The notes under the pieces are model-generated. The model did not search any database. It saw only the letters and a list, made by a program, of their open reading frames with translations, and was not told where the DNA came from. A DNA stretch of 64,000 nucleotides from Pirellulales bacterium. GTDB taxonomy: Bacteria; Planctomycetota; Planctomycetia; Pirellulales; JAEUIK01. Below are positions 1 to 64,000 of this stretch, piece by piece. Where the stretch lies: the NCBI GenBank assembly GCA_019694435.1, contig JAIBBZ010000020.1:1-64000 (forward strand), written 5' to 3'. Position numbers and translations under genes: made by a program. Numbering within the stretch: position 1 is the first letter of the stretch; every line of letters starts with the position of its first letter.

Positions 1-336
1 CGTCGAGCGTGGCTTCATACTCGCGGAGATGCTGCTCCCACGCGGCCAGCCGGGCCTGGTCTCGCTGATGGGCGTCGGTCGCGCCGGCCAGCGCGGCCAG
101 GTGTTGCTCGACCTCGGCGGCCCTGGCCAGGTGCGTGGCTTCGGACTCGACGAGCGATTGCCGTCGAGCGTCGAGCGCGAGTTCATGCTCGCGGAGATGC
201 TGCTCCCACGCGGCCAGCCGCGTCTGTTCCCTCTGCTGCGCGTCGGTCGTTTCGGCCAGAACGCTGCGACCTTGCTCGATTTCGGCGACCTGCTGCTCGT
301 GTGCCTCTTCGCGTGCGGCGATCACTTGTTGCCGAT
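1..336 (-). repeat. 168-bp (56-codon) tandem repeat inside the coiled coil
   Basis: Bases 1-120 and 169-288 are clearly alike; both encode LAAWEQHLRE on the minus strand. The offset is 168 bp, exactly 56 codons or eight heptads. A weaker third copy seems to begin near 337. The unit probably continues left of the window. The exact heptad multiple fits repeat expansion that keeps the coiled-coil register. Confidence 0.7.
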
Positions 337-1984
337 TGCCGAGGGCCTCCTCCCAGTTGGTCAACTGTTGGGCCCGTTCGGCGACGGCCTGCAGCCGCGA
401 GTGCCATTCATTGGCGCTGTATTCGAGTTCGCGTTGACGGGTCGTCAGCGTCGCTTCGCGCGCTTCGAGTTCGGCCTGCCGCTGTTGCAGCGTGGTGTCC
501 TGGGCGACGAACGCGGCCTGCTGTGCGGCCGAATACCACTCGGCCCGTTGCGTGTCGAGTTCGGCACGCAACGCTCCCAGCGTCTGGTCGCGTGCGGCAA
601 GCGACTGGTCCCAGCCCTGCAGTTGTTCCTGCCGGGCACGCAGCTCCGCTTCCCAGCGGCCAAGACTTGCCGTCTGTTCTTGTTCGCGCTGGGCGAGTTG
701 TGCTTCCCTTTCGGACGCCGATTGTTGGCGCGCGGCACATTGTTCCTGCTCGCTGTCCAGCCACGCAGCGCGACCGTTCAGCTCTTCGGCTCGTCCGTTC
801 AGCGCTGCATCACGCCCGTTCAGCTCTGCATCGCGAGCCTGCAATTGCTCTGCCTGCTCGGCGAGCCGCTGCCGTGCGGCCGCTTGTTCGGCCTGTTCGT
901 GCTCGAGCGATTCGCGCTGGGCTTGCAGGCTGCGGAGCAGCGCGCCGATTTCGAGTTGCCGCCCGGCGAGGTCCGCCTCTTGCGCGGCGAGCGCTTGTTC
1001 CTGATCGTGCAGCGATTGGGCCACTTCATCGGCCTGGGACATCTGCTCGACGGCCTGCCGGCATTGCTGTTCGAGCTCGTGTTGGCGCAACTCGAGGGCC
1101 ACACGCCGCCGGTTCAGTTCGGCCTCGCTGGCGCTGAGCGCGTCGCTGCGATCGGCCAGCTCTTGCGACAGCGCCTGACGCTGGGCTTGAGCCTGTTCCC
1201 ATTGCGTGCGGAATTCACTTTCTCGCCGGAACAGCTCTGCTTCGCGGGCCGCGAGGGCCACGGTTTGCTCATGAATTTGCCCGGCCAGCACGCGCTCGCG
1301 CTCGGCAATCTCGGCCCGCCGCGCCGCGAGTTGTTCGAGCAACTCGGGCGTCGCGTCCACGCGCGGCACTTCGGTCTGCTCGGCGGCTAGCTCGCGCAGA
1401 TCGGTCTCGGCTTGGATCAGGCGCAACTGCAGGTCGTCGAATTGCTGCCGGGTGCGTCGCAAGGCGGCGATCGTCCGCCGCAGACGGCGGCGCCCCAGGC
1501 GAATGGCGCCCCGCAGGATCTCGATGCGATCGGCGTCGTTGTCCGTGGCGGCAGGCAGCGTGACGCTTGGCGGCCCTGCTGCGCTCAGGGATGCGGGCGC
1601 TTCGTTGCGCGACGTCGGCGCTGCGCAAGCCGACACGCCCGGTCGATCATCTTCCACAACTTGCAGTGCCACGGTCCCGAGGTCGAGCCGATCGCCCACC
1701 AGCAATCGCTCGCAAGTGAACCTTAGACCGTTCAACAACGCCGGCTCGGCCAGCGTGCGCACGACCGTGTGCATGGCGCCGCGCAAAACCAGGCAGTGGG
1801 CCGGGGCGATTTCCGGCTGGGCCAGCCGTACGCTGGCCGTGGTGCCCGAGCCCAGCACGTGACGTGCACCTTCGAGGCGGACGAATTCGCCATCGCGTGG
1901 GCCGCCGCAAATCTGCAGGACGAGCGTTCCCGGCGCGTGCCCGAGCAAGGGACCCCCGGCACCGACCAATTGCTGTACAACCAT
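1..1984 (-). CDS. FHA-domain protein with long coiled coil (3' end outside window)
   Basis: The minus-strand frame starting with ATG at 1984 stays open to the window edge, at least 661 codons. Residues about 20-110 look like an FHA (phosphothreonine-binding) domain, with LQICGGPRDGEFVRL, then LGSGTTASVRLAQPEIAPAH, and later LNG and GDRLDLG. After a short linker the rest is Glu/Gln/Arg/Ala-rich helix typical of coiled coil, including a 56-residue internal repeat near the edge. FHA plus coiled coil suggests a scaffold or signalling protein binding phosphorylated partners; the partner is unknown. The gene diverges from the zinc-ribbon gene at 2112. The long plus-strand frame over the same DNA is an antisense artefact of regular heptad codons. 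Confidence 0.8.
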   Translation of the reverse strand, partial: MVVQQLVGAGGPLLGHAPGTLVLQICGGPRDGEFVRLEGARHVLGSGTTASVRLAQPEIAPAHCLVLRGAMHTVVRTLAEPALLNGLRFTCERLLVGDRLDLGTVALQVVEDDRPGVSACAAPTSRNEAPASLSAAGPPSVTLPAATDNDADRIEILRGAIRLGRRRLRRTIAALRRTRQQFDDLQLRLIQAETDLRELAAEQTEVPRVDATPELLEQLAARRAEIAERERVLAGQIHEQTVALAAREAELFRRESEFRTQWEQAQAQRQALSQELADRSDALSASEAELNRRRVALELRQHELEQQCRQAVEQMSQADEVAQSLHDQEQALAAQEADLAGRQLEIGALLRSLQAQRESLEHEQAEQAAARQRLAEQAEQLQARDAELNGRDAALNGRAEELNGRAAWLDSEQEQCAARQQSASEREAQLAQREQEQTASLGRWEAELRARQEQLQGWDQSLAARDQTLGALRAELDTQRAEWYSAAQQAAFVAQDTTLQQRQAELEAREATLTTRQRELEYSANEWHSRLQAVAERAQQLTNWEEALGNRQQVIAAREEAHEQQVAEIEQGRSVLAETTDAQQREQTRLAAWEQHLREHELALDARRQSLVESEATHLARAAEVEQHLAALAGATDAHQRDQARLAAWEQHLREYEATLD

Positions 1985-2111
1985 GGAAGTCAACCTGGAA
2001 GTCGAGGTGGGGTGATCGAGCGCGCAGGCAAGGCGCGCCGACACGGTGGGCAGGCAAGCTGTTTCGTGCACGGTAGATGCCGCTGCTGGCATATAGGTCG
2101 CCCCCTGGGCG

Positions 2112-3476
2112 GTGTCAAAAGATCAAGCGCCCCAGGCCGAATTCCCCGTAAGATTGATACCGCTGACCGGCCGCCACCCGCCAAGTGGCGACGAACCCGC
2201 TGCCTGGCACGTCGCAAAGGGGCGATCCGCCAGCGGATGGGGGCAGTACCGGCAGGGCACTCCGGATTCGTTACGCGAGGTGTTTGCGGGCATGCAATGG
2301 CGTCGCTGGCAGATCGGACGTGGGAAGCCAAGCGCCGAGCGCGAGTCGGGCGACGTCGCGGCCGTGCTGAGCTGCGATTGCGGAGCACGCTGGACTTGCC
2401 AGCGCGAACGACGGGGGCGGGTCGAGCGGTGTCCGCGCTGTGGCGTGGAGCAGTTCCTGCTGGCGGCGAGTCCGCTGCCGCCTGCCCTGCCTACTCGCAA
2501 ACAAGCGGCCATCGATTGGGAGCCGCAGTCGCCTCATGCCGCCAAGGCAGAATCCCCTGGACGCGCCGAGCCATCGACGGGGCCTGCCTCGAAGCTGGCG
2601 CAGCAGCCTCAGGATCACGCACCTGCGCCGGCCGAGCGGCCCGATGCGGGACAATCGGATGCCGGTTCCAGGCGACCTATCGAAGAACATTGGGTCGAGG
2701 ACGATGCCACGGCCCGCGCGCGCTGGTCTGTTTGGTCGGTTCGATTGATCGCCGCGGCGCTGGCGGTGCTCGTCGGTCTGACGGCCTGGCTGAGCTGGGA
2801 GGGGTATCGCCGCAGGACGGCCGCAGCCGTCTTGGAACAGGCCACAACGCGAGGCACTGCGGCGCTCGTCGAGGGGGATTATCTGCAGGCGGCCGCCGAA
2901 CTCGAGCGCGCTGCCAAGGCTGCGGCAGCCCTGCCGGGCGACAGTGCTGCCGAGCGCCGGGCCACGCAGCTCTATCTCGAAGCCCAGGCCTGGTCGCGGC
3001 TCGCGGCGACCGATCTGGGTGATTTTTGGCTGTCGCGCGCTCAGCCCGACGCTGCGGCAAATCAGGCCGCCTGGCCGGACGAATTCCAGCGATTATTTGC
3101 CGGTCGCGTGGTCGTGTTCGATGCCTGGCTGCGACGCGAGTACGATCCCGACGCTGCCCAAAGGCTGGCAGCGCCCGCTGATCGGCCATTGTTGCAAATG
3201 GACTGGGCCACGTTGGGGCCCAGTGCGCGACTGCAAGTCACTCTCTCTGACGATCCTTGTTTCGCTGCTGTGCGACCGGGGCAGCCGCAACGGTTCATCT
3301 TCGCGGTCAAGCTGGCCGGGCTGCGGCGCAGGGAAGAGGTTTGGACCGCCGACACGGTGCCTGGGTCCGCTGTGCTCCTCACGCAGCCCGAGCCGCTTGT
3401 GCGCTGCGGGCTACCGCTCGACGAAGACTTGCGTGCGCAGCTTGCGGAACAATTCAAGCGCGAGGCGGGTTCATGA
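2112..3476 (+). CDS. Zinc-ribbon, single-pass membrane protein of unknown function
   Basis: This GTG-started frame encodes 454 residues. Residues about 88-107 carry a CDC...C...CPRCG pattern like a zinc ribbon. A Pro/Ala/Gln-rich low-complexity linker follows, then one hydrophobic segment at about 206-232 (VRLIAAALAVLVGLTAWLSW). The remaining 220 residues look helical and TPR-like and would lie across the membrane. The layout of cytoplasmic zinc ribbon, membrane anchor and outside domain is seen but no function is recognised. Its stop overlaps the start of the secreted-protein gene at 3473 (ATGA), so the two are probably translated together. GTG is used because no in-frame ATG precedes the Cys motif; the true start could lie further in. 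Confidence 0.65.
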   Translation: MSKDQAPQAEFPVRLIPLTGRHPPSGDEPAAWHVAKGRSASGWGQYRQGTPDSLREVFAGMQWRRWQIGRGKPSAERESGDVAAVLSCDCGARWTCQRERRGRVERCPRCGVEQFLLAASPLPPALPTRKQAAIDWEPQSPHAAKAESPGRAEPSTGPASKLAQQPQDHAPAPAERPDAGQSDAGSRRPIEEHWVEDDATARARWSVWSVRLIAAALAVLVGLTAWLSWEGYRRRTAAAVLEQATTRGTAALVEGDYLQAAAELERAAKAAAALPGDSAAERRATQLYLEAQAWSRLAATDLGDFWLSRAQPDAAANQAAWPDEFQRLFAGRVVVFDAWLRREYDPDAAQRLAAPADRPLLQMDWATLGPSARLQVTLSDDPCFAAVRPGQPQRFIFAVKLAGLRRREEVWTADTVPGSAVLLTQPEPLVRCGLPLDEDLRAQLAEQFKREAGS

Positions 3477-4999
3477 GCACTTGCCGGCCAACGAAGGTCC
3501 TGTTCGGCTGCGCGGTGGTCTTGGCGATGGCCGTCGCGAATGCGGCCGGTGAAACGCTCGACGTGACCGAATACGAGCCGCGGATGGAGCAACTGCAGGG
3601 CCTGCGCACCACCGTCGTCGGGCGTTTCGCCTCGATGGCCGGTAACCGCATCAAGCTGGTCGGGTCGGCAATCGATTTCCGCTTGAGCGAGACGGCCCGT
3701 CCCCCGCGGCCGGGTACGAAAAATGTCGAGCTTACCGGCGCGGCCGCGCGCGAAGGCGGGCGATGGGTGTTCGTCGTGGCCGTGGCCGAAGCAGTGCCGA
3801 GCGACGTCGAGCAATTCGACGAGCGCCGCCGGGCGATCGCCGAGCGCGATTTTGGCCAACTCTATGCTTTGAGCCGCTGGGCACGCACCCAGGCGCGGCG
3901 GTACGACGACGCCGAACTCCGCAGCCGTGCGGTCAGCGCCTTTCGCGAGGCTTTCGCTTGGGAAGAAACCGCCCTGATCGACCGCGGTGACGGCCAAGGT
4001 CTTCTGGAGCTTGCCGACCGCGGGCGCGAGCTGGGTCTCGATCAGGAGACAGTCTTGCGACTGACGCATCTTGCCTTATGGACCGAACGCCGACGGCTGG
4101 AAGCTGCGGCCAATTGGCCGGCGTTGGCCACCCTCGCGGAAACAACGTCTCAACGCCTGCCCGGAGCGGCCGATCGCAGCCTGCGGCTCGACCAGACGAC
4201 TCGAGAACGCTACCTGGCTGACCCGCAGGCCGAGTTCTTGGCCCAGCCTGCCCTGCGGCCGGCCTTGGCCCGGGCTTTCTGGGCCGATCTCCAGGCAGCC
4301 GTGTTGCGGCATGCCGCGTCCAGCGGAACTGCGCCGGGCAAATTGGCCATGCAGGCGGCCGAACAGCTACCTGAGTTTCCCGAACTTGCCCGGGAATTCC
4401 ACCTGGCCGATTTGCGGCAACAGGCCGCGACTGCGTCGGCGCTTACGCGGGGAAAAATGCTCGCGCTGGGCGAGGAATTCGAACGGCTTGGCGAAGCCGC
4501 CGATCACCGCCAGCTTGCCACGAATTGGCTGGCAGCGCAACGTGCCCACCTGCCGCAAGGCGATGCCGAAGCGCGGCTGGCGCTGGCCGACGACTATCGG
4601 CACCTGCTTGACGATGTGGAGACCGCGGCGGCCCTCTACCTCGAGGCGCTGGAGTTGGTACCGAGCCTGGAGGAGGCCGCTTCGCAATTGCGCAGTCTCG
4701 GCTACGAAAAGCTGGCCGGCGGCTGGCAGCGGACAGCCGAGTTGCGGGCAAGTCTCGTCGAGGCCGAGCGTCGCCGGCGTGTGGGGGGGATCGCCCCGGG
4801 CGACCTGGAGACGGCCGTGATTGCCCGCTTACGGCGGCCCGACCGAGTGGCCCGCACGGTCACCGCGGCGGCGGTGTTTGAGCAGTGGATCTACGACGGG
4901 CCGCCTGCGCTTTACGTGTACCTCCGCCGACTTCCTGGCGGCCGTGAAGCGGCAGTGGTCTCGATCACTGCGCCGGACGCGCCAGCATCCGGCGATTGA
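3473..4999 (+). CDS. Secreted helical-repeat protein, unknown function
   Basis: The ATG at 3473 overlaps the previous stop and opens a 508-residue protein with a clear signal peptide (hydrophobic LFGCAVVLAMAVANAAG, residues about 10-26). The frame runs further upstream but that part overlaps the preceding gene and lacks signal-peptide logic. The mature part begins with a beta-rich section (about 30-110) and becomes mostly Ala/Leu/Glu/Arg helices, with a TPR-like stretch near 385-425 (LADDYRHLLDDVETAAALYL). I do not recognise the family. The 4-bp overlap suggests it works with the zinc-ribbon membrane protein, whose C-terminal part would face the same compartment. No catalytic motif was seen. 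Confidence 0.65.
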   Translation: MSTCRPTKVLFGCAVVLAMAVANAAGETLDVTEYEPRMEQLQGLRTTVVGRFASMAGNRIKLVGSAIDFRLSETARPPRPGTKNVELTGAAAREGGRWVFVVAVAEAVPSDVEQFDERRRAIAERDFGQLYALSRWARTQARRYDDAELRSRAVSAFREAFAWEETALIDRGDGQGLLELADRGRELGLDQETVLRLTHLALWTERRRLEAAANWPALATLAETTSQRLPGAADRSLRLDQTTRERYLADPQAEFLAQPALRPALARAFWADLQAAVLRHAASSGTAPGKLAMQAAEQLPEFPELAREFHLADLRQQAATASALTRGKMLALGEEFERLGEAADHRQLATNWLAAQRAHLPQGDAEARLALADDYRHLLDDVETAAALYLEALELVPSLEEAASQLRSLGYEKLAGGWQRTAELRASLVEAERRRRVGGIAPGDLETAVIARLRRPDRVARTVTAAAVFEQWIYDGPPALYVYLRRLPGGREAAVVSITAPDAPASGD

Positions 5000-5484
5000 G
5001 TCCCGGCGGACGCGGACCGGGGGGTGCCAGCAGGCAATCCGCGAGCTAGCGGCAGTACTTGCCGGTGTAACCGGAAAAGTCTGCACAATCGTTTCGATCT
5101 TGACGATGATTCGTTAGCACCGGCACCCCCGCCGGGACGAGGCTGGTACGACTTCCTCTGAGCGCACGGAACAAGTGTCCGGGCGGGGGATGGCCTGGCC
5201 AAGGCGTGGGGAGCAGCCGCGAAGAGTTCTACGCAAACTCTTTTGCGGTTGTTGGTTGCGACGCGAAAGCGCGAAAACCGAGTTGGCCTTGACAAATCGG
5301 AGAATCGCGCGATCCGTCGGGCAGGGCGTGCGTACTATATTTTGTTTGCCGCTTATCCGGACGGCGGAGGCGAGCAAGGGCAAAGGGAATCGAGGCACAA
5401 GGAGAAGGGTTCGAGCCAGGCGTGTGCGAAGGGGGGATCACCTTCAGCCGCTTGAGACGTCGAATCTACTGAGGTGAGGCACAC
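5000..5484. other. 485-bp gap without a convincing gene
   Basis: Short frames here lack coding character and ribosome sites. Visible elements are a small inverted repeat at about 5062-5074 (CCGGTGTAACCGG), a TTGACA at 5289-5294 and a TACTATA box at 5333-5339. The last two are 38 bp apart, too far for one sigma-70 promoter; TACTAT alone may be a -10 for the zinc-finger gene at 5485. The region probably holds its promoter and a roughly 140-nt leader. Confidence 0.4.
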
Positions 5485-5931
5485 ATGGCACGCAAAGACG
5501 CAATGCTGGCGATGCGCCAGATCCTGATTCGCAGGCGCGATGCCCTGCGCCAGGCCCTGGCGGGCGACTTGAGCCTGCTCAAGGAGCTCCGTAGTCAGAC
5601 TTCCGGCGACATGGTCGACGCCGCGCTCGACTCGGCCCAAGACGAGATCAGCTCGCAATTGGCCGAAGTCGAAAGCCGCGAACTGGCCAACATCGAAAAC
5701 GCCCTGGAGCGGATGCGCGCAGGCCAATATGGAACCTGCGAGGGCTGCGGCTGCAAGATTCCCGTGGCGCGGCTCAATGCCTTGCCCTACGCCACGTTGT
5801 GCATCAATTGCCAACGCGAATTCGAGCGTACCGGTGGCTCGGGCGGTCAGGACCACGATTGGGGCCGGATTCTCGACACCGGCGCCGATAACGACCTGAC
5901 CATCAACGACATCGAGATCGACGTCCAGTAG
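5485..5931 (+). CDS. TraR/DksA-family zinc-finger protein
   Basis: This 148-residue protein has an N-terminal helical hairpin (about 5-80) and a C4 zinc finger with Cys85, Cys88, Cys106 and Cys109 (CEGCGCKIPVARLNALPYAT, then LCINC). This is the TraR/DksA layout, whose members act on RNA polymerase through the secondary channel in the stringent response. A ribosome site (TGAGGTGAGG) precedes the ATG. The acidic tip residues of true DksA are not obvious, so the family name is firm but the exact role is inferred. It is flanked by a gap on the left and a GC-rich hairpin just after the stop, so it is probably monocistronic. Confidence 0.88.
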   Translation: MARKDAMLAMRQILIRRRDALRQALAGDLSLLKELRSQTSGDMVDAALDSAQDEISSQLAEVESRELANIENALERMRAGQYGTCEGCGCKIPVARLNALPYATLCINCQREFERTGGSGGQDHDWGRILDTGADNDLTINDIEIDVQ

Positions 5932-5950
5932 TCATCCTTGGCCAAGTCCG

Positions 5951-5978
5951 GGCGCGTGGTGCTCGACGACCACGCGCC
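5951..5978 (+). terminator. GC-rich hairpin after the zinc-finger gene
   Basis: GGCGCGTGGT at 5951-5960 pairs perfectly with ACCACGCGCC at 5969-5978 around an 8-nt loop, 20 nt after the stop at 5931. No T-run follows, so it is a possible terminator or mRNA 3'-end stabiliser rather than a classical intrinsic terminator. Confidence 0.45.
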
Positions 5979-6184
5979 TCGGCAAGGCCGGGCGGACGCG
6001 CTCGCGGCCGGTCCATCAGGATTCGTCCCGACGCGGCGTGCGCTTCGTAGCCAGGGCTTTTTCGAGCCGGGCGCTTGCAATCCAAGGATGGGTCTCTAGC
6101 GTGGTATTTCAGGCGGCCGGCGCTCGTAAGGCGCTGTCGTGCCGGCTGAATTGCCTGCGGAGAATCTGCAAGGGACAACTTCTC

Positions 6185-7357
6185 ATGGCGCGTGCCTCGA
6201 CCTTTCTCGTTGCCACCGGGGGCACTTTGATCGGGCTCTGCCTTGGCCTGTTCCTGGCCCCGCTGATCGTTTCCACGGCCGGTGCCCAGATCACGTTTGC
6301 CGGCCTCGACGAGAATGACGATCCGCAACAACGGGCGCAGTTGTACGCGGCCCTCGAACGCGACAGCGCCCACTTGGCACAAGAGCAGCAGGTCCTCAAG
6401 CGCGTCGCCAAGCTGGTGGCCCCGACGGTTGTCCATATCGAGGCCCATAAGACCGACCGCCTGTCGCGCCGGCCGGGCGAGGCCGACATCGAAGAGGCCG
6501 GCTCGGGCGTGATGGTCAACTTCGATGAGAAGTTCTACGTGCTCACCAACCGGCACGTCGTCCGCGATACCTCGACCGGCCGGATCGACATCAACCTGGC
6601 CGACGGCCGTCAGCTCCATCCGCTGCGGGTCCTCGAAGATCCCGATACGGACGTGGCCGTGTTGCCCGTCGCCGGGAGCGATCTGGTGTCGGCCAAGTTG
6701 GGTGACAGCAACCAATTGGAAATCGGCGACTTCGTCCTGGCCGTGGGCAGCCCGTTTGGGCTGAGCCATTCGGTCACCTACGGCATCATCAGCGCCAAGG
6801 GGCGCCGCGACTTGGAACTGGGCGACGAAGGCGTACGGCTGCAAGACTTCCTGCAAACCGACGCGGCGATCAACCCGGGCAACAGCGGTGGACCGCTGAT
6901 CAACTTGCGCGGCGAGGTGATCGGCATCAACACAGCCATCGCCAGCAATTCGGGCGGCAACGAGGGGATTGGCTTCAGCATTCCCATCAACATGGTCCAC
7001 CGCGTGGCCGCGCAGCTCATCGAGCACGGTACCGTGGCCAAGGCCTTCCTCGGGGTCAATCTCGAGGCCAAGTTCAACGCCGAGATGGCGGCCCGGTTGG
7101 GCCTGCCGCGGCGCCAGGGCGCGCTGATCACCTCGATCACGGCCAACTCGCCAGCGGCCGAGGCGCACTTGCAGCCCGACGACGTGGTGCTCGCCTTCGA
7201 CGGCGTGCGCGTCGAAGACGGCGATCACCTGATCAACATGGTGAATCTGTGCGAAGTCGGCCGTACAGTGCCGCTGGTGGTCTTCCGCCAAAAGCAGACG
7301 CTCACCGTCAATGTCACGGTCGGCAACCGACGGACGTTCTTGCCGGCGACCCCGTAA
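6185..7357 (+). CDS. HtrA/DegP-type serine protease with one PDZ domain
   Basis: The ATG at 6185 (preceded by AAGGGA) gives 390 residues with an N-terminal hydrophobic signal or anchor (about 7-34). The trypsin-like domain shows the full triad: His124 in TNRHVV, Asp156 in DPDTDVAVL and Ser234 in NPGNSGGPL. One PDZ domain follows at about 286-380 (FLGVNLEAKF to VNVTVG). Family members degrade or refold damaged envelope proteins. The single PDZ resembles DegS/HhoA types more than the two-PDZ DegP. The open frame extends 49 codons upstream, but that part has no signal-peptide character. It converges on the nucleoside hydrolase gene. Confidence 0.92.
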   Translation: MARASTFLVATGGTLIGLCLGLFLAPLIVSTAGAQITFAGLDENDDPQQRAQLYAALERDSAHLAQEQQVLKRVAKLVAPTVVHIEAHKTDRLSRRPGEADIEEAGSGVMVNFDEKFYVLTNRHVVRDTSTGRIDINLADGRQLHPLRVLEDPDTDVAVLPVAGSDLVSAKLGDSNQLEIGDFVLAVGSPFGLSHSVTYGIISAKGRRDLELGDEGVRLQDFLQTDAAINPGNSGGPLINLRGEVIGINTAIASNSGGNEGIGFSIPINMVHRVAAQLIEHGTVAKAFLGVNLEAKFNAEMAARLGLPRRQGALITSITANSPAAEAHLQPDDVVLAFDGVRVEDGDHLINMVNLCEVGRTVPLVVFRQKQTLTVNVTVGNRRTFLPATP

Positions 7358-7465
7358 GACGCACGCTGCCGATCTCGGGTCCTGCCCGAGGAATCGGGAC
7401 CCCATTCTCGGGGAGCACCTGCCCCAATTCGGGGTAAACGGTCATCATCCACGGCCGGCGACCGA

Positions 7466-8425
7466 TCAGTCGGCCGTAGCGCGGCAGGCCTGCATGATTC
7501 CGGCGACAATCCGCTCCGCCACTTGGGCCGCGTCGCAACCGGTCACGGCCGTCACGCGCGGTCCCGCGGCTGGCGGAGATCGCCGGTCGAAAATCGAAGC
7601 TCCGCGGGCGACACTTCCGGCCGTCTCGATCTCGACGGGATAGGCAGCCGATTCGAACAGCTCCGACTCGAGCAGCGCAACCAGGGCCACGGCATCGTGC
7701 AACTGGATGCTCTCCATGCCCAATTCCTGGCGAAAGGCTCGAAAGGCGAATGGCAGCAACTTGGCCATGAGCGTTGCCACCCGGCTGGGGATCGCCGTGG
7801 ATTTTTCCATCAGGTCCATGCCGAAGGTGACGTCGCCGGACACGTCGACCGGGACCACCGTACGCGTCATGGTCGATTTCAGCACCAACTGGGCCGCCGA
7901 GGGATCGCAATAGAAATTGAACTCGGCTGCCGGGGTCACGTTGCCGGGGCCGGACAAGGTTCCGCCGAGAATCACGATCTGGTGAATCATGTCGGCCAAT
8001 TCCGGGTCGCGCTGCAGCGCCCGCGCAACGTTGGTCAGCGGCCCCATCGCGACGATGCTCACGTCGCCCGGTGCCGCGCGGATCTCGTCGCAAATCACCT
8101 TCTCGGAGCGATGCCGGTGGTGCAATTCGGCCACCTGGAAATGTGCATTGCCCAACCCGTCGCTGCCGTGGAGGTGCCGGGCGTCGGCCGGCGAGCCCAG
8201 GTCGGGTTCACTGGCGGCGCCGATCCGCGGCCAGCGGGGTGGGTCGATTTGCTCGATCAGCGCCTGCACGTTGCGCGTGGCCTGTTCGGCAGCCACATTG
8301 CCGGCAACAGCCGTGACCGCCACCACATCGAGCCGGGGGTCGCACAGCGCCATGGCCAAGGCCACGGCGTCATCAATGCCCGGATCCACGTCCAAAATGA
8401 CTTTGCGAACCACGCGCGGCTCCAT
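7466..8425 (-). CDS. Nucleoside hydrolase (IunH/RihA-like)
   Basis: The 319-residue protein starts with the calcium-binding signature DVDPGIDDA at residues 12-20, diagnostic for inosine/uridine-preferring nucleoside hydrolases. VAMGPLTNVA (126-134) and EFNFYCDP (168-174) are further conserved blocks, and LHDAVAL (242-248) supplies the C-terminal Asp/His site. These enzymes cut N-glycosidic bonds of nucleosides to ribose and base for salvage. Substrate preference cannot be read from the sequence. ATG at 8425 gives a normal family length. The gene diverges from trpD and converges on the HtrA gene. Confidence 0.92.
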   Translation of the reverse strand: MEPRVVRKVILDVDPGIDDAVALAMALCDPRLDVVAVTAVAGNVAAEQATRNVQALIEQIDPPRWPRIGAASEPDLGSPADARHLHGSDGLGNAHFQVAELHHRHRSEKVICDEIRAAPGDVSIVAMGPLTNVARALQRDPELADMIHQIVILGGTLSGPGNVTPAAEFNFYCDPSAAQLVLKSTMTRTVVPVDVSGDVTFGMDLMEKSTAIPSRVATLMAKLLPFAFRAFRQELGMESIQLHDAVALVALLESELFESAAYPVEIETAGSVARGASIFDRRSPPAAGPRVTAVTGCDAAQVAERIVAGIMQACRATAD

Positions 8426-8613
8426 CCCATCGACCCGGCAGCACGTACATCTGCCTCTAACAGAATGATAGGGCGCGCCGCGCGGCGCCTCAAGCGCGGT
8501 CCTGGGGCTCTTCGCCCCGGCGTCAGCCGCACGCAGCCTTCGATCGTTGGCAGTGGGCGTTTAGAATGTCGCAGTGAGCAGGCAGCGAACTGCGCATTTC
8601 CCGGAGAAGCCAG

Positions 8614-9630
8614 GTGCTCGAAACCATCATCGGACGGATCGCCGGCGGTGAAGACCTCTCGGCCGAGGAGATGGGCTCGACGATCGAATTGATCATGCAG
8701 GGACAGTGCCAGGAACAAGAAATTGGCCTGTTTCTGACCGGGCTGCGGATGAAGGGAGAAGCGACCAGCGAAATCGCCGGCGCTGCCGCGGCTCTGCGGC
8801 GTTTCATGACGCCGATCCGCAGCACCCGGCCCGGGCTGCTGGACACATGCGGCACGGGCGGCGATGGGCTGGGGACCTTCAACATCAGCACGGCGGCTGC
8901 GCTCGTCGCCGCGGCCGCCGGCGTATCGGTCGCCAAGCATGGCAACCGCAGCGCCAGCGGACGGACCGGTTCGGCCGAGGTGCTGCGCGAATTGGGTGTG
9001 AACATCGAGGCCACGCTGCCGGTCGTCGAGGCGTCGCTCGACGCGCTGGGCATCTGCTTTTGCTTTGCCCCGCTCTATCACGGATCGATGCGGCACGTGG
9101 CCGAGGTCCGCCGCAAGCTCGGCTTTCCGACGATCTTCAACTTCCTGGGTCCGTTGGCCAACCCGGCCGGCGCTCCGTATCAACTCGTGGGCGTGGGCAT
9201 GGGCGATTTTCGCCGGGCCGTGGCCGAGGCCCTGGCGATGCTCGGCACGCGCAGGGCCGCGGTGGTGCATGGCGAGGACGGCCTCGACGAGGTCTCCATC
9301 GGCGGACCGACGTTGGTCACGCGCGTCGGCGGCGTGCCCGAAGACATGGTCTGGACACCGGCCACCTTCGGTCTCGCGCAGGGCGAGCTTGCCCCCCTGC
9401 TCGTCGCCGGGCCGACCGAGAGCGCGGCGCTCATTCGCCGCGTCCTGGCGGGCGAACCGGGGGCTCCACGCGATATTGTCGTGGCCAATGCCGCCGCGGC
9501 GCTCTGGGTCGCCGAACAGGAAAGCGATCTGAGCACCGCGGCCGCGAGGGCCGTCGAAGCGATCGACCGCGGCGCCGCCCGCGATCTGCTCGCACGGCTG
9601 GGCGAATTCACGCATCGCCTGGCCAGCTAG
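8614..9630 (+). CDS. trpD: Anthranilate phosphoribosyltransferase
   Basis: This 338-residue protein has the type-III phosphoribosyltransferase signatures CGTGGDGLGTFN (79-90, PRPP binding) and KHGNRSASGRTG (108-119), and FNFLGPLANPA. It transfers phosphoribose from PRPP to anthranilate in tryptophan synthesis. The start is GTG with GGAGAAG about 5 nt upstream. Length matches the family and no other trp gene is in the window, so the pathway is dispersed. TAGAAT at 8562-8567 could be its -10 element, although no good -35 is spaced from it. Confidence 0.95.
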   Translation: MLETIIGRIAGGEDLSAEEMGSTIELIMQGQCQEQEIGLFLTGLRMKGEATSEIAGAAAALRRFMTPIRSTRPGLLDTCGTGGDGLGTFNISTAAALVAAAAGVSVAKHGNRSASGRTGSAEVLRELGVNIEATLPVVEASLDALGICFCFAPLYHGSMRHVAEVRRKLGFPTIFNFLGPLANPAGAPYQLVGVGMGDFRRAVAEALAMLGTRRAAVVHGEDGLDEVSIGGPTLVTRVGGVPEDMVWTPATFGLAQGELAPLLVAGPTESAALIRRVLAGEPGAPRDIVVANAAAALWVAEQESDLSTAAARAVEAIDRGAARDLLARLGEFTHRLAS

Positions 9631-9660
9631 CATGCTGCCGTGGGCCGGCGGGAATCCGCC

Positions 9661-9690
9661 TTGGTCGCAGGACTGCGGGGGGACTAGAAT
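9661..9690 (+). promoter_or_regulatory. Candidate sigma-70-type promoter of the MMPL transporter gene
   Basis: TTGGTC at 9661-9666 and TAGAAT at 9685-9690 are separated by 18 bp, 60 nt before the ATG at 9750. The same TTGGTC plus 18-bp arrangement occurs before proB. Predicted by eye only. Confidence 0.45.
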
Positions 9691-9749
9691 TTTCACCCAC
9701 CCAGTGCGCAAGGCCGCGCGCTGTCCGATTTTGCCGCCAGGATGCCTGC

Positions 9750-12569
9750 ATGGACGCCCCTCACAGCGCGACGGCCCGCGAGTCGCTGCTTGCGAGACCC
9801 TACGAAGCGCTGACGCGCTTCGTCGTCACGTATCCGTATTTCGTCCTGGCCGTGGCCCTGTTGTTGGGCGGGCTGTCCATCTACCTCACCTGCACTCGGC
9901 TCGCCTATCACACGAGCCGCCTCGATCTGATCAATCAGGACAGCGAGTTTTACAGCCTGTGGTTCGAATACATCCGCGAGTTTGGCGAGGACGACGACGC
10001 GGTGATCGTCGTCGAGGGCCCGAATCGCGACCGGGTCATCACCGCGCTGGACGAAATCAACGCCTTTCTCGCCCGCCACACGCAGTTGTTTCGCCAGGTG
10101 CTGCACGACGTCGACCTGGGCAAGATTCGGGCCAAGGGGTTGCACTACGTCTCGCCGTCCGACCTGCAAGGGATCGATCAGTTCTTGACCTCGATCGATC
10201 CGGTACTGGGCGGAGATTGGAATCGCTTGAGTCTCGTCCAGCGGGCGGGCGAATTGCAGGCCCGGCTGGCATATCTGCGAGGGCAGCCCGAATCACCCGC
10301 GTCGAAGGCGACGCTGCGCGAGATCGAGGAGCTGGCCGCGCGGCTCGAGGCGACACTCGCCGGGCGACCTTGGACCGGGTCGCCCTGGGGCGCCACCCCC
10401 GACTCGTTGGCCACGCTGAGCGAGCTGTCGCGTAATCACCTGTTGATGCAGGACGGACAGTTGGGCCTGATTCTGTTGCGCCTCGGCGAGACGGACGAGA
10501 ACAACTTCGTTCCCGGCAACGAAGCCGTCGACACGCTGCGCGCGATGGCCACGGCCATCACGGCCCGGCACCCGGATATCAAGGTCGGCTTCACCGGGCT
10601 GCCGATCATGGAAAATGACGAGATGAAGGCCAGTCAGAATTCGATGACCTGGGCCAGCATCGTCTCGATGGGCGGCGTCTTGTGCTTGTTCATCGCCGGT
10701 TTCGGCGGTGTACGTCATGCCATCCTGGCCAACCTCGTGTTGTTGCTGGGCATGGCCTGGTCGTTCGGCTACGTCACGCTGTTCGTCGGCCACTTGAACA
10801 TCCTGAGCGTCTCGTTCACGGTGACGCTGATCGGCATCGGGATCGACTACGGCGTGCATTTCGTCTCGCGGTATCTGCAGATCCGCGCGCAGCACGTGCC
10901 CTGCGCCGAGGCGCTCGTCGCAACCGGGCGCGCGATCAGCCCCGCGATTACCACCGGCGCGGTGACCACGGCGGCCGCGTTCTACTGTGCCGGTTTCACC
11001 TCGTTCGTGGGCATTGCCGAATTGGGCATCGTCGCCGGCGGCGGGATCTTGCTGTGTGCCGTGGCGATGCTGGTCGTGTTGCCGGCCGTGATCGTGATTT
11101 ACGAGGGTAACTCGCGCAACTTCACGCCGCCGCAGCCGTTGGCGGTCAACTCCTGGATCAATATCCCGTTGGCGCGGCCGCGGACGACGCTGGGCCTGGC
11201 GCTCACTTGCACGGCCTTGATGTGCATCGGCATGCCTAAGCTGTGGTACGACAACAACCTGCTCAACATGCAGGCCGACGGCGTGGAAAGCGTCGAGCTC
11301 GAAAAGCGCTTGTTGAACGAGTGTCAACAGAGCTCGTGGTATGCCCTCTCGCTGGCCGACAGCCGCGCAGAACTGCTGGAGCGCAAGGAAAAGTTCCTGC
11401 AGTTGGCCTCGGTCGAGCGCACCGAAGATATCGTCACCCTGGTGCCCGAGGGCGACGCCGAAAGGTCGCCGGCGATTCGCCGCATCGGCGCGCGCTTGAC
11501 CGAACTGCCCGAACGGCCGCCGCTCGTCGCGGTCGATCGTCCCGAGATGATCGGACAATTGCTGGGCGCGCTGCAACAGACGCTCGTCACCGTGGCTCCC
11601 GGCTCGCCTGCCCTGGGCCATCTGGAACAGGCCCGCGTCGAATTGCGGCGTTTGTCCCTGGCCGATTGCTACGCGCGCATCGCCCGGTATCAGCAACAGG
11701 CGGCCGGCGATCTCTTGAGCCGGTTGCATGCCCTCGCGTCGATGGCCGATCCCGAGCCGCCGAAATTCGAAGACCTGCCCGAGCCGTTGGTCAGCCGGTT
11801 CGTGGGCCATCATGGCCGCCACCTGTTGAAAATCTATGGCCGGGGCAATATCTGGGACGTCCATGCGCTCGAGCGATTCGTCCACGAGGTCCGCTCGGTC
11901 GATCCGCGCGTCACGGGCAATCCGCTCCAGGCTTACGAGGCGACGCACGAAATGCGCCGCAGCTTTGAACAGGCGGGCCTTTACGCCTCGCTGATCGTTG
12001 TGGTCGTGGTGTGGCTCGACTTCCGCAGCGTTTGGGCATCGCTGTTGGCGCTCACACCTTTGATCCTCGGCGTGGGACAGATGTTCGGCCTGATGGGCTG
12101 GCTCAACATTCCACTCAACCCGGCCAACCTGATCGCGCTGCCGCTGATCCTCGGGATCGGCATCGACTACGGCGTGCATATCGTGCACGAGTACCGCGAG
12201 CAGACGGGGCCTTACTCGATGTGCGCCAGTACGGCCGTGGCCCTGCTGGTCGACTCGCTCACCACGATCGTGGGGTTTGGCAGCATGATGATTGCCACAC
12301 ATCAGGGCCTGGTGAGCCTGGGACGGATTCTCACGATTGGCGTGACGTGTTGCTTGGTGACCAGCGTGCTGGTCTTGCCGGCGGGATTGCGGCTGTTGAG
12401 CCGGGGCAAGGGCACGGCAGCTCCGGAGCCGCCGGACGCGACTCCGCACGGGCCGGTCGCCAACGCGCGCGGCGAGCGGCGCCGCGTTGACCCGGCGCAT
12501 CCGACCGCGGCGCCGCATGCTCCCCGTCCTGCGCCGGCCTGGGGTGAGAAAAAGTCGCCGCTGCGCTGA
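9750..12569 (+). CDS. RND-superfamily MMPL/HpnN-type lipid transporter
   Basis: The ATG at 9750 opens 939 residues in two homologous halves. Each half has one transmembrane helix, a large outside loop and a five-helix bundle. The duplicated signatures are LIGIGIDYGVHFVSRY (about 361-376) and LILGIGIDYGVHIVHEY (about 799-815). They hold the Asp of RND/MMPL proton relays. Size and motifs fit HpnN-type exporters, which move hopanoids to the outer membrane, but hopanoid genes are not adjacent, so the substrate is inferred. The C-terminal 60 residues are Pro/Arg/Ala-rich and probably disordered. The frame extends over 340 codons upstream across trpD; that is not coding. Confidence 0.88.
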   Translation: MDAPHSATARESLLARPYEALTRFVVTYPYFVLAVALLLGGLSIYLTCTRLAYHTSRLDLINQDSEFYSLWFEYIREFGEDDDAVIVVEGPNRDRVITALDEINAFLARHTQLFRQVLHDVDLGKIRAKGLHYVSPSDLQGIDQFLTSIDPVLGGDWNRLSLVQRAGELQARLAYLRGQPESPASKATLREIEELAARLEATLAGRPWTGSPWGATPDSLATLSELSRNHLLMQDGQLGLILLRLGETDENNFVPGNEAVDTLRAMATAITARHPDIKVGFTGLPIMENDEMKASQNSMTWASIVSMGGVLCLFIAGFGGVRHAILANLVLLLGMAWSFGYVTLFVGHLNILSVSFTVTLIGIGIDYGVHFVSRYLQIRAQHVPCAEALVATGRAISPAITTGAVTTAAAFYCAGFTSFVGIAELGIVAGGGILLCAVAMLVVLPAVIVIYEGNSRNFTPPQPLAVNSWINIPLARPRTTLGLALTCTALMCIGMPKLWYDNNLLNMQADGVESVELEKRLLNECQQSSWYALSLADSRAELLERKEKFLQLASVERTEDIVTLVPEGDAERSPAIRRIGARLTELPERPPLVAVDRPEMIGQLLGALQQTLVTVAPGSPALGHLEQARVELRRLSLADCYARIARYQQQAAGDLLSRLHALASMADPEPPKFEDLPEPLVSRFVGHHGRHLLKIYGRGNIWDVHALERFVHEVRSVDPRVTGNPLQAYEATHEMRRSFEQAGLYASLIVVVVVWLDFRSVWASLLALTPLILGVGQMFGLMGWLNIPLNPANLIALPLILGIGIDYGVHIVHEYREQTGPYSMCASTAVALLVDSLTTIVGFGSMMIATHQGLVSLGRILTIGVTCCLVTSVLVLPAGLRLLSRGKGTAAPEPPDATPHGPVANARGERRRVDPAHPTAAPHAPRPAPAWGEKKSPLR

Positions 12570-12646
12570 CGGTCGCCGCCCCCCTCGTGCCGCGCTAGAA
12601 TTGGGTGAGCTTAGCATCGTGTTCCCCAATTCCCCCCCGGGCGATA

Positions 12647-13078
12647 ATGTCGGCCGACCCTTTCGAGATCGAAGTCTTCTTTGACGGCGGTTGCCCTTTG
12701 TGCCGCCGCGAGATCGACCTGCTGCGGTGCCGAGACCGGGGCCAGCGCATCCGGTTCACCGACCTCGAGACGCTCGATCCGGCAGCCGCGAATCTGGGCA
12801 AATCGTCCGCGGAACTTATGGCCCGGATGCATGCACGCCTGCCCGACGGCAGTTGGGTCGAAGGGGTCGAGGTCTTTCGCCGGATGTATTCCGCGGTGGG
12901 GTTCCGGCGGTTGGTCGCGCTCAGCCGGCTGCCGGTCGTGTCGCCCCTACTCGCCGCGGCCTATGCGGTTTTCGCGCGAAATCGCCTGCGCTTGACCGGC
13001 CGCTGCACCACCGCAAGCTGCAGCGCCGACGCCTCGCGGCGCCTGCACCCGGCACCGCCTTCCGGCCCTAGGGGGTGA
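12647..13078 (+). CDS. DCC-family thiol-disulfide oxidoreductase-like protein (DUF393)
   Basis: The 143-residue protein begins [19 protein letters not shown], the DCC signature (Asp13, Cys16, Cys19), placing a CxxC redox motif at the start of a thioredoxin-like fold. DUF393 proteins such as YuxK are predicted thiol oxidoreductases without a settled substrate. ATG at 12647 is used because the motif starts 12 residues later; an upstream frame extension has no coding character. TAGAAT at 12596-12601 is a possible -10. Confidence 0.85.
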
Positions 13079-13140
13079 TGCGGTAAACTGGGTGAACATC
13101 GTTTCGCCCAGCAAACTCGCGCCTGCAGGATTCCATTTCC

Positions 13141-13239
13141 ATGGCCAAACCGCATCGTGTGCTCAAGAAATCCAATAAGGGCTCTCGTCCCGCCAACAGC
13201 AAGGCTCGTCGACTGAAGCGTCGCGACTTGCGCACCTGA
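13141..13239 (+). CDS. Very small, strongly basic protein (32 residues)
   Basis: ATG at 13141 opens 32 codons ending TGA at 13237-13239. The product starts MAKPHRVLKKSNKG and ends KARRLKRRDLRT; over a third of its residues are Lys or Arg and there is no Trp, Tyr or Phe. This composition resembles small ribosome-associated or nucleic-acid-binding proteins, but it does not match the ribosomal peptides I can recall (bTHX, bL36). AGGA lies about 10 nt before the start. Codon use (AAG, CGT, AAC) is that of a well-expressed gene. It stands alone between the DCC and dehydratase genes. Coding status rests on composition and context. Confidence 0.6.
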   Translation: MAKPHRVLKKSNKGSRPANSKARRLKRRDLRT

Positions 13240-13342
13240 GCGCCGCACTATGGCGCGGCCAGGGATCGCGGAATCGTCACTTGGCGGCTCGCTCGGCTAG
13301 TTCCCGATCGATTGGAATCATTGCGCGCTGGAGGGAACATCG

Positions 13343-13870
13343 GTGACCGCACGCGACCTGTTGTTGGATCGCTCGGCGTATGACCTGAGCCGTGTCGTCG
13401 CGGGGATCGACGAGATTCGCCGCTACATCCCCCAACGCGACATGATGGAGCAGTTGACGGCCATCGTGCACATTGACGAGGAGCGCAAGTTGATCGTGGG
13501 CTACAAGGACGTGGGCCACGATGAGTTCTGGGTGGCCGGGCATTTCCCCGGCGCGGCGGTTATGCCGGGCGTCGTGATGTGCGAAGCGGCCGCCCAGTTG
13601 GCGTCCTACTTCTGCTCGCGCTTCAAGCTCATGGGAGGCAAGATCCTGGGGCTGGCCGGCCTGGACGAGGTACGGATTCGCGGGCCGGTACAACCTGGCG
13701 ATCGCATGGTGATCGTGGCCGCGGCCGAACGCATCCGGCCGAACGTGTTGCTCGTCTGCCGGTTCCAGTGCTTTGTTGATGAACAGCTTGTCGCCGAGGG
13801 CGTGATTCGCGGGGCGGCGCTTCCCGACGAGATCGAGGATCGATTTCGCGCAGCCATGGGTGCCGACTAA
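13343..13870 (+). CDS. FabZ-like (3R)-hydroxyacyl-ACP dehydratase
   Basis: The 175-residue protein has the hot-dog dehydratase core FWVAGHFPGAAVMPGVVMCE, with catalytic His67 and Glu81 in the spacing typical of FabZ/FabA. FabZ removes water from 3-hydroxyacyl-ACP in fatty acid elongation. The 30 residues before the domain are longer than in Escherichia coli FabZ. The start is GTG with GAGGGAA about 8 nt upstream. It is 21 bp ahead of the rhomboid gene and probably co-transcribed. A specialised lipid role (not the housekeeping FabZ) is possible, because no other fab genes are nearby. Confidence 0.85.
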   Translation: MTARDLLLDRSAYDLSRVVAGIDEIRRYIPQRDMMEQLTAIVHIDEERKLIVGYKDVGHDEFWVAGHFPGAAVMPGVVMCEAAAQLASYFCSRFKLMGGKILGLAGLDEVRIRGPVQPGDRMVIVAAAERIRPNVLLVCRFQCFVDEQLVAEGVIRGAALPDEIEDRFRAAMGAD

Positions 13871-13891
13871 AGCCGCGAGGCCGCAAACTCC

Positions 13892-14701
13892 ATGCTCTTT
13901 CCGCTGCGCGACGAGAATCCCTCGAGCAGTACGCCCTATGTGACGTTTGGCCTGGTGGCCATAAACGCGCTGGTGCTGCTCTATGTTTCGTTGCAGCCGC
14001 AGGAAGCGCAACAGCGGATCGTCTACGAATACGGATTCGTTCCGGCGCGGATTTCGGCGCTGGAAGCGGACAAACCGATCGTCCTGCGTCCGCATCCGGC
14101 CGAGAACCTGCGGCGGCTGATGCGCCGGGAACAATTGATCGCTCCCCAACGACTCGACGTCAGCCGGGGCGACGTGTTGCTCTCACTGCTGACGTGCATG
14201 TTCCTGCACGGCGGCCTGGCGCACCTGGTCGGCAATATGTGGTTCTTGTGGATCTTCGGCAACAATATCGAAGACCGCCTGGGCCACGTGCTGTTTCTGC
14301 TCTTCTATCTCGCGGGCGGTCTGGCCGCGACCTTTTGCCATTGGGCAACGGGACCGGAAAGCGTGATGCCGGTGATCGGGGCCAGCGGCGCGGTGGCCGC
14401 GGTGCTCGGGGCCTACGCCGTGACGTATCCTTTTGCCCAGATCCGGACGCTCTTGTTCCTGGTCATCTTCTTCACGGTCATCGATCTGCCTGCGCTGGCG
14501 GTGCTCGGACTCTGGTTCTTGGGCCAATTGCTCGAGGCACGCCGCGCGCTGGGCATGGATCTGAACGGCGGCGTGGCCTGGTGGGCGCACGTCGGCGGTT
14601 TTGCGGCGGGGGCGCTGGCCATGGGGATCTTCAACTTCATCGCCGGGCCGGCCGAGCGTCATTCCTGGGACGCCTGGTCGAACGACGCTGACTATCGCTG
14701 A
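13892..14701 (+). CDS. Rhomboid-family intramembrane serine protease
   Basis: The 269-residue protein has about six membrane helices and both catalytic residues: Ser165 in VIGASGAVAAV and His233 in WWAHVGGFAAG. The conserved HLVGNMWFLWIFG (111-123) supplies the His and Asn of the oxyanion region. An extra hydrophilic loop of about 55 residues (36-92) follows the first helix, as in many bacterial homologues with N-terminal LRDENP. It cleaves substrates within the membrane; the target is unknown. It sits between fabZ-like and trmB genes at short spacing. Confidence 0.92.
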   Translation: MLFPLRDENPSSSTPYVTFGLVAINALVLLYVSLQPQEAQQRIVYEYGFVPARISALEADKPIVLRPHPAENLRRLMRREQLIAPQRLDVSRGDVLLSLLTCMFLHGGLAHLVGNMWFLWIFGNNIEDRLGHVLFLLFYLAGGLAATFCHWATGPESVMPVIGASGAVAAVLGAYAVTYPFAQIRTLLFLVIFFTVIDLPALAVLGLWFLGQLLEARRALGMDLNGGVAWWAHVGGFAAGALAMGIFNFIAGPAERHSWDAWSNDADYR

Positions 14702-14731
14702 GCCGCGCTGGCACACGGAAAATTGCAGTCG

Positions 14732-15427
14732 ATGGGTCGTCGTACGCTTCGCAAGATCAGTCCCGAACTGAACCTGGCGCCATACTTGCGCCGGCTCTCA
14801 GAGTTCGTGCCCCCGCGGCGCACGGCCGATGACGAGCCGGCCCTGGTGGTGCGGCAGCCCGCCTGGGACCAGGCCGCGCTCTTCGGGCGACTGGCCCCGT
14901 TGGAGATCGAGGTCGGCAGCGGCAAGGGGTTGTTCCTGCGGAACGCGGCGGCAGCCTGTCCGGATCACGATTTCCTCGGCGTCGAAATCGCCTATCGCTA
15001 TGCCGAATACACGGCCGCCGGACTGGCGCGCGCCGGGCTGACGAATGCCCGCATTGTCGCGGGCGACGCCCAGCGGCTGTTCGCCGAGGCCTTGCCCGAC
15101 GACCTGGCGGCCGCCGTACACGTCTATTTTCCCGATCCGTGGTGGAAAAAGCGGCACCGCAAACGCCGCGTGATGAACGAAGAATTCTTGAGGCAAATCG
15201 AACGTGTGCTCCGCCCGGGCGGCGAGCTGCACTTTTGGACCGACGTCGAGGAATATTTCGCGGTCACGCTGGCCCTGATCGGCGAAACGGTGCGTCTTGC
15301 AGGCCCGCTCGAAGTTCCTGAAAGCCCGGCCGTGCACGACCTCGATTACCGTACGCATTTCGAGCGGCGGATGCGGCAACACGGCCAGCCGATCTACCGC
15401 AGCCTGTTCCGCAAGGCGTCGGCCTGA
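14732..15427 (+). CDS. trmB: tRNA (guanine-N7-)-methyltransferase
   Basis: The SAM-binding motif EIEVGSGKGLFL, the acidic GVEI that ends the next strand, and the family signature YFPDPWWKKRHRKRRVM identify TrmB, which makes m7G46 in the variable loop of tRNAs. ATG at 14732 is preferred over the TTG nine bases upstream, because GGAA at 14716 is well spaced only for the ATG. The product is 231 residues, normal for the family. It is 30 bp downstream of the rhomboid gene, so probably the last gene of that operon. Confidence 0.95.
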   Translation: MGRRTLRKISPELNLAPYLRRLSEFVPPRRTADDEPALVVRQPAWDQAALFGRLAPLEIEVGSGKGLFLRNAAAACPDHDFLGVEIAYRYAEYTAAGLARAGLTNARIVAGDAQRLFAEALPDDLAAAVHVYFPDPWWKKRHRKRRVMNEEFLRQIERVLRPGGELHFWTDVEEYFAVTLALIGETVRLAGPLEVPESPAVHDLDYRTHFERRMRQHGQPIYRSLFRKASA

Positions 15428-15534
15428 AGGTGCCTGTTCCGCTAGGCCTTGGCCTGGCGGGCCCGCCGAAGCACCTCCGGTCCGCCAACCGCGGCGACCT
15501 GTCGCGGGTCCACCCCTCCTTGCTCCAGGGGCGC

Positions 15535-15540
15535 TATACT
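15535..15540 (+). promoter_or_regulatory. TATACT -10-like box before the hydroxylase gene
   Basis: TATACT stands 32 bp before the ATG at 15573 in an otherwise GC-rich gap. A good -35 at 17 bp is not visible, so this is a weak prediction. Confidence 0.3.
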
Positions 15541-15572
15541 AAAGGCCTCCTTCCTTCTGGCGAGGTCGCGCG

Positions 15573-16976
15573 ATGGACTCGATCGACTGGTTGCTCGGTA
15601 GCGGCATCCCCTACATCACCTATGCGGTGCCGGTATTCTTCCTGCTGATTCTGGTCGAAATCGTCTTCGGCTATCGCGAGCATCGCGAGCTGTACCGGTT
15701 GAACGATTCGATCAACGACCTGAGTTGCGGCATCATTCAGCAGATCATCGGTATCTTCACCAAGACGGCCTTCTTCGTCGGCTATCTTTGGCTCTATGAG
15801 CATTGTCGGTTGCTCGAGATTGCCGAGTGGCCGATTGCCGCCAAATGGGCCGCGGCCGTGGGATTGTTTCTCGGCGTCGATTTGGCCTATTACTGGTTCC
15901 ACCGCATCGCCCACGAGATGAACGCGCCCTGGGCGACGCACGTCGTGCATCATCAAAGCGAAGAGTACAACTTGTCGGTCGCCCTGCGCCAGGGCACTTT
16001 TCAGGACGTATTCTCCTGGGCCTTCTACACGCCGCTGGTGATCATCGGCTTTCCGCCCCTATGGCTGTTGGCGATGAAGTCGTTCGACACGCTGTACCAG
16101 TTCTGGATTCACACCCGGGCCATCGGCCGCATGGGCCCCTTGGAATGGGTGTTCAACACCCCTTCGCATCACCGCGTGCACCATGCTCGCAATCCGAAAT
16201 ATCTCGACAAGAACTATGCCGGTACCCTGATCATCTGGGACCGGATGTTCGGGACCTTCGTGCCCGAGGAAGAAGAGCCCGTTTACGGACTGACCAAGCC
16301 GCTCAATAGTTGGAACCCGATCTGGGCCAACTTGCACATCTGGTACGAACTGTGTCGCGATGCCTGGCTGGCCCCGCACTGGCGCGACAAGTTGCGCATC
16401 TGGTTCATGCCGCCGGGCTGGCGCCCCGAAGGATTGCCCGAGAATCCCCCCGGCGCTTTTGTCACCCGCGAAACCGTGATCAAGTTCGACACGACGATCC
16501 CGCGCGGTTTGGCCGCCTATGTGACCGTGCAATTCACCGCGACGCTGTGCGTGGCGGTGGCGCTGATGGTCGTTGCGCCGCGCGGTGTGCTCTCGTTGGG
16601 CATGACTGTGGGACTGACGCTGTGGGTGCTGCTGGCGTTGGCCAATTGCGGGGCCATTTACGAACGCCGGCGCTGGGCCCTGGCTTCGGAACTCGCGCGG
16701 CTGGCCCTGGCGGCGGGGTTGTCGTTCGCCTGGGCCGTGGGCGCCGTCGATCCCCCAATGGGCGATCTGCCCGCTTGGTTGCTGGTGGCGGCGGGCACCT
16801 TCTTTGCCGCATCGATCGTCGTGTTCCTGTCGCAGACCCGGGAATTGACCGGCCGGGTGACCTACCGCGGCGGTCGCGCTCCTTGCGTGCTGCCGGCGCC
16901 CGAGCCGGGAGCGATCCGCGGGGCGCCCGCGCAATTCTTGCCGGACGCTAGCGGCAAAGAAGGCGTGCTGGCCTGA
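15573..16976 (+). CDS. Sterol desaturase / fatty acid hydroxylase-family membrane enzyme
   Basis: The 467-residue protein has the three His boxes of the di-iron family: HRIAH (110-114), HVVHH (123-127) and HHRVHH (199-204), plus several membrane helices in both N- and C-terminal parts. Family members hydroxylate or desaturate sterols, fatty acids or ether lipids (alkylglycerol monooxygenase is a close relative by layout). The C-terminal 150 residues add about four further membrane helices beyond the catalytic core. The substrate cannot be told. GAGG lies just before the ATG. Confidence 0.9.
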   Translation: MDSIDWLLGSGIPYITYAVPVFFLLILVEIVFGYREHRELYRLNDSINDLSCGIIQQIIGIFTKTAFFVGYLWLYEHCRLLEIAEWPIAAKWAAAVGLFLGVDLAYYWFHRIAHEMNAPWATHVVHHQSEEYNLSVALRQGTFQDVFSWAFYTPLVIIGFPPLWLLAMKSFDTLYQFWIHTRAIGRMGPLEWVFNTPSHHRVHHARNPKYLDKNYAGTLIIWDRMFGTFVPEEEEPVYGLTKPLNSWNPIWANLHIWYELCRDAWLAPHWRDKLRIWFMPPGWRPEGLPENPPGAFVTRETVIKFDTTIPRGLAAYVTVQFTATLCVAVALMVVAPRGVLSLGMTVGLTLWVLLALANCGAIYERRRWALASELARLALAAGLSFAWAVGAVDPPMGDLPAWLLVAAGTFFAASIVVFLSQTRELTGRVTYRGGRAPCVLPAPEPGAIRGAPAQFLPDASGKEGVLA

Positions 16977-17167
16977 GCTGCAAGCAGGTCGCCCCGAGCG
17001 CCGGCGCGTGCGGCGATTTTACGTAAGTCGTCTGCGTGCAACGACTCGCCTGCCGGTGCGCTGCCCCAGGCCAGGAATGCGGCACGCCCCTGGCATGGTG
17101 TTTGCCAATCCGCGGTACGCACGGCCCTGCATTTGGCTGCCTGGAATCACTCCGGAGTGCCCCTGGG

Positions 17168-17680
17168 ATGGAATTCTCTCCAATTACCGCGGCGACATTG
17201 ATCGATCTCGGCGCCTCGCGCCCGCCCGAGCCGGGTGCGAGCACGGCGACGCTCGACACGGCGGTTGGCGCGCCGGCGGGGCCTCCCAGCAACACGAGCG
17301 ACACGTTCCGGGAAATCCTCGGGCACTATGACATCACGCACATCACGCCGCGTGAGTTCACCGAGATGATTCAGAAGTTGCACGCGGCCGGCGTCATCGA
17401 CGACGCGCAGTTCCGCGAGCTATCGCTGGTACGGCTCGATCTCGACGCGGCCGGCGTCGACCCCGAGGAACCGGTCGACCTGCTGGAACTGCATGCCGAC
17501 CAGATGAACGAACAGCAACGCGAACTGAGCCGGCTGAACGAGCGCGCCAAGCGCAACCCGGGCGTGACGGTCGAAGCGACCCAGGCCCTGGCGACATTGC
17601 AGACGCGCATGGCCTGGCTGCAGAAATTTGCCCGCGTGCAAAGCGGCGTCGAACCGCAGGGGATCGATCTGGTCGCCTGA
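17168..17680 (+). CDS. Conserved-looking hypothetical protein, helical
   Basis: ATG at 17168 gives 170 residues: a 45-residue Pro/Ala/Thr/Ser-rich N-terminus, then an acidic helical region (DTFREILGHYDITHITPREF onward) ending in a probable coiled coil. There is no signal peptide or membrane segment, and I do not recognise the family. FREIL...ITHITPREFTEMI with later IDDAQFREL looks like a helix-loop-helix arrangement but no metal site is evident. The frame extends 44 codons upstream without coding character. It converges on the PurF-type gene with only 15 bp between stops. Confidence 0.65.
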   Translation: MEFSPITAATLIDLGASRPPEPGASTATLDTAVGAPAGPPSNTSDTFREILGHYDITHITPREFTEMIQKLHAAGVIDDAQFRELSLVRLDLDAAGVDPEEPVDLLELHADQMNEQQRELSRLNERAKRNPGVTVEATQALATLQTRMAWLQKFARVQSGVEPQGIDLVA

Positions 17681-17695
17681 AGGACGGGCCGTAGG

Positions 17696-19360
17696 CTACC
17701 AGTTGCTTGGATCGACCTGCTGGGCCACGCCATCGTCGGCCAGGTCCGCGTCGACCATTTCCGGCGCCCAGGCGCCGCCGCCAGGGGCCTCGGCCGGGTC
17801 GATCTCGTAGGTGCGCGCGGCGCCCGTCGTAGTCGATTGCGCTTGGGCCAGGGAATACAGCTCCTGACCGCACGGCGTGGGGTAGTTGCCCGTGATGCAG
17901 GCCTGGCACAGTTGATCGCTGTCGAAGCCGATCGCCCGGGCAATCGATTCGACCGGCAGATAACGGAGCGAATCGGCGCCGAGCTGCCGCGCCATGCGAA
18001 CCTGCGCCTCGGCGGTCAGCTTGCCGTCGGGCAGGAATTGCGGGGCGAACAACTCGCTGATCCGCGACATGTCGATGCCGTAAAAGCATGGTGCCACGAT
18101 CGGCGGACACGCGACGCGGACGTGGATTTCGCGGGCGCGGCCCAGCGAACGGATGCGGTCGATCAACACCTTCATCGTCGTCGAGCGCACGATCGAGTCT
18201 TCGACCAGCAACACGCGCTTGCCCTCGAGCACCTCGCGCAGCGGCGTGTATTTCAACTGGGCCTTGCTCGTCCGGCTGCTCGAGCCTTCGATAAACGTCC
18301 GGCCCGTATAACGATTGCGAATCAGGCCTTCGAGCGAAGGTACCTTAAGCCGATAGGCCATCGCGTCGGCCGCGGCCTTGCTCGTGTCGGGCACCGGGAC
18401 GACGATCGTATCGTCGTCGATCTGTACGTCTTCCAAATCGGCCAACTCTTCGCCGAGCGCCTTGCGCGAGAGATAGACCCCGCGGCCGTCCATCGTGCTG
18501 GCCACGTTGGCAAAGTAGATCCATTCAAAGAAGCAATGCGCCCGCCGGGGGCTCGCACAGTATTGCTCGACGGCGAAACGCCCGTCGCTGATGGTGATGC
18601 ATTGGCCCGGCCGGAGCGAATGGATGCTTTCGGCGGCGAAGCCCAGATTCAACAGGGCGACGCTCTCGCTCGCGGCGGCGAACAGCGACCCCTCCTTGGC
18701 ATAGCACAACGGCCGCAGCCCGAGCGGATCGCGCATCACGAGCATTTCGCCCACGGCGTTGATCAGCACCAGACAATAGGCCCCGTCGAACTGCGAGGAA
18801 AGTTCTTTGCAGACGTCGACCAGCGACGGGCGACGGTCGCCGACGTACTGGTGGCCGATCGCGTGCAGGATGATCTCGGTGTCGGTGTCGCGGGCCAGGA
18901 AGTTGTCGCCGTTGGCCAATAACTGCGACTTGAGCTGGCCGTAGTTGGCCAATTGGCCGTTAAAGGCGAAGCTGAACCACTTTTGCTTTTGCAGGTGGTG
19001 CCGTTCGAACGGCTGGGCGTAGCTCAAGTCTTCGGCGCCGCAGGTGGCGTAGCGCACGTGCCCGATGGCGGCCCGGCCGGCAAAACGCTCCATCAGGCTC
19101 TCGAACTTGGGCCGATGGTTCATGCGAAAGACCTCGCTGACGTTGCCGAGGTCTTTGTAGTGGGCGATCAACTGTCGCCGCTGCGGATTGTAGGTGCTCA
19201 TCCCGGCCGAGAGCTGGCCGCGATTTTGGATGTCCAGCAACATCCGGGGGATCAGCCGGCTGATCTCCTCGGGACCTTGCGCCGGACACAACGGACTGGT
19301 CTCGCCGCCGGGAAGGTGATAGACGGCGACGATTCCACACTCGTGATGCAGTTCGCTCAT
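17696..19360 (-). CDS. Amidophosphoribosyltransferase-type glutamine amidotransferase (PurF-like)
   Basis: The 554-residue protein begins MSELHHEC followed by GIVAVYH. Cys8 would be the class-II amidotransferase nucleophile after removal of a short propeptide, as in Bacillus Pur[28 protein letters not shown] and DTDTEI are glutaminase motifs; [10 protein letters not shown] and [13 protein letters not shown] (PRPP loop) define the phosphoribosyl half. LCQAC and APCFYGID keep Cys residues near those of the iron-sulfur PurF type. It would make phosphoribosylamine, the first step of purine synthesis. The last 45 residues are a nonconserved tail. The frame runs 24 codons upstream; MSELHHEC is chosen to place Cys near the N-terminus. 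It is divergent in places, so a paralogue is possible. Confidence 0.85.
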
Positions 19361-19482
19361 CGTAAGCCGTCTGCCGTCCGCGGGGGCGTCCGAAATGCCC
19401 AGCGTTAAAGCGTCGTCCCACCGCGCGACCACGGACCCGGCCCGCGCGACGGCCTGCGCAACTACTCAAGGCCGGCCTGCTT

Positions 19483-19511
19483 ATTTTAAGCGCGCGGGGC
19501 CTCGATCACAA
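19483..19511 (-). promoter_or_regulatory. Candidate promoter of the PurF-like gene
   Basis: On the minus strand TTGTGA (19511-19506) and TAAAAT (19488-19483) are spaced by 17 bp, a fair sigma-70 match in a GC-rich background. Confidence 0.45.
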
Positions 19512-19636
19512 CCAAGCGAGTCACAGCGAGATTTGCACGGGGTTTGGTCTGCAATGCAGGACGCGGCCCCTGTGCAGGCAGAGTTGACCAACGTCGGAGA
19601 ATCGGGCTGCCAGTGACGTCTTGCGCCACCCTCCCC

Positions 19637-19666
19637 TTGGTCCCCCGGGTCGAGCGGCGGTATTCT
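19637..19666 (+). promoter_or_regulatory. Candidate promoter of proB
   Basis: TTGGTC at 19637-19642 and TATTCT at 19661-19666 are 18 bp apart, about 39 bp before the GTG start of proB. The -35 and spacing equal those before the MMPL gene at 9661. Confidence 0.45.
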
Positions 19667-19704
19667 GAGGCGGAATTCCGTTCCCGCGTCTCGAGAAGTT
19701 TGCC

Positions 19705-20844
19705 GTGACTGCAAGTTTGCGCGCCGAGCTCGCTCGTACGGCCGACGTCATCGTCGTCAAGGTCGGCACGCGCGTACTGACCACCCCCCAGGGCATGTTG
19801 GACGAACAGCGCGTCGCCGCCCTGGCGGGTGAATTGAATGAACTCGTCGATGGCGGCCGCAAAGTGGCGCTGGTCAGTTCGGGCGCGGTAGGTGCCGGGA
19901 TGGGGCAACTAGGGCTGGCGCGGCGCCCGCAATTGCTCCCCCAGCTTCAGGCGGTCGCCGCCGTGGGACAATGCTATCTCGTTCAAGCCTACGAGCGCAG
20001 TTTCCGCGCCCACGGGCGGCATGCGGCCCAAATCCTCCTGACGGCAGAGGACCTTGACGAGCGGACGCGCTATTTGAACGTGCGCAATACGCTGCATGCC
20101 CTGCTCGATTTTGGCGCGGTGCCGATCATCAACGAAAACGACACGGTGAGCGTCGAAGAGCTGCAGACGACGTTTGGAGACAATGACCGGCTCGCCGCGC
20201 TGGTGACCAACCTGCTGAGAGCGCCGTTGCTCGTGTTGCTCTCCGACGTCGAGGGCCTGTACGACGGCGACCCCGCGGAAGCAAGTTCGAAGGTCATTCC
20301 CACGGTCGCGACCGTCGATGACTCAATCTGGAACCTTGTGCGCGACCGGGTCACCGGGCTCAGCAAGGGAGGCATGGCCAGCAAGCTGCGCGCGGCGCGG
20401 ATCTGCACCGCCGCGGGCGAAAACGTCATCATCGCCAGTGGTCGCCACCCTGGCGCTTTGGCACGGATTGCCCGCGGCGAGGAAGTCGGGACCCTGTTCA
20501 CCGCTCAGGGCAACTCGATCGGTGCCCGGAAGCGCTGGATCGGGTTCACGGTCCAGCCGCGCGGCTACCTGGTGCTCGATGCCGGGGCGCGGCGCGCGAT
20601 CGCGGAGCAAGGCCGCAGCTTGTTGGCCATCGGCGTGGTCGACGTGTCCGGCGAGTTCGCCAAGGGAGACGTCGTCGCGCTGCGCGACGGCGCCGGGCAG
20701 GAATTCGCTCGCGGGCTCAGCAACTACACGGCCGAGGAGCTGCGCCGCATCAAGGGCCTGCGCACCGAGCAGATCGCCGTTGCCTTGGGGCGCTGTCCGT
20801 ACGAGGAAGTCGTCCACCGCGACAATCTCCTGGTAACAGGTTGA
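19705..20844 (+). CDS. proB: Glutamate 5-kinase with PUA domain
   Basis: The 379-residue protein has the amino-acid kinase start VIVVKVGTRVLT (15-26), VALVSSGAVGAGMGQLG, INENDTVSVEEL and FGDNDRLAALV, then GGMASKLRAAR. This is the full set for ProB, which phosphorylates glutamate in proline synthesis. The last 95 residues (from about KRWIGFTVQPRG) form a PUA domain, as in E. coli ProB. The start is GTG with GAGAAG upstream. proA is not adjacent. Confidence 0.95.
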   Translation: MTASLRAELARTADVIVVKVGTRVLTTPQGMLDEQRVAALAGELNELVDGGRKVALVSSGAVGAGMGQLGLARRPQLLPQLQAVAAVGQCYLVQAYERSFRAHGRHAAQILLTAEDLDERTRYLNVRNTLHALLDFGAVPIINENDTVSVEELQTTFGDNDRLAALVTNLLRAPLLVLLSDVEGLYDGDPAEASSKVIPTVATVDDSIWNLVRDRVTGLSKGGMASKLRAARICTAAGENVIIASGRHPGALARIARGEEVGTLFTAQGNSIGARKRWIGFTVQPRGYLVLDAGARRAIAEQGRSLLAIGVVDVSGEFAKGDVVALRDGAGQEFARGLSNYTAEELRRIKGLRTEQIAVALGRCPYEEVVHRDNLLVTG

Positions 20845-20923
20845 TGGCTCCTGGTGACCGGTTGAGGGTCGTCACCGGGTGGTTTATTCCCGCTGAGAAC
20901 GCGTGCTGCCGGCGAGACGGTTC

Positions 20924-21838
20924 ATGATCCTGCCCCTGCCTTCGCCGCCTTGGTATCAGCCATTCGACGGGCGACCGTTCAAGCTGAGCCTGGCGACCCG
21001 GCCGCTCGAGCTGGTCGACTGGATCGAAATCGACACCGCCACGCCGGACCAACTGCGGCTGCGCCGCCAATTGCTCGAAACCGAACGCCAACGGTGTTTC
21101 GTCGCTTTGCCCGGTTCCGAAGAGCCTGCGCAGGAGCTGCTGGAAATGCTGGCGAAACACCTGGCCGAGTTGTTTCCCGGCTGGTTTACGCTCGTGGCGG
21201 ATCGGCTGCACGATCATTTGACCGACACGGTTCACGACCTGGCCCGGGCCGACGAGCATCCGCTGGCGACGTCGGCGCGCCTCGTCGGCGAAGACCTGTG
21301 CCTGATGCGCCCCGATCCGGCGGGCTATCGGCTCGACGCGGCAGTCGTGTGTTTTCCGTCGCGCTGGCGCGTGTGGGAAAAGCTGGGCGCCACGCTGCGC
21401 GAGATCCACGCACCGGTGCCGTATTACGACCCGCAGGTCGCCGAGCCGTCGGATCGTTTGCTCGAGGCACTCAAGGTCGAAAAGCCCGTGTGGCGGCTGA
21501 ACTGGAGTCTGCATGACAGCGACGTCTTGTTTCAGCCGACGGCGCACCCGCCGCTGAATCCCGCGCTGGGCCCTGACAATGCGCTGGCTTCGCTGTGGCT
21601 GCGCGTCGAGCGGCAGACCTTGCGGCGATTGCCACGAACGGGCTGGGTGCTGTTCACGATCCGCACCCATTTGCGCCGCCTCGACGAAGTGTGTACGACG
21701 GCCGACATTGCCGGACAGCTTGCGGCCACGCTTCGCGGACTGCCGCCGGAAACCCGGGCCTACAAGAGCTACGGGCCGATCCTGGCGCCGCTCCTGGCGG
21801 CGCTCGACCGCCGCTCGAAAGCCGGCGAAGATTCCTGA
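20924..21838 (+). CDS. DUF3445 protein (heme-dependent oxidative N-demethylase-like)
   Basis: The 304-residue protein resembles the DUF3445 family in its conserved ordering: WYQPFDGRPFKLSLATRPL at the N-terminus, a central EDLCLMRPDP...VCFPSRW block, then LNWSLHD and a late ERQTLRRLPRTGWVLFTIRT. Characterised relatives form the alpha subunit of heme-dependent oxidative N-demethylases that act on methylamines. No matching reductase or ferredoxin-like subunit is nearby, so its electron donor and substrate are unknown. ATG at 20924 with GGCGAGA is chosen over an upstream GTG at 20903. Confidence 0.75.
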   Translation: MILPLPSPPWYQPFDGRPFKLSLATRPLELVDWIEIDTATPDQLRLRRQLLETERQRCFVALPGSEEPAQELLEMLAKHLAELFPGWFTLVADRLHDHLTDTVHDLARADEHPLATSARLVGEDLCLMRPDPAGYRLDAAVVCFPSRWRVWEKLGATLREIHAPVPYYDPQVAEPSDRLLEALKVEKPVWRLNWSLHDSDVLFQPTAHPPLNPALGPDNALASLWLRVERQTLRRLPRTGWVLFTIRTHLRRLDEVCTTADIAGQLAATLRGLPPETRAYKSYGPILAPLLAALDRRSKAGEDS

Positions 21839-21858
21839 GCATCCCGGGGGACAACCTG

Positions 21859-22299
21859 ATGCGCACGCAGTCGCTGGGCATCCTCGTGGTGGGCTTGCTG
21901 CTCACCGTCGCGACGACGGCCGGCGCGTATGCCGGCTGGCTCGGCCAGCGCAGCGACTACCTGGGTCACTTTCTCGCAGGCTGCGGCGGAACATTAGGCG
22001 TGGCAGTACTGGCGCTGCTGGCCATTTCCGGTGAGATCCAGCGCCGGGCCGGCGCCACGGTCGTGCTGTTGGCGGTGCTCGCCTGCGTCGCGTTAGGAGG
22101 TGTTTTCGAATCGACGTTGTATCGCCTGGCCAAGTTCGACGAGGTCGACTTTTGCAATCAAAGTCTCGGCGCGGTGGTCGCGGGCGCAATCGCTCAGGCC
22201 GTCGCGCGGCGCGGATTGCTGACGCGAATGGCCAGCGTCGTGCTGCTCGCGCTGGCCGCGGCGCTCTTGTTCGGAGGGTATCACTTTGCGTTTCTATGA
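21859..22299 (+). CDS. Small membrane protein, unknown function
   Basis: ATG at 21859 gives 146 residues with about four hydrophobic segments (7-27, 37-57, 67-82, 125-141), so it is an inner-membrane protein. A short loop with RLAKFDEVDFCNQSLGA between helices is the only polar conserved-looking part. The family is not recognised, although the helix arrangement recalls small VanZ-like proteins. It is 20 bp after the DUF3445 gene and overlaps the next gene by 14 bp; all three are likely one operon. Confidence 0.7.
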   Translation: MRTQSLGILVVGLLLTVATTAGAYAGWLGQRSDYLGHFLAGCGGTLGVAVLALLAISGEIQRRAGATVVLLAVLACVALGGVFESTLYRLAKFDEVDFCNQSLGAVVAGAIAQAVARRGLLTRMASVVLLALAAALLFGGYHFAFL

Positions 22300-22744
22300 A
22301 CGCGTGGCGATCCTGACGCTGGCGCGGCTGGCGGGAATTCTGGCCTGCACCAACCTGTGGGTCACTGCGGCCCGGTCGACGATTCCCTTGGCGTTGGCGA
22401 CTCAGTTGCTGAACTCCGAGGTACGACACGAGAAGCACCCGGGCCAGGACGACGTCTGTCTGTGGATGCTCGCGGATCGGCGAGTGCTGCACGTCGACCA
22501 AGAGGTCTTTGCCGCCGTCCCCCGCTGGGGAGATCGACTGGAAAAGCAGCCCTGGGAACGCGTCCTGAAGGCCGACGGACGGGTGATTCTGCTGGCCTGG
22601 TCCGCCGATTTTCGCGGCATGGGGCGCGTGATGCCCGTCGTGTTGGTGGTGATCGCCGCCTGGCTTGCCTGGGGTATTTCCGAGGCGGGCCGCGCAGCTT
22701 CCCCTGCGGCCGACTCGTCGCGGCCTCTGAATCGAGTACAATGA
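22286..22744 (+). CDS. Small membrane protein with TTG start inside the previous gene
   Basis: TTG at 22286 lies inside the end of the preceding gene and has GGAGGG at 22273-22278 exactly 7 nt upstream, the best ribosome site here; no in-frame ATG fits. The 152-residue product has an N-terminal hydrophobic segment (about 7-35), a polar middle (RHEKHPGQDDVCLWMLADRR) and a second helix near 115-130. No family is recognised. The 14-bp overlap implies translational coupling with the upstream membrane protein, so the two may form a complex. Confidence 0.65.
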   Translation: MRFYERVAILTLARLAGILACTNLWVTAARSTIPLALATQLLNSEVRHEKHPGQDDVCLWMLADRRVLHVDQEVFAAVPRWGDRLEKQPWERVLKADGRVILLAWSADFRGMGRVMPVVLVVIAAWLAWGISEAGRAASPAADSSRPLNRVQ

Positions 22745-22813
22745 CACTTCGCGCACGTTTCGTTTGCCCGAGGGCTCGGTCGCAGGGGACGTCGCGTCGG
22801 AGGCGGGTAATTC

Positions 22814-23710
22814 ATGGAATCGGCGAGTACGACCCCGGCTGCCACGCCAGCATCCCAGGCGGCAGCATCCCAGGCGGCAGGGGCACAGGTGCCTGGCGCT
22901 GGCGGCCCCCAAACGCCCGCTGCCCCATCGGCGGCACCGCGGCGCCGCGCTCCGACGGGGCCCCGTCCACCGCGCGTCGCCTTGGGGCTGGGCATCGTGT
23001 GCGCTTTTTTGCCGCCGTTCATCTATGGCCTGATGATCGCTGCGAGTGTGTTGACGGTGCCTTGGTGGGCGGCCGTCACCATTTCGCTGGGTGCCGTGTT
23101 GTTGTTGGTCGCCACGATCCAGTGGTTCAACGTCTGGCGCGCCGCGTTGTTCGTGCTGGGCGCCGCACTGGCCGCGGCAACCTGGATGTACATCCTTTCG
23201 TGGAGCCAATTGCCGGCCTACAACGGTCCGTTGAAGGTTGGCGAGCCGTTCCCCGCGTTCTACGCTTTGCGGGCCAACGGTACGAAGCTGACGCAGGAGG
23301 TGCTCAAGGGGGGCGAGGGCAGTCACCTGATCGTGTTATTCCGCGGGCGGTGGTGCGCCTACTGCATGGCGCAGTTGGCCGATCTCGACGCCAGCCACCG
23401 CAGTTTTGACCTGCGACACGTGCACGTAATCGCCGCCTCGATCGAAGGCGGCGCGGAGACATTGCAGACGCAGGCCGATTTTCCGAACCTGGAAATCGTC
23501 AGCGACGCGGCTCGAAAACTCATCGATGCGACCGGCACGTTGCATCCCGGTGGGGCGCCCAACGGTAGCGACACCGCCGCGCCGACGATGGTGCTGATCG
23601 ATCAGCAAGGCGTCGTGCGCTGGATCTTTCGGCCGACGCGCTACCTCGCGCGCCCGAGCAGCGAAGAAGTCTGCGCGGCGATCGACGAAGTTCTGCCCCA
23701 GGTGTGGTGA
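22814..23710 (+). CDS. Membrane-anchored thioredoxin/peroxiredoxin-like protein
   Basis: The 298-residue protein has an Ala/Pro/Gln-rich N-terminus (1-55), about three membrane helices (55-130), then an AhpC/TSA-type thioredoxin fold from KVGEPFPAFYAL (141). FRGRWCAYC places a CxxC at 181/184, where peroxiredoxin-like proteins carry their active Cys. A late TMVLIDQQGVVRWIF is the usual strand pair of this fold. It probably faces the periplasm or paryphoplasm and handles thiols or peroxides. The N-terminal DNA contains a short 15-bp duplication (GCATCCCAGGCGGCA). Confidence 0.8.
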   Translation: MESASTTPAATPASQAAASQAAGAQVPGAGGPQTPAAPSAAPRRRAPTGPRPPRVALGLGIVCAFLPPFIYGLMIAASVLTVPWWAAVTISLGAVLLLVATIQWFNVWRAALFVLGAALAAATWMYILSWSQLPAYNGPLKVGEPFPAFYALRANGTKLTQEVLKGGEGSHLIVLFRGRWCAYCMAQLADLDASHRSFDLRHVHVIAASIEGGAETLQTQADFPNLEIVSDAARKLIDATGTLHPGGAPNGSDTAAPTMVLIDQQGVVRWIFRPTRYLARPSSEEVCAAIDEVLPQVW

Positions 23711-23783
23711 AGCGGCCGCAATGCGCAGCCGCGACGGCGCTGCTACGCTGGGCGACACGGCGCGGGACAACCGTGATCGGCCT

Positions 23784-24227
23784 CTAGCGGCCCGCGCACT
23801 TGACGCACCGGCCCTTGAGCAGCACCTCGGTGATCTGGTCAATCACGCGGGGCGCACGCTGTGGCTCGACCGACACGCTTGCCTTCTCCAGGCACTTCAA
23901 TTCGCCGCACGTCGTGCAGAGAAAGTGCGGGTGCGTGTTTTCGTGTTGATGGCCGGCGCGGCGGAGTTCGAACCGCCAGAGGTGGTCGCCCAGCTCGGTC
24001 CGGCTAACCAGACCCGCCTCGGCCAGGTCGATCAAGTTGCGATAGACGGTCGTCTTGTCGTAGCCCTCGGGCACCAGGTGCTCGGCCAGTTCGGCATGCG
24101 TTTGCGGGCGGGCTGCGGCCTGCAGCCGGCGCAGCACGGCCAGCCGCCCATTGGTGCAGCGCAGTCCCGCCGCGCGGATCTCCGCTCGGAAATCGACCGC
24201 CTCGTCGCTACCACCGCGCTTCGCCAT
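23784..24227 (-). CDS. Fur-family metal/peroxide-responsive repressor
   Basis: The ATG at 24227 gives 147 residues. There is a winged-helix DNA-binding half (GLRCTNGRLAVLRRL, then DKTTVYRNLIDLAEAGLV) and a metal half with HQHENTHPHFLC. Two CxxC zinc motifs lie at 104-107 (CTTC) and 141-144 (CVKC). This is Fur/Zur/PerR architecture; which metal it senses cannot be decided. The upstream frame extension is not coding. It lies next to a redox-protein gene (convergent), which might hint at PerR-like function but is weak evidence. Confidence 0.9.
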   Translation of the reverse strand: MAKRGGSDEAVDFRAEIRAAGLRCTNGRLAVLRRLQAAARPQTHAELAEHLVPEGYDKTTVYRNLIDLAEAGLVSRTELGDHLWRFELRRAGHQHENTHPHFLCTTCGELKCLEKASVSVEPQRAPRVIDQITEVLLKGRCVKCAGR

Positions 24228-24357
24228 ACAGGCGAATTTAGCCGAGAAACGCCCTGGCCACCATGTGCGGAGCTGCACGGGGCAACGGCTCAGGCCACCG
24301 GCGCTCAGACGCTTGGGCCACAAAGCAGCGACTGCCGGGCAAGGGACAAACGCCGGC

Positions 24358-27300
24358 TTACTTGCCGGTGACCCACTCGGCGCGAGCCGGCGAATTCGGG
24401 GCGTCGGCGAGTTCGAGCCGGAGCGGCGTGGTGCGCTGGCTGGCGTCGACCGCCAGGCAGACGATGTGCCGCCCGGCGGGCAAGTCGAGGTCGTTCTCGG
24501 TCGCCAAGGCCTGCTTGTTGCTGTCGAGCCAGAAGGTGATGCCCGTCGTGTCGCCGGCCAGCAGACGCACGGGCCCCGCGGTCGTCACTTCAATCTCGGC
24601 CCGCACGTAGGCCGTCGGCGGGCGCTCGGCGCGGACCCGCAGCGCCGGCAAATCTTCCACGGGCAGCGTGCCGTCGACGCGGCTGTAGACGGAACGCCAA
24701 ACGAGATCAGGATGTGCCTGCGCGGCGAGGTCGCCGCTGGCATAGCGGATCATCTGCGCCATCGCGGGGGTGTTTTCGACCGCTTGCCAGCGCCGCGCGA
24801 CGCGTGCCTTGTCGGCCGTATAGGGACCGACCTTGCCCAACTCGGACAGGAATCGAACCAGATCAACGAGCTCGGCACGGGTAAGAGTGTCGACCAGGCC
24901 GACGGGCATGATCGATCCGCCGGGGGTCTTTTCGTCGATCGATTCGAGCGGAATCACGACTTCCTTGTCCTCGGCGTCGCGCAGGATCAACTCGGTGTCG
25001 GTTTGCCGCGCCGGGACTCCCGAAAACACCTGCCCGTCGGTCGTGCTGACCACGAGCGAATGATAGTTCTCCTTGACGGCCTTTGTCGGCACCAGGATCG
25101 ACTCGACCAGGTAATCGATCTGCGCGCTGCCGCCGATGCTCACCAGGTCCGGCCCGACACGGCCGCCCGCGCCGGCGATCGCGTGGCACTTCAGGCAGGC
25201 CGTCTCCTGACGGCGAAAGATCTGCTCACCCCGGGCCGCGTCACCTTGCGTCTTGACCACCTCGACCAGTTCGGCGAGTTGCTCGGGCGACAGCGCCACG
25301 GGGCCTGCGCCCAACCCTCCGGCCCGATTGAGCGCCTCGATCAGCTCGGGCAGCTCGCGACCGGCGCTGCGCACGACGCGCAAGGCCAGCTTGGCCGTGT
25401 CCGGGGGCAATTGTTGTTCGGTCAACGCGGCCAACAGGGCCTTGGTTCCCTCGTTGCGGCGCACGAACACATTCAACAAGGTCGCGAGGTCGACATTGCC
25501 TGCGGCCGATTGCAGCAGTTGCACGGCCAAGGTCGCCGCGCGGCCAGGATCGAGCGCGGCGATACCGACCACGGCGGCGGTCTGCACCTCGGCGGCACGC
25601 TGGCCATCGACCAGCGCGGCCAGCGCATCGACGCTGGCTTGCCCGCCGAGCGCGACGAGTCCTTCGATGGCCGCTTGACGCGAACTCGGCGGCAGTGCCG
25701 TATCGCCCGCCGCGACCAGTTCGGCCAGTTGCGAGCGCGCGGCCTCCAAACGCCATTGCCCGGCCAAACGCAGGGCCGCGGCTCGCAGTCCCTCGTCCGA
25801 GGTCGCAAACAGCGCCGTCAGGCCCGACAAATCACCGCTGGGCTGCAGTTGACGTTGGGCCGAAGCCTTCGACAGAGCCGCCAGCAACGGCAGCGCCTTG
25901 CCGGGCTCGCTGGCCGCCGACTTCAACACCAGGTCGAGCAAACGGCGCAACTGATCGGTGCCACCCTGCGTGCCGATCAGATCGAGCACGCTGGCCTGGC
26001 GCGCTTCGGAAACGGCGCCTCGCTCGAGCAAGCCGAGCAGCGGTTCGACGACCTCGGCCGTGGCCACGGCCGTGAGGGCGAATTCGAAGTGCGCCGGTTG
26101 TTCGGCGAGGTGCAGGCGGCCGGCCTGCAGTTCGGGCAGCCAGACGGGCGCCAGGTCGCGAGAAGTGGCCCACAAGGCATAGTCGAGGAACCGGTCCATC
26201 GGTGCGTCGAGCGCGTTCAAGGCCAGCTCGATGCTGCGCGGATCCGGCACGTGGGCCAGCGCGCGCACCGCCTCGAGCCGCACGCGAGGATGCTCGTCGC
26301 CAACGCGCGAGGCCAGCAGCTCCAGCGCGTCGGAGATGCGCGGGTGCCAGTAGCGCAGCACCCGGGTAGCCGCGGCGCGGACGCGCGGATCGCGGGCCGT
26401 CAGCAGCGATTGGAGCAAATCGGGCTCCACGACGTCGAGCGATTGATAAGTCCACAGAGCCTCGAGGCGGTGATGTTCGTAATCCTGCGTGGTCGGATCG
26501 AGTGCCGCAGACCAGGCCGCCAGTTCGGGTATGACGCTTACGCCGCGCTCCTTGAGCGTGCGCTTGGCGAAATGGCGCGTCCAACTCTCGGGGGCCTGGA
26601 GCATCGCCAGCAACTCCGGAGTGCTCGAGGCGGCGAAGTCGATGCGGGGCACCAAGGGCCGTCCCTTGGCCGTCACGCGCCAGATGCGCCCGTGAACGTG
26701 GTCGCGGCGCGGATCGCGAAAGTCGACCTCGCCGTGCTGGATGATCGGGTTGTACCAGTCGGCAATGTAGATCGCCCCGTCCGGACCCTGCTTGACGTCG
26801 ACCGGGCGGAAGGCCACGTTCGTCGAGCGAATCAGCTCGGTTTGCTCGCGCGAGGCGTAGCCTGCGCCATCGTCCGAGACCACGAAGCGGCAGACACGGT
26901 TAGCGCGAAAATCGTTGGTAATCAGGCTGCCTTGCCAGTCGTCGGACAGATGCCGGCCGTCGACGATCTCCAAAGCACAGTGCTTCGGGCTGCCAGGATT
27001 CAGGCCCGGCAGAATGCGGACCGCGCCGGGCGCGGTGAAATAAGTCGCACCGGGCAACAGGTAGTTGATCCCTTCGCCCCCTGCCCCGTCGGTACCGAAC
27101 GATTGTCCCCAGCGATCGAACGCGTGGCCCCAGGGATTTACCAGCCCGCGAATGAACACGCCCAGCTCGAGCGTTTCGGGCCGGAAATGCCAGACTCCGC
27201 CGCCGTTGAGCCGCCGGACGCCGTGGGGCGTCTCGATGTGGCTGTGAATGTAGATCGACTGGTTGAAGTACAGCATGCCGTCCGGGCCGAAGCGGAGCGT

Positions 27301-27801
27301 ATGCAGGATGTGGTGCGTGTCCTCGGTGCCGAAGCCCGAGAGGACAACGCGCGAGCGATCGGCGCGTCCGTCGCCGTCGGTGTCGCTGAGATGCAGTAGA
27401 TCGGTGCTGTTGGCCACATAGGCCCCGCCATCGCCGGGCTCAACTCCCGTGGGAATCAGCAGCCCCTCGGCAAACACCTGGGCTTGATCGGAGCGTCCGT
27501 CGTGGTCGCGGTCTTCGAGCACTACCACGCGATCGTGCGGGCGCGCACCGGGCAGGATGTGTGGATACGTTTCGCTGCTGGCGATCCAAAGCCGGCCGGC
27601 CGCGTCGAAGTTGATCTGAATCGGCTTAGCGATGATCGGATCGGCCGCGTACAGATTGATTTCGAACCCCTCGGGCAGCACGAGCGACGACTGTTCGATC
27701 GCCGGGTCGGGATCGGGAATGTCCTTGAGCTGATTCTGGGCGGCGGCCCGGTTGGCCAGCAGGCCGAAGACGATCAGACAAACAAGCGGCCGGCAACTCA
27801 C
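24358..27801 (-). CDS. PVC-type membrane-bound dehydrogenase with HEAT repeats and CxxCH heme site
   Basis: GTG at 27801 gives 1147 residues with a signal peptide (LVCLIVFGLLANRAAAQ). Residues about 35-420 form a glucose-dehydrogenase-like beta propeller (LPEGFEINLYAADP, GRLWIASSETYPH, GPDGAIYIADWYNPIIQHGE). About 430-830 are HEAT-like helical repeats, and a cytochrome c-like domain has CLKCH at 869-873 followed by GRVGPDLVSIG. The C-terminal 170 residues are a beta domain. This is the layout of the TIGR02604/TIGR02603 families, abundant in planctomycetes and thought to oxidise sugars or polyols extracellularly. The start overlaps the SGNH gene's stop by 4 bp (GTGA), so the pair is coupled. 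Confidence 0.9.
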   Translation of the reverse strand: MSCRPLVCLIVFGLLANRAAAQNQLKDIPDPDPAIEQSSLVLPEGFEINLYAADPIIAKPIQINFDAAGRLWIASSETYPHILPGARPHDRVVVLEDRDHDGRSDQAQVFAEGLLIPTGVEPGDGGAYVANSTDLLHLSDTDGDGRADRSRVVLSGFGTEDTHHILHTLRFGPDGMLYFNQSIYIHSHIETPHGVRRLNGGGVWHFRPETLELGVFIRGLVNPWGHAFDRWGQSFGTDGAGGEGINYLLPGATYFTAPGAVRILPGLNPGSPKHCALEIVDGRHLSDDWQGSLITNDFRANRVCRFVVSDDGAGYASREQTELIRSTNVAFRPVDVKQGPDGAIYIADWYNPIIQHGEVDFRDPRRDHVHGRIWRVTAKGRPLVPRIDFAASSTPELLAMLQAPESWTRHFAKRTLKERGVSVIPELAAWSAALDPTTQDYEHHRLEALWTYQSLDVVEPDLLQSLLTARDPRVRAAATRVLRYWHPRISDALELLASRVGDEHPRVRLEAVRALAHVPDPRSIELALNALDAPMDRFLDYALWATSRDLAPVWLPELQAGRLHLAEQPAHFEFALTAVATAEVVEPLLGLLERGAVSEARQASVLDLIGTQGGTDQLRRLLDLVLKSAASEPGKALPLLAALSKASAQRQLQPSGDLSGLTALFATSDEGLRAAALRLAGQWRLEAARSQLAELVAAGDTALPPSSRQAAIEGLVALGGQASVDALAALVDGQRAAEVQTAAVVGIAALDPGRAATLAVQLLQSAAGNVDLATLLNVFVRRNEGTKALLAALTEQQLPPDTAKLALRVVRSAGRELPELIEALNRAGGLGAGPVALSPEQLAELVEVVKTQGDAARGEQIFRRQETACLKCHAIAGAGGRVGPDLVSIGGSAQIDYLVESILVPTKAVKENYHSLVVSTTDGQVFSGVPARQTDTELILRDAEDKEVVIPLESIDEKTPGGSIMPVGLVDTLTRAELVDLVRFLSELGKVGPYTADKARVARRWQAVENTPAMAQMIRYASGDLAAQAHPDLVWRSVYSRVDGTLPVEDLPALRVRAERPPTAYVRAEIEVTTAGPVRLLAGDTTGITFWLDSNKQALATENDLDLPAGRHIVCLAVDASQRTTPLRLELADAPNSPARAEWVTGK

Positions 27802-29015
27802 TTCTTCACCTCCCGTGTCAGGCGGTAAACGTGCGGCGCGGGGCGCCGCAGCGCGGCAATCTGGGCCTCTTGGGCCGCAACCAAGGCATCGAACTCGGCG
27901 ACTTCCTTGGCGTTCTGGCCTTGCTCGTGTTTGCGGAAACCGAACAGGTAAGTTTCGTTCTGTGGGCGCCAACGATTGAAGAACAGCTCGTTCTTCTCGC
28001 GGATCGCGGCCCGCAGGCGCTCGACGGCCATGAACTCCGGTCCGCTCGTCAACTCGACGCCCGCGGCCCAAGTGGCCGCGTCGGCCACGATCACCTCGCG
28101 ATCGTCGATCGACAGGCGATAGCGGCCCACGGGCAGGCCGTCGATGGTGAGGGTGCGCGTCGGCGTGGCGAGCGCCGGGCAAGGGCTGCCCTCGGGCGGC
28201 GGCGGCGCCGGCAGCACCTCGTCCGACACGCGAAATTCCGCCAGATCGTTGCGCTGGACCTGCATCTCGACTTCGGTGCCCACGCTTTCGACGACCTGCG
28301 GCGCGTCGCCCCAATCGAGCGAGACACGCCAATCGAGCGGCGGCAATTCCAGGGCCGACTCGATGGCCTGGGAGCAGCGGTAATAGCCGACGGCGCTGAG
28401 ATGAAGGCCGTTCTCGGTCAACCGGCAGCCCTGCCCCATGGGCAGGTGATGAAACAGGTCGATCCAGGCGGCGTGCCGCTCACGGGCCACGCCTTCGAGC
28501 AGCGCGACGTACTCCTCGAGCCGGGCGTTCTGCGGCGCAGGGTCGGGAAGCGGGCGCCCGACGTCCTCGAGCCTGATCGGCGATACGAGCACCAGGCGGA
28601 CCTTGGAGCCGGCCAGCATGTCGAGCATCGACTTCAAGCCGGCCTCGAATTGTTCCAACCCCGCCGATCCGGCGTAGGCCTCATTCGCGCCGTAGGCGAC
28701 GAAAATCACGGTCGGCTTGAGCGACTTGACCAGCTCGCGGAGCCGATTGAAACCTTCCTTCGCCGTGTCGAAGCCGGCGCGGGCGTCGGCCCAGACCGTG
28801 TCGCCGCTCCAACCGAGATTGCGAAACACGAAATTCCGATTCGGCCAGCGCAGCGTGAGCCGTGTCTCGTCATAGCCGTAGTACTGGGCTCGTTCGGCAA
28901 ACGTGCTGCCGACCCAAAGTACGCGGTCATTGTTGACCAGCTCGAACCCCGCGGCGGCGGGCAACTGGGCGCAGGCCAGCACGCAGGCGGCGACGATCGC
29001 GAAAGGAGTCTTCAT
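27798..29015 (-). CDS. Secreted SGNH/GDSL-type hydrolase
   Basis: The ATG at 29015 gives 405 residues with a signal peptide (FAIVAACVLACAQLPAAAG). SGNH blocks are VGSTFAERAQ (Ser37 as candidate nucleophile), NLGWSGDTVWADAR (block II Gly), VAYGANEAY (block III Asn111) and LTENGLHLSAVGY (block V His205). Such enzymes cleave ester or acetyl groups on polysaccharides. A second half (about 250-405) is of unknown fold. It is the upstream partner of the PVC-type dehydrogenase, overlapping by 4 bp. The two together suggest de-esterification followed by oxidation of a glycan; this is inference. The upstream in-frame extension overlaps the DUF2306 gene and is rejected. Confidence 0.85.
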   Translation of the reverse strand: MKTPFAIVAACVLACAQLPAAAGFELVNNDRVLWVGSTFAERAQYYGYDETRLTLRWPNRNFVFRNLGWSGDTVWADARAGFDTAKEGFNRLRELVKSLKPTVIFVAYGANEAYAGSAGLEQFEAGLKSMLDMLAGSKVRLVLVSPIRLEDVGRPLPDPAPQNARLEEYVALLEGVARERHAAWIDLFHHLPMGQGCRLTENGLHLSAVGYYRCSQAIESALELPPLDWRVSLDWGDAPQVVESVGTEVEMQVQRNDLAEFRVSDEVLPAPPPPEGSPCPALATPTRTLTIDGLPVGRYRLSIDDREVIVADAATWAAGVELTSGPEFMAVERLRAAIREKNELFFNRWRPQNETYLFGFRKHEQGQNAKEVAEFDALVAAQEAQIAALRRPAPHVYRLTREVKK

Positions 29016-29152
29016 AGATGCGTCCAACTTGTACGGGCGAGGTACGAGATTCTTCGCCGGCGAATTTGCCCCGCAAACCCTCCACCAAGACTGTAATCGC
29101 CGCTGCAGCGGCGGTCGAGCGGCCGACGGGGGAGCGTCCCGGCGCACGACAG

Positions 29153-29812
29153 TCAGCCGGCCCGCGACAAATTGATCCAGGTTTCGGCCACGATCAGGTT
29201 GAGCACAAACCCGAGCCACGCGACGGTGTCCCAGGCCTCGACAAAGGGCACCGCCAGCGGCGGCGCCGTGAACAGGGCTAAGAGGATGCGAAACGTGGCA
29301 ATTCCCAGCCCGATCGCGTAGGCCCGCAACATCCATTCGCGGTGGCTGCGAACGTCGCGCCGGCGGATGCACCGCCAGGCTTCTGCGAGCGCGATGATGA
29401 ACAGCACGGCGCCCAGCGAAGTGCCTGCCGTGGCGGAGAAACCTCCGAACACCGGCAACACGATCACGAACACCAACGCGCTGCCGACGGCCAGCGCCGA
29501 GCCGAACAAGAAGATTCGCCCGCTCCAACGATGCAGCGCCAGCGAACGTCGGCGCAGGCTCGGCGAAAACTGCAGCGGCCCGGTGATGAGAAACAGCAGT
29601 CCGCCGGCCAGGTGCACGAGCGTGAGCCAGGGACGCCGGGCGTAGCGCACATTGAATTCGTCCAACGGCTCGACGCTGAGCGAAGTCCCCAGCAGCACCT
29701 CGACGACGAAGACACCGCGCAGGACGATGCTGAGCAGCGCGACCAGCGATAAGATCAGGACCAGGGCCGATCCCAACCGCGCGAGCCGTCGGAGCGAAGC
29801 CTGTGAGGTCAT
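29153..29812 (-). CDS. DUF2306-type integral membrane protein
   Basis: ATG at 29812 gives 219 residues with about seven hydrophobic helices. Family-like features are LVHLAGGLLFLITGPLQF, LHRWSGRIFLFG (a conserved His-Arg-Trp at the start of a helix) and a later SHREWMLRAYAIGLG. These repeated His-containing motifs resemble cytochrome b561-like or DUF2306 membrane proteins, which have no proven function. The in-frame extension upstream is Ser/Arg-rich and lacks coding character. It ends 137 bp upstream of the SGNH gene start; co-transcription is possible. Confidence 0.75.
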   Translation of the reverse strand: MTSQASLRRLARLGSALVLILSLVALLSIVLRGVFVVEVLLGTSLSVEPLDEFNVRYARRPWLTLVHLAGGLLFLITGPLQFSPSLRRRSLALHRWSGRIFLFGSALAVGSALVFVIVLPVFGGFSATAGTSLGAVLFIIALAEAWRCIRRRDVRSHREWMLRAYAIGLGIATFRILLALFTAPPLAVPFVEAWDTVAWLGFVLNLIVAETWINLSRAG

Positions 29813-29990
29813 AGAGTTCGTGGCCGACGCCTGAGACCGAAGCCGCCGGGCGGGCATCGCAAGCCGTGTGGCGGTGACCAGCAAAACGACCCCGTGTGCC
29901 CCCCGGCCCGGTGTCACCTTTGGTAGCAAAACGGCCGGCAATTCGCTACGTTTGCTGGACACCTTTGCCGCACCCATCCAGGAAGTGACT

Positions 29991-32039
29991 ATGCGCGGGC
30001 CTTGCCGTGGCGAATACGCCGGAATGTTTGCGATCTTGCTTTGCTTCAATGTCATGCCGCGGCCGACGGTGTGCGCGAAAGACCCGTTCGACGTGGCTGC
30101 CGCGCGGGCCGTGCTGGCCAAGCTCGATTTACGAAAACTCCAGTCCCCCGCAGGCGCCCAGGTCGAGGCGGCGACGCTAGGCGAGTTGCGCGCGACGGTG
30201 CCTTTGGATCTGCGCCGGACCTTCGACTTCTATCGCCGGGCACTGACCGAACAGGGCTGGAAAAAGGCGACCTTCGAAAACGCCGAGCGTGTCGACAAGG
30301 AATACGCCCTGCTGTTCATGCAGCGCGAGAGCTGCACGCTGACGCTGTCGGTCTATCCCGACTACGAAAACAAAGCGCGCAGCACGGTCAACGTGCAAAA
30401 CGCCGGCCCTTTCGCCCCGCAACAGCTTCCACGGCCCAAAGGCACCGAGGTGTTCTACAGCCAGGGCAATACCGTGATGTTGTTGACTACGGCCAAGGTG
30501 CCCGAGATGGCCGAGCAATTGCGCGAGCTGTGGACGGCCGCCGGTTGGCGCGAATATGGCAACGGCGGCGCCGCGGCCGAGACGCCGGATTCGTTCCAGA
30601 CCGATTTTTGTTGCGGCCCCGTCGCGTTGTCGTTGTATATCTCTGTCGCTCCGGCGCAGGGCAATAAGACCTCGATCCAGTACTCGACGCGGATCCTGCA
30701 GGCCGAATTGCCCTGGCCCGGCGACGTGGCCCTGGCCACGTTTTCCGACGGCATGGATCGGCTCGAGGCCACGAGCAAGCGCGCCGTCGACGACCTGGCC
30801 GCGTTCTATCGCGAGCAGCTCGCCGCTCTCGGCTGGCAACCCAACGCCGCGCTCGACAAGGTGGCCGAGGAATACGCCAACGTGGTGTTCAGTCGCGCGG
30901 ACGAGGCCGATCGGCATCTGCTGCTGCACCTGGCCAAGGTGGACGAAGGTACCAAGATCGAGATCGAGCCGATCAACGATGCGACGCTGGCCAAGCTGAC
31001 CAAACCCGACGAGCCGCCGGCGGAAGCCGAAATGCCGGCCGTGGAGCCCGCGCAGATCGTCGCCAGCGCGCGCAGCTTGCCGTTGCCGCCCGGCGCCAAA
31101 CAGGTGAGCTTCGACGCCGAAGACGAGGAAATTCAATACGTCAGCTCGCTGTCCATTCCGGACCTGGCCGATTTCTACCGCGAGCGTCTCGTGGGCGACG
31201 ACTGGAAAGAAGACCGCCGCTTTTCGGTCGTTCACGAGAACGCCGCGTCGTTCGAGTTCAAGGGGCCGCGCGAGGCCGAGATCAACTTCATGATGGTCAA
31301 TACCGGCCTGGGCGAAGGCACGGTGGTGACGCTGTCGACCGAGGGGCTCTCGTACGACGCGCCGGAACAGCCCCTTGCGGCCGATGAGATGCCCGCCGAC
31401 GAAATGCCCGCCGAAGAGACGACAGACACCCCCGCTGCACCGGAAGAGTTGGAACCCGAGGATATCGACGGTCTACCGATTCCCACGGAACTATCGCAAT
31501 ATGCGCAGGAAAGCTCGCAATTTCGCCGCGTGATCACGGCCACGACCGAGGCGCCCTTGGCGAAGCTCGTCGAGTTCTATCGTCGCCATCTGCCTGCCGC
31601 GGGTTGGAAGGAAGTGACCGGGCAGGCCCGCATTGCCGACGATATGGCGCAACTGGTGTTCAGCAAGCAGCAGGACTCGGTGGCGGTGAGCCTGACGGCG
31701 TCCGGGGAGGAGACGCAGATCGAGCTTGCCACCCGCTCGCCCGCCGCGGCCAAGAAGGCCGGTGTGCTGCCCAAGCCCGGCAAGGCGCGAGTTATCTTTG
31801 CGAATGCCGCGGAAGCGGACGCCAAGGTCGATTTCGGCGGCAGTCCGTTCCCGATCAAGGCGGGCATCGGCTTGGAAAAGCCCGACGGGCCTGCATTCGA
31901 TGTCGGACCGGGCAATTACACGGTCAAGGTCACGCTGAAGGGCCAGCCGGTGATCACCGAGAAGATCACGCTGGGGGCGGACGAGACCTGGGGTGTACTG
32001 ATCGGGGAGCAGGGGTTGCTGCCCCTGCGAATCTACTAA
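29991..32039 (+). CDS. Secreted protein with five internal FYxxxL...GW repeats
   Basis: The ATG at 29991, with AGGAAG 6 nt upstream, gives 682 residues. A weak signal sequence (about 8-29) precedes five copies of a roughly 100-residue unit. Each begins with a helix of the type L..FYRR.L...GW (positions about 80-90, 178-186, 272-282, 395-405, 529-539), followed by a beta stretch ending in L.L.V. The second copy has LW in place of FY. Acidic linkers rich in Pro/Glu (340-350, 455-495) separate later copies. The last 90 residues (VIFANAAEADAKVDFGG onward) are a separate beta domain. I know no function; the fold looks like a repeated alpha/beta module. Confidence 0.75.
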   Translation: MRGPCRGEYAGMFAILLCFNVMPRPTVCAKDPFDVAAARAVLAKLDLRKLQSPAGAQVEAATLGELRATVPLDLRRTFDFYRRALTEQGWKKATFENAERVDKEYALLFMQRESCTLTLSVYPDYENKARSTVNVQNAGPFAPQQLPRPKGTEVFYSQGNTVMLLTTAKVPEMAEQLRELWTAAGWREYGNGGAAAETPDSFQTDFCCGPVALSLYISVAPAQGNKTSIQYSTRILQAELPWPGDVALATFSDGMDRLEATSKRAVDDLAAFYREQLAALGWQPNAALDKVAEEYANVVFSRADEADRHLLLHLAKVDEGTKIEIEPINDATLAKLTKPDEPPAEAEMPAVEPAQIVASARSLPLPPGAKQVSFDAEDEEIQYVSSLSIPDLADFYRERLVGDDWKEDRRFSVVHENAASFEFKGPREAEINFMMVNTGLGEGTVVTLSTEGLSYDAPEQPLAADEMPADEMPAEETTDTPAAPEELEPEDIDGLPIPTELSQYAQESSQFRRVITATTEAPLAKLVEFYRRHLPAAGWKEVTGQARIADDMAQLVFSKQQDSVAVSLTASGEETQIELATRSPAAAKKAGVLPKPGKARVIFANAAEADAKVDFGGSPFPIKAGIGLEKPDGPAFDVGPGNYTVKVTLKGQPVITEKITLGADETWGVLIGEQGLLPLRIY

Positions 32040-32074
32040 TCGGCCTTGCCGCACGGTGCCGCCGCTAGTTCGCC

Positions 32075-35000
32075 TTACTCGCCGGCGCCGTTCTGCCTGG
32101 CCTTGGTCAGCAGCTGCTCGGCGCGGCGGAGGGCATCGCGATCACCCATTCGCTGGCAAAGGCTCATAAGACGCTCGAGCACCTGGACGGCCTCGGCGTG
32201 GCGACCGTTCGCGAGCAGCGCCTGGCCGAGCGTTTCTTCGATTACCGGCAGCGATTGCTGCGACCGCTGCGACGCGATTTCGGCCCAATGCAAGGCCTCC
32301 TCGGCCTCACCGGGTGACGGCGCGCCGGTCAGCAAGATACGGGCCAGCGCCTGCGCCGAATCGTAATAGCTGGGGCCGAACTCCTGGCTGCGCCGCAACG
32401 CGTCGATCGCCTTGAGACGATCGCCTCGATCGCGTTCCCAGCACCCCAGCACATACAGCGCCGTGGGATTTCCGGGCATCAGCTCGGCCGCGCGCGGCAC
32501 GTGTAGATTCATCGCCTCGGGGTCCTGCATCTGCACGGCCAACATGGCCCGGTCGAATTGGGCCTGCGCATAACACGGCGCGGCGGCGAGGGCCTCGTCG
32601 AGCAACTGGCACATCGACTCAAAATGGTTTCGCAGCGCGGCCTCGCGCGCCGCGACCCAGCAGGTCAGCGGCGAATCGGGCAGGATGGCCTGCGCGCGGG
32701 CCAGCCGTTCGGCCGCCACGTCGGCCTGGCCAACGCTGATCGCGTCGATGGCCTGCTTCAGCAGCGCATAGGCCAGGCCATGCCGATCGGGATGCCCGAA
32801 CTCATCGAGCGGCTGCAGATCGCCATTCGTGCTCGAACCGGCATAGATGGCCTCGCATCCGAGGTGCGTTTCGCAGATGGCGCTGGCCACCAGGTCCGAG
32901 TTGGCCGCTCCCAGGTATAGTCTCACGCTCGGATCGCGCAGCCGGGCCAGGATCGCGGCGGCGTCGAAGGCCAGCGGTTCGTTGCTGCCGATCACGATCG
33001 CGTCGTCGCGCACGGCGAGCACGTGGGGAAACACCTCGCAAAACGTGGCAAACGTGCGCCGCGTCGGCGCCCAGGAGCACATCAGCCCCCCGGGTTTTAG
33101 ACGGGCGCGGCATTGGCGGAAGAACTCGACCGAATACAAATGGCCGCTGTAGGCGCTGCTGGGCCGCGTGGCGTCGGCTTCGATGATGTCGTAGCGCGCG
33201 GTTCCATCGGCGACGCCGTTGCGGCCGTCGACGATCTGGAGCTCGACGCGTTTATCGGCCAGGAACTGCCGCAGCTCCGGGTATCTTTCGCGCTCCGCCA
33301 CGGCACGGACCAACTCGATCTCGGGCGCACAGATCTCGAACACGCGCAGCCGTTCGACCGAGGGTCGGCAGCCGGCACCCCAGGCCGTGGCGCCCGAGCC
33401 CAGCCCGATGACGGCGATCTCGCGCGGGTCGGGATGAATCACCGTGGGCAGCACTCCGAGCAACATGTGCCCGCCGTCGCCCAGGGGCCGGCGATAAGGC
33501 AGCTCGCTGTGCGATTTGCCGTTGACGAACATGGTCCAGGTGCGCGACGCCGACTCGAACCGCAGCGCGACAATGCCCGAGGCGTCTTCCGCGAACTGCG
33601 CCGGGTGCTGCCTGTCGATGCCATGCCAGCGTCGCCAGAGCCCGTCCTGACCGGGCAAGGCCCAAAAACCGATCAGCAGCGCCGTGGCGAGCAGGGCGAA
33701 CACCTGGCGCGAGCGCTGGATTCGCAGGCCCAGGCCAGCAAACAAGACGCCCAACAGCGTCAGCAAACGCAAGGTGCCTGCCGTACCGCCGGCGTCGAGC
33801 GCGACGAGTCCGACGACGAGGCTGCCGGCCGTGCTGCCGGCGATATTGGCTGCCTGCAGCAGCCCGACGTTGCGGCCGCTGGTCTGTTCGTCATCTTGCA
33901 CGGCCCGTTGCAAAATCGTGAACGACAAGCCCATCAAGAAGGTCGGTACGCCGAGTACGACGAGCGGCAGCACCACGTACAACCGCGCGAGTCGCTGCGC
34001 AAAGTCGGGCCCCGAGAGCATGGGATCAGGATTAAAGGGCTCGGTCGACGTCCAATATTGCACGTACCATTCAAGGCCTGCCGTGTGGGCAGGCAAGTAG
34101 ACGACCGCGCAGATCAAGGCGACCGTGTAGAGCGCCAAGCAGCTTTGGCACAACAGAAACGCCTGCAGCGGGCGCTGGAGCCGCGGCGCATACAACGCTC
34201 CCGCGACACTGCCAGTCGACAGACCGATCAAGTAGATGCCCAGCACGGTTCCGAAGGTGAAAGCCGTGCTCTTGACGGCCGTATCGATCAACCGGAACCA
34301 GACGATCTCCAGTCCCAGGGCACAAAACCCGCTCGTGGCATAGAGCATGCACCACCAGGCCAGCGGCAAGCGTTCGATCACGCCGGCCGTGCAGGCAGTC
34401 CCTGCGGTTTCGTGCACTTGCGTCGCGCTTGTGGCTCTCGAGAACAGCGCGCCCAGGGCCAGGGCCGCGATGCCAGCCAGGAGGTTTAGCGCCATGCCCG
34501 CCGAAACGGCGCCCTGGATGCCCCAGAGCCGAATCAGCAGCCAGGGAGTGATGATGGCGCCCGCCGCGGCACCCAGGCCGTTGACGCCGTATAGCAGACC
34601 GATTTGCCGGGGGGCCGCCGTGGGGTCGGTCACCATGGCCCGTACCAAGAGCGGCAGCGACATCCCCATCAAGGTCGTCGGCGGCAACAGGGCCAGGAAA
34701 TGGGCCAGCGCAATACTCCACGACGTCTCGTAGAGCCAGCCGGCGCGCAAGTACAGCACGTCGTAGTAGAGCCAGATGCTCGCGGCGGCGAAGGCGCCGA
34801 TCCCCAACTCGACGAGGGCAAAGCCTTGGAGGGCGCGGCGGCGCGTGAGCCGTTCGCTGATCAGCCCGCCGGCCAGGCTGCCGATCCCCAGCCCGGCCAT
34901 GAAGGCCGCCACGATCATCGCCACGCTATAGATGCCCACACCGCTGTGCAGGGCCAGGATTCGCTGCCAGACAAGCTGATAAACCAGGGCCGGCACGCCG

Positions 35001-35089
35001 CTGGTGAAGAAGACGAGCATCACCAGCCCCAAAGGCACCGCCGGTTCGCGCAAGGCAGCAGGCTTCGTCAGGGCGGGAACGGCCGGCAT
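32075..35089 (-). CDS. Fusion: membrane transporter-like domain, spermidine synthase-like domain, TPR
   Basis: The ATG at 35089 gives 1004 residues. About 13 membrane helices (20-490) form an MFS-like or speE-associated membrane domain with GVPALVYQLVWQRILALHSG at the N-terminus. From about 500 a spermidine-synthase-like Rossmann domain follows: VNGKSHSE, GLGSGATAWGAG (SAM site, about 560), then DIIEADATRPSSAYSGHLYS. The last 215 residues are TPR repeats. This fused MFS/spermidine synthase type is found in several environmental bacteria; its product is unproven and it may not make polyamines. It converges on the five-repeat gene with 35 bp between stops. Confidence 0.85.
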   Translation of the reverse strand: MPAVPALTKPAALREPAVPLGLVMLVFFTSGVPALVYQLVWQRILALHSGVGIYSVAMIVAAFMAGLGIGSLAGGLISERLTRRRALQGFALVELGIGAFAAASIWLYYDVLYLRAGWLYETSWSIALAHFLALLPPTTLMGMSLPLLVRAMVTDPTAAPRQIGLLYGVNGLGAAAGAIITPWLLIRLWGIQGAVSAGMALNLLAGIAALALGALFSRATSATQVHETAGTACTAGVIERLPLAWWCMLYATSGFCALGLEIVWFRLIDTAVKSTAFTFGTVLGIYLIGLSTGSVAGALYAPRLQRPLQAFLLCQSCLALYTVALICAVVYLPAHTAGLEWYVQYWTSTEPFNPDPMLSGPDFAQRLARLYVVLPLVVLGVPTFLMGLSFTILQRAVQDDEQTSGRNVGLLQAANIAGSTAGSLVVGLVALDAGGTAGTLRLLTLLGVLFAGLGLRIQRSRQVFALLATALLIGFWALPGQDGLWRRWHGIDRQHPAQFAEDASGIVALRFESASRTWTMFVNGKSHSELPYRRPLGDGGHMLLGVLPTVIHPDPREIAVIGLGSGATAWGAGCRPSVERLRVFEICAPEIELVRAVAERERYPELRQFLADKRVELQIVDGRNGVADGTARYDIIEADATRPSSAYSGHLYSVEFFRQCRARLKPGGLMCSWAPTRRTFATFCEVFPHVLAVRDDAIVIGSNEPLAFDAAAILARLRDPSVRLYLGAANSDLVASAICETHLGCEAIYAGSSTNGDLQPLDEFGHPDRHGLAYALLKQAIDAISVGQADVAAERLARAQAILPDSPLTCWVAAREAALRNHFESMCQLLDEALAAAPCYAQAQFDRAMLAVQMQDPEAMNLHVPRAAELMPGNPTALYVLGCWERDRGDRLKAIDALRRSQEFGPSYYDSAQALARILLTGAPSPGEAEEALHWAEIASQRSQQSLPVIEETLGQALLANGRHAEAVQVLERLMSLCQRMGDRDALRRAEQLLTKARQNGAGE

Positions 35090-35307
35090 CCGCGGGTGAT
35101 CTCGAGTCGCAAGGAGCGCAGCGGGTTAGAGTTCCCTTTCTTAGCCGGGGGCTGCAAATTGTCAAACTCGGGGCCACGGGCGGTCGTCTGGCCGGGCCGT
35201 GGAATTCCGCGCCACGGCGGCAGCAAATTTCCCCGCCGCGGCCAGTGCCGGCGAGACGAGCCGGGAGCGAATCGTCCCGGTTTACCTTTCGGACAAGGGC
35301 GTCGAGT

Positions 35308-37806
35308 CTAGTGCGCGGCCATTGCTGGCTCGTCGACACCCGCCAGCCGCTGGGACCGTTGGATCCGTGCGAACTCGCGCGGATTGACCGCCAAGGCGTC
35401 GCTGGCCGTCCAAAGTTCATCGCACACGTTCCGCCAGCTCGAAGCAAGGCCGTTCTCCAGCGCACGCTGACGAAGCGTGGCGCGCATTTCCGCATCGTCG
35501 CTCAACAGACGCATGGCCGAGGCCAGTTCGTTCGGGGCGTCGATATTCACCACCAGGCCCGAACCGAACGGCAGGATAATCTCTGGTGGCCCGCCGCGAT
35601 CGGAAACGATGGCCGGCAGCCCCGAGGCCTGCGCCTCGAGCACGGCATTGCCAAACGTGTCGGTCGTGCTCGGAAACACGAACACGTCGCCCGAAGCGTA
35701 GGCCCGTGACAGCTCGGCGCCGTAGAGCGGGCCAAGGAAGTGGATCTGCTGCGAGGCGTACGTCGCGCTCAGCTCGCCCTGGGCAGGTCCATCGCCGACC
35801 AGCACCAGTTGCGCGTCGTGCCCGCCGGCGAGGTAGTCGCGGAACGACTGGCACAGCCGTTCGAGGTTCTTCTCCGGAGAAATGCGGCCGACGTACAGGA
35901 ACTTCAGCCCTTCCCCGACTCCGTAGCGCGTCCAGAAACCCAAGTCGCGATGTTCAGGATTGAACACCCGGGTGTCGACTCCGCGCCGCAGCAAGCGCAG
36001 CTTGCCGCGCGGAAAGCCATGCTCGATCAGCCATTCCTGGTACCACCGGCTGGGGGCCAGCACGAGGTCCATCTGGCCAAAGAACCAGTGCATGTATTGC
36101 CAGGTGAACTTCTCCAACTGCTCGTCCTGCGTGAAGTGCTGAACGTATTGCGGGAAATCGCTGTGATATATGCCGACGATCCGCAGACCCAGTAACCGGC
36201 CCGCGGCCAGCGCCGTGAGTCCTAACGGGCCGGGCGTCGAGATGATCACCTCCGAGAACCGCTCGCGCTCGAAGTATTCGATCACTTCGAGAATCGGCGG
36301 AATCGCCAGCATCTGCTGGTCGTATTCGGGCACCGCAAAGGCCCGGCCCGGCAAGAAATTGTGCACGCGGATGTCCGTGTCCGGCTCGTCGGTCAGGCAG
36401 GTCAACACGGTCAGGTCGAGGTTCGCCTCCTGGGCGTGCTGCGCCACGGTCTGGATGGTGCGGGCCACGCCGTTCATGTCCTGGAACGTGTCGGTGACCC
36501 AGGCTTTCTTAGCGCTTTTGCGTTCCAGTGAGGCGGTCGCGGGGAAACTTCGCGCCACGGCCTGCAAGAAGCGCTCGTCTTTGTGCTGCGTGTGAAAGGC
36601 CGTGAGATAGGGGGCAATGCTCAGCGCGACGGGGGCCAGCGACGAGAGCGTCTGCAGGCTTTCCATCAGCCGGCCCTGCGCCAGGCAGGTGACAAATCGC
36701 TCGAGAAACGCGCAGCCCACCTGCTGGCTGATGCCGTTGGCCAGGTGGAAGATGCGTTGGTCGTCTGCGGCGTTGGGCGGCTGTTGCTGCAGTCCTTGCA
36801 ACTGCAATTGCTTGGGACCGAACAACTCGGCGAACTCGTCGACCAGGACGCGTTCGATCTGGCTCAATTGTCCCGAGGCCGGCGCGCCGACAAACCAGCC
36901 GGCAAAGCTGCGCAGCTTGCTGCTGAAGGCAGAGCCTTGGATGTCCGCGGGCGGGCGCTCGAGCAGCTTGCGAAACAATTCGGCGATCAGCGTGTTCTGC
37001 CCCGTGCCGGTATCGAGGAAGCGCGCCTTGTAATAGCTGCTGGCGATTTGATAGAAGCTGTGCGCCAGCCGCAGGCTCGTGCCGGCCGTGCCGCCCATGC
37101 GGTGGTCGCCCCGGCGCAGGTGCTCGAGATACTCGGCGACGGTTGGCGCCGGCGGGGTGATGGTCCAGGCGCTGGCCGCGTAGACGCCGCTGTGATCGTC
37201 GCTGCCGGCCGTAAAGCTCTTGCGCCAGGGCTCGTTGCCGTGGGGCTCGATCTCGTAGCGATTGGCCAATTGGTCGAGATGTTCGGCCGTGAGACTCGAG
37301 AGAATGGCGTTGGAGATTTCGCAGGCCCGCCCGTCGCGCGTGCCGTTGATGCCTTCGAAGCGGTTGAACAACACGAGCAGACGCTCGAGGTGCTCGACCG
37401 ATAGCCGGTTGTTGACCCGGAACAGCGGATGCGCGACCGAGTAGACGATGTCCTGCTCGATCACGTAGCGGCGAAAGTCGTAGATGTTTTCCCGGAGCGC
37501 TTCGATCACTTCGAACTGTTCGGGCGTGATGCCCAGCACAAGGCAGTGGATCTTGCAGCCGTCTTCGGGGAAGTAAGTGGTGACCTCAGTCGACAAGAAC
37601 ACATCAGGCAGATGGGCGATCGACTCGGCACCGGCGATGCAGTTGTGATCCGAGATGGTCACAAACTGCATCCCGCGTTCCTTGGCCCGGTAATACAGGT
37701 CGAGCGGCTCGACGAAACTTTCCGGCGCGCCGACGCGGCGCAGAATCCATTCGCTCGGACGGTCGGAATGCTTACTGTGCACATGCACGTCGCAGGTGGC
37801 GTCCAT
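35308..37806 (-). CDS. PHP-domain/GT4 glycosyltransferase fusion
   Basis: ATG at 37806 (AGGTG 9 nt upstream) gives 832 residues; a GTG 12 bp earlier lacks a ribosome site. Residues 1-250 are a PHP metal-dependent phosphoesterase domain with CDVHVHSKHSDRPS, TISDHNC, AHP and AGSDDHSG metal ligands. A helical linker follows (250-430). The C-terminal 390 residues are a GT-B glycosyltransferase of family 4: YHSDFPQYV, SRWYQEWL, FLYVGRISPEKNLERL and FPSTTDTFGNAVLEAQASG. It would transfer sugar from a nucleotide donor, with the PHP domain perhaps hydrolysing a phosphorylated lipid or sugar. It starts 449 bp downstream of csrA's stop. Confidence 0.88.
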   Translation of the reverse strand: MDATCDVHVHSKHSDRPSEWILRRVGAPESFVEPLDLYYRAKERGMQFVTISDHNCIAGAESIAHLPDVFLSTEVTTYFPEDGCKIHCLVLGITPEQFEVIEALRENIYDFRRYVIEQDIVYSVAHPLFRVNNRLSVEHLERLLVLFNRFEGINGTRDGRACEISNAILSSLTAEHLDQLANRYEIEPHGNEPWRKSFTAGSDDHSGVYAASAWTITPPAPTVAEYLEHLRRGDHRMGGTAGTSLRLAHSFYQIASSYYKARFLDTGTGQNTLIAELFRKLLERPPADIQGSAFSSKLRSFAGWFVGAPASGQLSQIERVLVDEFAELFGPKQLQLQGLQQQPPNAADDQRIFHLANGISQQVGCAFLERFVTCLAQGRLMESLQTLSSLAPVALSIAPYLTAFHTQHKDERFLQAVARSFPATASLERKSAKKAWVTDTFQDMNGVARTIQTVAQHAQEANLDLTVLTCLTDEPDTDIRVHNFLPGRAFAVPEYDQQMLAIPPILEVIEYFERERFSEVIISTPGPLGLTALAAGRLLGLRIVGIYHSDFPQYVQHFTQDEQLEKFTWQYMHWFFGQMDLVLAPSRWYQEWLIEHGFPRGKLRLLRRGVDTRVFNPEHRDLGFWTRYGVGEGLKFLYVGRISPEKNLERLCQSFRDYLAGGHDAQLVLVGDGPAQGELSATYASQQIHFLGPLYGAELSRAYASGDVFVFPSTTDTFGNAVLEAQASGLPAIVSDRGGPPEIILPFGSGLVVNIDAPNELASAMRLLSDDAEMRATLRQRALENGLASSWRNVCDELWTASDALAVNPREFARIQRSQRLAGVDEPAMAAH

Positions 37807-38255
37807 CACGTGTGTCACCTCGCAAATGAAGAAACATTCATCGAAGCCATACGCCCACTTCGATTCCGGGGCCGGATGCGAGAGACCGGGTAGCGCAGCT
37901 CGAGCAGCACCCGCTGGTCGCGGGGCCAGCGCCTAGCAAATCTGCCCTGGCCAGTTCGGCGTGAAGCGCGGCAGGAACTCGCCGCGATGCAAGAGCTGGT
38001 CAGGGAAAGCCGCCCGCAGCCGAACGGATGAAACGCTCGGTGGAAGGATCCGCTGCGGGGGTGGCCAAGACCTGGCGACACCATCAAGGCTCACACGCCA
38101 TCCGTGGCACGAGGGATGACACGCAATCCGTACGCATTCTGCCCCAACGCTACGCATCGTAGCGGTCGAGCATGAGCGGATTGTCAGAATCAGGCTTTAA
38201 TCCTGCGAACTCACGAGCGCTGCAGTTGCGTGGCTGAACGCTCGGTTACAGCTCG
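37807..38255. other. 449-bp gap between csrA and the PHP/GT gene
   Basis: Nothing coding is convincing here on either strand. On the minus strand it would be the leader and promoter of the PHP/GT gene. Several GGA triplets are present but are expected by chance in this GC-rich DNA. No T-run terminator, tRNA or known riboswitch core was seen. Confidence 0.4.
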
Positions 38256-38507
38256 TCAGCCAGGGCTGTAAGCCAACTGGTCGTGCATCGTGTCGCGCTC
38301 GTGATACTCGTCCGCCGTGGGATCGTCGTCCGGTTCGGCGGCGAATTGCTTCCGGCCCGAGCTCGCCACCTCGTGGCGCGCGATGCGAATGCCGCTGGGT
38401 GCTTCCACGCCCAGCTTCACGCGGTTGCCTTTGACCTCCAGGACGGTGACCCGGATGTCGTTGTCGATAACGATCGTTTCTCCCTTGCGACGACTCAGGA
38501 CCAGCAT
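38256..38507 (-). CDS. csrA: Carbon storage regulator
   Basis: The 83-residue protein begins MLVLSRRKGETIVID and continues with VTVLEVKGNRVKLGVEAPS and IRIARHEV, which is CsrA/RsmA including the RNA-contact Arg of the last strand. CsrA binds GGA loops in mRNAs to block or stabilise translation. The tail after residue 50 is longer than in E. coli (61 residues in total there) and acidic (EPDDDPTADEYHERD). GGAGG lies 8 nt upstream of the ATG. It is monocistronic as far as seen. Confidence 0.95.
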   Translation of the reverse strand: MLVLSRRKGETIVIDNDIRVTVLEVKGNRVKLGVEAPSGIRIARHEVASSGRKQFAAEPDDDPTADEYHERDTMHDQLAYSPG

Positions 38508-38874
38508 CGAGCGAGCCTCCATTCTTGCCGGGGTGCCCAGGGCCCGGGCCTGCCGTGAATTTGGCCAAGTGGGTTCTCTACGCGTACCAGACCGGGCAGG
38601 TTCATGAACCAATCTGAACCCAATCACAAAAATCCGGGAACTTGCCAGCAGCGCCAGCGGCCCGGCGGGCGTCGTTGGGAGGGCGCGGGCCGCACCACTT
38701 CAGGGGGAGCATGCGTGCCCCACGACGGTTGTCCTAAGTGCCAAGCTTGACACGCCTTGTGATGCGTTCAACAATGCCGCACAACGCTCAGTTACGCGGT
38801 TTTGCTCGGCCTGGCTGTCAATAAACAGCCCAAGATCGCGACAATTTGCCGCTTACTTCGAAGGGACGATTGGC
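38508..38874. other. 367-bp divergent regulatory region
   Basis: No gene is visible. It separates csrA (minus) from the redox/copper fusion gene (plus). It holds a good plus-strand promoter at 38747-38775; the csrA promoter was not identified with certainty. Confidence 0.5.
38747..38775 (+). promoter_or_regulatory. Candidate promoter of the redox/copper fusion gene
   Basis: A perfect TTGACA at 38747-38752 is followed after 17 bp by AACAAT at 38770-38775, 100 bp before the ATG. It is the best sigma-70 match seen in the window. Confidence 0.55.
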
Positions 38875-41205
38875 ATGTGCAACGTGCTTGGGGGCCGTCG
38901 ACTCGCCATGTTCTCGTTGGCGCTCGCTGTGCCGGTGTTGCTGGCGCCCGCGCGCGCCGCTGAGCATCTGCCCACGGGAAAATTTTCCGGATTTCAACTC
39001 CGCGATTACCGGGGCAAAGAATTCACGGCTGAACAGTTCCGCGACCAGAAGGTGCTCGTGCTCGTGTTCCTGGGCACCGAGTGCCCGTTGGCCAAGCTCT
39101 ATGCCCCGCGGCTGGCGGCTTTGAACAAAGAGTATGCCCCGCGCGGTGTCGCTTTTGTCGGCATCAGCTCGAACCAGCAGGATTCGGTGACCGAGCTGGG
39201 CGCATTTGCTCGGCAGCAAGGCATCGAGTTTCCGATTCTCAAGGATCTCAATAACGTGCTGGCCGATACGTTGGGCGCCCAACGCACCCCGGAAGCGTTC
39301 GTGCTCGACGCCGAGCGCAACGTGCGCTACCGCGGCCGGATTGACGATCAATATGGCTTCAGCACCGAGGGACGCATCGGCTATCAGCGCAAGGAGCCGT
39401 CGCGCCGCGACCTCGCACAGGCGATCGATGAGCTGCTCGACGGCAAAGAAGTCAGCGTTGCGTCGACCGAGGCGCCGGGCTGCTTGATCGGCCGCGTCCG
39501 CGCGCCGCAGGCAGGCAGCTCCGTCACGTACAGCAACAAGATCGCCGCGATCTTCAATCAGAACTGCGTCTTTTGCCATCGCCCCGGCCAGATCGGTCCG
39601 TTCTCGTTGACGTCGTACGAAGACGCCGCGGGCTGGGCCGAGATGATCGGCGAAGTGGTCGAAATGCGGCGGATGCCTCCCTGGCACGCCGATCCGGCCG
39701 TCGGCCACTGGTCGAACGACGCCCGGCTTAGCGATGAAGATCGCGAGGCCGTGCTGACCTGGGTCAAGAACGGTGCGCCGGCCGGCGATCTGAACGAGGT
39801 GCCGGCCCCGCCGCAGTTCACCGAGGGCTGGCAGATCTCCGAGCCGGACCAGGTGATCTGGATGGACGACGAGCCCTACACCGTGCCGGCCGAAGGCGTG
39901 GTCGATTACCAACGCTTTTTGATCGACCCGGGCTGGACCGAGGACAAATGGATCGCCGAGATCGAACCGCGCGTCGGCAATCCGTCGGTCGTGCACCACA
40001 TCGTGATCTACCTGGTGCCGCCGAAGAACCGGGGAGTCAAAGGTGCCGCCGGCCGGCTGCGCAACGACTGGCTCGCGGCCTATGCCCCCGGTTTGCGTCA
40101 GGAACGGCTGCCCGAGGGCTATGCCCGATTTTGTCCGGCCGGCTCGCAATTGATCTTCGAGATGCACTACACGCCCAACGGCATCGAGCAGCAGGACCGC
40201 AGCTACCTGGGGATCAAGTTCGCCGACCCGAAACAGGTGCGCAAGGAAGTGGCCGTCAAGAACGCCGGCAATTTCACCTTCGAGATTCCGCCGGGCGACC
40301 CGAACTACCAGGTCGAGTCGACGTTTACCTTCCGCGAGGATTCCGAGCTCGTCTCGGTGTCGCCGCATATGCACGTCCGCGGCAAGGACTTCTTCTACGA
40401 GCTGGTCTATCCCGACGGGAAACGGGAACCGATCCTCAACGTGCCGCTGTACGACTTCGGCTGGCAGACGACCTATATGTTCCCGCAGCCGAAACTCGTG
40501 CCCAAGGGCACCGAAATGCACTGCGTGGCGCATTTCGACAACTCGCCAGAAAACCTCAACAATCCCGACCCCACAGCCAAGGTGCGTTGGGGTGAGCAGA
40601 CGTTCGAAGAGATGATGTTCGGCTGGTTCGAGATGGCCCCGGCCGATCAGGACCTGACCAAGCCGGCCCCGCCGCCGATTTCGCGGGTCAAGCAGTTCGA
40701 GAAGCTCGCCGCGGCCGGTGCCTTGAAGGTCGACGATCAACTGCTGCAGGTAGCCGCCCGTTGCCTGGTCGACGAAGAGAACTTCAAGTTCGGCGCCTTC
40801 TACCTGGCCGATTTCGTGCCGCAGCTCGACCGCGTCTGCATTACCTACGTCGAAGACGGCAAGCTCCGTGCCCGAGTCGTCGAGGAATTGGGCGACCTGA
40901 AAACCACGCTCCGCAGCCGCGGCACGGTGGTCGACGCCAAGGGCCAGGCCCTGGCCGACTGCCTGGCGTCGCAAGACGTGACGGTGTTCAACGACTTGAG
41001 CCAGGCGGCCGGCTCGGTCATGCAGCGGATGTCGAGCAAGGGCATGTCATCGAGCATGCACGTGCCCGTCGTGCTCGACGGCGTTCCGTGCACGGTCAAT
41101 TTCTGGAGCACCGAGCCGGCCGCGTTCCCGGCGGCCGCGGTCAGCTTCCTGAGCGAGTTTGCCCGAGCGATCGAAAAGGCGAACACGGAGCCGGCGAACA
41201 AGTAA
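38875..41205 (+). CDS. Secreted fusion: redoxin, CxxCH cytochrome-like, copper monooxygenase-like, GAF-like
   Basis: The 776-residue protein has a signal peptide (AMFSLALAVPVLLAPARAA). Residues 33-190 form a thioredoxin/redoxin fold with FLGTECPLAKLY (single Cys70). Around 220-300 is a cytochrome-like part with CVFCH (231-235), FSLTSYEDAAGWA and RRMPPW. Residues about 340-630 resemble the copper type II ascorbate-dependent monooxygenase fold, with HHIVIY (His374/375) and HMHVRG (His498/500) as likely copper ligands. The C-terminal 110 residues look GAF-like (LDRVCITYVEDGKL to LSEFARAIEKA). Electron flow from heme to copper is suggested; substrate unknown. A promoter at 38747 and terminator at 41238 make it a single-gene unit. 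Confidence 0.8.
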   Translation: MCNVLGGRRLAMFSLALAVPVLLAPARAAEHLPTGKFSGFQLRDYRGKEFTAEQFRDQKVLVLVFLGTECPLAKLYAPRLAALNKEYAPRGVAFVGISSNQQDSVTELGAFARQQGIEFPILKDLNNVLADTLGAQRTPEAFVLDAERNVRYRGRIDDQYGFSTEGRIGYQRKEPSRRDLAQAIDELLDGKEVSVASTEAPGCLIGRVRAPQAGSSVTYSNKIAAIFNQNCVFCHRPGQIGPFSLTSYEDAAGWAEMIGEVVEMRRMPPWHADPAVGHWSNDARLSDEDREAVLTWVKNGAPAGDLNEVPAPPQFTEGWQISEPDQVIWMDDEPYTVPAEGVVDYQRFLIDPGWTEDKWIAEIEPRVGNPSVVHHIVIYLVPPKNRGVKGAAGRLRNDWLAAYAPGLRQERLPEGYARFCPAGSQLIFEMHYTPNGIEQQDRSYLGIKFADPKQVRKEVAVKNAGNFTFEIPPGDPNYQVESTFTFREDSELVSVSPHMHVRGKDFFYELVYPDGKREPILNVPLYDFGWQTTYMFPQPKLVPKGTEMHCVAHFDNSPENLNNPDPTAKVRWGEQTFEEMMFGWFEMAPADQDLTKPAPPPISRVKQFEKLAAAGALKVDDQLLQVAARCLVDEENFKFGAFYLADFVPQLDRVCITYVEDGKLRARVVEELGDLKTTLRSRGTVVDAKGQALADCLASQDVTVFNDLSQAAGSVMQRMSSKGMSSSMHVPVVLDGVPCTVNFWSTEPAAFPAAAVSFLSEFARAIEKANTEPANK

Positions 41206-41237
41206 TCCCCGGCTACGCGGACGATTGCCCGATCAAC

Positions 41238-41280
41238 CCGGGGCGGCGATTTCCACGAAGTCGCCGCCCCGGTTGTTTTA
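41238..41280 (+). terminator. Intrinsic terminator of the redox/copper fusion gene
   Basis: CCGGGGCGGCGA (41238-41249) pairs perfectly with TCGCCGCCCCGG (41261-41272) around an 11-nt loop and is followed by TTGTTTTA. It starts 33 bp after the stop. Confidence 0.85.
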
Positions 41281-41436
41281 CCAGCCGGCGTGGCGTATTA
41301 CGCTTCTGATCAGGCTCGGAAGCTTGCGCCGGCGGCAAGGTTCAATCGCCCGACCCCATAATCCGCGGCAACGCGAGGCTGCAGCGCCATCAATCGTTCT
41401 GCCCCGGTTCCTGCGCTAAGAGTTAGAAGCAAGGTA

Positions 41437-42162
41437 ATGAATCGCGTCACATTCTGCTTCGGTAGCTGTATCGCCATAATTGCGATTTGTGGCGTTGGAG
41501 CTGCGTCCTTCGCTTCACGCTTTCAGACCGGCACCCAATTGCCGGTCCAGTCGAGCGATCTCCAGAAAGAGCATGTTCAGGCCGAAAGGACATGCTGGGA
41601 TGCCGAATCAGTGCTCAAGGTCCTGCGGGCACCGAATGCCTTGGAACGTCAGCAAGCCGAGGAGTCGGCTCAATTTGAATACGATCAGCTCGTAGCTGGC
41701 CTCATTAAGGTCATTAACGACCAACGGGATCAAGACTTTGACAAGGATCTTTATTTGCGAGCAGTGGCATTGCTTAACGGTCTTGGTGCATCCGCCGCGA
41801 TTCCTGCTCTCGTTGCCAATGTGGATGTACCGGTGGGGTCTCCATTGGCCACGCGGCTAGATCCGCTTGCGCATTATGCGTGTGCGAGGTCACTCGTCAC
41901 GTTCAGGGACCTGGCGGCGGATGAAATTGTGTTCTACCTCTGCAATACCCAGGATCCGGTTTATTGCGGCGTGCACGTTTGTAACCGAGTCGCTCGTGCC
42001 CAGCCGATATCAGATAAGGCGATTCAGTTGCTGGCATTTGTTCTGACAGAGATTGACGGAAAGGATGAGGCCATTGCACGCCTGGAGCAAGTCCCCGAAA
42101 CGCCAAATGTGAACCGCGTGTTGGACGATTTGCGGCGTGGGATAGTGTGGACCGACTTGTGA
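41437..42162 (+). CDS. Exported hypothetical protein, HEAT-like, AT-richer than neighbours
   Basis: ATG at 41437, with AAGGT just upstream, gives 241 residues. The N-terminus is hydrophobic (FCFGSCIAIIAICGVGAASF), a likely signal peptide. The rest is helical with a HEAT-like piece (LYLRAVALLNGLGASAAIPALV). Third codon positions are visibly less GC-rich than in the rest of the window, so it may have been acquired by transfer. The family is not recognised. The downstream insertion sequence lies 101 bp after its stop, and the transposase frame runs antisense into its last 150 bp. Confidence 0.65.
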   Translation: MNRVTFCFGSCIAIIAICGVGAASFASRFQTGTQLPVQSSDLQKEHVQAERTCWDAESVLKVLRAPNALERQQAEESAQFEYDQLVAGLIKVINDQRDQDFDKDLYLRAVALLNGLGASAAIPALVANVDVPVGSPLATRLDPLAHYACARSLVTFRDLAADEIVFYLCNTQDPVYCGVHVCNRVARAQPISDKAIQLLAFVLTEIDGKDEAIARLEQVPETPNVNRVLDDLRRGIVWTDL

Positions 42163-43188
42163 TTGGAGGCTGTCCCTGCCGAGAAGGCAGAAAGGGTGCC
42201 GGGAATGCTCCGTAGAAAACCCGCCGGCGACGCAGAAAAGGTGACGCAGAAAAGGTGTCAGGAATGCTCCGTAGAAAACCCCGCTGCGTCTGAGAATCAT
42301 CACGTTCAGCGTGATCGCTCGCAGGCAGAGTTCGCGGCATTGGGAACGATAGCGTCGCGCCCGCAGCGCCGAACCCAGCAGCCGCTTGAGCATACTGTCG
42401 ACGGTCTCGACCTGCCAGCGTTGCGTGTAGCGCGTGAGATATAACCAGCGTGCCATCCGCCTGCGCCAGAAACCGCTCGGCGGCTTCGCGGTCGGCCGGC
42501 CGATCTTCGCGGGAATGAACGTGTTCACGCCGCACTCCTCGCGGGCATACTCATGCACATGCTCGGCATCGTAGCCGGCATCGGCCACGAGTGTGGTGAT
42601 CGCGACGCGCGACAGGGCGTCGTCGAGCGCGGCGTGGAAGTGCGGCACGTCGGGCGCCGGTCCAAGGCCCGGCACGACGGCGAGGATCAAGTGGCTGCAG
42701 CAATCGCAGAGCAGGCCCGCCTTGGGAAACCGCCGATAGGTCGTGTTTTGCCAGGTTTTTCCGCCTTTCGCCCGGCGGCGCACGAAGTAGTCGCTCGCAT
42801 GATGCGACTCCCAGCCAGTGCCGTCGAGCGCGGCAAGGTGACTGCGCTTGCCCAACTTGCGCTGCTGCCGCGCTTGTCCGAGCGACGCCTCGAGCAACCG
42901 TCGCACCGGTCGGATCGACAACAACCGCTCGGCTGCTTTTTGAAACGTCGTGAAGTGCGGGATCGCATGCAACTCGATTGTCGCCGCCAGCTCGGTGCAG
43001 TCGCCCAGCAGCGCCGCCAGCTTGCGATAGTCGAGCTGCAAGAACTCCTTGAGCACGAGGCAAGCAAAGAGTTGCGGTTGGGTGAACTTCTTGGGACTAG
43101 AGCGATGCGCGTAGGGCGCGAGCGCCGCGCGGCCGATCCGATAGGCCACCGCCAGCACCCGCTTCGGACTCTTGGAAGTCGTACTCAT
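42010..43188 (-). CDS. IS5/IS4-superfamily transposase, reading out of the element
   Basis: ATG at 43188 opens a DDE transposase. An N-terminal helical domain (FTQPQLFACLVLKEFLQLDY) is followed by the catalytic Asp in LAALDGTGW, the second Asp in TLVADAGYDAEHV and the Glu in QRWQVETVDSMLKRLLG. The element-encoded part is about 308 codons. No stop is met before the left terminal repeat, which is read as GVFYGAF. Translation would continue about 84 codons into target DNA and stop at 42010, antisense to the hypothetical gene at 41437-42162. The out-of-element tail has no family character. Confidence 0.85.
   Translation of the reverse strand: MSTTSKSPKRVLAVAYRIGRAALAPYAHRSSPKKFTQPQLFACLVLKEFLQLDYRKLAALLGDCTELAATIELHAIPHFTTFQKAAERLLSIRPVRRLLEASLGQARQQRKLGKRSHLAALDGTGWESHHASDYFVRRRAKGGKTWQNTTYRRFPKAGLLCDCCSHLILAVVPGLGPAPDVPHFHAALDDALSRVAITTLVADAGYDAEHVHEYAREECGVNTFIPAKIGRPTAKPPSGFWRRRMARWLYLTRYTQRWQVETVDSMLKRLLGSALRARRYRSQCRELCLRAITLNVMILRRSGVFYGAFLTPFLRHLFCVAGGFSTEHSRHPFCLLGRDSLQSQVGPHYPTPQIVQHAVHIWRFGDLLQACNGLILSVNLCQNKCQQLNRLI
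42188..42226. repeat. Half-palindrome plus truncated insertion-sequence end
   Basis: CAGAAAGGGT and GCCGGGA (42188-42204) correspond base for base in position to the palindrome arm and loop at 42247-42263 (CAGAAAAGGT, GTCAGGA). They are followed directly by the 18-bp terminal repeat ATGCTCCGTAGAAAACCC plus GCCG (42205-42226), which matches the right, not the left, end of the intact element for 22 bp. This looks like the leftover of another insertion at the same relative site in a sister palindrome. Confidence 0.65.
42230..42257. repeat. 14-bp tandem repeat of the palindrome arm
   Basis: ACGCAGAAAAGGTG occurs twice head to tail at 42230-42243 and 42244-42257. The second copy forms the left arm of the palindrome interrupted by the insertion sequence. 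Confidence 0.75.
42247..42263. repeat. Left arm and loop of the interrupted palindrome; left target duplication
   Basis: CAGAAAAGGT (42247-42256) is the left stem and GTCAGGA (42257-42263) the loop. GTCAGGA recurs in the same orientation directly after the element (43254-43260), so it is a 7-bp target-site duplication. Confidence 0.8.
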
Positions 43189-43253
43189 CCAAGCGTGCTA
43201 CGCACGCCGAGCCGCTAGCGGATGAAGCTATCGGCGGGTTTTCTACGGAGCAT
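42264..43253 (-). mobile_element. Complete 990-bp insertion sequence, DDE transposase type
   Basis: Perfect 18-bp terminal inverted repeats lie at 42264-42281 (ATGCTCCGTAGAAAACCC) and 43236-43253 (its reverse complement). Both ends are flanked by the 7-bp direct repeat GTCAGGA. Outside these lie CAGAAAAGGT (left) and ACCTTTTCTG (right), which are complementary. Removing the element and one loop copy restores a 10-bp-stem, 7-nt-loop palindrome. The single gene is a transposase on the minus strand with an intact DDE set, so the copy may be active. I place it in the IS5/IS4 superfamily by transposase type; the exact group is uncertain. Confidence 0.85.
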
Positions 43254-43270
43254 GTCAGGAACCTTTTCTG
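43254..43270. repeat. Right target duplication and right arm of the interrupted palindrome
   Basis: GTCAGGA (43254-43260) duplicates the left loop; ACCTTTTCTG (43261-43270) is the exact reverse complement of the left arm at 42247-42256. Confidence 0.8.
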
Positions 43271-43418
43271 GCGCCGTCGTACTGGCCAATGTGCCGGCGA
43301 AGCGTTGTGGTTCGCGCGTGGGCGCGGTTCTGCCCGCGATTTTGAGCGCCGGTCGCCGTGCACTGAATAAAGAGCAGGTTGGGCGAAGTTGCCAGCTCAG
43401 CTCGTCGTCGAGCGGCGC

Positions 43419-44423
43419 TCACTGCTTCCGCATCTCTCTCGTCGCTTGTTTGGCATCGAAGGCGTCTGCGTCGAAGGGGCCGCGCCAGGCCAGGTAATCC
43501 TTGTGCTCCTTGTGCTTGGGGTTCGCCAGGGCCGCGAGGTAGTGCTCGAAGCCGTACGGTCCGCCCACGTCTTCGGGCGGACAGGTACGGTCTCCTTCCA
43601 AGCAGATCGGGTACTTGACCTTCTTGTCGGCAGGCGGGAAACCCTCGAAGAGGATCTCGTGCACCCAACCGTCGCCGAAGTCGTACTCGTAGATCCAGCG
43701 GGCGCGCTTACCGGATTTCGGTACCAGTTGGCTCAGCTTGACCTGCGTGTAATCCTGCCAGTCGAAGTCGGCGGCAAACTCCTCCGGCGGCGGCGGGCCG
43801 TATTCTTTCCCGTCGATCGTGAAGCGGTGCAGGTGGTAGTTCCACCAGCCGAATGCGGCCTGGATGTAGTCATGCAGCATGCCGAGCGTGCAATCGGGCA
43901 CCTGAATCCGTCGCCAGACGGCCGGCCTGGTTACGAGGAGCGTGACTCGAAATTGAAAGATGCCGGATGACCTGGTCGCCGTCATCCGAGGCAGGTCTTG
44001 ACCGCCGACCTCGTCGCCAACGGAGTCCAACAGCTCGAAGGCCTTTTTCTGCACTGCGGCCAATTGCTTTTTCTCCGGCCCGCATGCGACGAAGACAGCC
44101 TGGTCCAGCTCGGCGTGCAGTCGATGGAGTTCCTTGCGGGTGAAGGCGACGACTTGCGGGCCCGCCGGCAGCGTCTCGAGCCGCGTCTTGATCCGCGCGG
44201 GCAGCCGCGTGGCGTGAATCAAGGCCGAGCGCTGTTTGTCCGTCAGCTTGATCGGGTACGCGCCGGCTGGCTTCGCGGTTTTCTTGGCCGCCGGCTTGAA
44301 TTCCAAGGAAACCATCCCCGGATTCTTACCTCGCAAGGTGTCTTGCAGTGCTTGATACAACACCTGCCCCGCCTCGGCCATGCCGGAGACGGTTTTGCCG
44401 GGCTTAGTCTGCTTGCGACGCAT
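43419..44423 (-). CDS. Plasmid pRiA4b ORF-3-like protein
   Basis: ATG at 44423 gives 334 residues. The C-terminal half has the pRiA4b ORF-3 signatures: VTLLVTRPAVWRRIQVPD, LHDYIQAAFGWWNYHLHRF, WIYEYDFGDGWVHEILFE and CPPEDVGGPYGFEHYL. The N-terminal 150 residues are Lys/Ala-rich helices with an unknown role. The family is frequent on plasmids and genomic islands and has no proven function. It stands next to the insertion sequence, supporting an accessory segment. Confidence 0.85.
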   Translation of the reverse strand: MRRKQTKPGKTVSGMAEAGQVLYQALQDTLRGKNPGMVSLEFKPAAKKTAKPAGAYPIKLTDKQRSALIHATRLPARIKTRLETLPAGPQVVAFTRKELHRLHAELDQAVFVACGPEKKQLAAVQKKAFELLDSVGDEVGGQDLPRMTATRSSGIFQFRVTLLVTRPAVWRRIQVPDCTLGMLHDYIQAAFGWWNYHLHRFTIDGKEYGPPPPEEFAADFDWQDYTQVKLSQLVPKSGKRARWIYEYDFGDGWVHEILFEGFPPADKKVKYPICLEGDRTCPPEDVGGPYGFEHYLAALANPKHKEHKDYLAWRGPFDADAFDAKQATREMRKQ

Positions 44424-44778
44424 GGAAGAAGTCCTGTTTTCTGGCCGCGTCTAGTTCTCCAAGGATTCTACCTGGTTGCGTTCAAGTCAGACATAGAGCT
44501 GCAAATAGGGTTCTGTTCGCCAGCTTCATCGTATAAAGCAGCGACGGACAAGAGCGCGAGCGTGCTCAAGGACTCGGGGAGCTGGCCCGGCACGCACGCA
44601 ACCGCCGGCTTTGCCCGTTGGGTGGCGGTGGGGCATACTGCTGATGCGTTTGGATCGTGGCCAGAACGATCTATTCGTCCCACCACGTGAGTCCGCCGCG
44701 ACGACGGGCCACCGTCCATCCAATCGGGACCGGCGTTGGTTTGCTCGCCCGCGATGATCCCAGAGCGTGAGCGTTTGC
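44424..44778. other. 355-bp divergent region before the PepSY gene
   Basis: No gene is convincing. The plus strand carries a promoter at 44611-44639 inside a 48-bp block that recurs at about 46288-46336. Confidence 0.5.
44604..44651 (+). promoter_or_regulatory. Promoter block copy 1 (before the PepSY gene)
   Basis: TTGCCC at 44611-44616 and CATACT at 44634-44639 are 17 bp apart. The surrounding 48 bp, starting CGCCGG and ending TGCGTT, matches the block at 46288-46336 with about five substitutions and one gap. Confidence 0.55.
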
Positions 44779-46104
44779 ATGAGCACCGCGTCACTCGATC
44801 CAACGACGACGGCCGCGCGAAGTGGAATGGGGTCCGGAGATTCCATCCCGACCGATGCTCGGCAGGCCAGCGCCGGCGACCGGTTGTATCGGATCGTCTG
44901 GCGGTGGCACTTCTATGCCGGCATGATCGTCGCGCCCGTGTTGATCGTGGTGGCTGCCACCGGATCGCTCTACATCTTCAAAGACGAGCTGGAAGCAGTG
45001 CTTCACCCGGGCGTTACCCGCGTGGACCCGACGGGCGAGCGGGTGTCCTACGAGCAGCAGTTGGCTGCCGCTCGTGCCGCGGTGCCTGCGAACTATCGCA
45101 TCGGCCTCGTCCAAGTCTTCACCGATCCCGGCAGGGCCACGGTCCTGGCCATGGCGGGCGACAAGTTTCAATTCGGGTACGTCGATCCCTACCGCGGGCA
45201 TTACCTGGGCTCGATCGAGCAGGGAGGCTTTTTCGACATCGTGCTCCAGCTGCACCGGCAACTGTTCCTGGGCACCACGGGCCGGATCGTCGTCGAGCTG
45301 ACCACCTGCTGGACCATCGTCCTGGCGGTGACGGGGATTTATTTGTGGTGGCCGCGAAAGGCGAGCCAGGTGTGGGGCGTGTGGCTCCCGCGATTGCGGC
45401 GGAATCCGTACGTCGTGCTGCGAGACCTGCACGCCGTGAGCGGCATCTACCTGGCCCTGATCGCGATCGTGATCTCGCTGACTGGCCTGACTTACACCTT
45501 GATCTGGGGCAGCGCACCTCAGTATGCAGCGCAGCGCACCGATGCCTACGAGATGTTCTCGAAGCCGATGCTGTCCCAATGCGCGCCCGAGGCCCAAGAC
45601 CTGCCGATCGACCGTTTCATCGAGATCGCGCAACAGCGCATGCCCGGCAATAACTTGACCGTCTGGTTTCCGCGCGCACCGAACGCCGTGTACCTGGTCA
45701 CGGCCAACAACGAGCGCGGCCCGCAGGTCAACCGGATGTTGTTCATCGATCGCGCGTCGGGTGAGGTCTTGGATGACCGCCACAACAGTGAGACCAAGTT
45801 CATGTACCAGTTTGGGACGTGGAGCTTCGCGCTGCACGTCGGCACAATCTGGGGGATGCCTTCGAAGGTCTTGTGGTTTGTCACCTGCGTGATCTTGATG
45901 GTCTCGCCTGTCACCGGAGTCTGGATGTGGTGGTTGCGCCGTCCCCAGGGCCAAATGGGTCTGCCACGTCGCGTCGATTCCCGGCGCCCACGGTGGCTCG
46001 TCGGCACGATCGCAGCGACCAGTCTGCTGTTGCCGGTACTAGGTCTCTCGGTGGTGGCCTTGCTCCTAGGAGAGCAGCTCGTGGCGCGATTTCGAAAGCC
46101 ATAA
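44779..46104 (+). CDS. PepSY-associated transmembrane protein
   Basis: ATG at 44779 gives 441 residues (a GTG four codons earlier is possible). The N-terminal IVWRWHFYAGMIVAPVLIVV helix with GSLYIFKDELE, then LQLHRQLFLGTTGRIVVELT, LAVTGIYLWWPR and VLRDLHAVSGIYLALIA, and a final helix with SPVTGVWMWWLRRP are the PepSY-TM pattern. It has four or five membrane helices and conserved His residues that may bind heme. Relatives include iron-uptake-associated flavoreductase-like proteins. A PepSY domain lies between helices (about 85-135). Metal or redox use at the membrane is inferred. Confidence 0.85.
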   Translation: MSTASLDPTTTAARSGMGSGDSIPTDARQASAGDRLYRIVWRWHFYAGMIVAPVLIVVAATGSLYIFKDELEAVLHPGVTRVDPTGERVSYEQQLAAARAAVPANYRIGLVQVFTDPGRATVLAMAGDKFQFGYVDPYRGHYLGSIEQGGFFDIVLQLHRQLFLGTTGRIVVELTTCWTIVLAVTGIYLWWPRKASQVWGVWLPRLRRNPYVVLRDLHAVSGIYLALIAIVISLTGLTYTLIWGSAPQYAAQRTDAYEMFSKPMLSQCAPEAQDLPIDRFIEIAQQRMPGNNLTVWFPRAPNAVYLVTANNERGPQVNRMLFIDRASGEVLDDRHNSETKFMYQFGTWSFALHVGTIWGMPSKVLWFVTCVILMVSPVTGVWMWWLRRPQGQMGLPRRVDSRRPRWLVGTIAATSLLLPVLGLSVVALLLGEQLVARFRKP

Positions 46105-46287
46105 AGTGGCCCCGACCGATTAGCAGCCGAGTCAAGAAGCCCGGTCAATTCGCTTCTTCAAGACGTCTTCGCCGGGCGTACGCGGCGCTTTGAGCGAACC
46201 GTTGTCCGTGCGAGACGAACCGGCTAACTGGCCTTCAAGTCGTGCGCCGCATGGGCCCGTAGTTGCCAACAGGTCAAATCGCCCGGA

Positions 46288-46336
46288 CGCCGGTCTTTGC
46301 CCGTTTGGCGGCGGCGGTGCATACTGCTGGTGCGTT
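46288..46336 (+). promoter_or_regulatory. Promoter block copy 2 (before the first TMTC-like gene)
   Basis: TTGCCC at 46297-46302 and CATACT at 46320-46325, again 17 bp apart, lie 55 bp before ATG 46381 in a block nearly the same as 44604-44651. Confidence 0.55.
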
Positions 46337-46380
46337 CGCACGGTTGTATCCAGGTTGTTCTTGCCTGCCGCTGCTCGCTG

Positions 46381-48621
46381 ATGACTTCGTCCCGTCAAGC
46401 CGCGGCAATTGTCGCCCTGCTGTGTGTCCTGACGGTGGCGGTCTACTACCGCGTAGCGGGACATGAATTCGTCGGTTGGGACGACCCGACCTACGTCCGC
46501 GACAATCCGCGGATTCAACAGGGCCTGACGCTGGCGACCATCGGCTGGGCCTTCACGACCGGGTACGCCGGCAACTGGCATCCGCTGACGTGGCTGAGCC
46601 ACACGGTCGACTGGTCGTTGTTCGGCAATTGGGCACCCGGCCATCACCTGGTGAACGCGGCCCTGCACCTGGTCAACTCGTTGGTGTTGTTCTATGCGCT
46701 GTGGTCGCTGCAAGCAGCGGGGCAACCGCGCGAGCCGGCCAGCAAGGGGCGTGGCGAGGCCGCGGCGGCCGTTTCGCCCTGGCCCGCCGGACTGGTCGCC
46801 GCGCTGTTTGCCGTGCACCCCTTGCACGTGGAGAGTGTCGCTTGGGTTTCGGAACGCAAGGACACGCTCAGCACGTTGTTCTGGCTGTTGGCCATGTTGG
46901 CCTATACCGGTTACGTGCTGCGTCCCGGGCTGGGGCGTTATGCGCTGGTGGCGCTGGCGTTGACGCTGGGGCTGTTGAGCAAACCGATGGTGGTCACGTT
47001 GCCGGCCGTCTTGCTGCTGCTCGACTTCTGGCCCCTGGCACGGGACAAGGCTCGCGGCGGGCGTCGCGGCGTGCCGGCGGCGGCCTGGCCGCAATTGGCA
47101 CGTGAGAAATTGCCGCTCTTGGCACTGGTCGTGATCTCGGCGCTGGCGACCTTGTGGGCCCAAAGCGCGGCGCAGGCCGTGGCCGCGACCGAGCAGGTAT
47201 CGCTGCTGATGCGGCTGGGCAATGCGTGCCTCAGCTATCTCGCCTACCTCAAGTTTTGCATCTGGCCGGCGGGCCTCGCGTATTTCTATCCGATCGATCA
47301 AGCCTCCTGGCAAAGTGCCGGGCAGATGATGCTGGCGGCCGCGGCCGCGCTGTTGTTGGCCGTGATCACGGCCGCGGCCGTGTTCGGGCGGCGCAGGTGC
47401 CCCTACTTTTTCGTCGGCTGGTTGTGGTATCTGGGCACGTTGGTGCCGGTCATTGGCTTCGTGCAGGTGGGTTCCCAGGCGATGGCCGATCGCTACACGT
47501 ATATCCCCTTGATCGGCGTGTTTATCGCGGTGGCTTATGGGCTGGCCGATCTGTTAGCGGCCCGTCCGAACCTGCGCAACCTCGGGGTGGCCGCGGCCGT
47601 GGGCTGGGTCTTGGTGCTCAGCGTGCTCGCCTGGCGACAGGTCGGTGTTTGGGCCAACGACGAACGGTTGTTTTCGCACGCGCTGTCCGTGACCGAGCGG
47701 AACTACTCGGCCATGAGCAACCTGGCCCAGGTACGGATCAATCAGCAGCGCAAGGACGAGGCCTTGGAACTGCTTCGGCAGGCGCTGGCGATCAACCCGC
47801 ATTCGGCGCTCATCCATCACCGCCTGGCCATCGCGCTGGGTGAACCGCCGCTCAATCAGTGGGCGGCGGCCAAGGCCGAGTTTGCCCGGGCCATCGAACT
47901 GGCGCCGGGCCAGATGGAGAGCCGCCTGGGACTGGCCAAGATCTTGACGATCTTGGGCGAGTTCGAGCCTGCTCTTCGCGAATACGAACTGGTGTCGCAA
48001 TCGCCCGCACATCGCGCCCAGGCCGAAGCGGAATTGGCCGCGCTGCGGCGACGCATGCAAGTCGCCGCGCAGCTTCTGGCGCAGGCCAAGGCGGCACTTG
48101 CCGCGGCCCCGAACGATCCGCAGGCACATTGCCTGCTTGGTCGAGCGTTGCTCACGGCACGGCGCATCGACGAGGCCGATGCGGCATTCCGCGCGGCGCT
48201 GAGCCGCGATCCGAAATCGGTGCCCGCCTTCTTGGGTCTGGCCGAGGTGGCCAAGGCGCGAATGCAGCCGTCGGAGGTGATTGCCAACTATCGACGGGCC
48301 CTGGAGCTGGCCCCCGGCGAGCCGACGATCACGAATCAACTGGCCTGGCTGTTGGCGACCACGAAGGACGAGTCGCTGCGTCGCGGTCCAGAGGCCCTGA
48401 CGCTGGCCCAGCAGCTTTGCGCAGGCGCGGGCGGACAGCAGCCCGAGTATCTCGACACGCTGGCCGCCGCCTATGCTGCGGCCGGCGATTTCTCGGCGGC
48501 GATCGCCACGATCGACCGGGCGATCGAGCTGGCCACGGCCGCAGGGCATCCGCCGGCGCTGGTCCGGCAGATGCAGACACATCGTCAGTGCTACGTCAAT
48601 CGCCAGGTGTACGTCGAGTGA
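46381..48621 (+). CDS. TMTC-like membrane protein with TPR domain (1 of 2)
   Basis: ATG at 46381 gives 746 residues. The first 440 residues hold about ten membrane helices with the GT-C-like acidic motif FVGWDDPTYVRDNP (Asp34/35) on the first outside loop. Further motifs are HPLTWLSH, AVHPLHVESVAWVSERKD, LGLLSKPMVVTLP and MADRYTYIPLIG. The C-terminal 300 residues are TPR repeats. The layout is that of TMTC O-mannosyltransferase-like proteins, so protein glycosylation at the membrane is possible but unproven. The earlier frame start at 46297 overlaps the promoter and is rejected. Its stop overlaps a possible GTG start of the paralogue. Confidence 0.85.
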   Translation: MTSSRQAAAIVALLCVLTVAVYYRVAGHEFVGWDDPTYVRDNPRIQQGLTLATIGWAFTTGYAGNWHPLTWLSHTVDWSLFGNWAPGHHLVNAALHLVNSLVLFYALWSLQAAGQPREPASKGRGEAAAAVSPWPAGLVAALFAVHPLHVESVAWVSERKDTLSTLFWLLAMLAYTGYVLRPGLGRYALVALALTLGLLSKPMVVTLPAVLLLLDFWPLARDKARGGRRGVPAAAWPQLAREKLPLLALVVISALATLWAQSAAQAVAATEQVSLLMRLGNACLSYLAYLKFCIWPAGLAYFYPIDQASWQSAGQMMLAAAAALLLAVITAAAVFGRRRCPYFFVGWLWYLGTLVPVIGFVQVGSQAMADRYTYIPLIGVFIAVAYGLADLLAARPNLRNLGVAAAVGWVLVLSVLAWRQVGVWANDERLFSHALSVTERNYSAMSNLAQVRINQQRKDEALELLRQALAINPHSALIHHRLAIALGEPPLNQWAAAKAEFARAIELAPGQMESRLGLAKILTILGEFEPALREYELVSQSPAHRAQAEAELAALRRRMQVAAQLLAQAKAALAAAPNDPQAHCLLGRALLTARRIDEADAAFRAALSRDPKSVPAFLGLAEVAKARMQPSEVIANYRRALELAPGEPTITNQLAWLLATTKDESLRRGPEALTLAQQLCAGAGGQQPEYLDTLAAAYAAAGDFSAAIATIDRAIELATAAGHPPALVRQMQTHRQCYVNRQVYVE

Positions 48622-48629
48622 CAACGCCG

Positions 48630-50699
48630 ATGACGCACACCAAGGCCGCGCACAGTTTGCCCGAGACGAGCCTTTCGTCGGCGACGGCGCCGAGCATACC
48701 GGTGTCCGCCTGGTTGGTTGCCTTGGTCCTGGGCTTGCTGACGTTCGTGCTCTATCTGCCGACGCGACACTACGCGTTCGTCACGCTCGACGACCCCTAC
48801 TACGTCTACGCCAACCCGCACGTTGCTATTGGCTGGACCTCGGACAGCTTGCGCTGGGCGCTGACCGAACCCGTGGCCGCCAACTGGCACCCGCTGACAA
48901 TGCTGTCGCACATGCTCGACAGCGAGCTCTACGGCGTGGCCAATCCTCCCGCCGGGCATCATCTGACGAATGCCGCGCTGCATGCCGTCAATGCGTCGCT
49001 GCTGCTGGTGGCCCTGTTGATGCTGGGCAGCCGGGCGTGGGTGGCGACCGTCGTGGCGGCGGGCTTTGCTTGGCATCCGCTGCGCGTCGAAAGCGTGGCT
49101 TGGATCTCCGAGCGCAAGGACCTGCTCGCCGGTATGTTCTGGATCGCGACGCTGGCAGCATACGCCTGGTACGTACGGCGCCCTGGCTGGGGGCGCTACC
49201 TGGCCGTCGTCGCCGGGATGGTGCTTGGGCTGTTGAGCAAGCCGATGGTGGTGACACTGCCGTTTGTGTTGCTGCTGCTCGATGTCTGGCCGCTCGGGCG
49301 AATGCGCTGGGACGACGTGTTCGACCGCCAAGGGCGGCTGCGCTTCGCGCACAGGGTGCTTGAGAAACTGCCCCTGTTCGCCCTGGCCGCGGCGGGCAGC
49401 GTGGTGACGTTTCTCGTGCAACGGTCGCAGGGTGCGGTCGAAGGACTCGACGCGTTTCCGCTGCCGCGCCGCGTGGCGCAGGCCGTGATCGCATATGCCG
49501 AGTACCTGGCCATGATGATTCGGCCCGAGGACCTGGCCATCCCCTACCCTACGCCTCAGGCGCTGAACACGGGCGAGTTGGCGCTGTGTGCGGGCGTCGT
49601 CGTGCTGATCACCTTGCTGGTCTTGTGGCTGCGCAATCGGCTGCCTTGGCTGTCCGTCGGCTGGCTGTGGTACCTGGGTACCCTGGTACCGGTGATCGGA
49701 CTGGTCCAAGTGGGTACGCAGTCGATGGCCGATCGCTACACGTACTTGCCGATGATCGGTGTCTTGTGGGCCCTGGCCGAGACGCTCGACCGCAGCATCG
49801 CCGGGCGGCGGGGCTTGCGCGTCCTGGCGTCGGTTTGCCTGCTGGCAATGGGCGCGAGCTACTACATCGCCAGCCGCGAGCAGATGACGTACTGGAGCTC
49901 GCCGCAGACCTTGTTTGCCCGGGCCTTGTCGGTGACTCGGGACAATGGGGCCGCTCACCTGGGGATGGCGAACGAGCTGGCAGCCGTCGGTGATTTCCGC
50001 GCGGCACTTCCCCACTACGAGCGCGGCACCCAGTTGGAGCCGCGCCGTGCCGTCGGCTTCTTCAACTACGGCGTCTCGCTGTGGGAGCGTCGGGAAGCAC
50101 TCGACCGCGCCGTCGAGCTGTTCAATCGGGCGCAGAAGCTCGGCTACCCCCACGAGCCCATCGACGCGTTGATGGGGGCCGCGTTGGTGGCCCAGGGGCG
50201 CGACGAAGCCGCCGCGCCGCGGCTGGCACTGGCCTTGCAAAGCCCCGAGACCGCGCAGTTCCCGGTCGCCGTGGCGGCGACGGGCGTCATGCTCGCAAGA
50301 GGGGGCAAGCTGAATGAGGCGATCGCCCTGTACGAAGACTTCCTGCGCGCGAAGTACGATCTGGTGATTGCCGATCGCCTGGCTTGGATTCGGGCGACGA
50401 GCACCGACGACACTTTGCGCAACGGCGCCGCCGCGCTGGCCCTGGTTGCCCGTGGCGAAGAAGCACCCGAAGCGGGTAACCCTGAACACCTGGCAGTGCG
50501 CGCCGCGGCGCTGGCCGAAAACGGCGAATTGGTCCCGGCGATCGACGTCGCGACCGAGGCGCTGCGCCGCGCGCGGCAGCTCGACGAAGCACAAGCGGCG
50601 CCGCGCTGGAAGCACCTGATCGAGCGGCTGCGCGGACAACTCGAGCGCTACGGCAATCGCCAGCCGATGCGGGAATCGCCCGCGCAATGGAGCTTATAG
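48630..50699 (+). CDS. TMTC-like membrane protein with TPR domain (2 of 2)
   Basis: ATG at 48630 gives 689 residues; a GTG at 48618 that overlaps the previous stop (GTGA) is an alternative and would add four residues. It has the same motifs as its neighbour: FVTLDDPYYVYANP (Asp54/55), HPLTMLSH, AWHPLRVESVAWISERKD, LGLLSKPMVVTLP and MADRYTYLPMIG. The TPR part is shorter. The two genes are tandem paralogues that have diverged well, suggesting two acceptors rather than dosage. The helical membrane half is better conserved than the TPR half. Confidence 0.85.
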   Translation: MTHTKAAHSLPETSLSSATAPSIPVSAWLVALVLGLLTFVLYLPTRHYAFVTLDDPYYVYANPHVAIGWTSDSLRWALTEPVAANWHPLTMLSHMLDSELYGVANPPAGHHLTNAALHAVNASLLLVALLMLGSRAWVATVVAAGFAWHPLRVESVAWISERKDLLAGMFWIATLAAYAWYVRRPGWGRYLAVVAGMVLGLLSKPMVVTLPFVLLLLDVWPLGRMRWDDVFDRQGRLRFAHRVLEKLPLFALAAAGSVVTFLVQRSQGAVEGLDAFPLPRRVAQAVIAYAEYLAMMIRPEDLAIPYPTPQALNTGELALCAGVVVLITLLVLWLRNRLPWLSVGWLWYLGTLVPVIGLVQVGTQSMADRYTYLPMIGVLWALAETLDRSIAGRRGLRVLASVCLLAMGASYYIASREQMTYWSSPQTLFARALSVTRDNGAAHLGMANELAAVGDFRAALPHYERGTQLEPRRAVGFFNYGVSLWERREALDRAVELFNRAQKLGYPHEPIDALMGAALVAQGRDEAAAPRLALALQSPETAQFPVAVAATGVMLARGGKLNEAIALYEDFLRAKYDLVIADRLAWIRATSTDDTLRNGAAALALVARGEEAPEAGNPEHLAVRAAALAENGELVPAIDVATEALRRARQLDEAQAAPRWKHLIERLRGQLERYGNRQPMRESPAQWSL

Positions 50700-50714
50700 G
50701 CGGCCCGCTGTCCT

Positions 50715-51272
50715 ATGAAATACTCGTTGCGCACGCTGGTACTGGTCGTTACGGTCGTGGCCGTGCTGTTGGCGGTGGTCGGGCTGCGCATCAACCAGGA
50801 AATGCGCAGAGCACGGCACGAGGCGGCCGTTGCTGACGCCCTGACCACGGCGGGGGCCATCGTGTTGACGCAACGCGCCGGTTGGTCGCTGTTGCGATAT
50901 GACCAGATCGTCATGGTCGATGTCGGCGATCTGAACTCCGAGCCGTCGCTTGGCAGTTCGGTATGGATGCGGAATGCAATCGCCTTCGGCGATGACGACG
51001 TCCGGTTGCTGGCCGACTGCCGGGGGACCGAAATTGTGCGGCTGCGAAACTCGCAAATCACCGACCAGGCCGTAAAGATCCTGGTTCGGCTCCCCGCGCT
51101 GATCGAGATCGACTTGGATTCGACCGCCGTGACCGACGCGTGTGTGGACGATCTGGCGCGATTGCCGTTGGGCTGCCGGTTCGTGGGCCTCGGGGCAACG
51201 CGCGTTACGGCCGAAGGCCGCGCGCGGTTGCGCCGCTTGCGTCCCGATCTGGAAGTGTTGCCCCGGCCGTAG
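50715..51272 (+). CDS. Small membrane-anchored, leucine-repeat-like planctomycete protein
   Basis: The 185-residue protein starts MKYSLRTLVLVVTVVAVLLA, an N-terminal anchor common in planctomycete proteins. The rest carries a few LRR-like strands (VRLLADCRGTEIVRLRNSQI, LIEIDLDSTAVTD). No function is known. It starts 16 bp after the second TMTC-like gene, probably in its operon. It converges on phoU. Confidence 0.75.
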   Translation: MKYSLRTLVLVVTVVAVLLAVVGLRINQEMRRARHEAAVADALTTAGAIVLTQRAGWSLLRYDQIVMVDVGDLNSEPSLGSSVWMRNAIAFGDDDVRLLADCRGTEIVRLRNSQITDQAVKILVRLPALIEIDLDSTAVTDACVDDLARLPLGCRFVGLGATRVTAEGRARLRRLRPDLEVLPRP

Positions 51273-51321
51273 GGCCCCGGGCTTGTACCGGCGGCGCCGC
51301 CCCGGTCGCTCAGCGGCGCGC

Positions 51322-51981
51322 TTAATCGTCGTGCAGATGCCGCACGATGGACCCTTCGACCATGTAGATGACGTCTTCGGCGATATTCGTGGCCATATCG
51401 CCCAGCCGCTCGAGGTGCTTCGTGACCGAGTGCAGCTTCATCAGCGTTTCGGTCTGGTCGGGAGAATCGAGCATCCGCGCCTTGAGCAGGCTGTTGATCG
51501 AGCGCCGCAGGGCATCGACTTCGTCGTCGTCGGCGCGGACCTCTTGGGCCAGGTTCACATCCTGGCTGACCAGCGCATCGAGACTGCGGCTGACCATCGA
51601 TTGCGACCGCGCGGCCAGCTCGCGCATGTCGGTCGGAATCTCGACGGGATCGTGGCGGGCCAGATAAATCACGCGCTTGGCGATGTTCGCCGCCAGGTCG
51701 CCCATGCGCTCCAGATCGTTGTTGATCTTGAGGATGGCGACGACGAACCGCAGATCGGCCGCGACGGGCTGGTAGAGCGCCAGCGTCTTGAGGCACTCTT
51801 CCTCGACGTCGACCTCCATGTGGTCGATCTCGTCATCGGCATCGATGACGTCCTGGGCCAGTTCGGGGTCGCGCTTCATGATGGCCGTGATCGCCCGGGC
51901 GATCGCGCGCTCGACCAACGCACCGACGGAGAGGATCTTTTCCTTGAGGACCTCGATCTGACGTTGCAGGTGTTGCGACAT
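51322..51981 (-). CDS. phoU: Phosphate transport regulator PhoU
   Basis: The 219-residue all-helical protein has two PhoU repeats with the metal-site signatures NNDLERMGDLAANIAKR and KHLERLGDMATNIAEDV. PhoU links PstSCAB transport to PhoR and keeps the regulon off when phosphate is ample. It is the last gene of the pst group, 130 bp after pstB. TAGAAT at 52026-52021 (minus strand) in that gap could be an extra -10, so phoU may have its own promoter. Confidence 0.95.
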   Translation of the reverse strand: MSQHLQRQIEVLKEKILSVGALVERAIARAITAIMKRDPELAQDVIDADDEIDHMEVDVEEECLKTLALYQPVAADLRFVVAILKINNDLERMGDLAANIAKRVIYLARHDPVEIPTDMRELAARSQSMVSRSLDALVSQDVNLAQEVRADDDEVDALRRSINSLLKARMLDSPDQTETLMKLHSVTKHLERLGDMATNIAEDVIYMVEGSIVRHLHDD

Positions 51982-52111
51982 GCCAGTCTTTCCAGCCCGG
52001 GGATCGAAAACGGCAAATGGATTCTAGGGCCCGGTGTGAAACCGGTTCCTCCCCAACCTGCTTATGCCTGGATTTGCCCTGGGGGTCAAGAGAAGTGCCG
52101 CCGCGCGGGGC

Positions 52112-52936
52112 TCAACCGAAGCGGCCGGTGATGTAGGCTTCGGTCTGCTTCTGCTGCGGATTGGTGAAGATCTGCTTCGTCGGGCCAAACTCGACGATGC
52201 GCCCCTGGTAGAAGAACGCCGTGTCGTCCGAAACCCGCGCGGCCTGCTGCAAATTGTGCGTTACCAGGATGATCGTGTAGCTGCTGCGCAGGTTCGTGAT
52301 CAGGTCCTCGATCTTGGCCGTGCCGACGGGATCGATCGCCGAACAGGGTTCGTCCATCAGCAGCACCTCGGGCTCGACGGCCACGGCCCGGGCAATGCAG
52401 AGACGCTGCTGTTGTCCGCCCGAGAGCGCGGTGCCGTGCTGGTGCAGCTTGCGATTGACTTCGTCCCAGAGGGCCGCCTGCCGCAGCGCGCGCTCGACGC
52501 GATCGGTCAGCTCGCTCTTGGGCATGCGCTGGTGCAGCCGCAGGCCATAGGCCACGTTGTCGAAGACCGACATGGGAAACGGCGTCGGCTTCTGAAAAAT
52601 CATGCCCACGCGCTTGCGCAGCTCGAGCACGTTGGTCGATTGGTCGAGCAGGTTCTTGCCGTCGAGCAGCACTTCGCCGTCGGCCCGCTGCTCGCGGTAA
52701 AGCTGGTAGATGCGGTTGTAGACGCGCAAATGCGTCGACTTGCCGCAGCCCGAGGGTCCGATGACCGCCGTGACCCGGTTGGCGGCGATATCGATGTTGT
52801 TGTCGAACAGCGCCTGGTGATTGCCATAGTGGAAATTCAACCGCCGCACGGAAATCTTCGGCGGTCCGGTCTCCACGGGGGCATCGCCGGGCAGATTGCG
52901 GGCGCGGCGGATCAGTTCGCTGTCTTCGGCCAACAT
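52112..52936 (-). CDS. pstB: Phosphate ABC transporter ATPase
   Basis: ATG at 52936 gives 274 residues with Walker [10 protein letters not shown] (60-68), signature [14 protein letters not shown], Walker [14 protein letters not shown] and the switch His in [28 protein letters not shown] is typical of PstB. It powers phosphate import. The N-terminus has about 26 extra residues before the ABC domain. It starts 2 bp after the pstA stop. Confidence 0.96.
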
Positions 52937-52938
52937 GG

Positions 52939-53781
52939 TCAATGTCTCGGCTGCAGAAAGTAGCGCGCGACGATGTTCAAACACAATACGGCCGCGGTGA
53001 TCAACAGCGATGCTCCCCAGGCCATTTGCTGCCAGTCCGGAAAGGGGCTCATCGCGCGATTGTAGATGGTCACCGTCAGGTTTGCAGTCGGACCGCCCAG
53101 ACCGGTCGGCCAGGCGGAATTGTTCAGCGCGGTAAACAGCAGCGGGGCCGTCTCGCCGCTCACCCGGGCCACGGCCAGGATGATGCCCGTGAGCAGCCCC
53201 CCCTTGGCGGCGCGAAACACGATGTCGAGCGTCGTCTTCCACCGCGGTGCGCCCAACGCCAGCGCCGATTCGCGCAGGGCGTCAGGCACCAGCCGGAGCA
53301 TGTCGTCGGTCGTGCGGGCAATAATCGGCAGCATGATAATGGCCAAGGCTGCAGCGCCCGCAGAGGCCGAAAACTGCTTCATCGGCACGACCAACAGCGT
53401 GTAGACGAACACGCCGACGAGAATCGAGGGGGTGCCCATCAGCACATCGCAGGCAAAGCGCACGTACGTGCCCCACCGATTGTGGCGGGCAAACTCGGCC
53501 AGGAACACGCCGGCCATCACCCCCAGCGGCACGCCCGTCAGCGTTGCCAGGGCCGTGATGAGCATGGATCCCAGGATGGCATTCCCCATGCCACCGCCTT
53601 CGAGCGGGGGGGCGGTTTTCATGGTGAAAAACGCGAGTCCGAACGCGCCGACGCCGCGCCAGAGCACCGTGTAGAGAATCGACGCCAGAAACACCAGCCC
53701 GACGATCGCCGCCGCGCTCGACAAGACTTTGACGGCGAAATCGACCCCCTGACGCTGCGCCACGCTGCGCGGTTGGCTCAT
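52939..53781 (-). CDS. pstA: Phosphate ABC transporter permease PstA
   Basis: ATG at 53781 gives 280 residues with six membrane helices and the permease loop [20 protein letters not shown], and [14 protein letters not shown] before it. The start overlaps the pstC stop by 4 bp (ATGA), so translation is coupled. It pairs with PstC to form the channel. Confidence 0.95.
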
Positions 53782-54713
53782 CGGGCACCTCCCGCCTGAC
53801 GCAAACCGCGCAGCCAGAGCTGCGCGAGCACCTGGAACACGAGAGTGATGACGAACAGGATCAGGCCCAGCTCGATGAGCACGCTCTGGTGCAGCGAAAA
53901 CCGCTCCGACTCGGCAAACTCGTTGGCCAACGTCGAGGCGATCGTGTTCCCGGCGTCGAACAGCGAGGCCGACAACTTGTGGTTGCTGCCGATCACGAAC
54001 GTCACGGCCATCGTTTCGCCAATGGCCCGGCCAAGTCCCAGGAACATCCCGCCCGCGATACCGAGCATGCCGTAGCGCAGGCTGACTTGTGAAGTGACTT
54101 CCCAGGTCGTCGCCCCCAGGCCGTAGGCCGATTCCTTCATCACCGGCGGGACGATCCTGAGTACGTCGCGACTGACCGCACAGATGAACGGCAGCACCAT
54201 CAATGCCAGGATGATCCCGCTGGTGAGGATGCCCAGTCCATGCTTGGGGCCGCTGAAGAGCGGGGTCCAGCCGAACAATTGGTTCAAACCGGGCTGTACA
54301 TATTCGGCCATCCAGGGAACGAAAACGAAAAAGCCCCACATGCCGAAAATGATGCTGGGGATGGCCGCCAACAGCTCGAGCGCGCCGCCGACAACGCGAC
54401 TCACGCCTGGCGGCGCGACTTCGACCAGAAAGATGGCCGTCACCAGTCCCAGGGGCGCCGCCAACAGCATCGCGATGGCCGTCGAGGCCAGCGTGCCGTA
54501 AATGCTGCTCAAGGCGCCAAATTCTTTATTCACCGGGTCCCAGTCCTGGGAGACGAGAAACGCGGGGCCAAAGTGCGCGATGGCCGGCCAGGCATAGTAG
54601 GCCAGCAGCATGAGCATCCCGAGCATCAGCAGCAGAATCAACGCGCCGGAGACGATGGCCAACACTCGGAAAATGAAGTCGCCCGGAGTGTGCGACGTCT
54701 CGCCTCGGTTCAT
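53778..54713 (-). CDS. pstC: Phosphate ABC transporter permease PstC
   Basis: ATG at 54713 gives 311 residues with six helices, GTLASTAIAMLLAAPLGLVT and the loop MKESAYGLGATTWEVTSQVS, then LGLGRAIGETMAVTFVIG, all typical of PstC. It overlaps the pstS stop by 4 bp (ATGA). Pst genes here are coupled end to end, giving equal stoichiometry. Confidence 0.95.
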   Translation of the reverse strand: MNRGETSHTPGDFIFRVLAIVSGALILLLMLGMLMLLAYYAWPAIAHFGPAFLVSQDWDPVNKEFGALSSIYGTLASTAIAMLLAAPLGLVTAIFLVEVAPPGVSRVVGGALELLAAIPSIIFGMWGFFVFVPWMAEYVQPGLNQLFGWTPLFSGPKHGLGILTSGIILALMVLPFICAVSRDVLRIVPPVMKESAYGLGATTWEVTSQVSLRYGMLGIAGGMFLGLGRAIGETMAVTFVIGSNHKLSASLFDAGNTIASTLANEFAESERFSLHQSVLIELGLILFVITLVFQVLAQLWLRGLRQAGGAR

Positions 54714-55840
54714 GGCCGCGCCTCCGCGGTCGCGGTGCTGGCCGGCGCTGCGGCAGCCTGAGGCATCGCCGCGGGCCAAACTCCGCGCCACGAAGCCCGC
54801 ACCAGGTCTGCGACGTTTTCGGGCAGCGGGGCATAGTCGAGTTCGCGCGCCAGGTCTGCGCCATGGGCATAGCACCAGTCGAAAAACGCCAGCATGGCCT
54901 GGATGCGCTCAGGCTTGTGGCCCTGACGCTGCATGACGATGAACGATGCGCCGGTGATCGGCCAGGTTTGATCGCCCGGCTGGTTGACGAGGATCAGATA
55001 GTAGTCCTGGGCGCTGGCCCAATCGGCATGATCGGCCGCCGCTTGAAACGATTCGAGGCTCGGCTGCACGAACTGGCCCGCGGCGTTTTCGAGCTGGGTG
55101 GTCGTGAGCCGGGCCAGCTTGGCATAGGCAAACTCGACATACCCGATCGCACCCTGGATGCGGCTGACATACGTGGCGACGCCTTGGTTGCCTTTGCCGG
55201 CAATGCCGACGGGCCAGTCGACGCCCTTGCCGGCACCGACGCGCGATTTCCATTTAGCCGAGGCCGCGGCCAGATAGTTCGTGAAGATCCAAGTCGTGCC
55301 GCTGGGGTCGGAACGGTAAACCACGGTCACGTCGCGGCTCGGCAACTTGAGGCCGGGGTTCAGTTCGACCAACCGCGGATCGTCCCAGCGGCGGATTTCC
55401 CCCAGCAGCAGATCGATGAAGACCTCGGCGTTCAAACACAGCTGGCCGGGAGCAATTCCGTCGAGATTCACCACCGGAACGACGCCGCCCACGACCATCG
55501 GAAACTGCAGCAGGTCGGCCTCGGCGAGCTCCTTGGGCTTGAGCGGGGCATCCGACGCGCCGAAGTCGACGGTCCGCGCCTTGGCCTGCGCGATGCCGCC
55601 GCCAGAGCCGATCGGTTGGTAGTTGACAGTCACCGGGTTCAGTTCGGCGAACTGGCCGGCCCACTTCGTGTAGATGGGCTCGGGAAAAGTAGCGCCAGCA
55701 CCGCTCAGTTGGATCGAGGCTTGATCCGCCGTCTGGTTCGAGCCTGCCGCCGTCGGCTCGCACCCTGCCAGGCAGCAGCAAACCAGCGCCAGCCAGCAGG
55801 CGGCCCACGCTGAAATGAGTTTGCCGTCCGGCGGTCGCAT
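54710..55840 (-). CDS. pstS: Phosphate-binding lipoprotein PstS
   Basis: The 376-residue protein has a lipoprotein signal (LVCCCLAGCEPT, lipidated Cys27). Phosphate-site blocks are LSGAGATFPEPIYTKWAGQF, GSGGGIAQ, VDFGASDAPL and YRSDPSGTTWIFTNYL. It delivers phosphate to PstCA. A Pho-box-like site lies 54 bp before the start (55894-55924). Confidence 0.95.
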   Translation of the reverse strand: MRPPDGKLISAWAACWLALVCCCLAGCEPTAAGSNQTADQASIQLSGAGATFPEPIYTKWAGQFAELNPVTVNYQPIGSGGGIAQAKARTVDFGASDAPLKPKELAEADLLQFPMVVGGVVPVVNLDGIAPGQLCLNAEVFIDLLLGEIRRWDDPRLVELNPGLKLPSRDVTVVYRSDPSGTTWIFTNYLAAASAKWKSRVGAGKGVDWPVGIAGKGNQGVATYVSRIQGAIGYVEFAYAKLARLTTTQLENAAGQFVQPSLESFQAAADHADWASAQDYYLILVNQPGDQTWPITGASFIVMQRQGHKPERIQAMLAFFDWCYAHGADLARELDYAPLPENVADLVRASWRGVWPAAMPQAAAAPASTATAEARP

Positions 55841-55893
55841 CGTAAGATCTTGATTTTAAATGGGTTGCGATTTCCAGCTGATCGCGAGCCGTA

Positions 55894-55924
55894 TGGTAGC
55901 GATTGATTGTTAGGTTCGTGTTAA
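55894..55924 (-). promoter_or_regulatory. Candidate Pho box and -10 of pstS
   Basis: Reading the minus strand, TTAACA (55924-55919), 5 bp, CTAACA (55913-55908), 8 bp, CTACCA (55899-55894). The two hexamers are an 11-bp direct repeat as in PhoB/PhoP sites, placed about 9 bp from the -10-like TACCAT. The same layout precedes phoB. Confidence 0.7.
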
Positions 55925-55958
55925 CGACCGGCTCCCCTGCGGCGAATGTACGCGGCGC

Positions 55959-57722
55959 TCACGTCGGCAGCCGAATCACAAAGGTGCTGCCCGTACCGGG
56001 TTGGCTCTCGACGGTCACCCGGCCGTGGTGTGCGTTGACAATGTGTTTGACGATCGAAAGTCCTAGTCCCGTACCGCCCAGCTTGCGGCTCCGGGCCTTA
56101 TCGACGCGATAGAAGCGCTCCCAAAGGCGAGGCAGGTGATCGGCCTCGATGCCGCAGCCGCGGTCGGCCACGGCGATGGTGACTTCGCCGTTCCGTTGGT
56201 CGGCGCGAATCTGGACCTCGCTCGTCGGGTCGCTGTACTTGATCGCATTGTCGAGCAGATTGACGACGGCCTGCTCGAGCAGTGGTGCGTTCGCCAGCGC
56301 CGTCAAGTCGTCGGGACATTGCAGCTTGACCTCGATCGAGCGCTCCGACGCCTTGGTGGCGCAGACGAGCATGGCCGATTCGAGGATCGGCCGTAGCGGG
56401 GTCTCGCCGCGGACAATATCTTCGGCCCCCTGTTCGATCTTGGACAAGGACAACAAGTCTTCGATGATCGCGTTGAGACGATCGGCCTGGCGGGCGACGA
56501 TTTCCAAGAACCGTACCGCGTCTTCCCGGTTGTCGATCGCGCCGTCGAGCAGGGTTTCGACAAACCCTTTGATTGAGGTGATCGGCGTGCGCAATTCGTG
56601 CGAGACATTGGCCACGAAATCGCGGCGCAGATTCTCCAGCTTGCGCAGTTGCGTCACGTCATTCAGGACGATGACCGCGCCCACGGCCCCGTTGGCCGCA
56701 TCGCGCAGAGCTGTACCATGCGCCTGCAGCACGCGTCCTTCTTCGCCGGGCAGTACGACGTCGGTCTCAAGCGGTCGGCGCCCTTGCAAGGCCTCGGCGA
56801 CGAATTGCCGCAATTCGGCGCTGCGTACGACCTCCTGCAGGCTGCGGCCGGGGCTCTCCCGCAAGTCGCACGACAGCAGCTCCGCCGCGGCGCGATTGAG
56901 CGTGATGAGGCGCTGCGCCGGATCGACGGCCAGCACGCCTTCGACCATGCTGGCCAGCATGGCTTGTTGTTCGTGCCCTTGGCGCGAGATCGTGCGAATG
57001 CGGTCCTCGAGCTGCGCGGCCATTTGATTGAGCGCCTCGGCGACGTCGGCCAATTCGGCCGTTTGCGGCACGAGCAGTTTGTAATTCAATTCCCCGCGCG
57101 CAAATCGCTCGGCACCGCGGCGAATCTCTTCGAGTGGTTGTGCGAATCGCCGGGTGAGATACCAGCACAACGAGGCCGCCAGCAGCAGAATGCCCAGGCC
57201 CGCGCCCGCGATGCGCAGTTGCATGTCGCGCACTCCCTGTAGGATGCGCTGCAGCGAGAGACTCGTCCGGACCACGGCGACGGGTTGACCGTCGCGCGTG
57301 ATGGGAACGGCGCAGTACAGCAGCCGTTCACCTACGGTGGCGCTGAGCCGCGTGGCGGTCCCCTCGCCGGAACCCATGGCCCGTTTGAATTCGGGGCGGT
57401 CGGCGTGGTTGGCCATCGTCCGCGGGTCTTGCTGCGTATCGCAGAGCACATCGCCGTTGGGCAAGATCAGCGTGACCCGCGACCGCGTGGCGTCGGCAAA
57501 CGCCTGGCATGCGGCCTGCAGCCCCGCGCGGTTGTCCGCGGAGAAGCCGGGTGCGAGCTGAGCCCGCAACAACAGGCACTGCGTGTGCAGCTGATTGTTC
57601 ACCTCGGCCAGGTGAAACTGGTAGAAGCTGTTCGACGCGAACCAGCCTGCCGCCAGCAGCGAGCCGATGGTGACCAGCAGAAACGAGATGAAAAACTGCC
57701 AGATCAGCCGTCGGCGTCGCAT
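55959..57722 (-). CDS. phoR: Phosphate-regulon sensor histidine kinase
   Basis: The 587-residue protein has a first helix (8-28), an outside sensor region (30-165), a second helix (about 170-190), HAMP and PAS domains, then HisKA with VSHELRTPITSIKG (His375) and HATPase with LLDNAIKYSD, DRGCGI and GGTGLGLSIVK. The PAS start MVEGVLAVDPAQRLITLN and order match PhoR. It follows phoB by 3 bp and precedes pstS, so its role in phosphate sensing is strong. Confidence 0.92.
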   Translation of the reverse strand: MRRRRLIWQFFISFLLVTIGSLLAAGWFASNSFYQFHLAEVNNQLHTQCLLLRAQLAPGFSADNRAGLQAACQAFADATRSRVTLILPNGDVLCDTQQDPRTMANHADRPEFKRAMGSGEGTATRLSATVGERLLYCAVPITRDGQPVAVVRTSLSLQRILQGVRDMQLRIAGAGLGILLLAASLCWYLTRRFAQPLEEIRRGAERFARGELNYKLLVPQTAELADVAEALNQMAAQLEDRIRTISRQGHEQQAMLASMVEGVLAVDPAQRLITLNRAAAELLSCDLRESPGRSLQEVVRSAELRQFVAEALQGRRPLETDVVLPGEEGRVLQAHGTALRDAANGAVGAVIVLNDVTQLRKLENLRRDFVANVSHELRTPITSIKGFVETLLDGAIDNREDAVRFLEIVARQADRLNAIIEDLLSLSKIEQGAEDIVRGETPLRPILESAMLVCATKASERSIEVKLQCPDDLTALANAPLLEQAVVNLLDNAIKYSDPTSEVQIRADQRNGEVTIAVADRGCGIEADHLPRLWERFYRVDKARSRKLGGTGLGLSIVKHIVNAHHGRVTVESQPGTGSTFVIRLPT

Positions 57723-57725
57723 GCC

Positions 57726-58430
57726 CTACTCGCGAAAGCGATATCCGACACCGCGGACCGTCTCGATCGTGCGGCCGAAGTCGCCAAGTTTCTTGCGGAG
57801 CCCCACGATCTGCACGTCTACCGAACGCTCCGTGACAGGGTAGTCGTTGCCCTTGACGGCGTCGACAATCTGGGACCGCGTAAAGACCCAACCTGGCCGT
57901 TGTGCCAGGAAATGCAACAGGCGAAACTCCGACAAGGTCAGTGCGACCGGTTTGCCGGCCAGAATCACCTCGTGCCGGCCCGGGTGGATCGTCAGGCTGC
58001 CCGTGCGAATGACCTTGTCGTCGTCTTCGTTCTCGAGCCGCTGGCTGCGCCGGAGCACCGCCTTGATGCGCGCCATGAGCACCCTGGGGCTGAACGGCTT
58101 GGTGATGTAGTCGTCGGCGCCCAGTTCCAGCCCGGTCACGACGTCTGCCTCTTCGCCCTTAGCCGTGAGCATGACGATAGGGATGTTCTTGGTCCGCTCG
58201 TCGGACTTGAGCATCCGGCACAGCTCCAGCCCGTCGACCCGCGGCAGCAGCAGGTCGAGGATGACCAGGTCCGGCATCTCGGAGCGAACACGTTTCGTGG
58301 CATCCTCGCCCGTGTTGAGGCAAGTGACCCGATAGCCTTCCTTGGTGAGGTTGAAGTTCACCAGTTCCAGCAGGTCTTCCTCATCGTCAACGACCAGGAT
58401 GTGTTCTTTCGTCATGACGGCAGTCTTCAC
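57726..58430 (-). CDS. phoB: Phosphate-regulon response regulator
   Basis: GTG at 58430 is chosen because GGAG lies 6 nt upstream; the ATG five codons on is 21 nt from it. The 234-residue protein has a receiver domain (Asp15/16, phospho-acceptor Asp59 in VILDLLLPRVDG, Thr89, Lys111 in TKPFSPRV) and an OmpR/PhoB-type winged helix (LTLSEFRLLHFL, SVDVQIVGLRKKLG, VRGVGYRF). It activates pho genes at low phosphate. A Pho box before its own start suggests autoregulation. Confidence 0.93.
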   Translation of the reverse strand: MKTAVMTKEHILVVDDEEDLLELVNFNLTKEGYRVTCLNTGEDATKRVRSEMPDLVILDLLLPRVDGLELCRMLKSDERTKNIPIVMLTAKGEEADVVTGLELGADDYITKPFSPRVLMARIKAVLRRSQRLENEDDDKVIRTGSLTIHPGRHEVILAGKPVALTLSEFRLLHFLAQRPGWVFTRSQIVDAVKGNDYPVTERSVDVQIVGLRKKLGDFGRTIETVRGVGYRFRE

Positions 58431-58461
58431 AGAGGTCTCCTTTTCTCGCCTTGGCCCTCCG

Positions 58462-58492
58462 TGGTAGCAGTGCTGTGTTTGGTTTGTGTTAG
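58462..58492 (-). promoter_or_regulatory. Candidate Pho box and -10 of phoB
   Basis: Reading the minus strand, CTAACA (58492-58487), 5 bp, CAAACA (58481-58476), 8 bp, CTACCA (58467-58462). Spacing equals that before pstS, and CTACCA is identical. It lies 32 bp before the GTG start. Confidence 0.7.
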
Positions 58493-58586
58493 TCTTGCAT
58501 GCGGATTGCCTTTCGCGAAACGGCCGGCGCGCCCCGCGGCTCATGCGGGCAGACCGCCCGACAAGGAACACCGCCGCGCCTCCCCC

Positions 58587-60515
58587 TTACCGGGCGGGAT
58601 CGGCGAGCTGGAGCAGCTCGGGCACGTCGAATTCGGCCAGCAAGCCAAAACAAAACAGCTCGGGAAACAGGTCAACGCTCCAGTTGTTCTCGATCACCTG
58701 GTGCAGGCTGCCCAGGGCATCCTGGGTAGAGACCTGGGCAAAGCGGTCCGGTGCGCAGGCGGCAGCAACCTGTGCGATCAGGCTTGTACGTGGTCCCTGC
58801 GCGACAAGAGCAGGCGCCCGATCGCCGGAGCGGGCCCAGCTTGCCACGGCCGCCAGTTGACTGGCCTGCACGCCCAGGGGTCGCTCGCCCACGCCCGCCA
58901 CGAGCATCGCGTACAGGAAATCGCGCTGGCTGATCTTCGATTCGCCGAAGTAGAACGGGTCGACGGCGACGACGCGCTGCTTCTCGGAAAGCAGCCGTGC
59001 GATCTCCGCGGCGCCAGTCGTTCGCCCGCCGTCGGCGATGAGCAGGGTCGTCCCCTGTACCTCGGCCGGCTTGAACTCGACGACGGGCACGGACCAGTCG
59101 CCGATCTTAAGACGCTGGCCAAGGATGGTGATTGTTTCGCCGTTGGTGTGCCAGGCCTCTTCCACTTGGCAAGTTTCCTCGCGGTACCGCGCGAGCTCGC
59201 GGAGCCGCTGCCGGCGCTGGTTGGCCGTGCCGGCGGCATTTGTCCGCGGCAGACCCGCGGCCAGTTGCCGGGCCAGCGTGTGAAAGTCCAGATTCTCTTC
59301 GGGCAACTCGACTTCCAGCTCTGCCGCTGCTTTGACTTCGGCCTCGCATTCGATCTCAGTGGAGCTGCCGGGTGCGTTGGGGAAGAAGGCATCGAGCAAC
59401 AAGCGATAGAGCTGCTGCCGGTTGTCGAGCAGAAAGTTGTGAGTGCCGGGATCGTCGTTGACGTGCCAGCGCAACTGTTGCGGCTGGCCATACAGCGCGA
59501 AAATGGGTTGGGTCGCATCGAGCAACGGCTGCAGGGCATGATCGGCACGAAAGCAACAGTCGTCCTTCGAATTGAAGGTCAACAGCGTCGGCCGCGGTGC
59601 CCGCAAGGCCGTCAGGTGCGTGTAGTCGGCCACCGCTGCCATGTCGCTGGGGGTCTGCTCCGTGTCGCCGAGGTCGGAGACAAACTGCGCGCGGGTCAGA
59701 AAGCTCGAATAGCCGGCGACCGGATTGGCCGCCGTGACGCGTTCGTCGAGCGAACTCAAGAAGATGGTTTGCCAGCCGCCCCCGGAGAGACCGGCCATGC
59801 CGACGCGCGATGGGTCGGCCTGCGGATGCGCGAGCAATACGTCGAGTCCGCGCTGCATCGCCAGGTAAAAGACGCTCACGGCGCTGGTGCCGCATAGGTC
59901 GAGTTGATTGGCCCGGTAATGCAGCCAGTTGTCGCCCCGCAACTGCCCCATGCCCAGCCATTCCACGTTCATGGCGAGCATGCCGCGACGGGCCTGGTTG
60001 ATGCAGCGCATCTGTTTATAGGGCGCCGACTTGCCTTGCGAGTCGTGGCCGTTGACGTTGAGCACCACCGGCACGCGTCCTGAGAGGTGATCCGGTACGT
60101 AGAGTAGCGCCGGAATCCACAACCCGGGCAAGGCTGCGTACCGCAGTTTTTGAATCGTGTAGCCGGGCCCGCCGGGGATCGTCTCGAGCCATTCGACCTG
60201 CAAGGGCGCAGCGCGCCAGTCCCGAGCGGCACCGCGGAAAATCACCTGGTCGAGCATCGCCGTGCGCACGCGCTGGGCCTCGGCTTCCCATTCGGCAAGC
60301 GTTGCACAGCGCGGCAGCCGCGCCACACGGGCCGTGCAGAACGCCTGCACCTCGGCCAACGGCTGATCGGGGGCCAGAATCGGCCGCGAAAGCGCCGCAG
60401 CGATCGCCGGATCGTCGGCGCGAATCGCGGTCGTACCAACCTGTGCAGCGAACAGACCGAGCGTAATCACCGCGCTCGTCAGGCACGTGTGGCGGGAGGA
60501 ATCGCAGCGGATCAT
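58587..60515 (-). CDS. Large secreted alpha/beta hydrolase (acetyl-esterase-like)
   Basis: ATG at 60515 gives 642 residues with a signal peptide (TSAVITLGLFAAQVGTTAIRA). An alpha/beta-hydrolase core (about 110-400) has VPVVLNVNGHDSQGK (oxyanion side) and GMAGLSGGGWQT with nucleophile Ser244; candidate Asp and His are in DDCCFRAD and DPGTHNFL. A second alpha/beta-like half (450-642) lacks a GxSxG, so it may be degenerate. Relatives include acetylxylan-esterase-like proteins of planctomycetes. It overlaps the PIG-L deacetylase stop by 4 bp (ATGA), suggesting joint action on an acylated glycan. Confidence 0.8.
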   Translation of the reverse strand: MIRCDSSRHTCLTSAVITLGLFAAQVGTTAIRADDPAIAAALSRPILAPDQPLAEVQAFCTARVARLPRCATLAEWEAEAQRVRTAMLDQVIFRGAARDWRAAPLQVEWLETIPGGPGYTIQKLRYAALPGLWIPALLYVPDHLSGRVPVVLNVNGHDSQGKSAPYKQMRCINQARRGMLAMNVEWLGMGQLRGDNWLHYRANQLDLCGTSAVSVFYLAMQRGLDVLLAHPQADPSRVGMAGLSGGGWQTIFLSSLDERVTAANPVAGYSSFLTRAQFVSDLGDTEQTPSDMAAVADYTHLTALRAPRPTLLTFNSKDDCCFRADHALQPLLDATQPIFALYGQPQQLRWHVNDDPGTHNFLLDNRQQLYRLLLDAFFPNAPGSSTEIECEAEVKAAAELEVELPEENLDFHTLARQLAAGLPRTNAAGTANQRRQRLRELARYREETCQVEEAWHTNGETITILGQRLKIGDWSVPVVEFKPAEVQGTTLLIADGGRTTGAAEIARLLSEKQRVVAVDPFYFGESKISQRDFLYAMLVAGVGERPLGVQASQLAAVASWARSGDRAPALVAQGPRTSLIAQVAAACAPDRFAQVSTQDALGSLHQVIENNWSVDLFPELFCFGLLAEFDVPELLQLADPAR

Positions 60516-61309
60516 GACGCCGCCTTCACCAGGCTGCCCAGCAACTTTGCGAGGATATTGTCCTGGGGATAGGGGTGCCCGCGATGCTGCCGGAACGCCT
60601 CGGCCAAGGCAAAGCCAGCTTCCTGTCCGCGGGCTTCGCTCCAGCGCCGCTGCGATTCGAGATATTCGTCGACGCCGTGCTGCGCCTGCAACCAGGCCCG
60701 CTGGCTGTCGTGGCAGGCCAGCATCCGCTGTTTTGTCTCGAAGGTGTTGGAGATGTCGACGTAGAAGTGCGGCCGGACCGGCTGGCCCCAGGTGTCGACG
60801 CCTTCGATGGGATCGACGTAATAGAGATAGGGAATTCGCTCGGTCGCCGGCGCGGGGTCCCATTTGCGCGTGGCATAGTTCGGGCAACTGGCGTTGAAGC
60901 AGGCGTCGCGCACGAGCCGGCTGGTCGCTTCGTGATCGTCCATGTAATCGACCGGCGGCGCCGTGATGACGACGTCGGGACGTACGCCCCGGATCACCTC
61001 CGTCACGCGACGTTTCGATTCGTTGTCGATCACGATGCTCAGATCGCGAAAGTCGAGACACATATATCCGGCGTTGATCAGCTCGGCCGAGGTGAGTGCC
61101 TCGCGGCGGCGAATCGTCGAGATTTCCGCCGGACTCTTGTCGCGGCTGCCGCAATCGCCGGCCGTCATCGTCGCGATGACCAGCGTGTGGCCTTGTGCGG
61201 CGAGGTGTGCGAGCGTGCCAGCGCACTGAAACTCGACGTCATCCGGGTGCGCATGAATGGCCAGGATGCACAACCGTCGTTTGCCGGCGTGGGCCGAATC
61301 GTCGGTCAC
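60512..61309 (-). CDS. PIG-L/LmbE-family deacetylase
   Basis: GTG at 61309, with GGAG 8 nt upstream, gives 265 residues. HAHPDDVEF (19-27) is the zinc-binding and catalytic motif; MDDHEATSRLV holds the later His. Family members remove N-acetyl groups from GlcNAc-type sugars or thiol precursors. It is the first gene of a two-gene unit with the large hydrolase and diverges from the NagB/PIG-L fusion, which carries the same domain. Confidence 0.9.
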   Translation of the reverse strand: MTDDSAHAGKRRLCILAIHAHPDDVEFQCAGTLAHLAAQGHTLVIATMTAGDCGSRDKSPAEISTIRRREALTSAELINAGYMCLDFRDLSIVIDNESKRRVTEVIRGVRPDVVITAPPVDYMDDHEATSRLVRDACFNASCPNYATRKWDPAPATERIPYLYYVDPIEGVDTWGQPVRPHFYVDISNTFETKQRMLACHDSQRAWLQAQHGVDEYLESQRRWSEARGQEAGFALAEAFRQHRGHPYPQDNILAKLLGSLVKAAS

Positions 61310-61464
61310 GAGCTAAGCTCCTTCACGACAGGCTGTTCGCATGTCGCACAACGTCTGCGGCGCCTCGAGCCGATAGCTTTCTGGGCCGCGTTTTGCCATA
61401 CTCTTTGATTCGCCGCCCTGGCCCCCCGCTCGGCTGGGCCCCAGTATCGATCCCCCCTGTGACC

Positions 61465-63366
61465 ATGGCAAGCACCGCGACTGCGACCCACGCCCCGACT
61501 GCCCGCATTGTGCCGGGCACCGCCCTGCCCTGCTACGTATTCGAATCCGACCAGGATCTGGCCCGCTACGTGGCCCAGATGATGGCCGCGGTCATTCGCG
61601 AGCGCAACAGCGTCGGACAATTGGCGGTGTTCGGTCTACCGACCGGTTCGACGCCCTTGGGCGTCTACCGGCAGTTGGTCCGCATGCATCGCGACGAGGG
61701 GCTCGACCTGGCGGGCGTCGTCACCTTTAACCTCGACGAGTACTTCGGCACACCGCCCGACCAGTTGCAGAGTTACCACCGTTGGATGCACGACAATTTT
61801 TTCCGGCACGTCAATATCCGGCCGGAGAACATTCACATTCCCGACGGCATGGTGTCTCAGGACGAGGTTGAAGAGCACTGCCGGCGCTATGAAGAGGCGA
61901 TCGTCCGCGCCGGCGGGATCGATCTGCAGCTCTTGGGAATCGGCCGTAACGGCCACATCGGTTTCAACGAGCCGTTCAGCGTTCGTGGCAGCCGCACGCG
62001 GCTCGCCCGGCTCGACCCGATCACGCGCAAAGACGCCGCGAGCGATTTTTTCAGCGAGGACAACGTCCCGGCGACGGCCATCACGATGGGGATCGGCACG
62101 ATCTTCGAGGCCCGCAAGGTGGTGCTCATCGCGCTGGGCGAGCATAAAGCGCAGATCGTGCAACAAGCGGCCGAATTGCCGCTTTCGGATCGCGTGCCTG
62201 CGAGCTACCTGCGCGAGCATCCCGACGCCATGTTCCTGCTCGATCGGGCAGCCAGCGGCGCGCTGACGGGCGTGGCCACCCCGTGGCTGGCCGGCAACGT
62301 CAACTGGACCGACGAGTGGATCAAGAAGGCCGTGCTCTGGCTGGCCGACCGCGTGGGCAAGGCGCTGTTGAAGCTCGACGACAACGATTTCCGTGAGCAC
62401 AACCTGCACCAGTTGTTGCGTCACCACGGCCCGGCGCAAAAGCTCGCGCATCGCGTGTTTCGCTGGATGATGGATTCGATCGAATATCACCCGGCTGGCC
62501 GCGAGCCCAAGCGGGTCATCTGTTTCAGTCCGCACCCCGACGACGACGTGATCAGCATGGGCGGGTGCCTGATCCGGCTGGTCGACGACGGCCACGAAGT
62601 GCACGTGGCCTACATGACCAGCGGCAACATCGCCGTGTTCGACCACGACGCCCGCCGTGTGGCCGACCTGGTCACCGAGTACAACCGCATCTTCGGCATC
62701 GATCACGAGCGTTCGCAGGAAGTCGAGTCGCGCGTCACCGCGGCACTCGACAGCAAGCGCCCTGGCGAACCCGATTGCGAACACGTGCTCAAGATCAAGG
62801 CGCTGATCCGCTGGAGCGAGGCCAAGGCCGGCGCCGTCGTCTGTGGCTGCCGCGAAGAAAACCTGCACTTCCTCGATTTGCCGTTTTATCGTACTGGCAC
62901 GATCGCCAAGAATCCGGTGGGCGCCGAAGACGTACGGATCATTCGCGAGCTGATTGAACGCGTCGATCCGGACCAGGTGTACGTGGCGGGTGACCTGTCG
63001 GACCCGCACGGGACACATCGCGTGTGCGCCGAGGCCATCTTTCTGGCGCTCAGCGAAATCGAGGCCCAGCGCGGTGCGCGGCCCGAGGTCTTGCTGTATC
63101 GCGGTGCCTGGCAGGAATGGCCCGCCGACAAGATCGAGCTTGCTTTGCCGCTGAGTCCGAAGGACGTCGAGCGCAAGAAGCACGCCATCTTTCGCCACGA
63201 ATCGCAAAAAGACTCGGCGCTGTTTCCAGGGCCCGACGATCCGCGCGAATTCTGGCAACGGGCCGTCGACCGCAACCGCCATACGGCCGACGTCTACAAT
63301 CGGCTGGGCTTGCCGGAGTATTTCGCGATGGAAGGGTTCGTACGCTGGAACGGTCTGCCGCTCTGA
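61465..63366 (+). CDS. Glucosamine-6-phosphate deaminase fused to a PIG-L deacetylase
   Basis: ATG at 61465 gives 633 residues. The first 300 form a NagB domain (FGLPTGSTPLGVY, FNLDEYFG, GIGRNGHIGFNEP), which converts glucosamine 6-phosphate to fructose 6-phosphate and ammonia. Residues about 345-600 form a PIG-L domain with SPHPDDDV (His357). Both catalytic centres look intact. Fusions of this type are known in several phyla; the PIG-L part might deacetylate GlcNAc-6-P ahead of NagB, taking the place of NagA, which is inference. It is preceded by 155 bp of divergent promoter region. Confidence 0.9.
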   Translation: MASTATATHAPTARIVPGTALPCYVFESDQDLARYVAQMMAAVIRERNSVGQLAVFGLPTGSTPLGVYRQLVRMHRDEGLDLAGVVTFNLDEYFGTPPDQLQSYHRWMHDNFFRHVNIRPENIHIPDGMVSQDEVEEHCRRYEEAIVRAGGIDLQLLGIGRNGHIGFNEPFSVRGSRTRLARLDPITRKDAASDFFSEDNVPATAITMGIGTIFEARKVVLIALGEHKAQIVQQAAELPLSDRVPASYLREHPDAMFLLDRAASGALTGVATPWLAGNVNWTDEWIKKAVLWLADRVGKALLKLDDNDFREHNLHQLLRHHGPAQKLAHRVFRWMMDSIEYHPAGREPKRVICFSPHPDDDVISMGGCLIRLVDDGHEVHVAYMTSGNIAVFDHDARRVADLVTEYNRIFGIDHERSQEVESRVTAALDSKRPGEPDCEHVLKIKALIRWSEAKAGAVVCGCREENLHFLDLPFYRTGTIAKNPVGAEDVRIIRELIERVDPDQVYVAGDLSDPHGTHRVCAEAIFLALSEIEAQRGARPEVLLYRGAWQEWPADKIELALPLSPKDVERKKHAIFRHESQKDSALFPGPDDPREFWQRAVDRNRHTADVYNRLGLPEYFAMEGFVRWNGLPL

Positions 63367-63413
63367 CCGCCCGGTCGATGCCGTGGCGGACCACGCCGCA
63401 AGGAGTTCGTAGC

Positions 63414-64000
63414 ATGATGAGCGACGCGACAGCAGGTGGTTCGAGTGCTCCGACCGACGCCGCGCCCCCGCGCTGGCGGCCGCTCGATCGCGTCGAACGC
63501 CGCATCATGGGCGTGCTCATCGAAAAGGCCAAGACTACGCCCGACAGCTATCCGCTGTCGCTCAACGCGCTGGTCACGGGCTGCAATCAGAAGAATAACC
63601 GGCACCCGGTGACCAACTACGATGCCGACTCGCTCGAGCCCGCGCTCGAGCGATTACGGGCATCCGGGGCGATCGTGCTGGTCCAGGGCGACGGGCGTGT
63701 CTCGAAGTATCGCCACCTGGGCTACGAGTGGTTCGGCGTCAGCAAATTCGAGTTGGCCGTATTGGCCGAACTGCTGCTCCGTGGCCCGCAAACCGAGGGC
63801 GAGCTGCGCGGCCGGGCCGATCGCATGGACTCGATTCCCGATCTGGCCGCGCTGCGCCCCGTCGTGCAGGCGCTGAAAGACAAGAAGCTGATCATCGGCC
63901 TCTCGCCCGAGGGGCGCGGACACATTCTGACCCACAACTGCTATCCGCCCGAGGAACTCGAAAAGGTCCGTCGCGAAGCGCTGGCGCATGCCCCGGCGCC
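63414..64000 (+). CDS. YceH-type protein (DUF480), cut by window end
   Basis: AAGGAG lies 8 nt before ATG 63414. The 195 visible codons contain the family start LDRVERRIMGVLIEKAKTTP, DSYPLSLNALVTGCNQKNNR and a second winged helix with FELAVLAELLLRGPQTEGEL. It is a predicted helix-turn-helix protein without a settled function. It lies 47 bp after the NagB/PIG-L gene. The end is outside the window; E. coli YceH is about 215 residues. Confidence 0.88.
   Translation, partial: MMSDATAGGSSAPTDAAPPRWRPLDRVERRIMGVLIEKAKTTPDSYPLSLNALVTGCNQKNNRHPVTNYDADSLEPALERLRASGAIVLVQGDGRVSKYRHLGYEWFGVSKFELAVLAELLLRGPQTEGELRGRADRMDSIPDLAALRPVVQALKDKKLIIGLSPEGRGHILTHNCYPPEELEKVRREALAHAPA

Follow-up and report, generated by a model that had tools for sequence, protein, structure and literature searches.

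An IS5-like insertion sequence in a REP palindrome of a Pirellulales bacterium and the probable preference of its family for REPs of the RAYT-bordering type

At positions 42247-43270 of the window, i.e. the whole stretch of 64,000 nucleotides of Pirellulales DNA analysed here, the parts follow one another as CAGAAAAGGT, GTCAGGA, an insertion sequence, GTCAGGA and ACCTTTTCTG, which raises the question of whether the surrounding palindrome is a preferred target of the element and, if so, how it is recognised. A re-reading of the sequence agreed with the preliminary description as to these bases. Within the window, the end motif occurs three times vs. 0.01 expected, and CAGAAAAGGT three times vs. 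0.02 expected; a chance origin of the end motif and the arm is negligible there.

Concerning the element boundaries, the preliminary description proposed 990 bp with 18-bp ends and a 7-bp duplication corresponding to the whole loop of the palindrome. The comparison of copies led to other limits. An alignment of ends, which took in copies from the window's genome together with relatives from its order, from further planctomycetes and from plasmids, placed the terminus common to other copies at TGCTCC/GGCTCT, where conservation begins, and every copy with a duplication has 9 bp repeated immediately outside this terminus. Because the termini and duplications of the other copies set the boundary at this point, the element is delimited as in Table 1 and the duplication is 9 bp long; the outermost A/T of the supposed 18-bp ends belongs to the target DNA, its extra match being due to the palindromic nature of the target. 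The 7-bp parse was dropped, since it is ruled out by the 9-bp repeats in copies whose terminal bases differ. Folding of the rejoined site confirmed the 10-bp stem and 7-nt loop (-9.0 kcal/mol, z = -4.2), the duplication covering not just the predicted loop but also the base pair that closes it. As a whole, a palindromic target can make element ends look one base too long and the duplication two bases too short.

Table 1. Positions of the insertion sequence, its target and the adjoining features in the window
Feature	Position	Strand	Basis
REP-like half-site CAGAAAGGG + TGCCGGGAA, same register, adjoining element end	42188..42205	+	sequence
Remnant end of another copy TGCTCCGTAGAAAACCCGCCG, matching the transposase-proximal end	42206..42226	+	sequence comparison
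Second, tandem REP half-site CAGAAAAGGT	42233..42242	+	sequence search
REP palindrome, left arm CAGAAAAGG	42247..42255	.	sequence
9-bp target duplication, left copy TGTCAGGAA	42256..42264	.	sequence, copy comparison
Insertion sequence, 988 bp, 17-bp perfect terminal inverted repeats TGCTCCGTAGAAAACCC	42265..43252	-	comparison with C10, C2 and relatives
DDE transposase	42289..43188	-	Pfam DDE_Tnp_1 PF01609, 2.5e-16; NCBIfam transpos_IS5_2
9-bp target duplication, right copy TGTCAGGAA	43253..43261	.	sequence, copy comparison
REP palindrome, right arm CCTTTTCTG	43262..43270	.	sequence

The 21-nt remnant end, which the preliminary description does not mention, is situated 59 bp left of the full copy, behind the half-site CAGAAAGGG-TGCCGGGAA and in the opposite orientation; it is probably what is left of an older insertion into a neighbouring REP.

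The match to PF01609, which we take to be the current name of Transposase_11, points to a DDE_Tnp_1-type transposase, as in the IS5 family. The best NCBIfam model, transpos_IS5_2, scored 131.9 bits, under its cut-off of 140, and the nearest named plasmid relative, from Paludisphaera borealis (57%), is annotated as IS5 family. From the domain, this sub-threshold model and the annotation of relatives, the element can be regarded as IS5-like. Its 9-bp duplication, a feature of the IS903 subgroup of IS5, was present in 16 copies, and this length, together with the end sequence, makes the element a candidate member of that subgroup. No enterobacterial record was found by tblastn among the genera listed of the 113 plasmid matches (29 further genera not shown). 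As for the transposase frame, it leaves the element without a stop codon and ends at 42010. A stop inside the element is usually absent: of the 35 copies examined, about 22, a few of them with internal frameshifts, have a frame that continues beyond the element. In genome G166, three copies with the same transposase have frames ending 21, 31 and 118 codons outside, and the C-terminus is therefore set by the target.

The target itself was analysed through the register of the ends. Of 103 strict distinct ends, 51 have CCTTTT (at least five of six bases) at exactly positions 10-15 outward from the element vs. 0.4 expected, its background in the same DNA being 0.4% per position; the matches at offsets 8 and 10 are merely shifted versions of the same run. 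The 52 ends without this arm, a set that still contains some spurious motif matches, have T13 in 39, T14 and C10 in 30 each, C4 in 28 and G6 in 26 cases (counted outward from the element). In 14 of the 16 copies with a target duplication, the fourth base of one arm is complementary to its counterpart in the other arm. Many copies are thus found at a fixed REP position, and the family would count as REP-targeting, in line with the earlier view that a REP-type palindrome harbours the element. This preference appears strong without being absolute, because close relatives of the window's element within its own family (L025, L026, L029 and L191) are not REP-flanked and occupy non-REP sites. Copies with non-palindromic flanks, which the preliminary description considered as evidence against its proposal, do therefore exist among some relatives, although many ends still lie in REPs.

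In our opinion, a REP palindrome like those found next to RAYT genes was very probably the site into which an IS5-like element with a DDE transposase inserted, its cuts being 9 bp apart. This transposase would prefer, and bind symmetrically, a double-stranded target of roughly AAAnnG-GGnCnGnCC-CnnTTT, for which REPs of the form AAAAGG-TGTCAGGAA-CCTTTT would be near-ideal matches and thereby hot spots. Alternatively, the transposase could recognise an extruded hairpin or cruciform structure and cut at the stem-loop junction: REPs form hairpins, the restored site folds well, and the 9-bp cut positions are near that junction. This is unlikely in view of the persistence of the sequence consensus at sites without a strong palindrome and of some ends in the window's genome located at GAAACGGGGACAGGTC sites, a REP type which, judged from the half-site present, folds poorly and without a long hairpin; moreover, DDE transposases normally use double-stranded targets. 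Since the weaker symmetric consensus at non-REP sites lets sequence recognition of double-stranded DNA explain the data, hairpin recognition is not required, though it would still fit the sequence data.

The window's genome possesses two more full copies, C10 (95%) and C2 (94%), plus several fragments. Considering all elements with paired ends, 16 of 34 have a 9-bp target duplication: TGTCAGGAA in the window, GTTCTGACC in C10 and GGCGATGGA in G003, others including AGTCAATTC, TACCTGACA, TGTCGGGAA, ACTCCCGAC, GTTCTGCCC and TGTCAGGAC. About half of the paired copies have none, and in several of these REP arms are present on both sides while the nine-mers differ. The two nine-mers of L160 are perfect reverse complements of each other; those of L119 and L112 almost are, but come near to being palindromes in themselves. 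Recombination between copies residing in different REPs would account for the loss of the duplication in many copies. Because the REPs at the two sides of a RAYT unit are in inverted orientation, two copies, one per REP, would give the pattern seen in L160 on recombining.

In the transposase tree, REP-flanked copies cluster beyond chance (only two of 500 shuffles gave a value as low), without forming one clade, and one well-supported Pirellulales clade is wholly REP-flanked (11 of 11 rows, three identical copies among them). The preference for REPs may be either old and often unmet, or gained more than once. Outside this order, relatives on two Roseomonas plasmids (L193 and L194) have ACCCCGTTT adjoining the element; the nine-mers flanking the L194 element come close to being reverse complements of each other, which may point to a palindromic target of another kind. 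On a contig filed as Patescibacteria (L032), which may be misbinned, there is a copy of 50% identity with a REP-like arm flanking one of its ends.

Five other Pirellulales genomes (G111, G051, G064, G050 and G046) contain the restored site AAAAGG-TGTCAGGAA-CCTTTT (AAAAGGTGTCAGGAACCTTTT) in intact form, the reversed control giving 0 or 1. The empty palindromes predicted to exist in relatives were thus recovered, the inferred empty site included, letter for letter. In G064 and G051, a RAYT-like gene is flanked on either side by the restored site or a variant differing in one or two bases, and in G077 by a TGTCAGGCA variant; in G111, such a gene has an intact REP on one side and, on the other, a REP holding an element end. 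The short contigs examined for G050 and G046 showed no RAYT. The arrangement characteristic of RAYT-associated REPs, inverted palindrome copies bordering a Y1_Tnp-like gene, was found in G064, G077 and G051. Because intact copies border RAYT genes in three of the five genomes, the restored site is considered a RAYT-associated REP.

Within the window, no RAYT was detected. Elsewhere in its genome, RAYT genes match Pfam Y1_Tnp and are bordered by GAAACGGGGACAGGTCC or AGAAAAGGTTCCAGGAACC. The 21-bp palindrome, at three mismatches or fewer, has only two loose matches in this genome, and its abundance was hence measured with half-sites. The half-site AAAMGGKKNCAGG has 25 matches in the 6.13-Mb genome vs. 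three for the reversed control, nine of them less than 4 kb from C2. REP-type half-sites are thus infrequent in the genome and cluster at a few places, several with an element end: in C20, C2 and C9, ends are in register with AAAMGGKKNCAGG-type half-sites, and at C10 a related half-site, CCAGAAACCGGGTCAGAA, flanks one end.

Broken element copies adjoin RAYT units or REPs at several places of the window's genome (L102 1195-1505, L012 1500-1880 and L019 1500-1690), suggesting repeated mutual insertion or deletion. In G111 (L148 185-1000), a RAYT unit has the 3' end of an element on one side and, on the other, roughly 25 bp repeated from the tail of that element, with another REP half beyond them, and in G064 (L144 2245-2370) about 65 bp of the start of a RAYT unit are duplicated between the element and the intact unit. 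The order of events might be the reverse, REP/RAYT units having been inserted beside the element, with the palindrome not being its target, as could be read from the RAYT units and REPs abutting broken copies in C2, C18 and C23 and from short element tails that adjoin REPs in G111 and the window. This is very improbable, since copies with a duplication, that of the window included, have the REP centre repeated on both sides and one arm at either end, the arrangement expected when the element inserts into a REP, and since intact REPs occur without the element. Finally, a palindrome arising by chance, for which there is nothing but scepticism towards a single site, is refuted by the 51 of 103 ends in register vs. 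0.4 expected.

Tentatively, and with more doubt than conviction, we suggest a planctomycete IS5-like lineage specialised on the palindromes needed by RAYT transposases, which would parasitise RAYT by occupying its recognition sites; insertion into the two REPs of one RAYT unit and subsequent recombination of both copies would then replace the RAYT gene. If true, such a replacement leaves the element between inverted half-REPs, an arrangement present in L160 and less evident in L119 and L112.

Several known systems resemble the present one. IS1397 and ISKpn1 (IS3 family) also insert specifically into the loops of REP/PU sequences, but have another transposase family and another duplication length; IS621, ISPpu9, ISPpu10 and ISPa11 (IS110 family) are likewise REP-specific, but use a DEDD-type recombinase with a different chemistry. 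IS903 (IS5 family) makes a 9-bp duplication and has a reported preference for symmetric targets, and many relatives found here begin with the IS903-like GGCTxTGTxGAA; to our knowledge, no REP targeting is known for IS903. As for the RAYT/REP systems (IS200-like Y1 transposases), they supply the palindrome and are the target, not the inserted element.

REP-targeting insertion sequences are already established (PMC1525189). The closest case is ISRm22 of Sinorhizobium meliloti, which has Pfam Transposase_11 and was found in REPs in ten of ten copies (Tobes & Pareja 2006, PMC1525189). It is similar to the present element in this domain, in residing in REPs and in insertion at the palindromy axis, and differs in its reported 6-bp direct repeats (vs. 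9 bp here) and host phylum; it is filed under IS4 in PMC1525189, the likeness being one of domain and description. For its copies with mismatched repeats, a recombination account similar to ours was given (PMC1525189). ISNm1106 of Neisseria meningitidis, an IS5-family element with Transposase_11, is often REP-associated (4 of 7 and 7 of 14 copies; Tobes & Pareja 2006, PMC1525189), an association that, compared by description, is looser than the present one. The initial opinion that REP targeting would be unusual for an IS5/IS4-like type is weakened by both elements (PMC1525189). No report of a planctomycete case was found in a literature search covering mostly papers outside subscription.

Judged from sequence comparison, the element would be a further REP-targeting insertion sequence, ISRm22 with the same Pfam domain being already known; notable features are the RAYT link, the recurrence across planctomycetes and a transposase frame usually without a stop inside the element. 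REP targeting by insertion sequences is thereby extended to planctomycetes and to RAYT-bordering REPs, in a family with enough independent copies to tell sequence preference from hairpin recognition.
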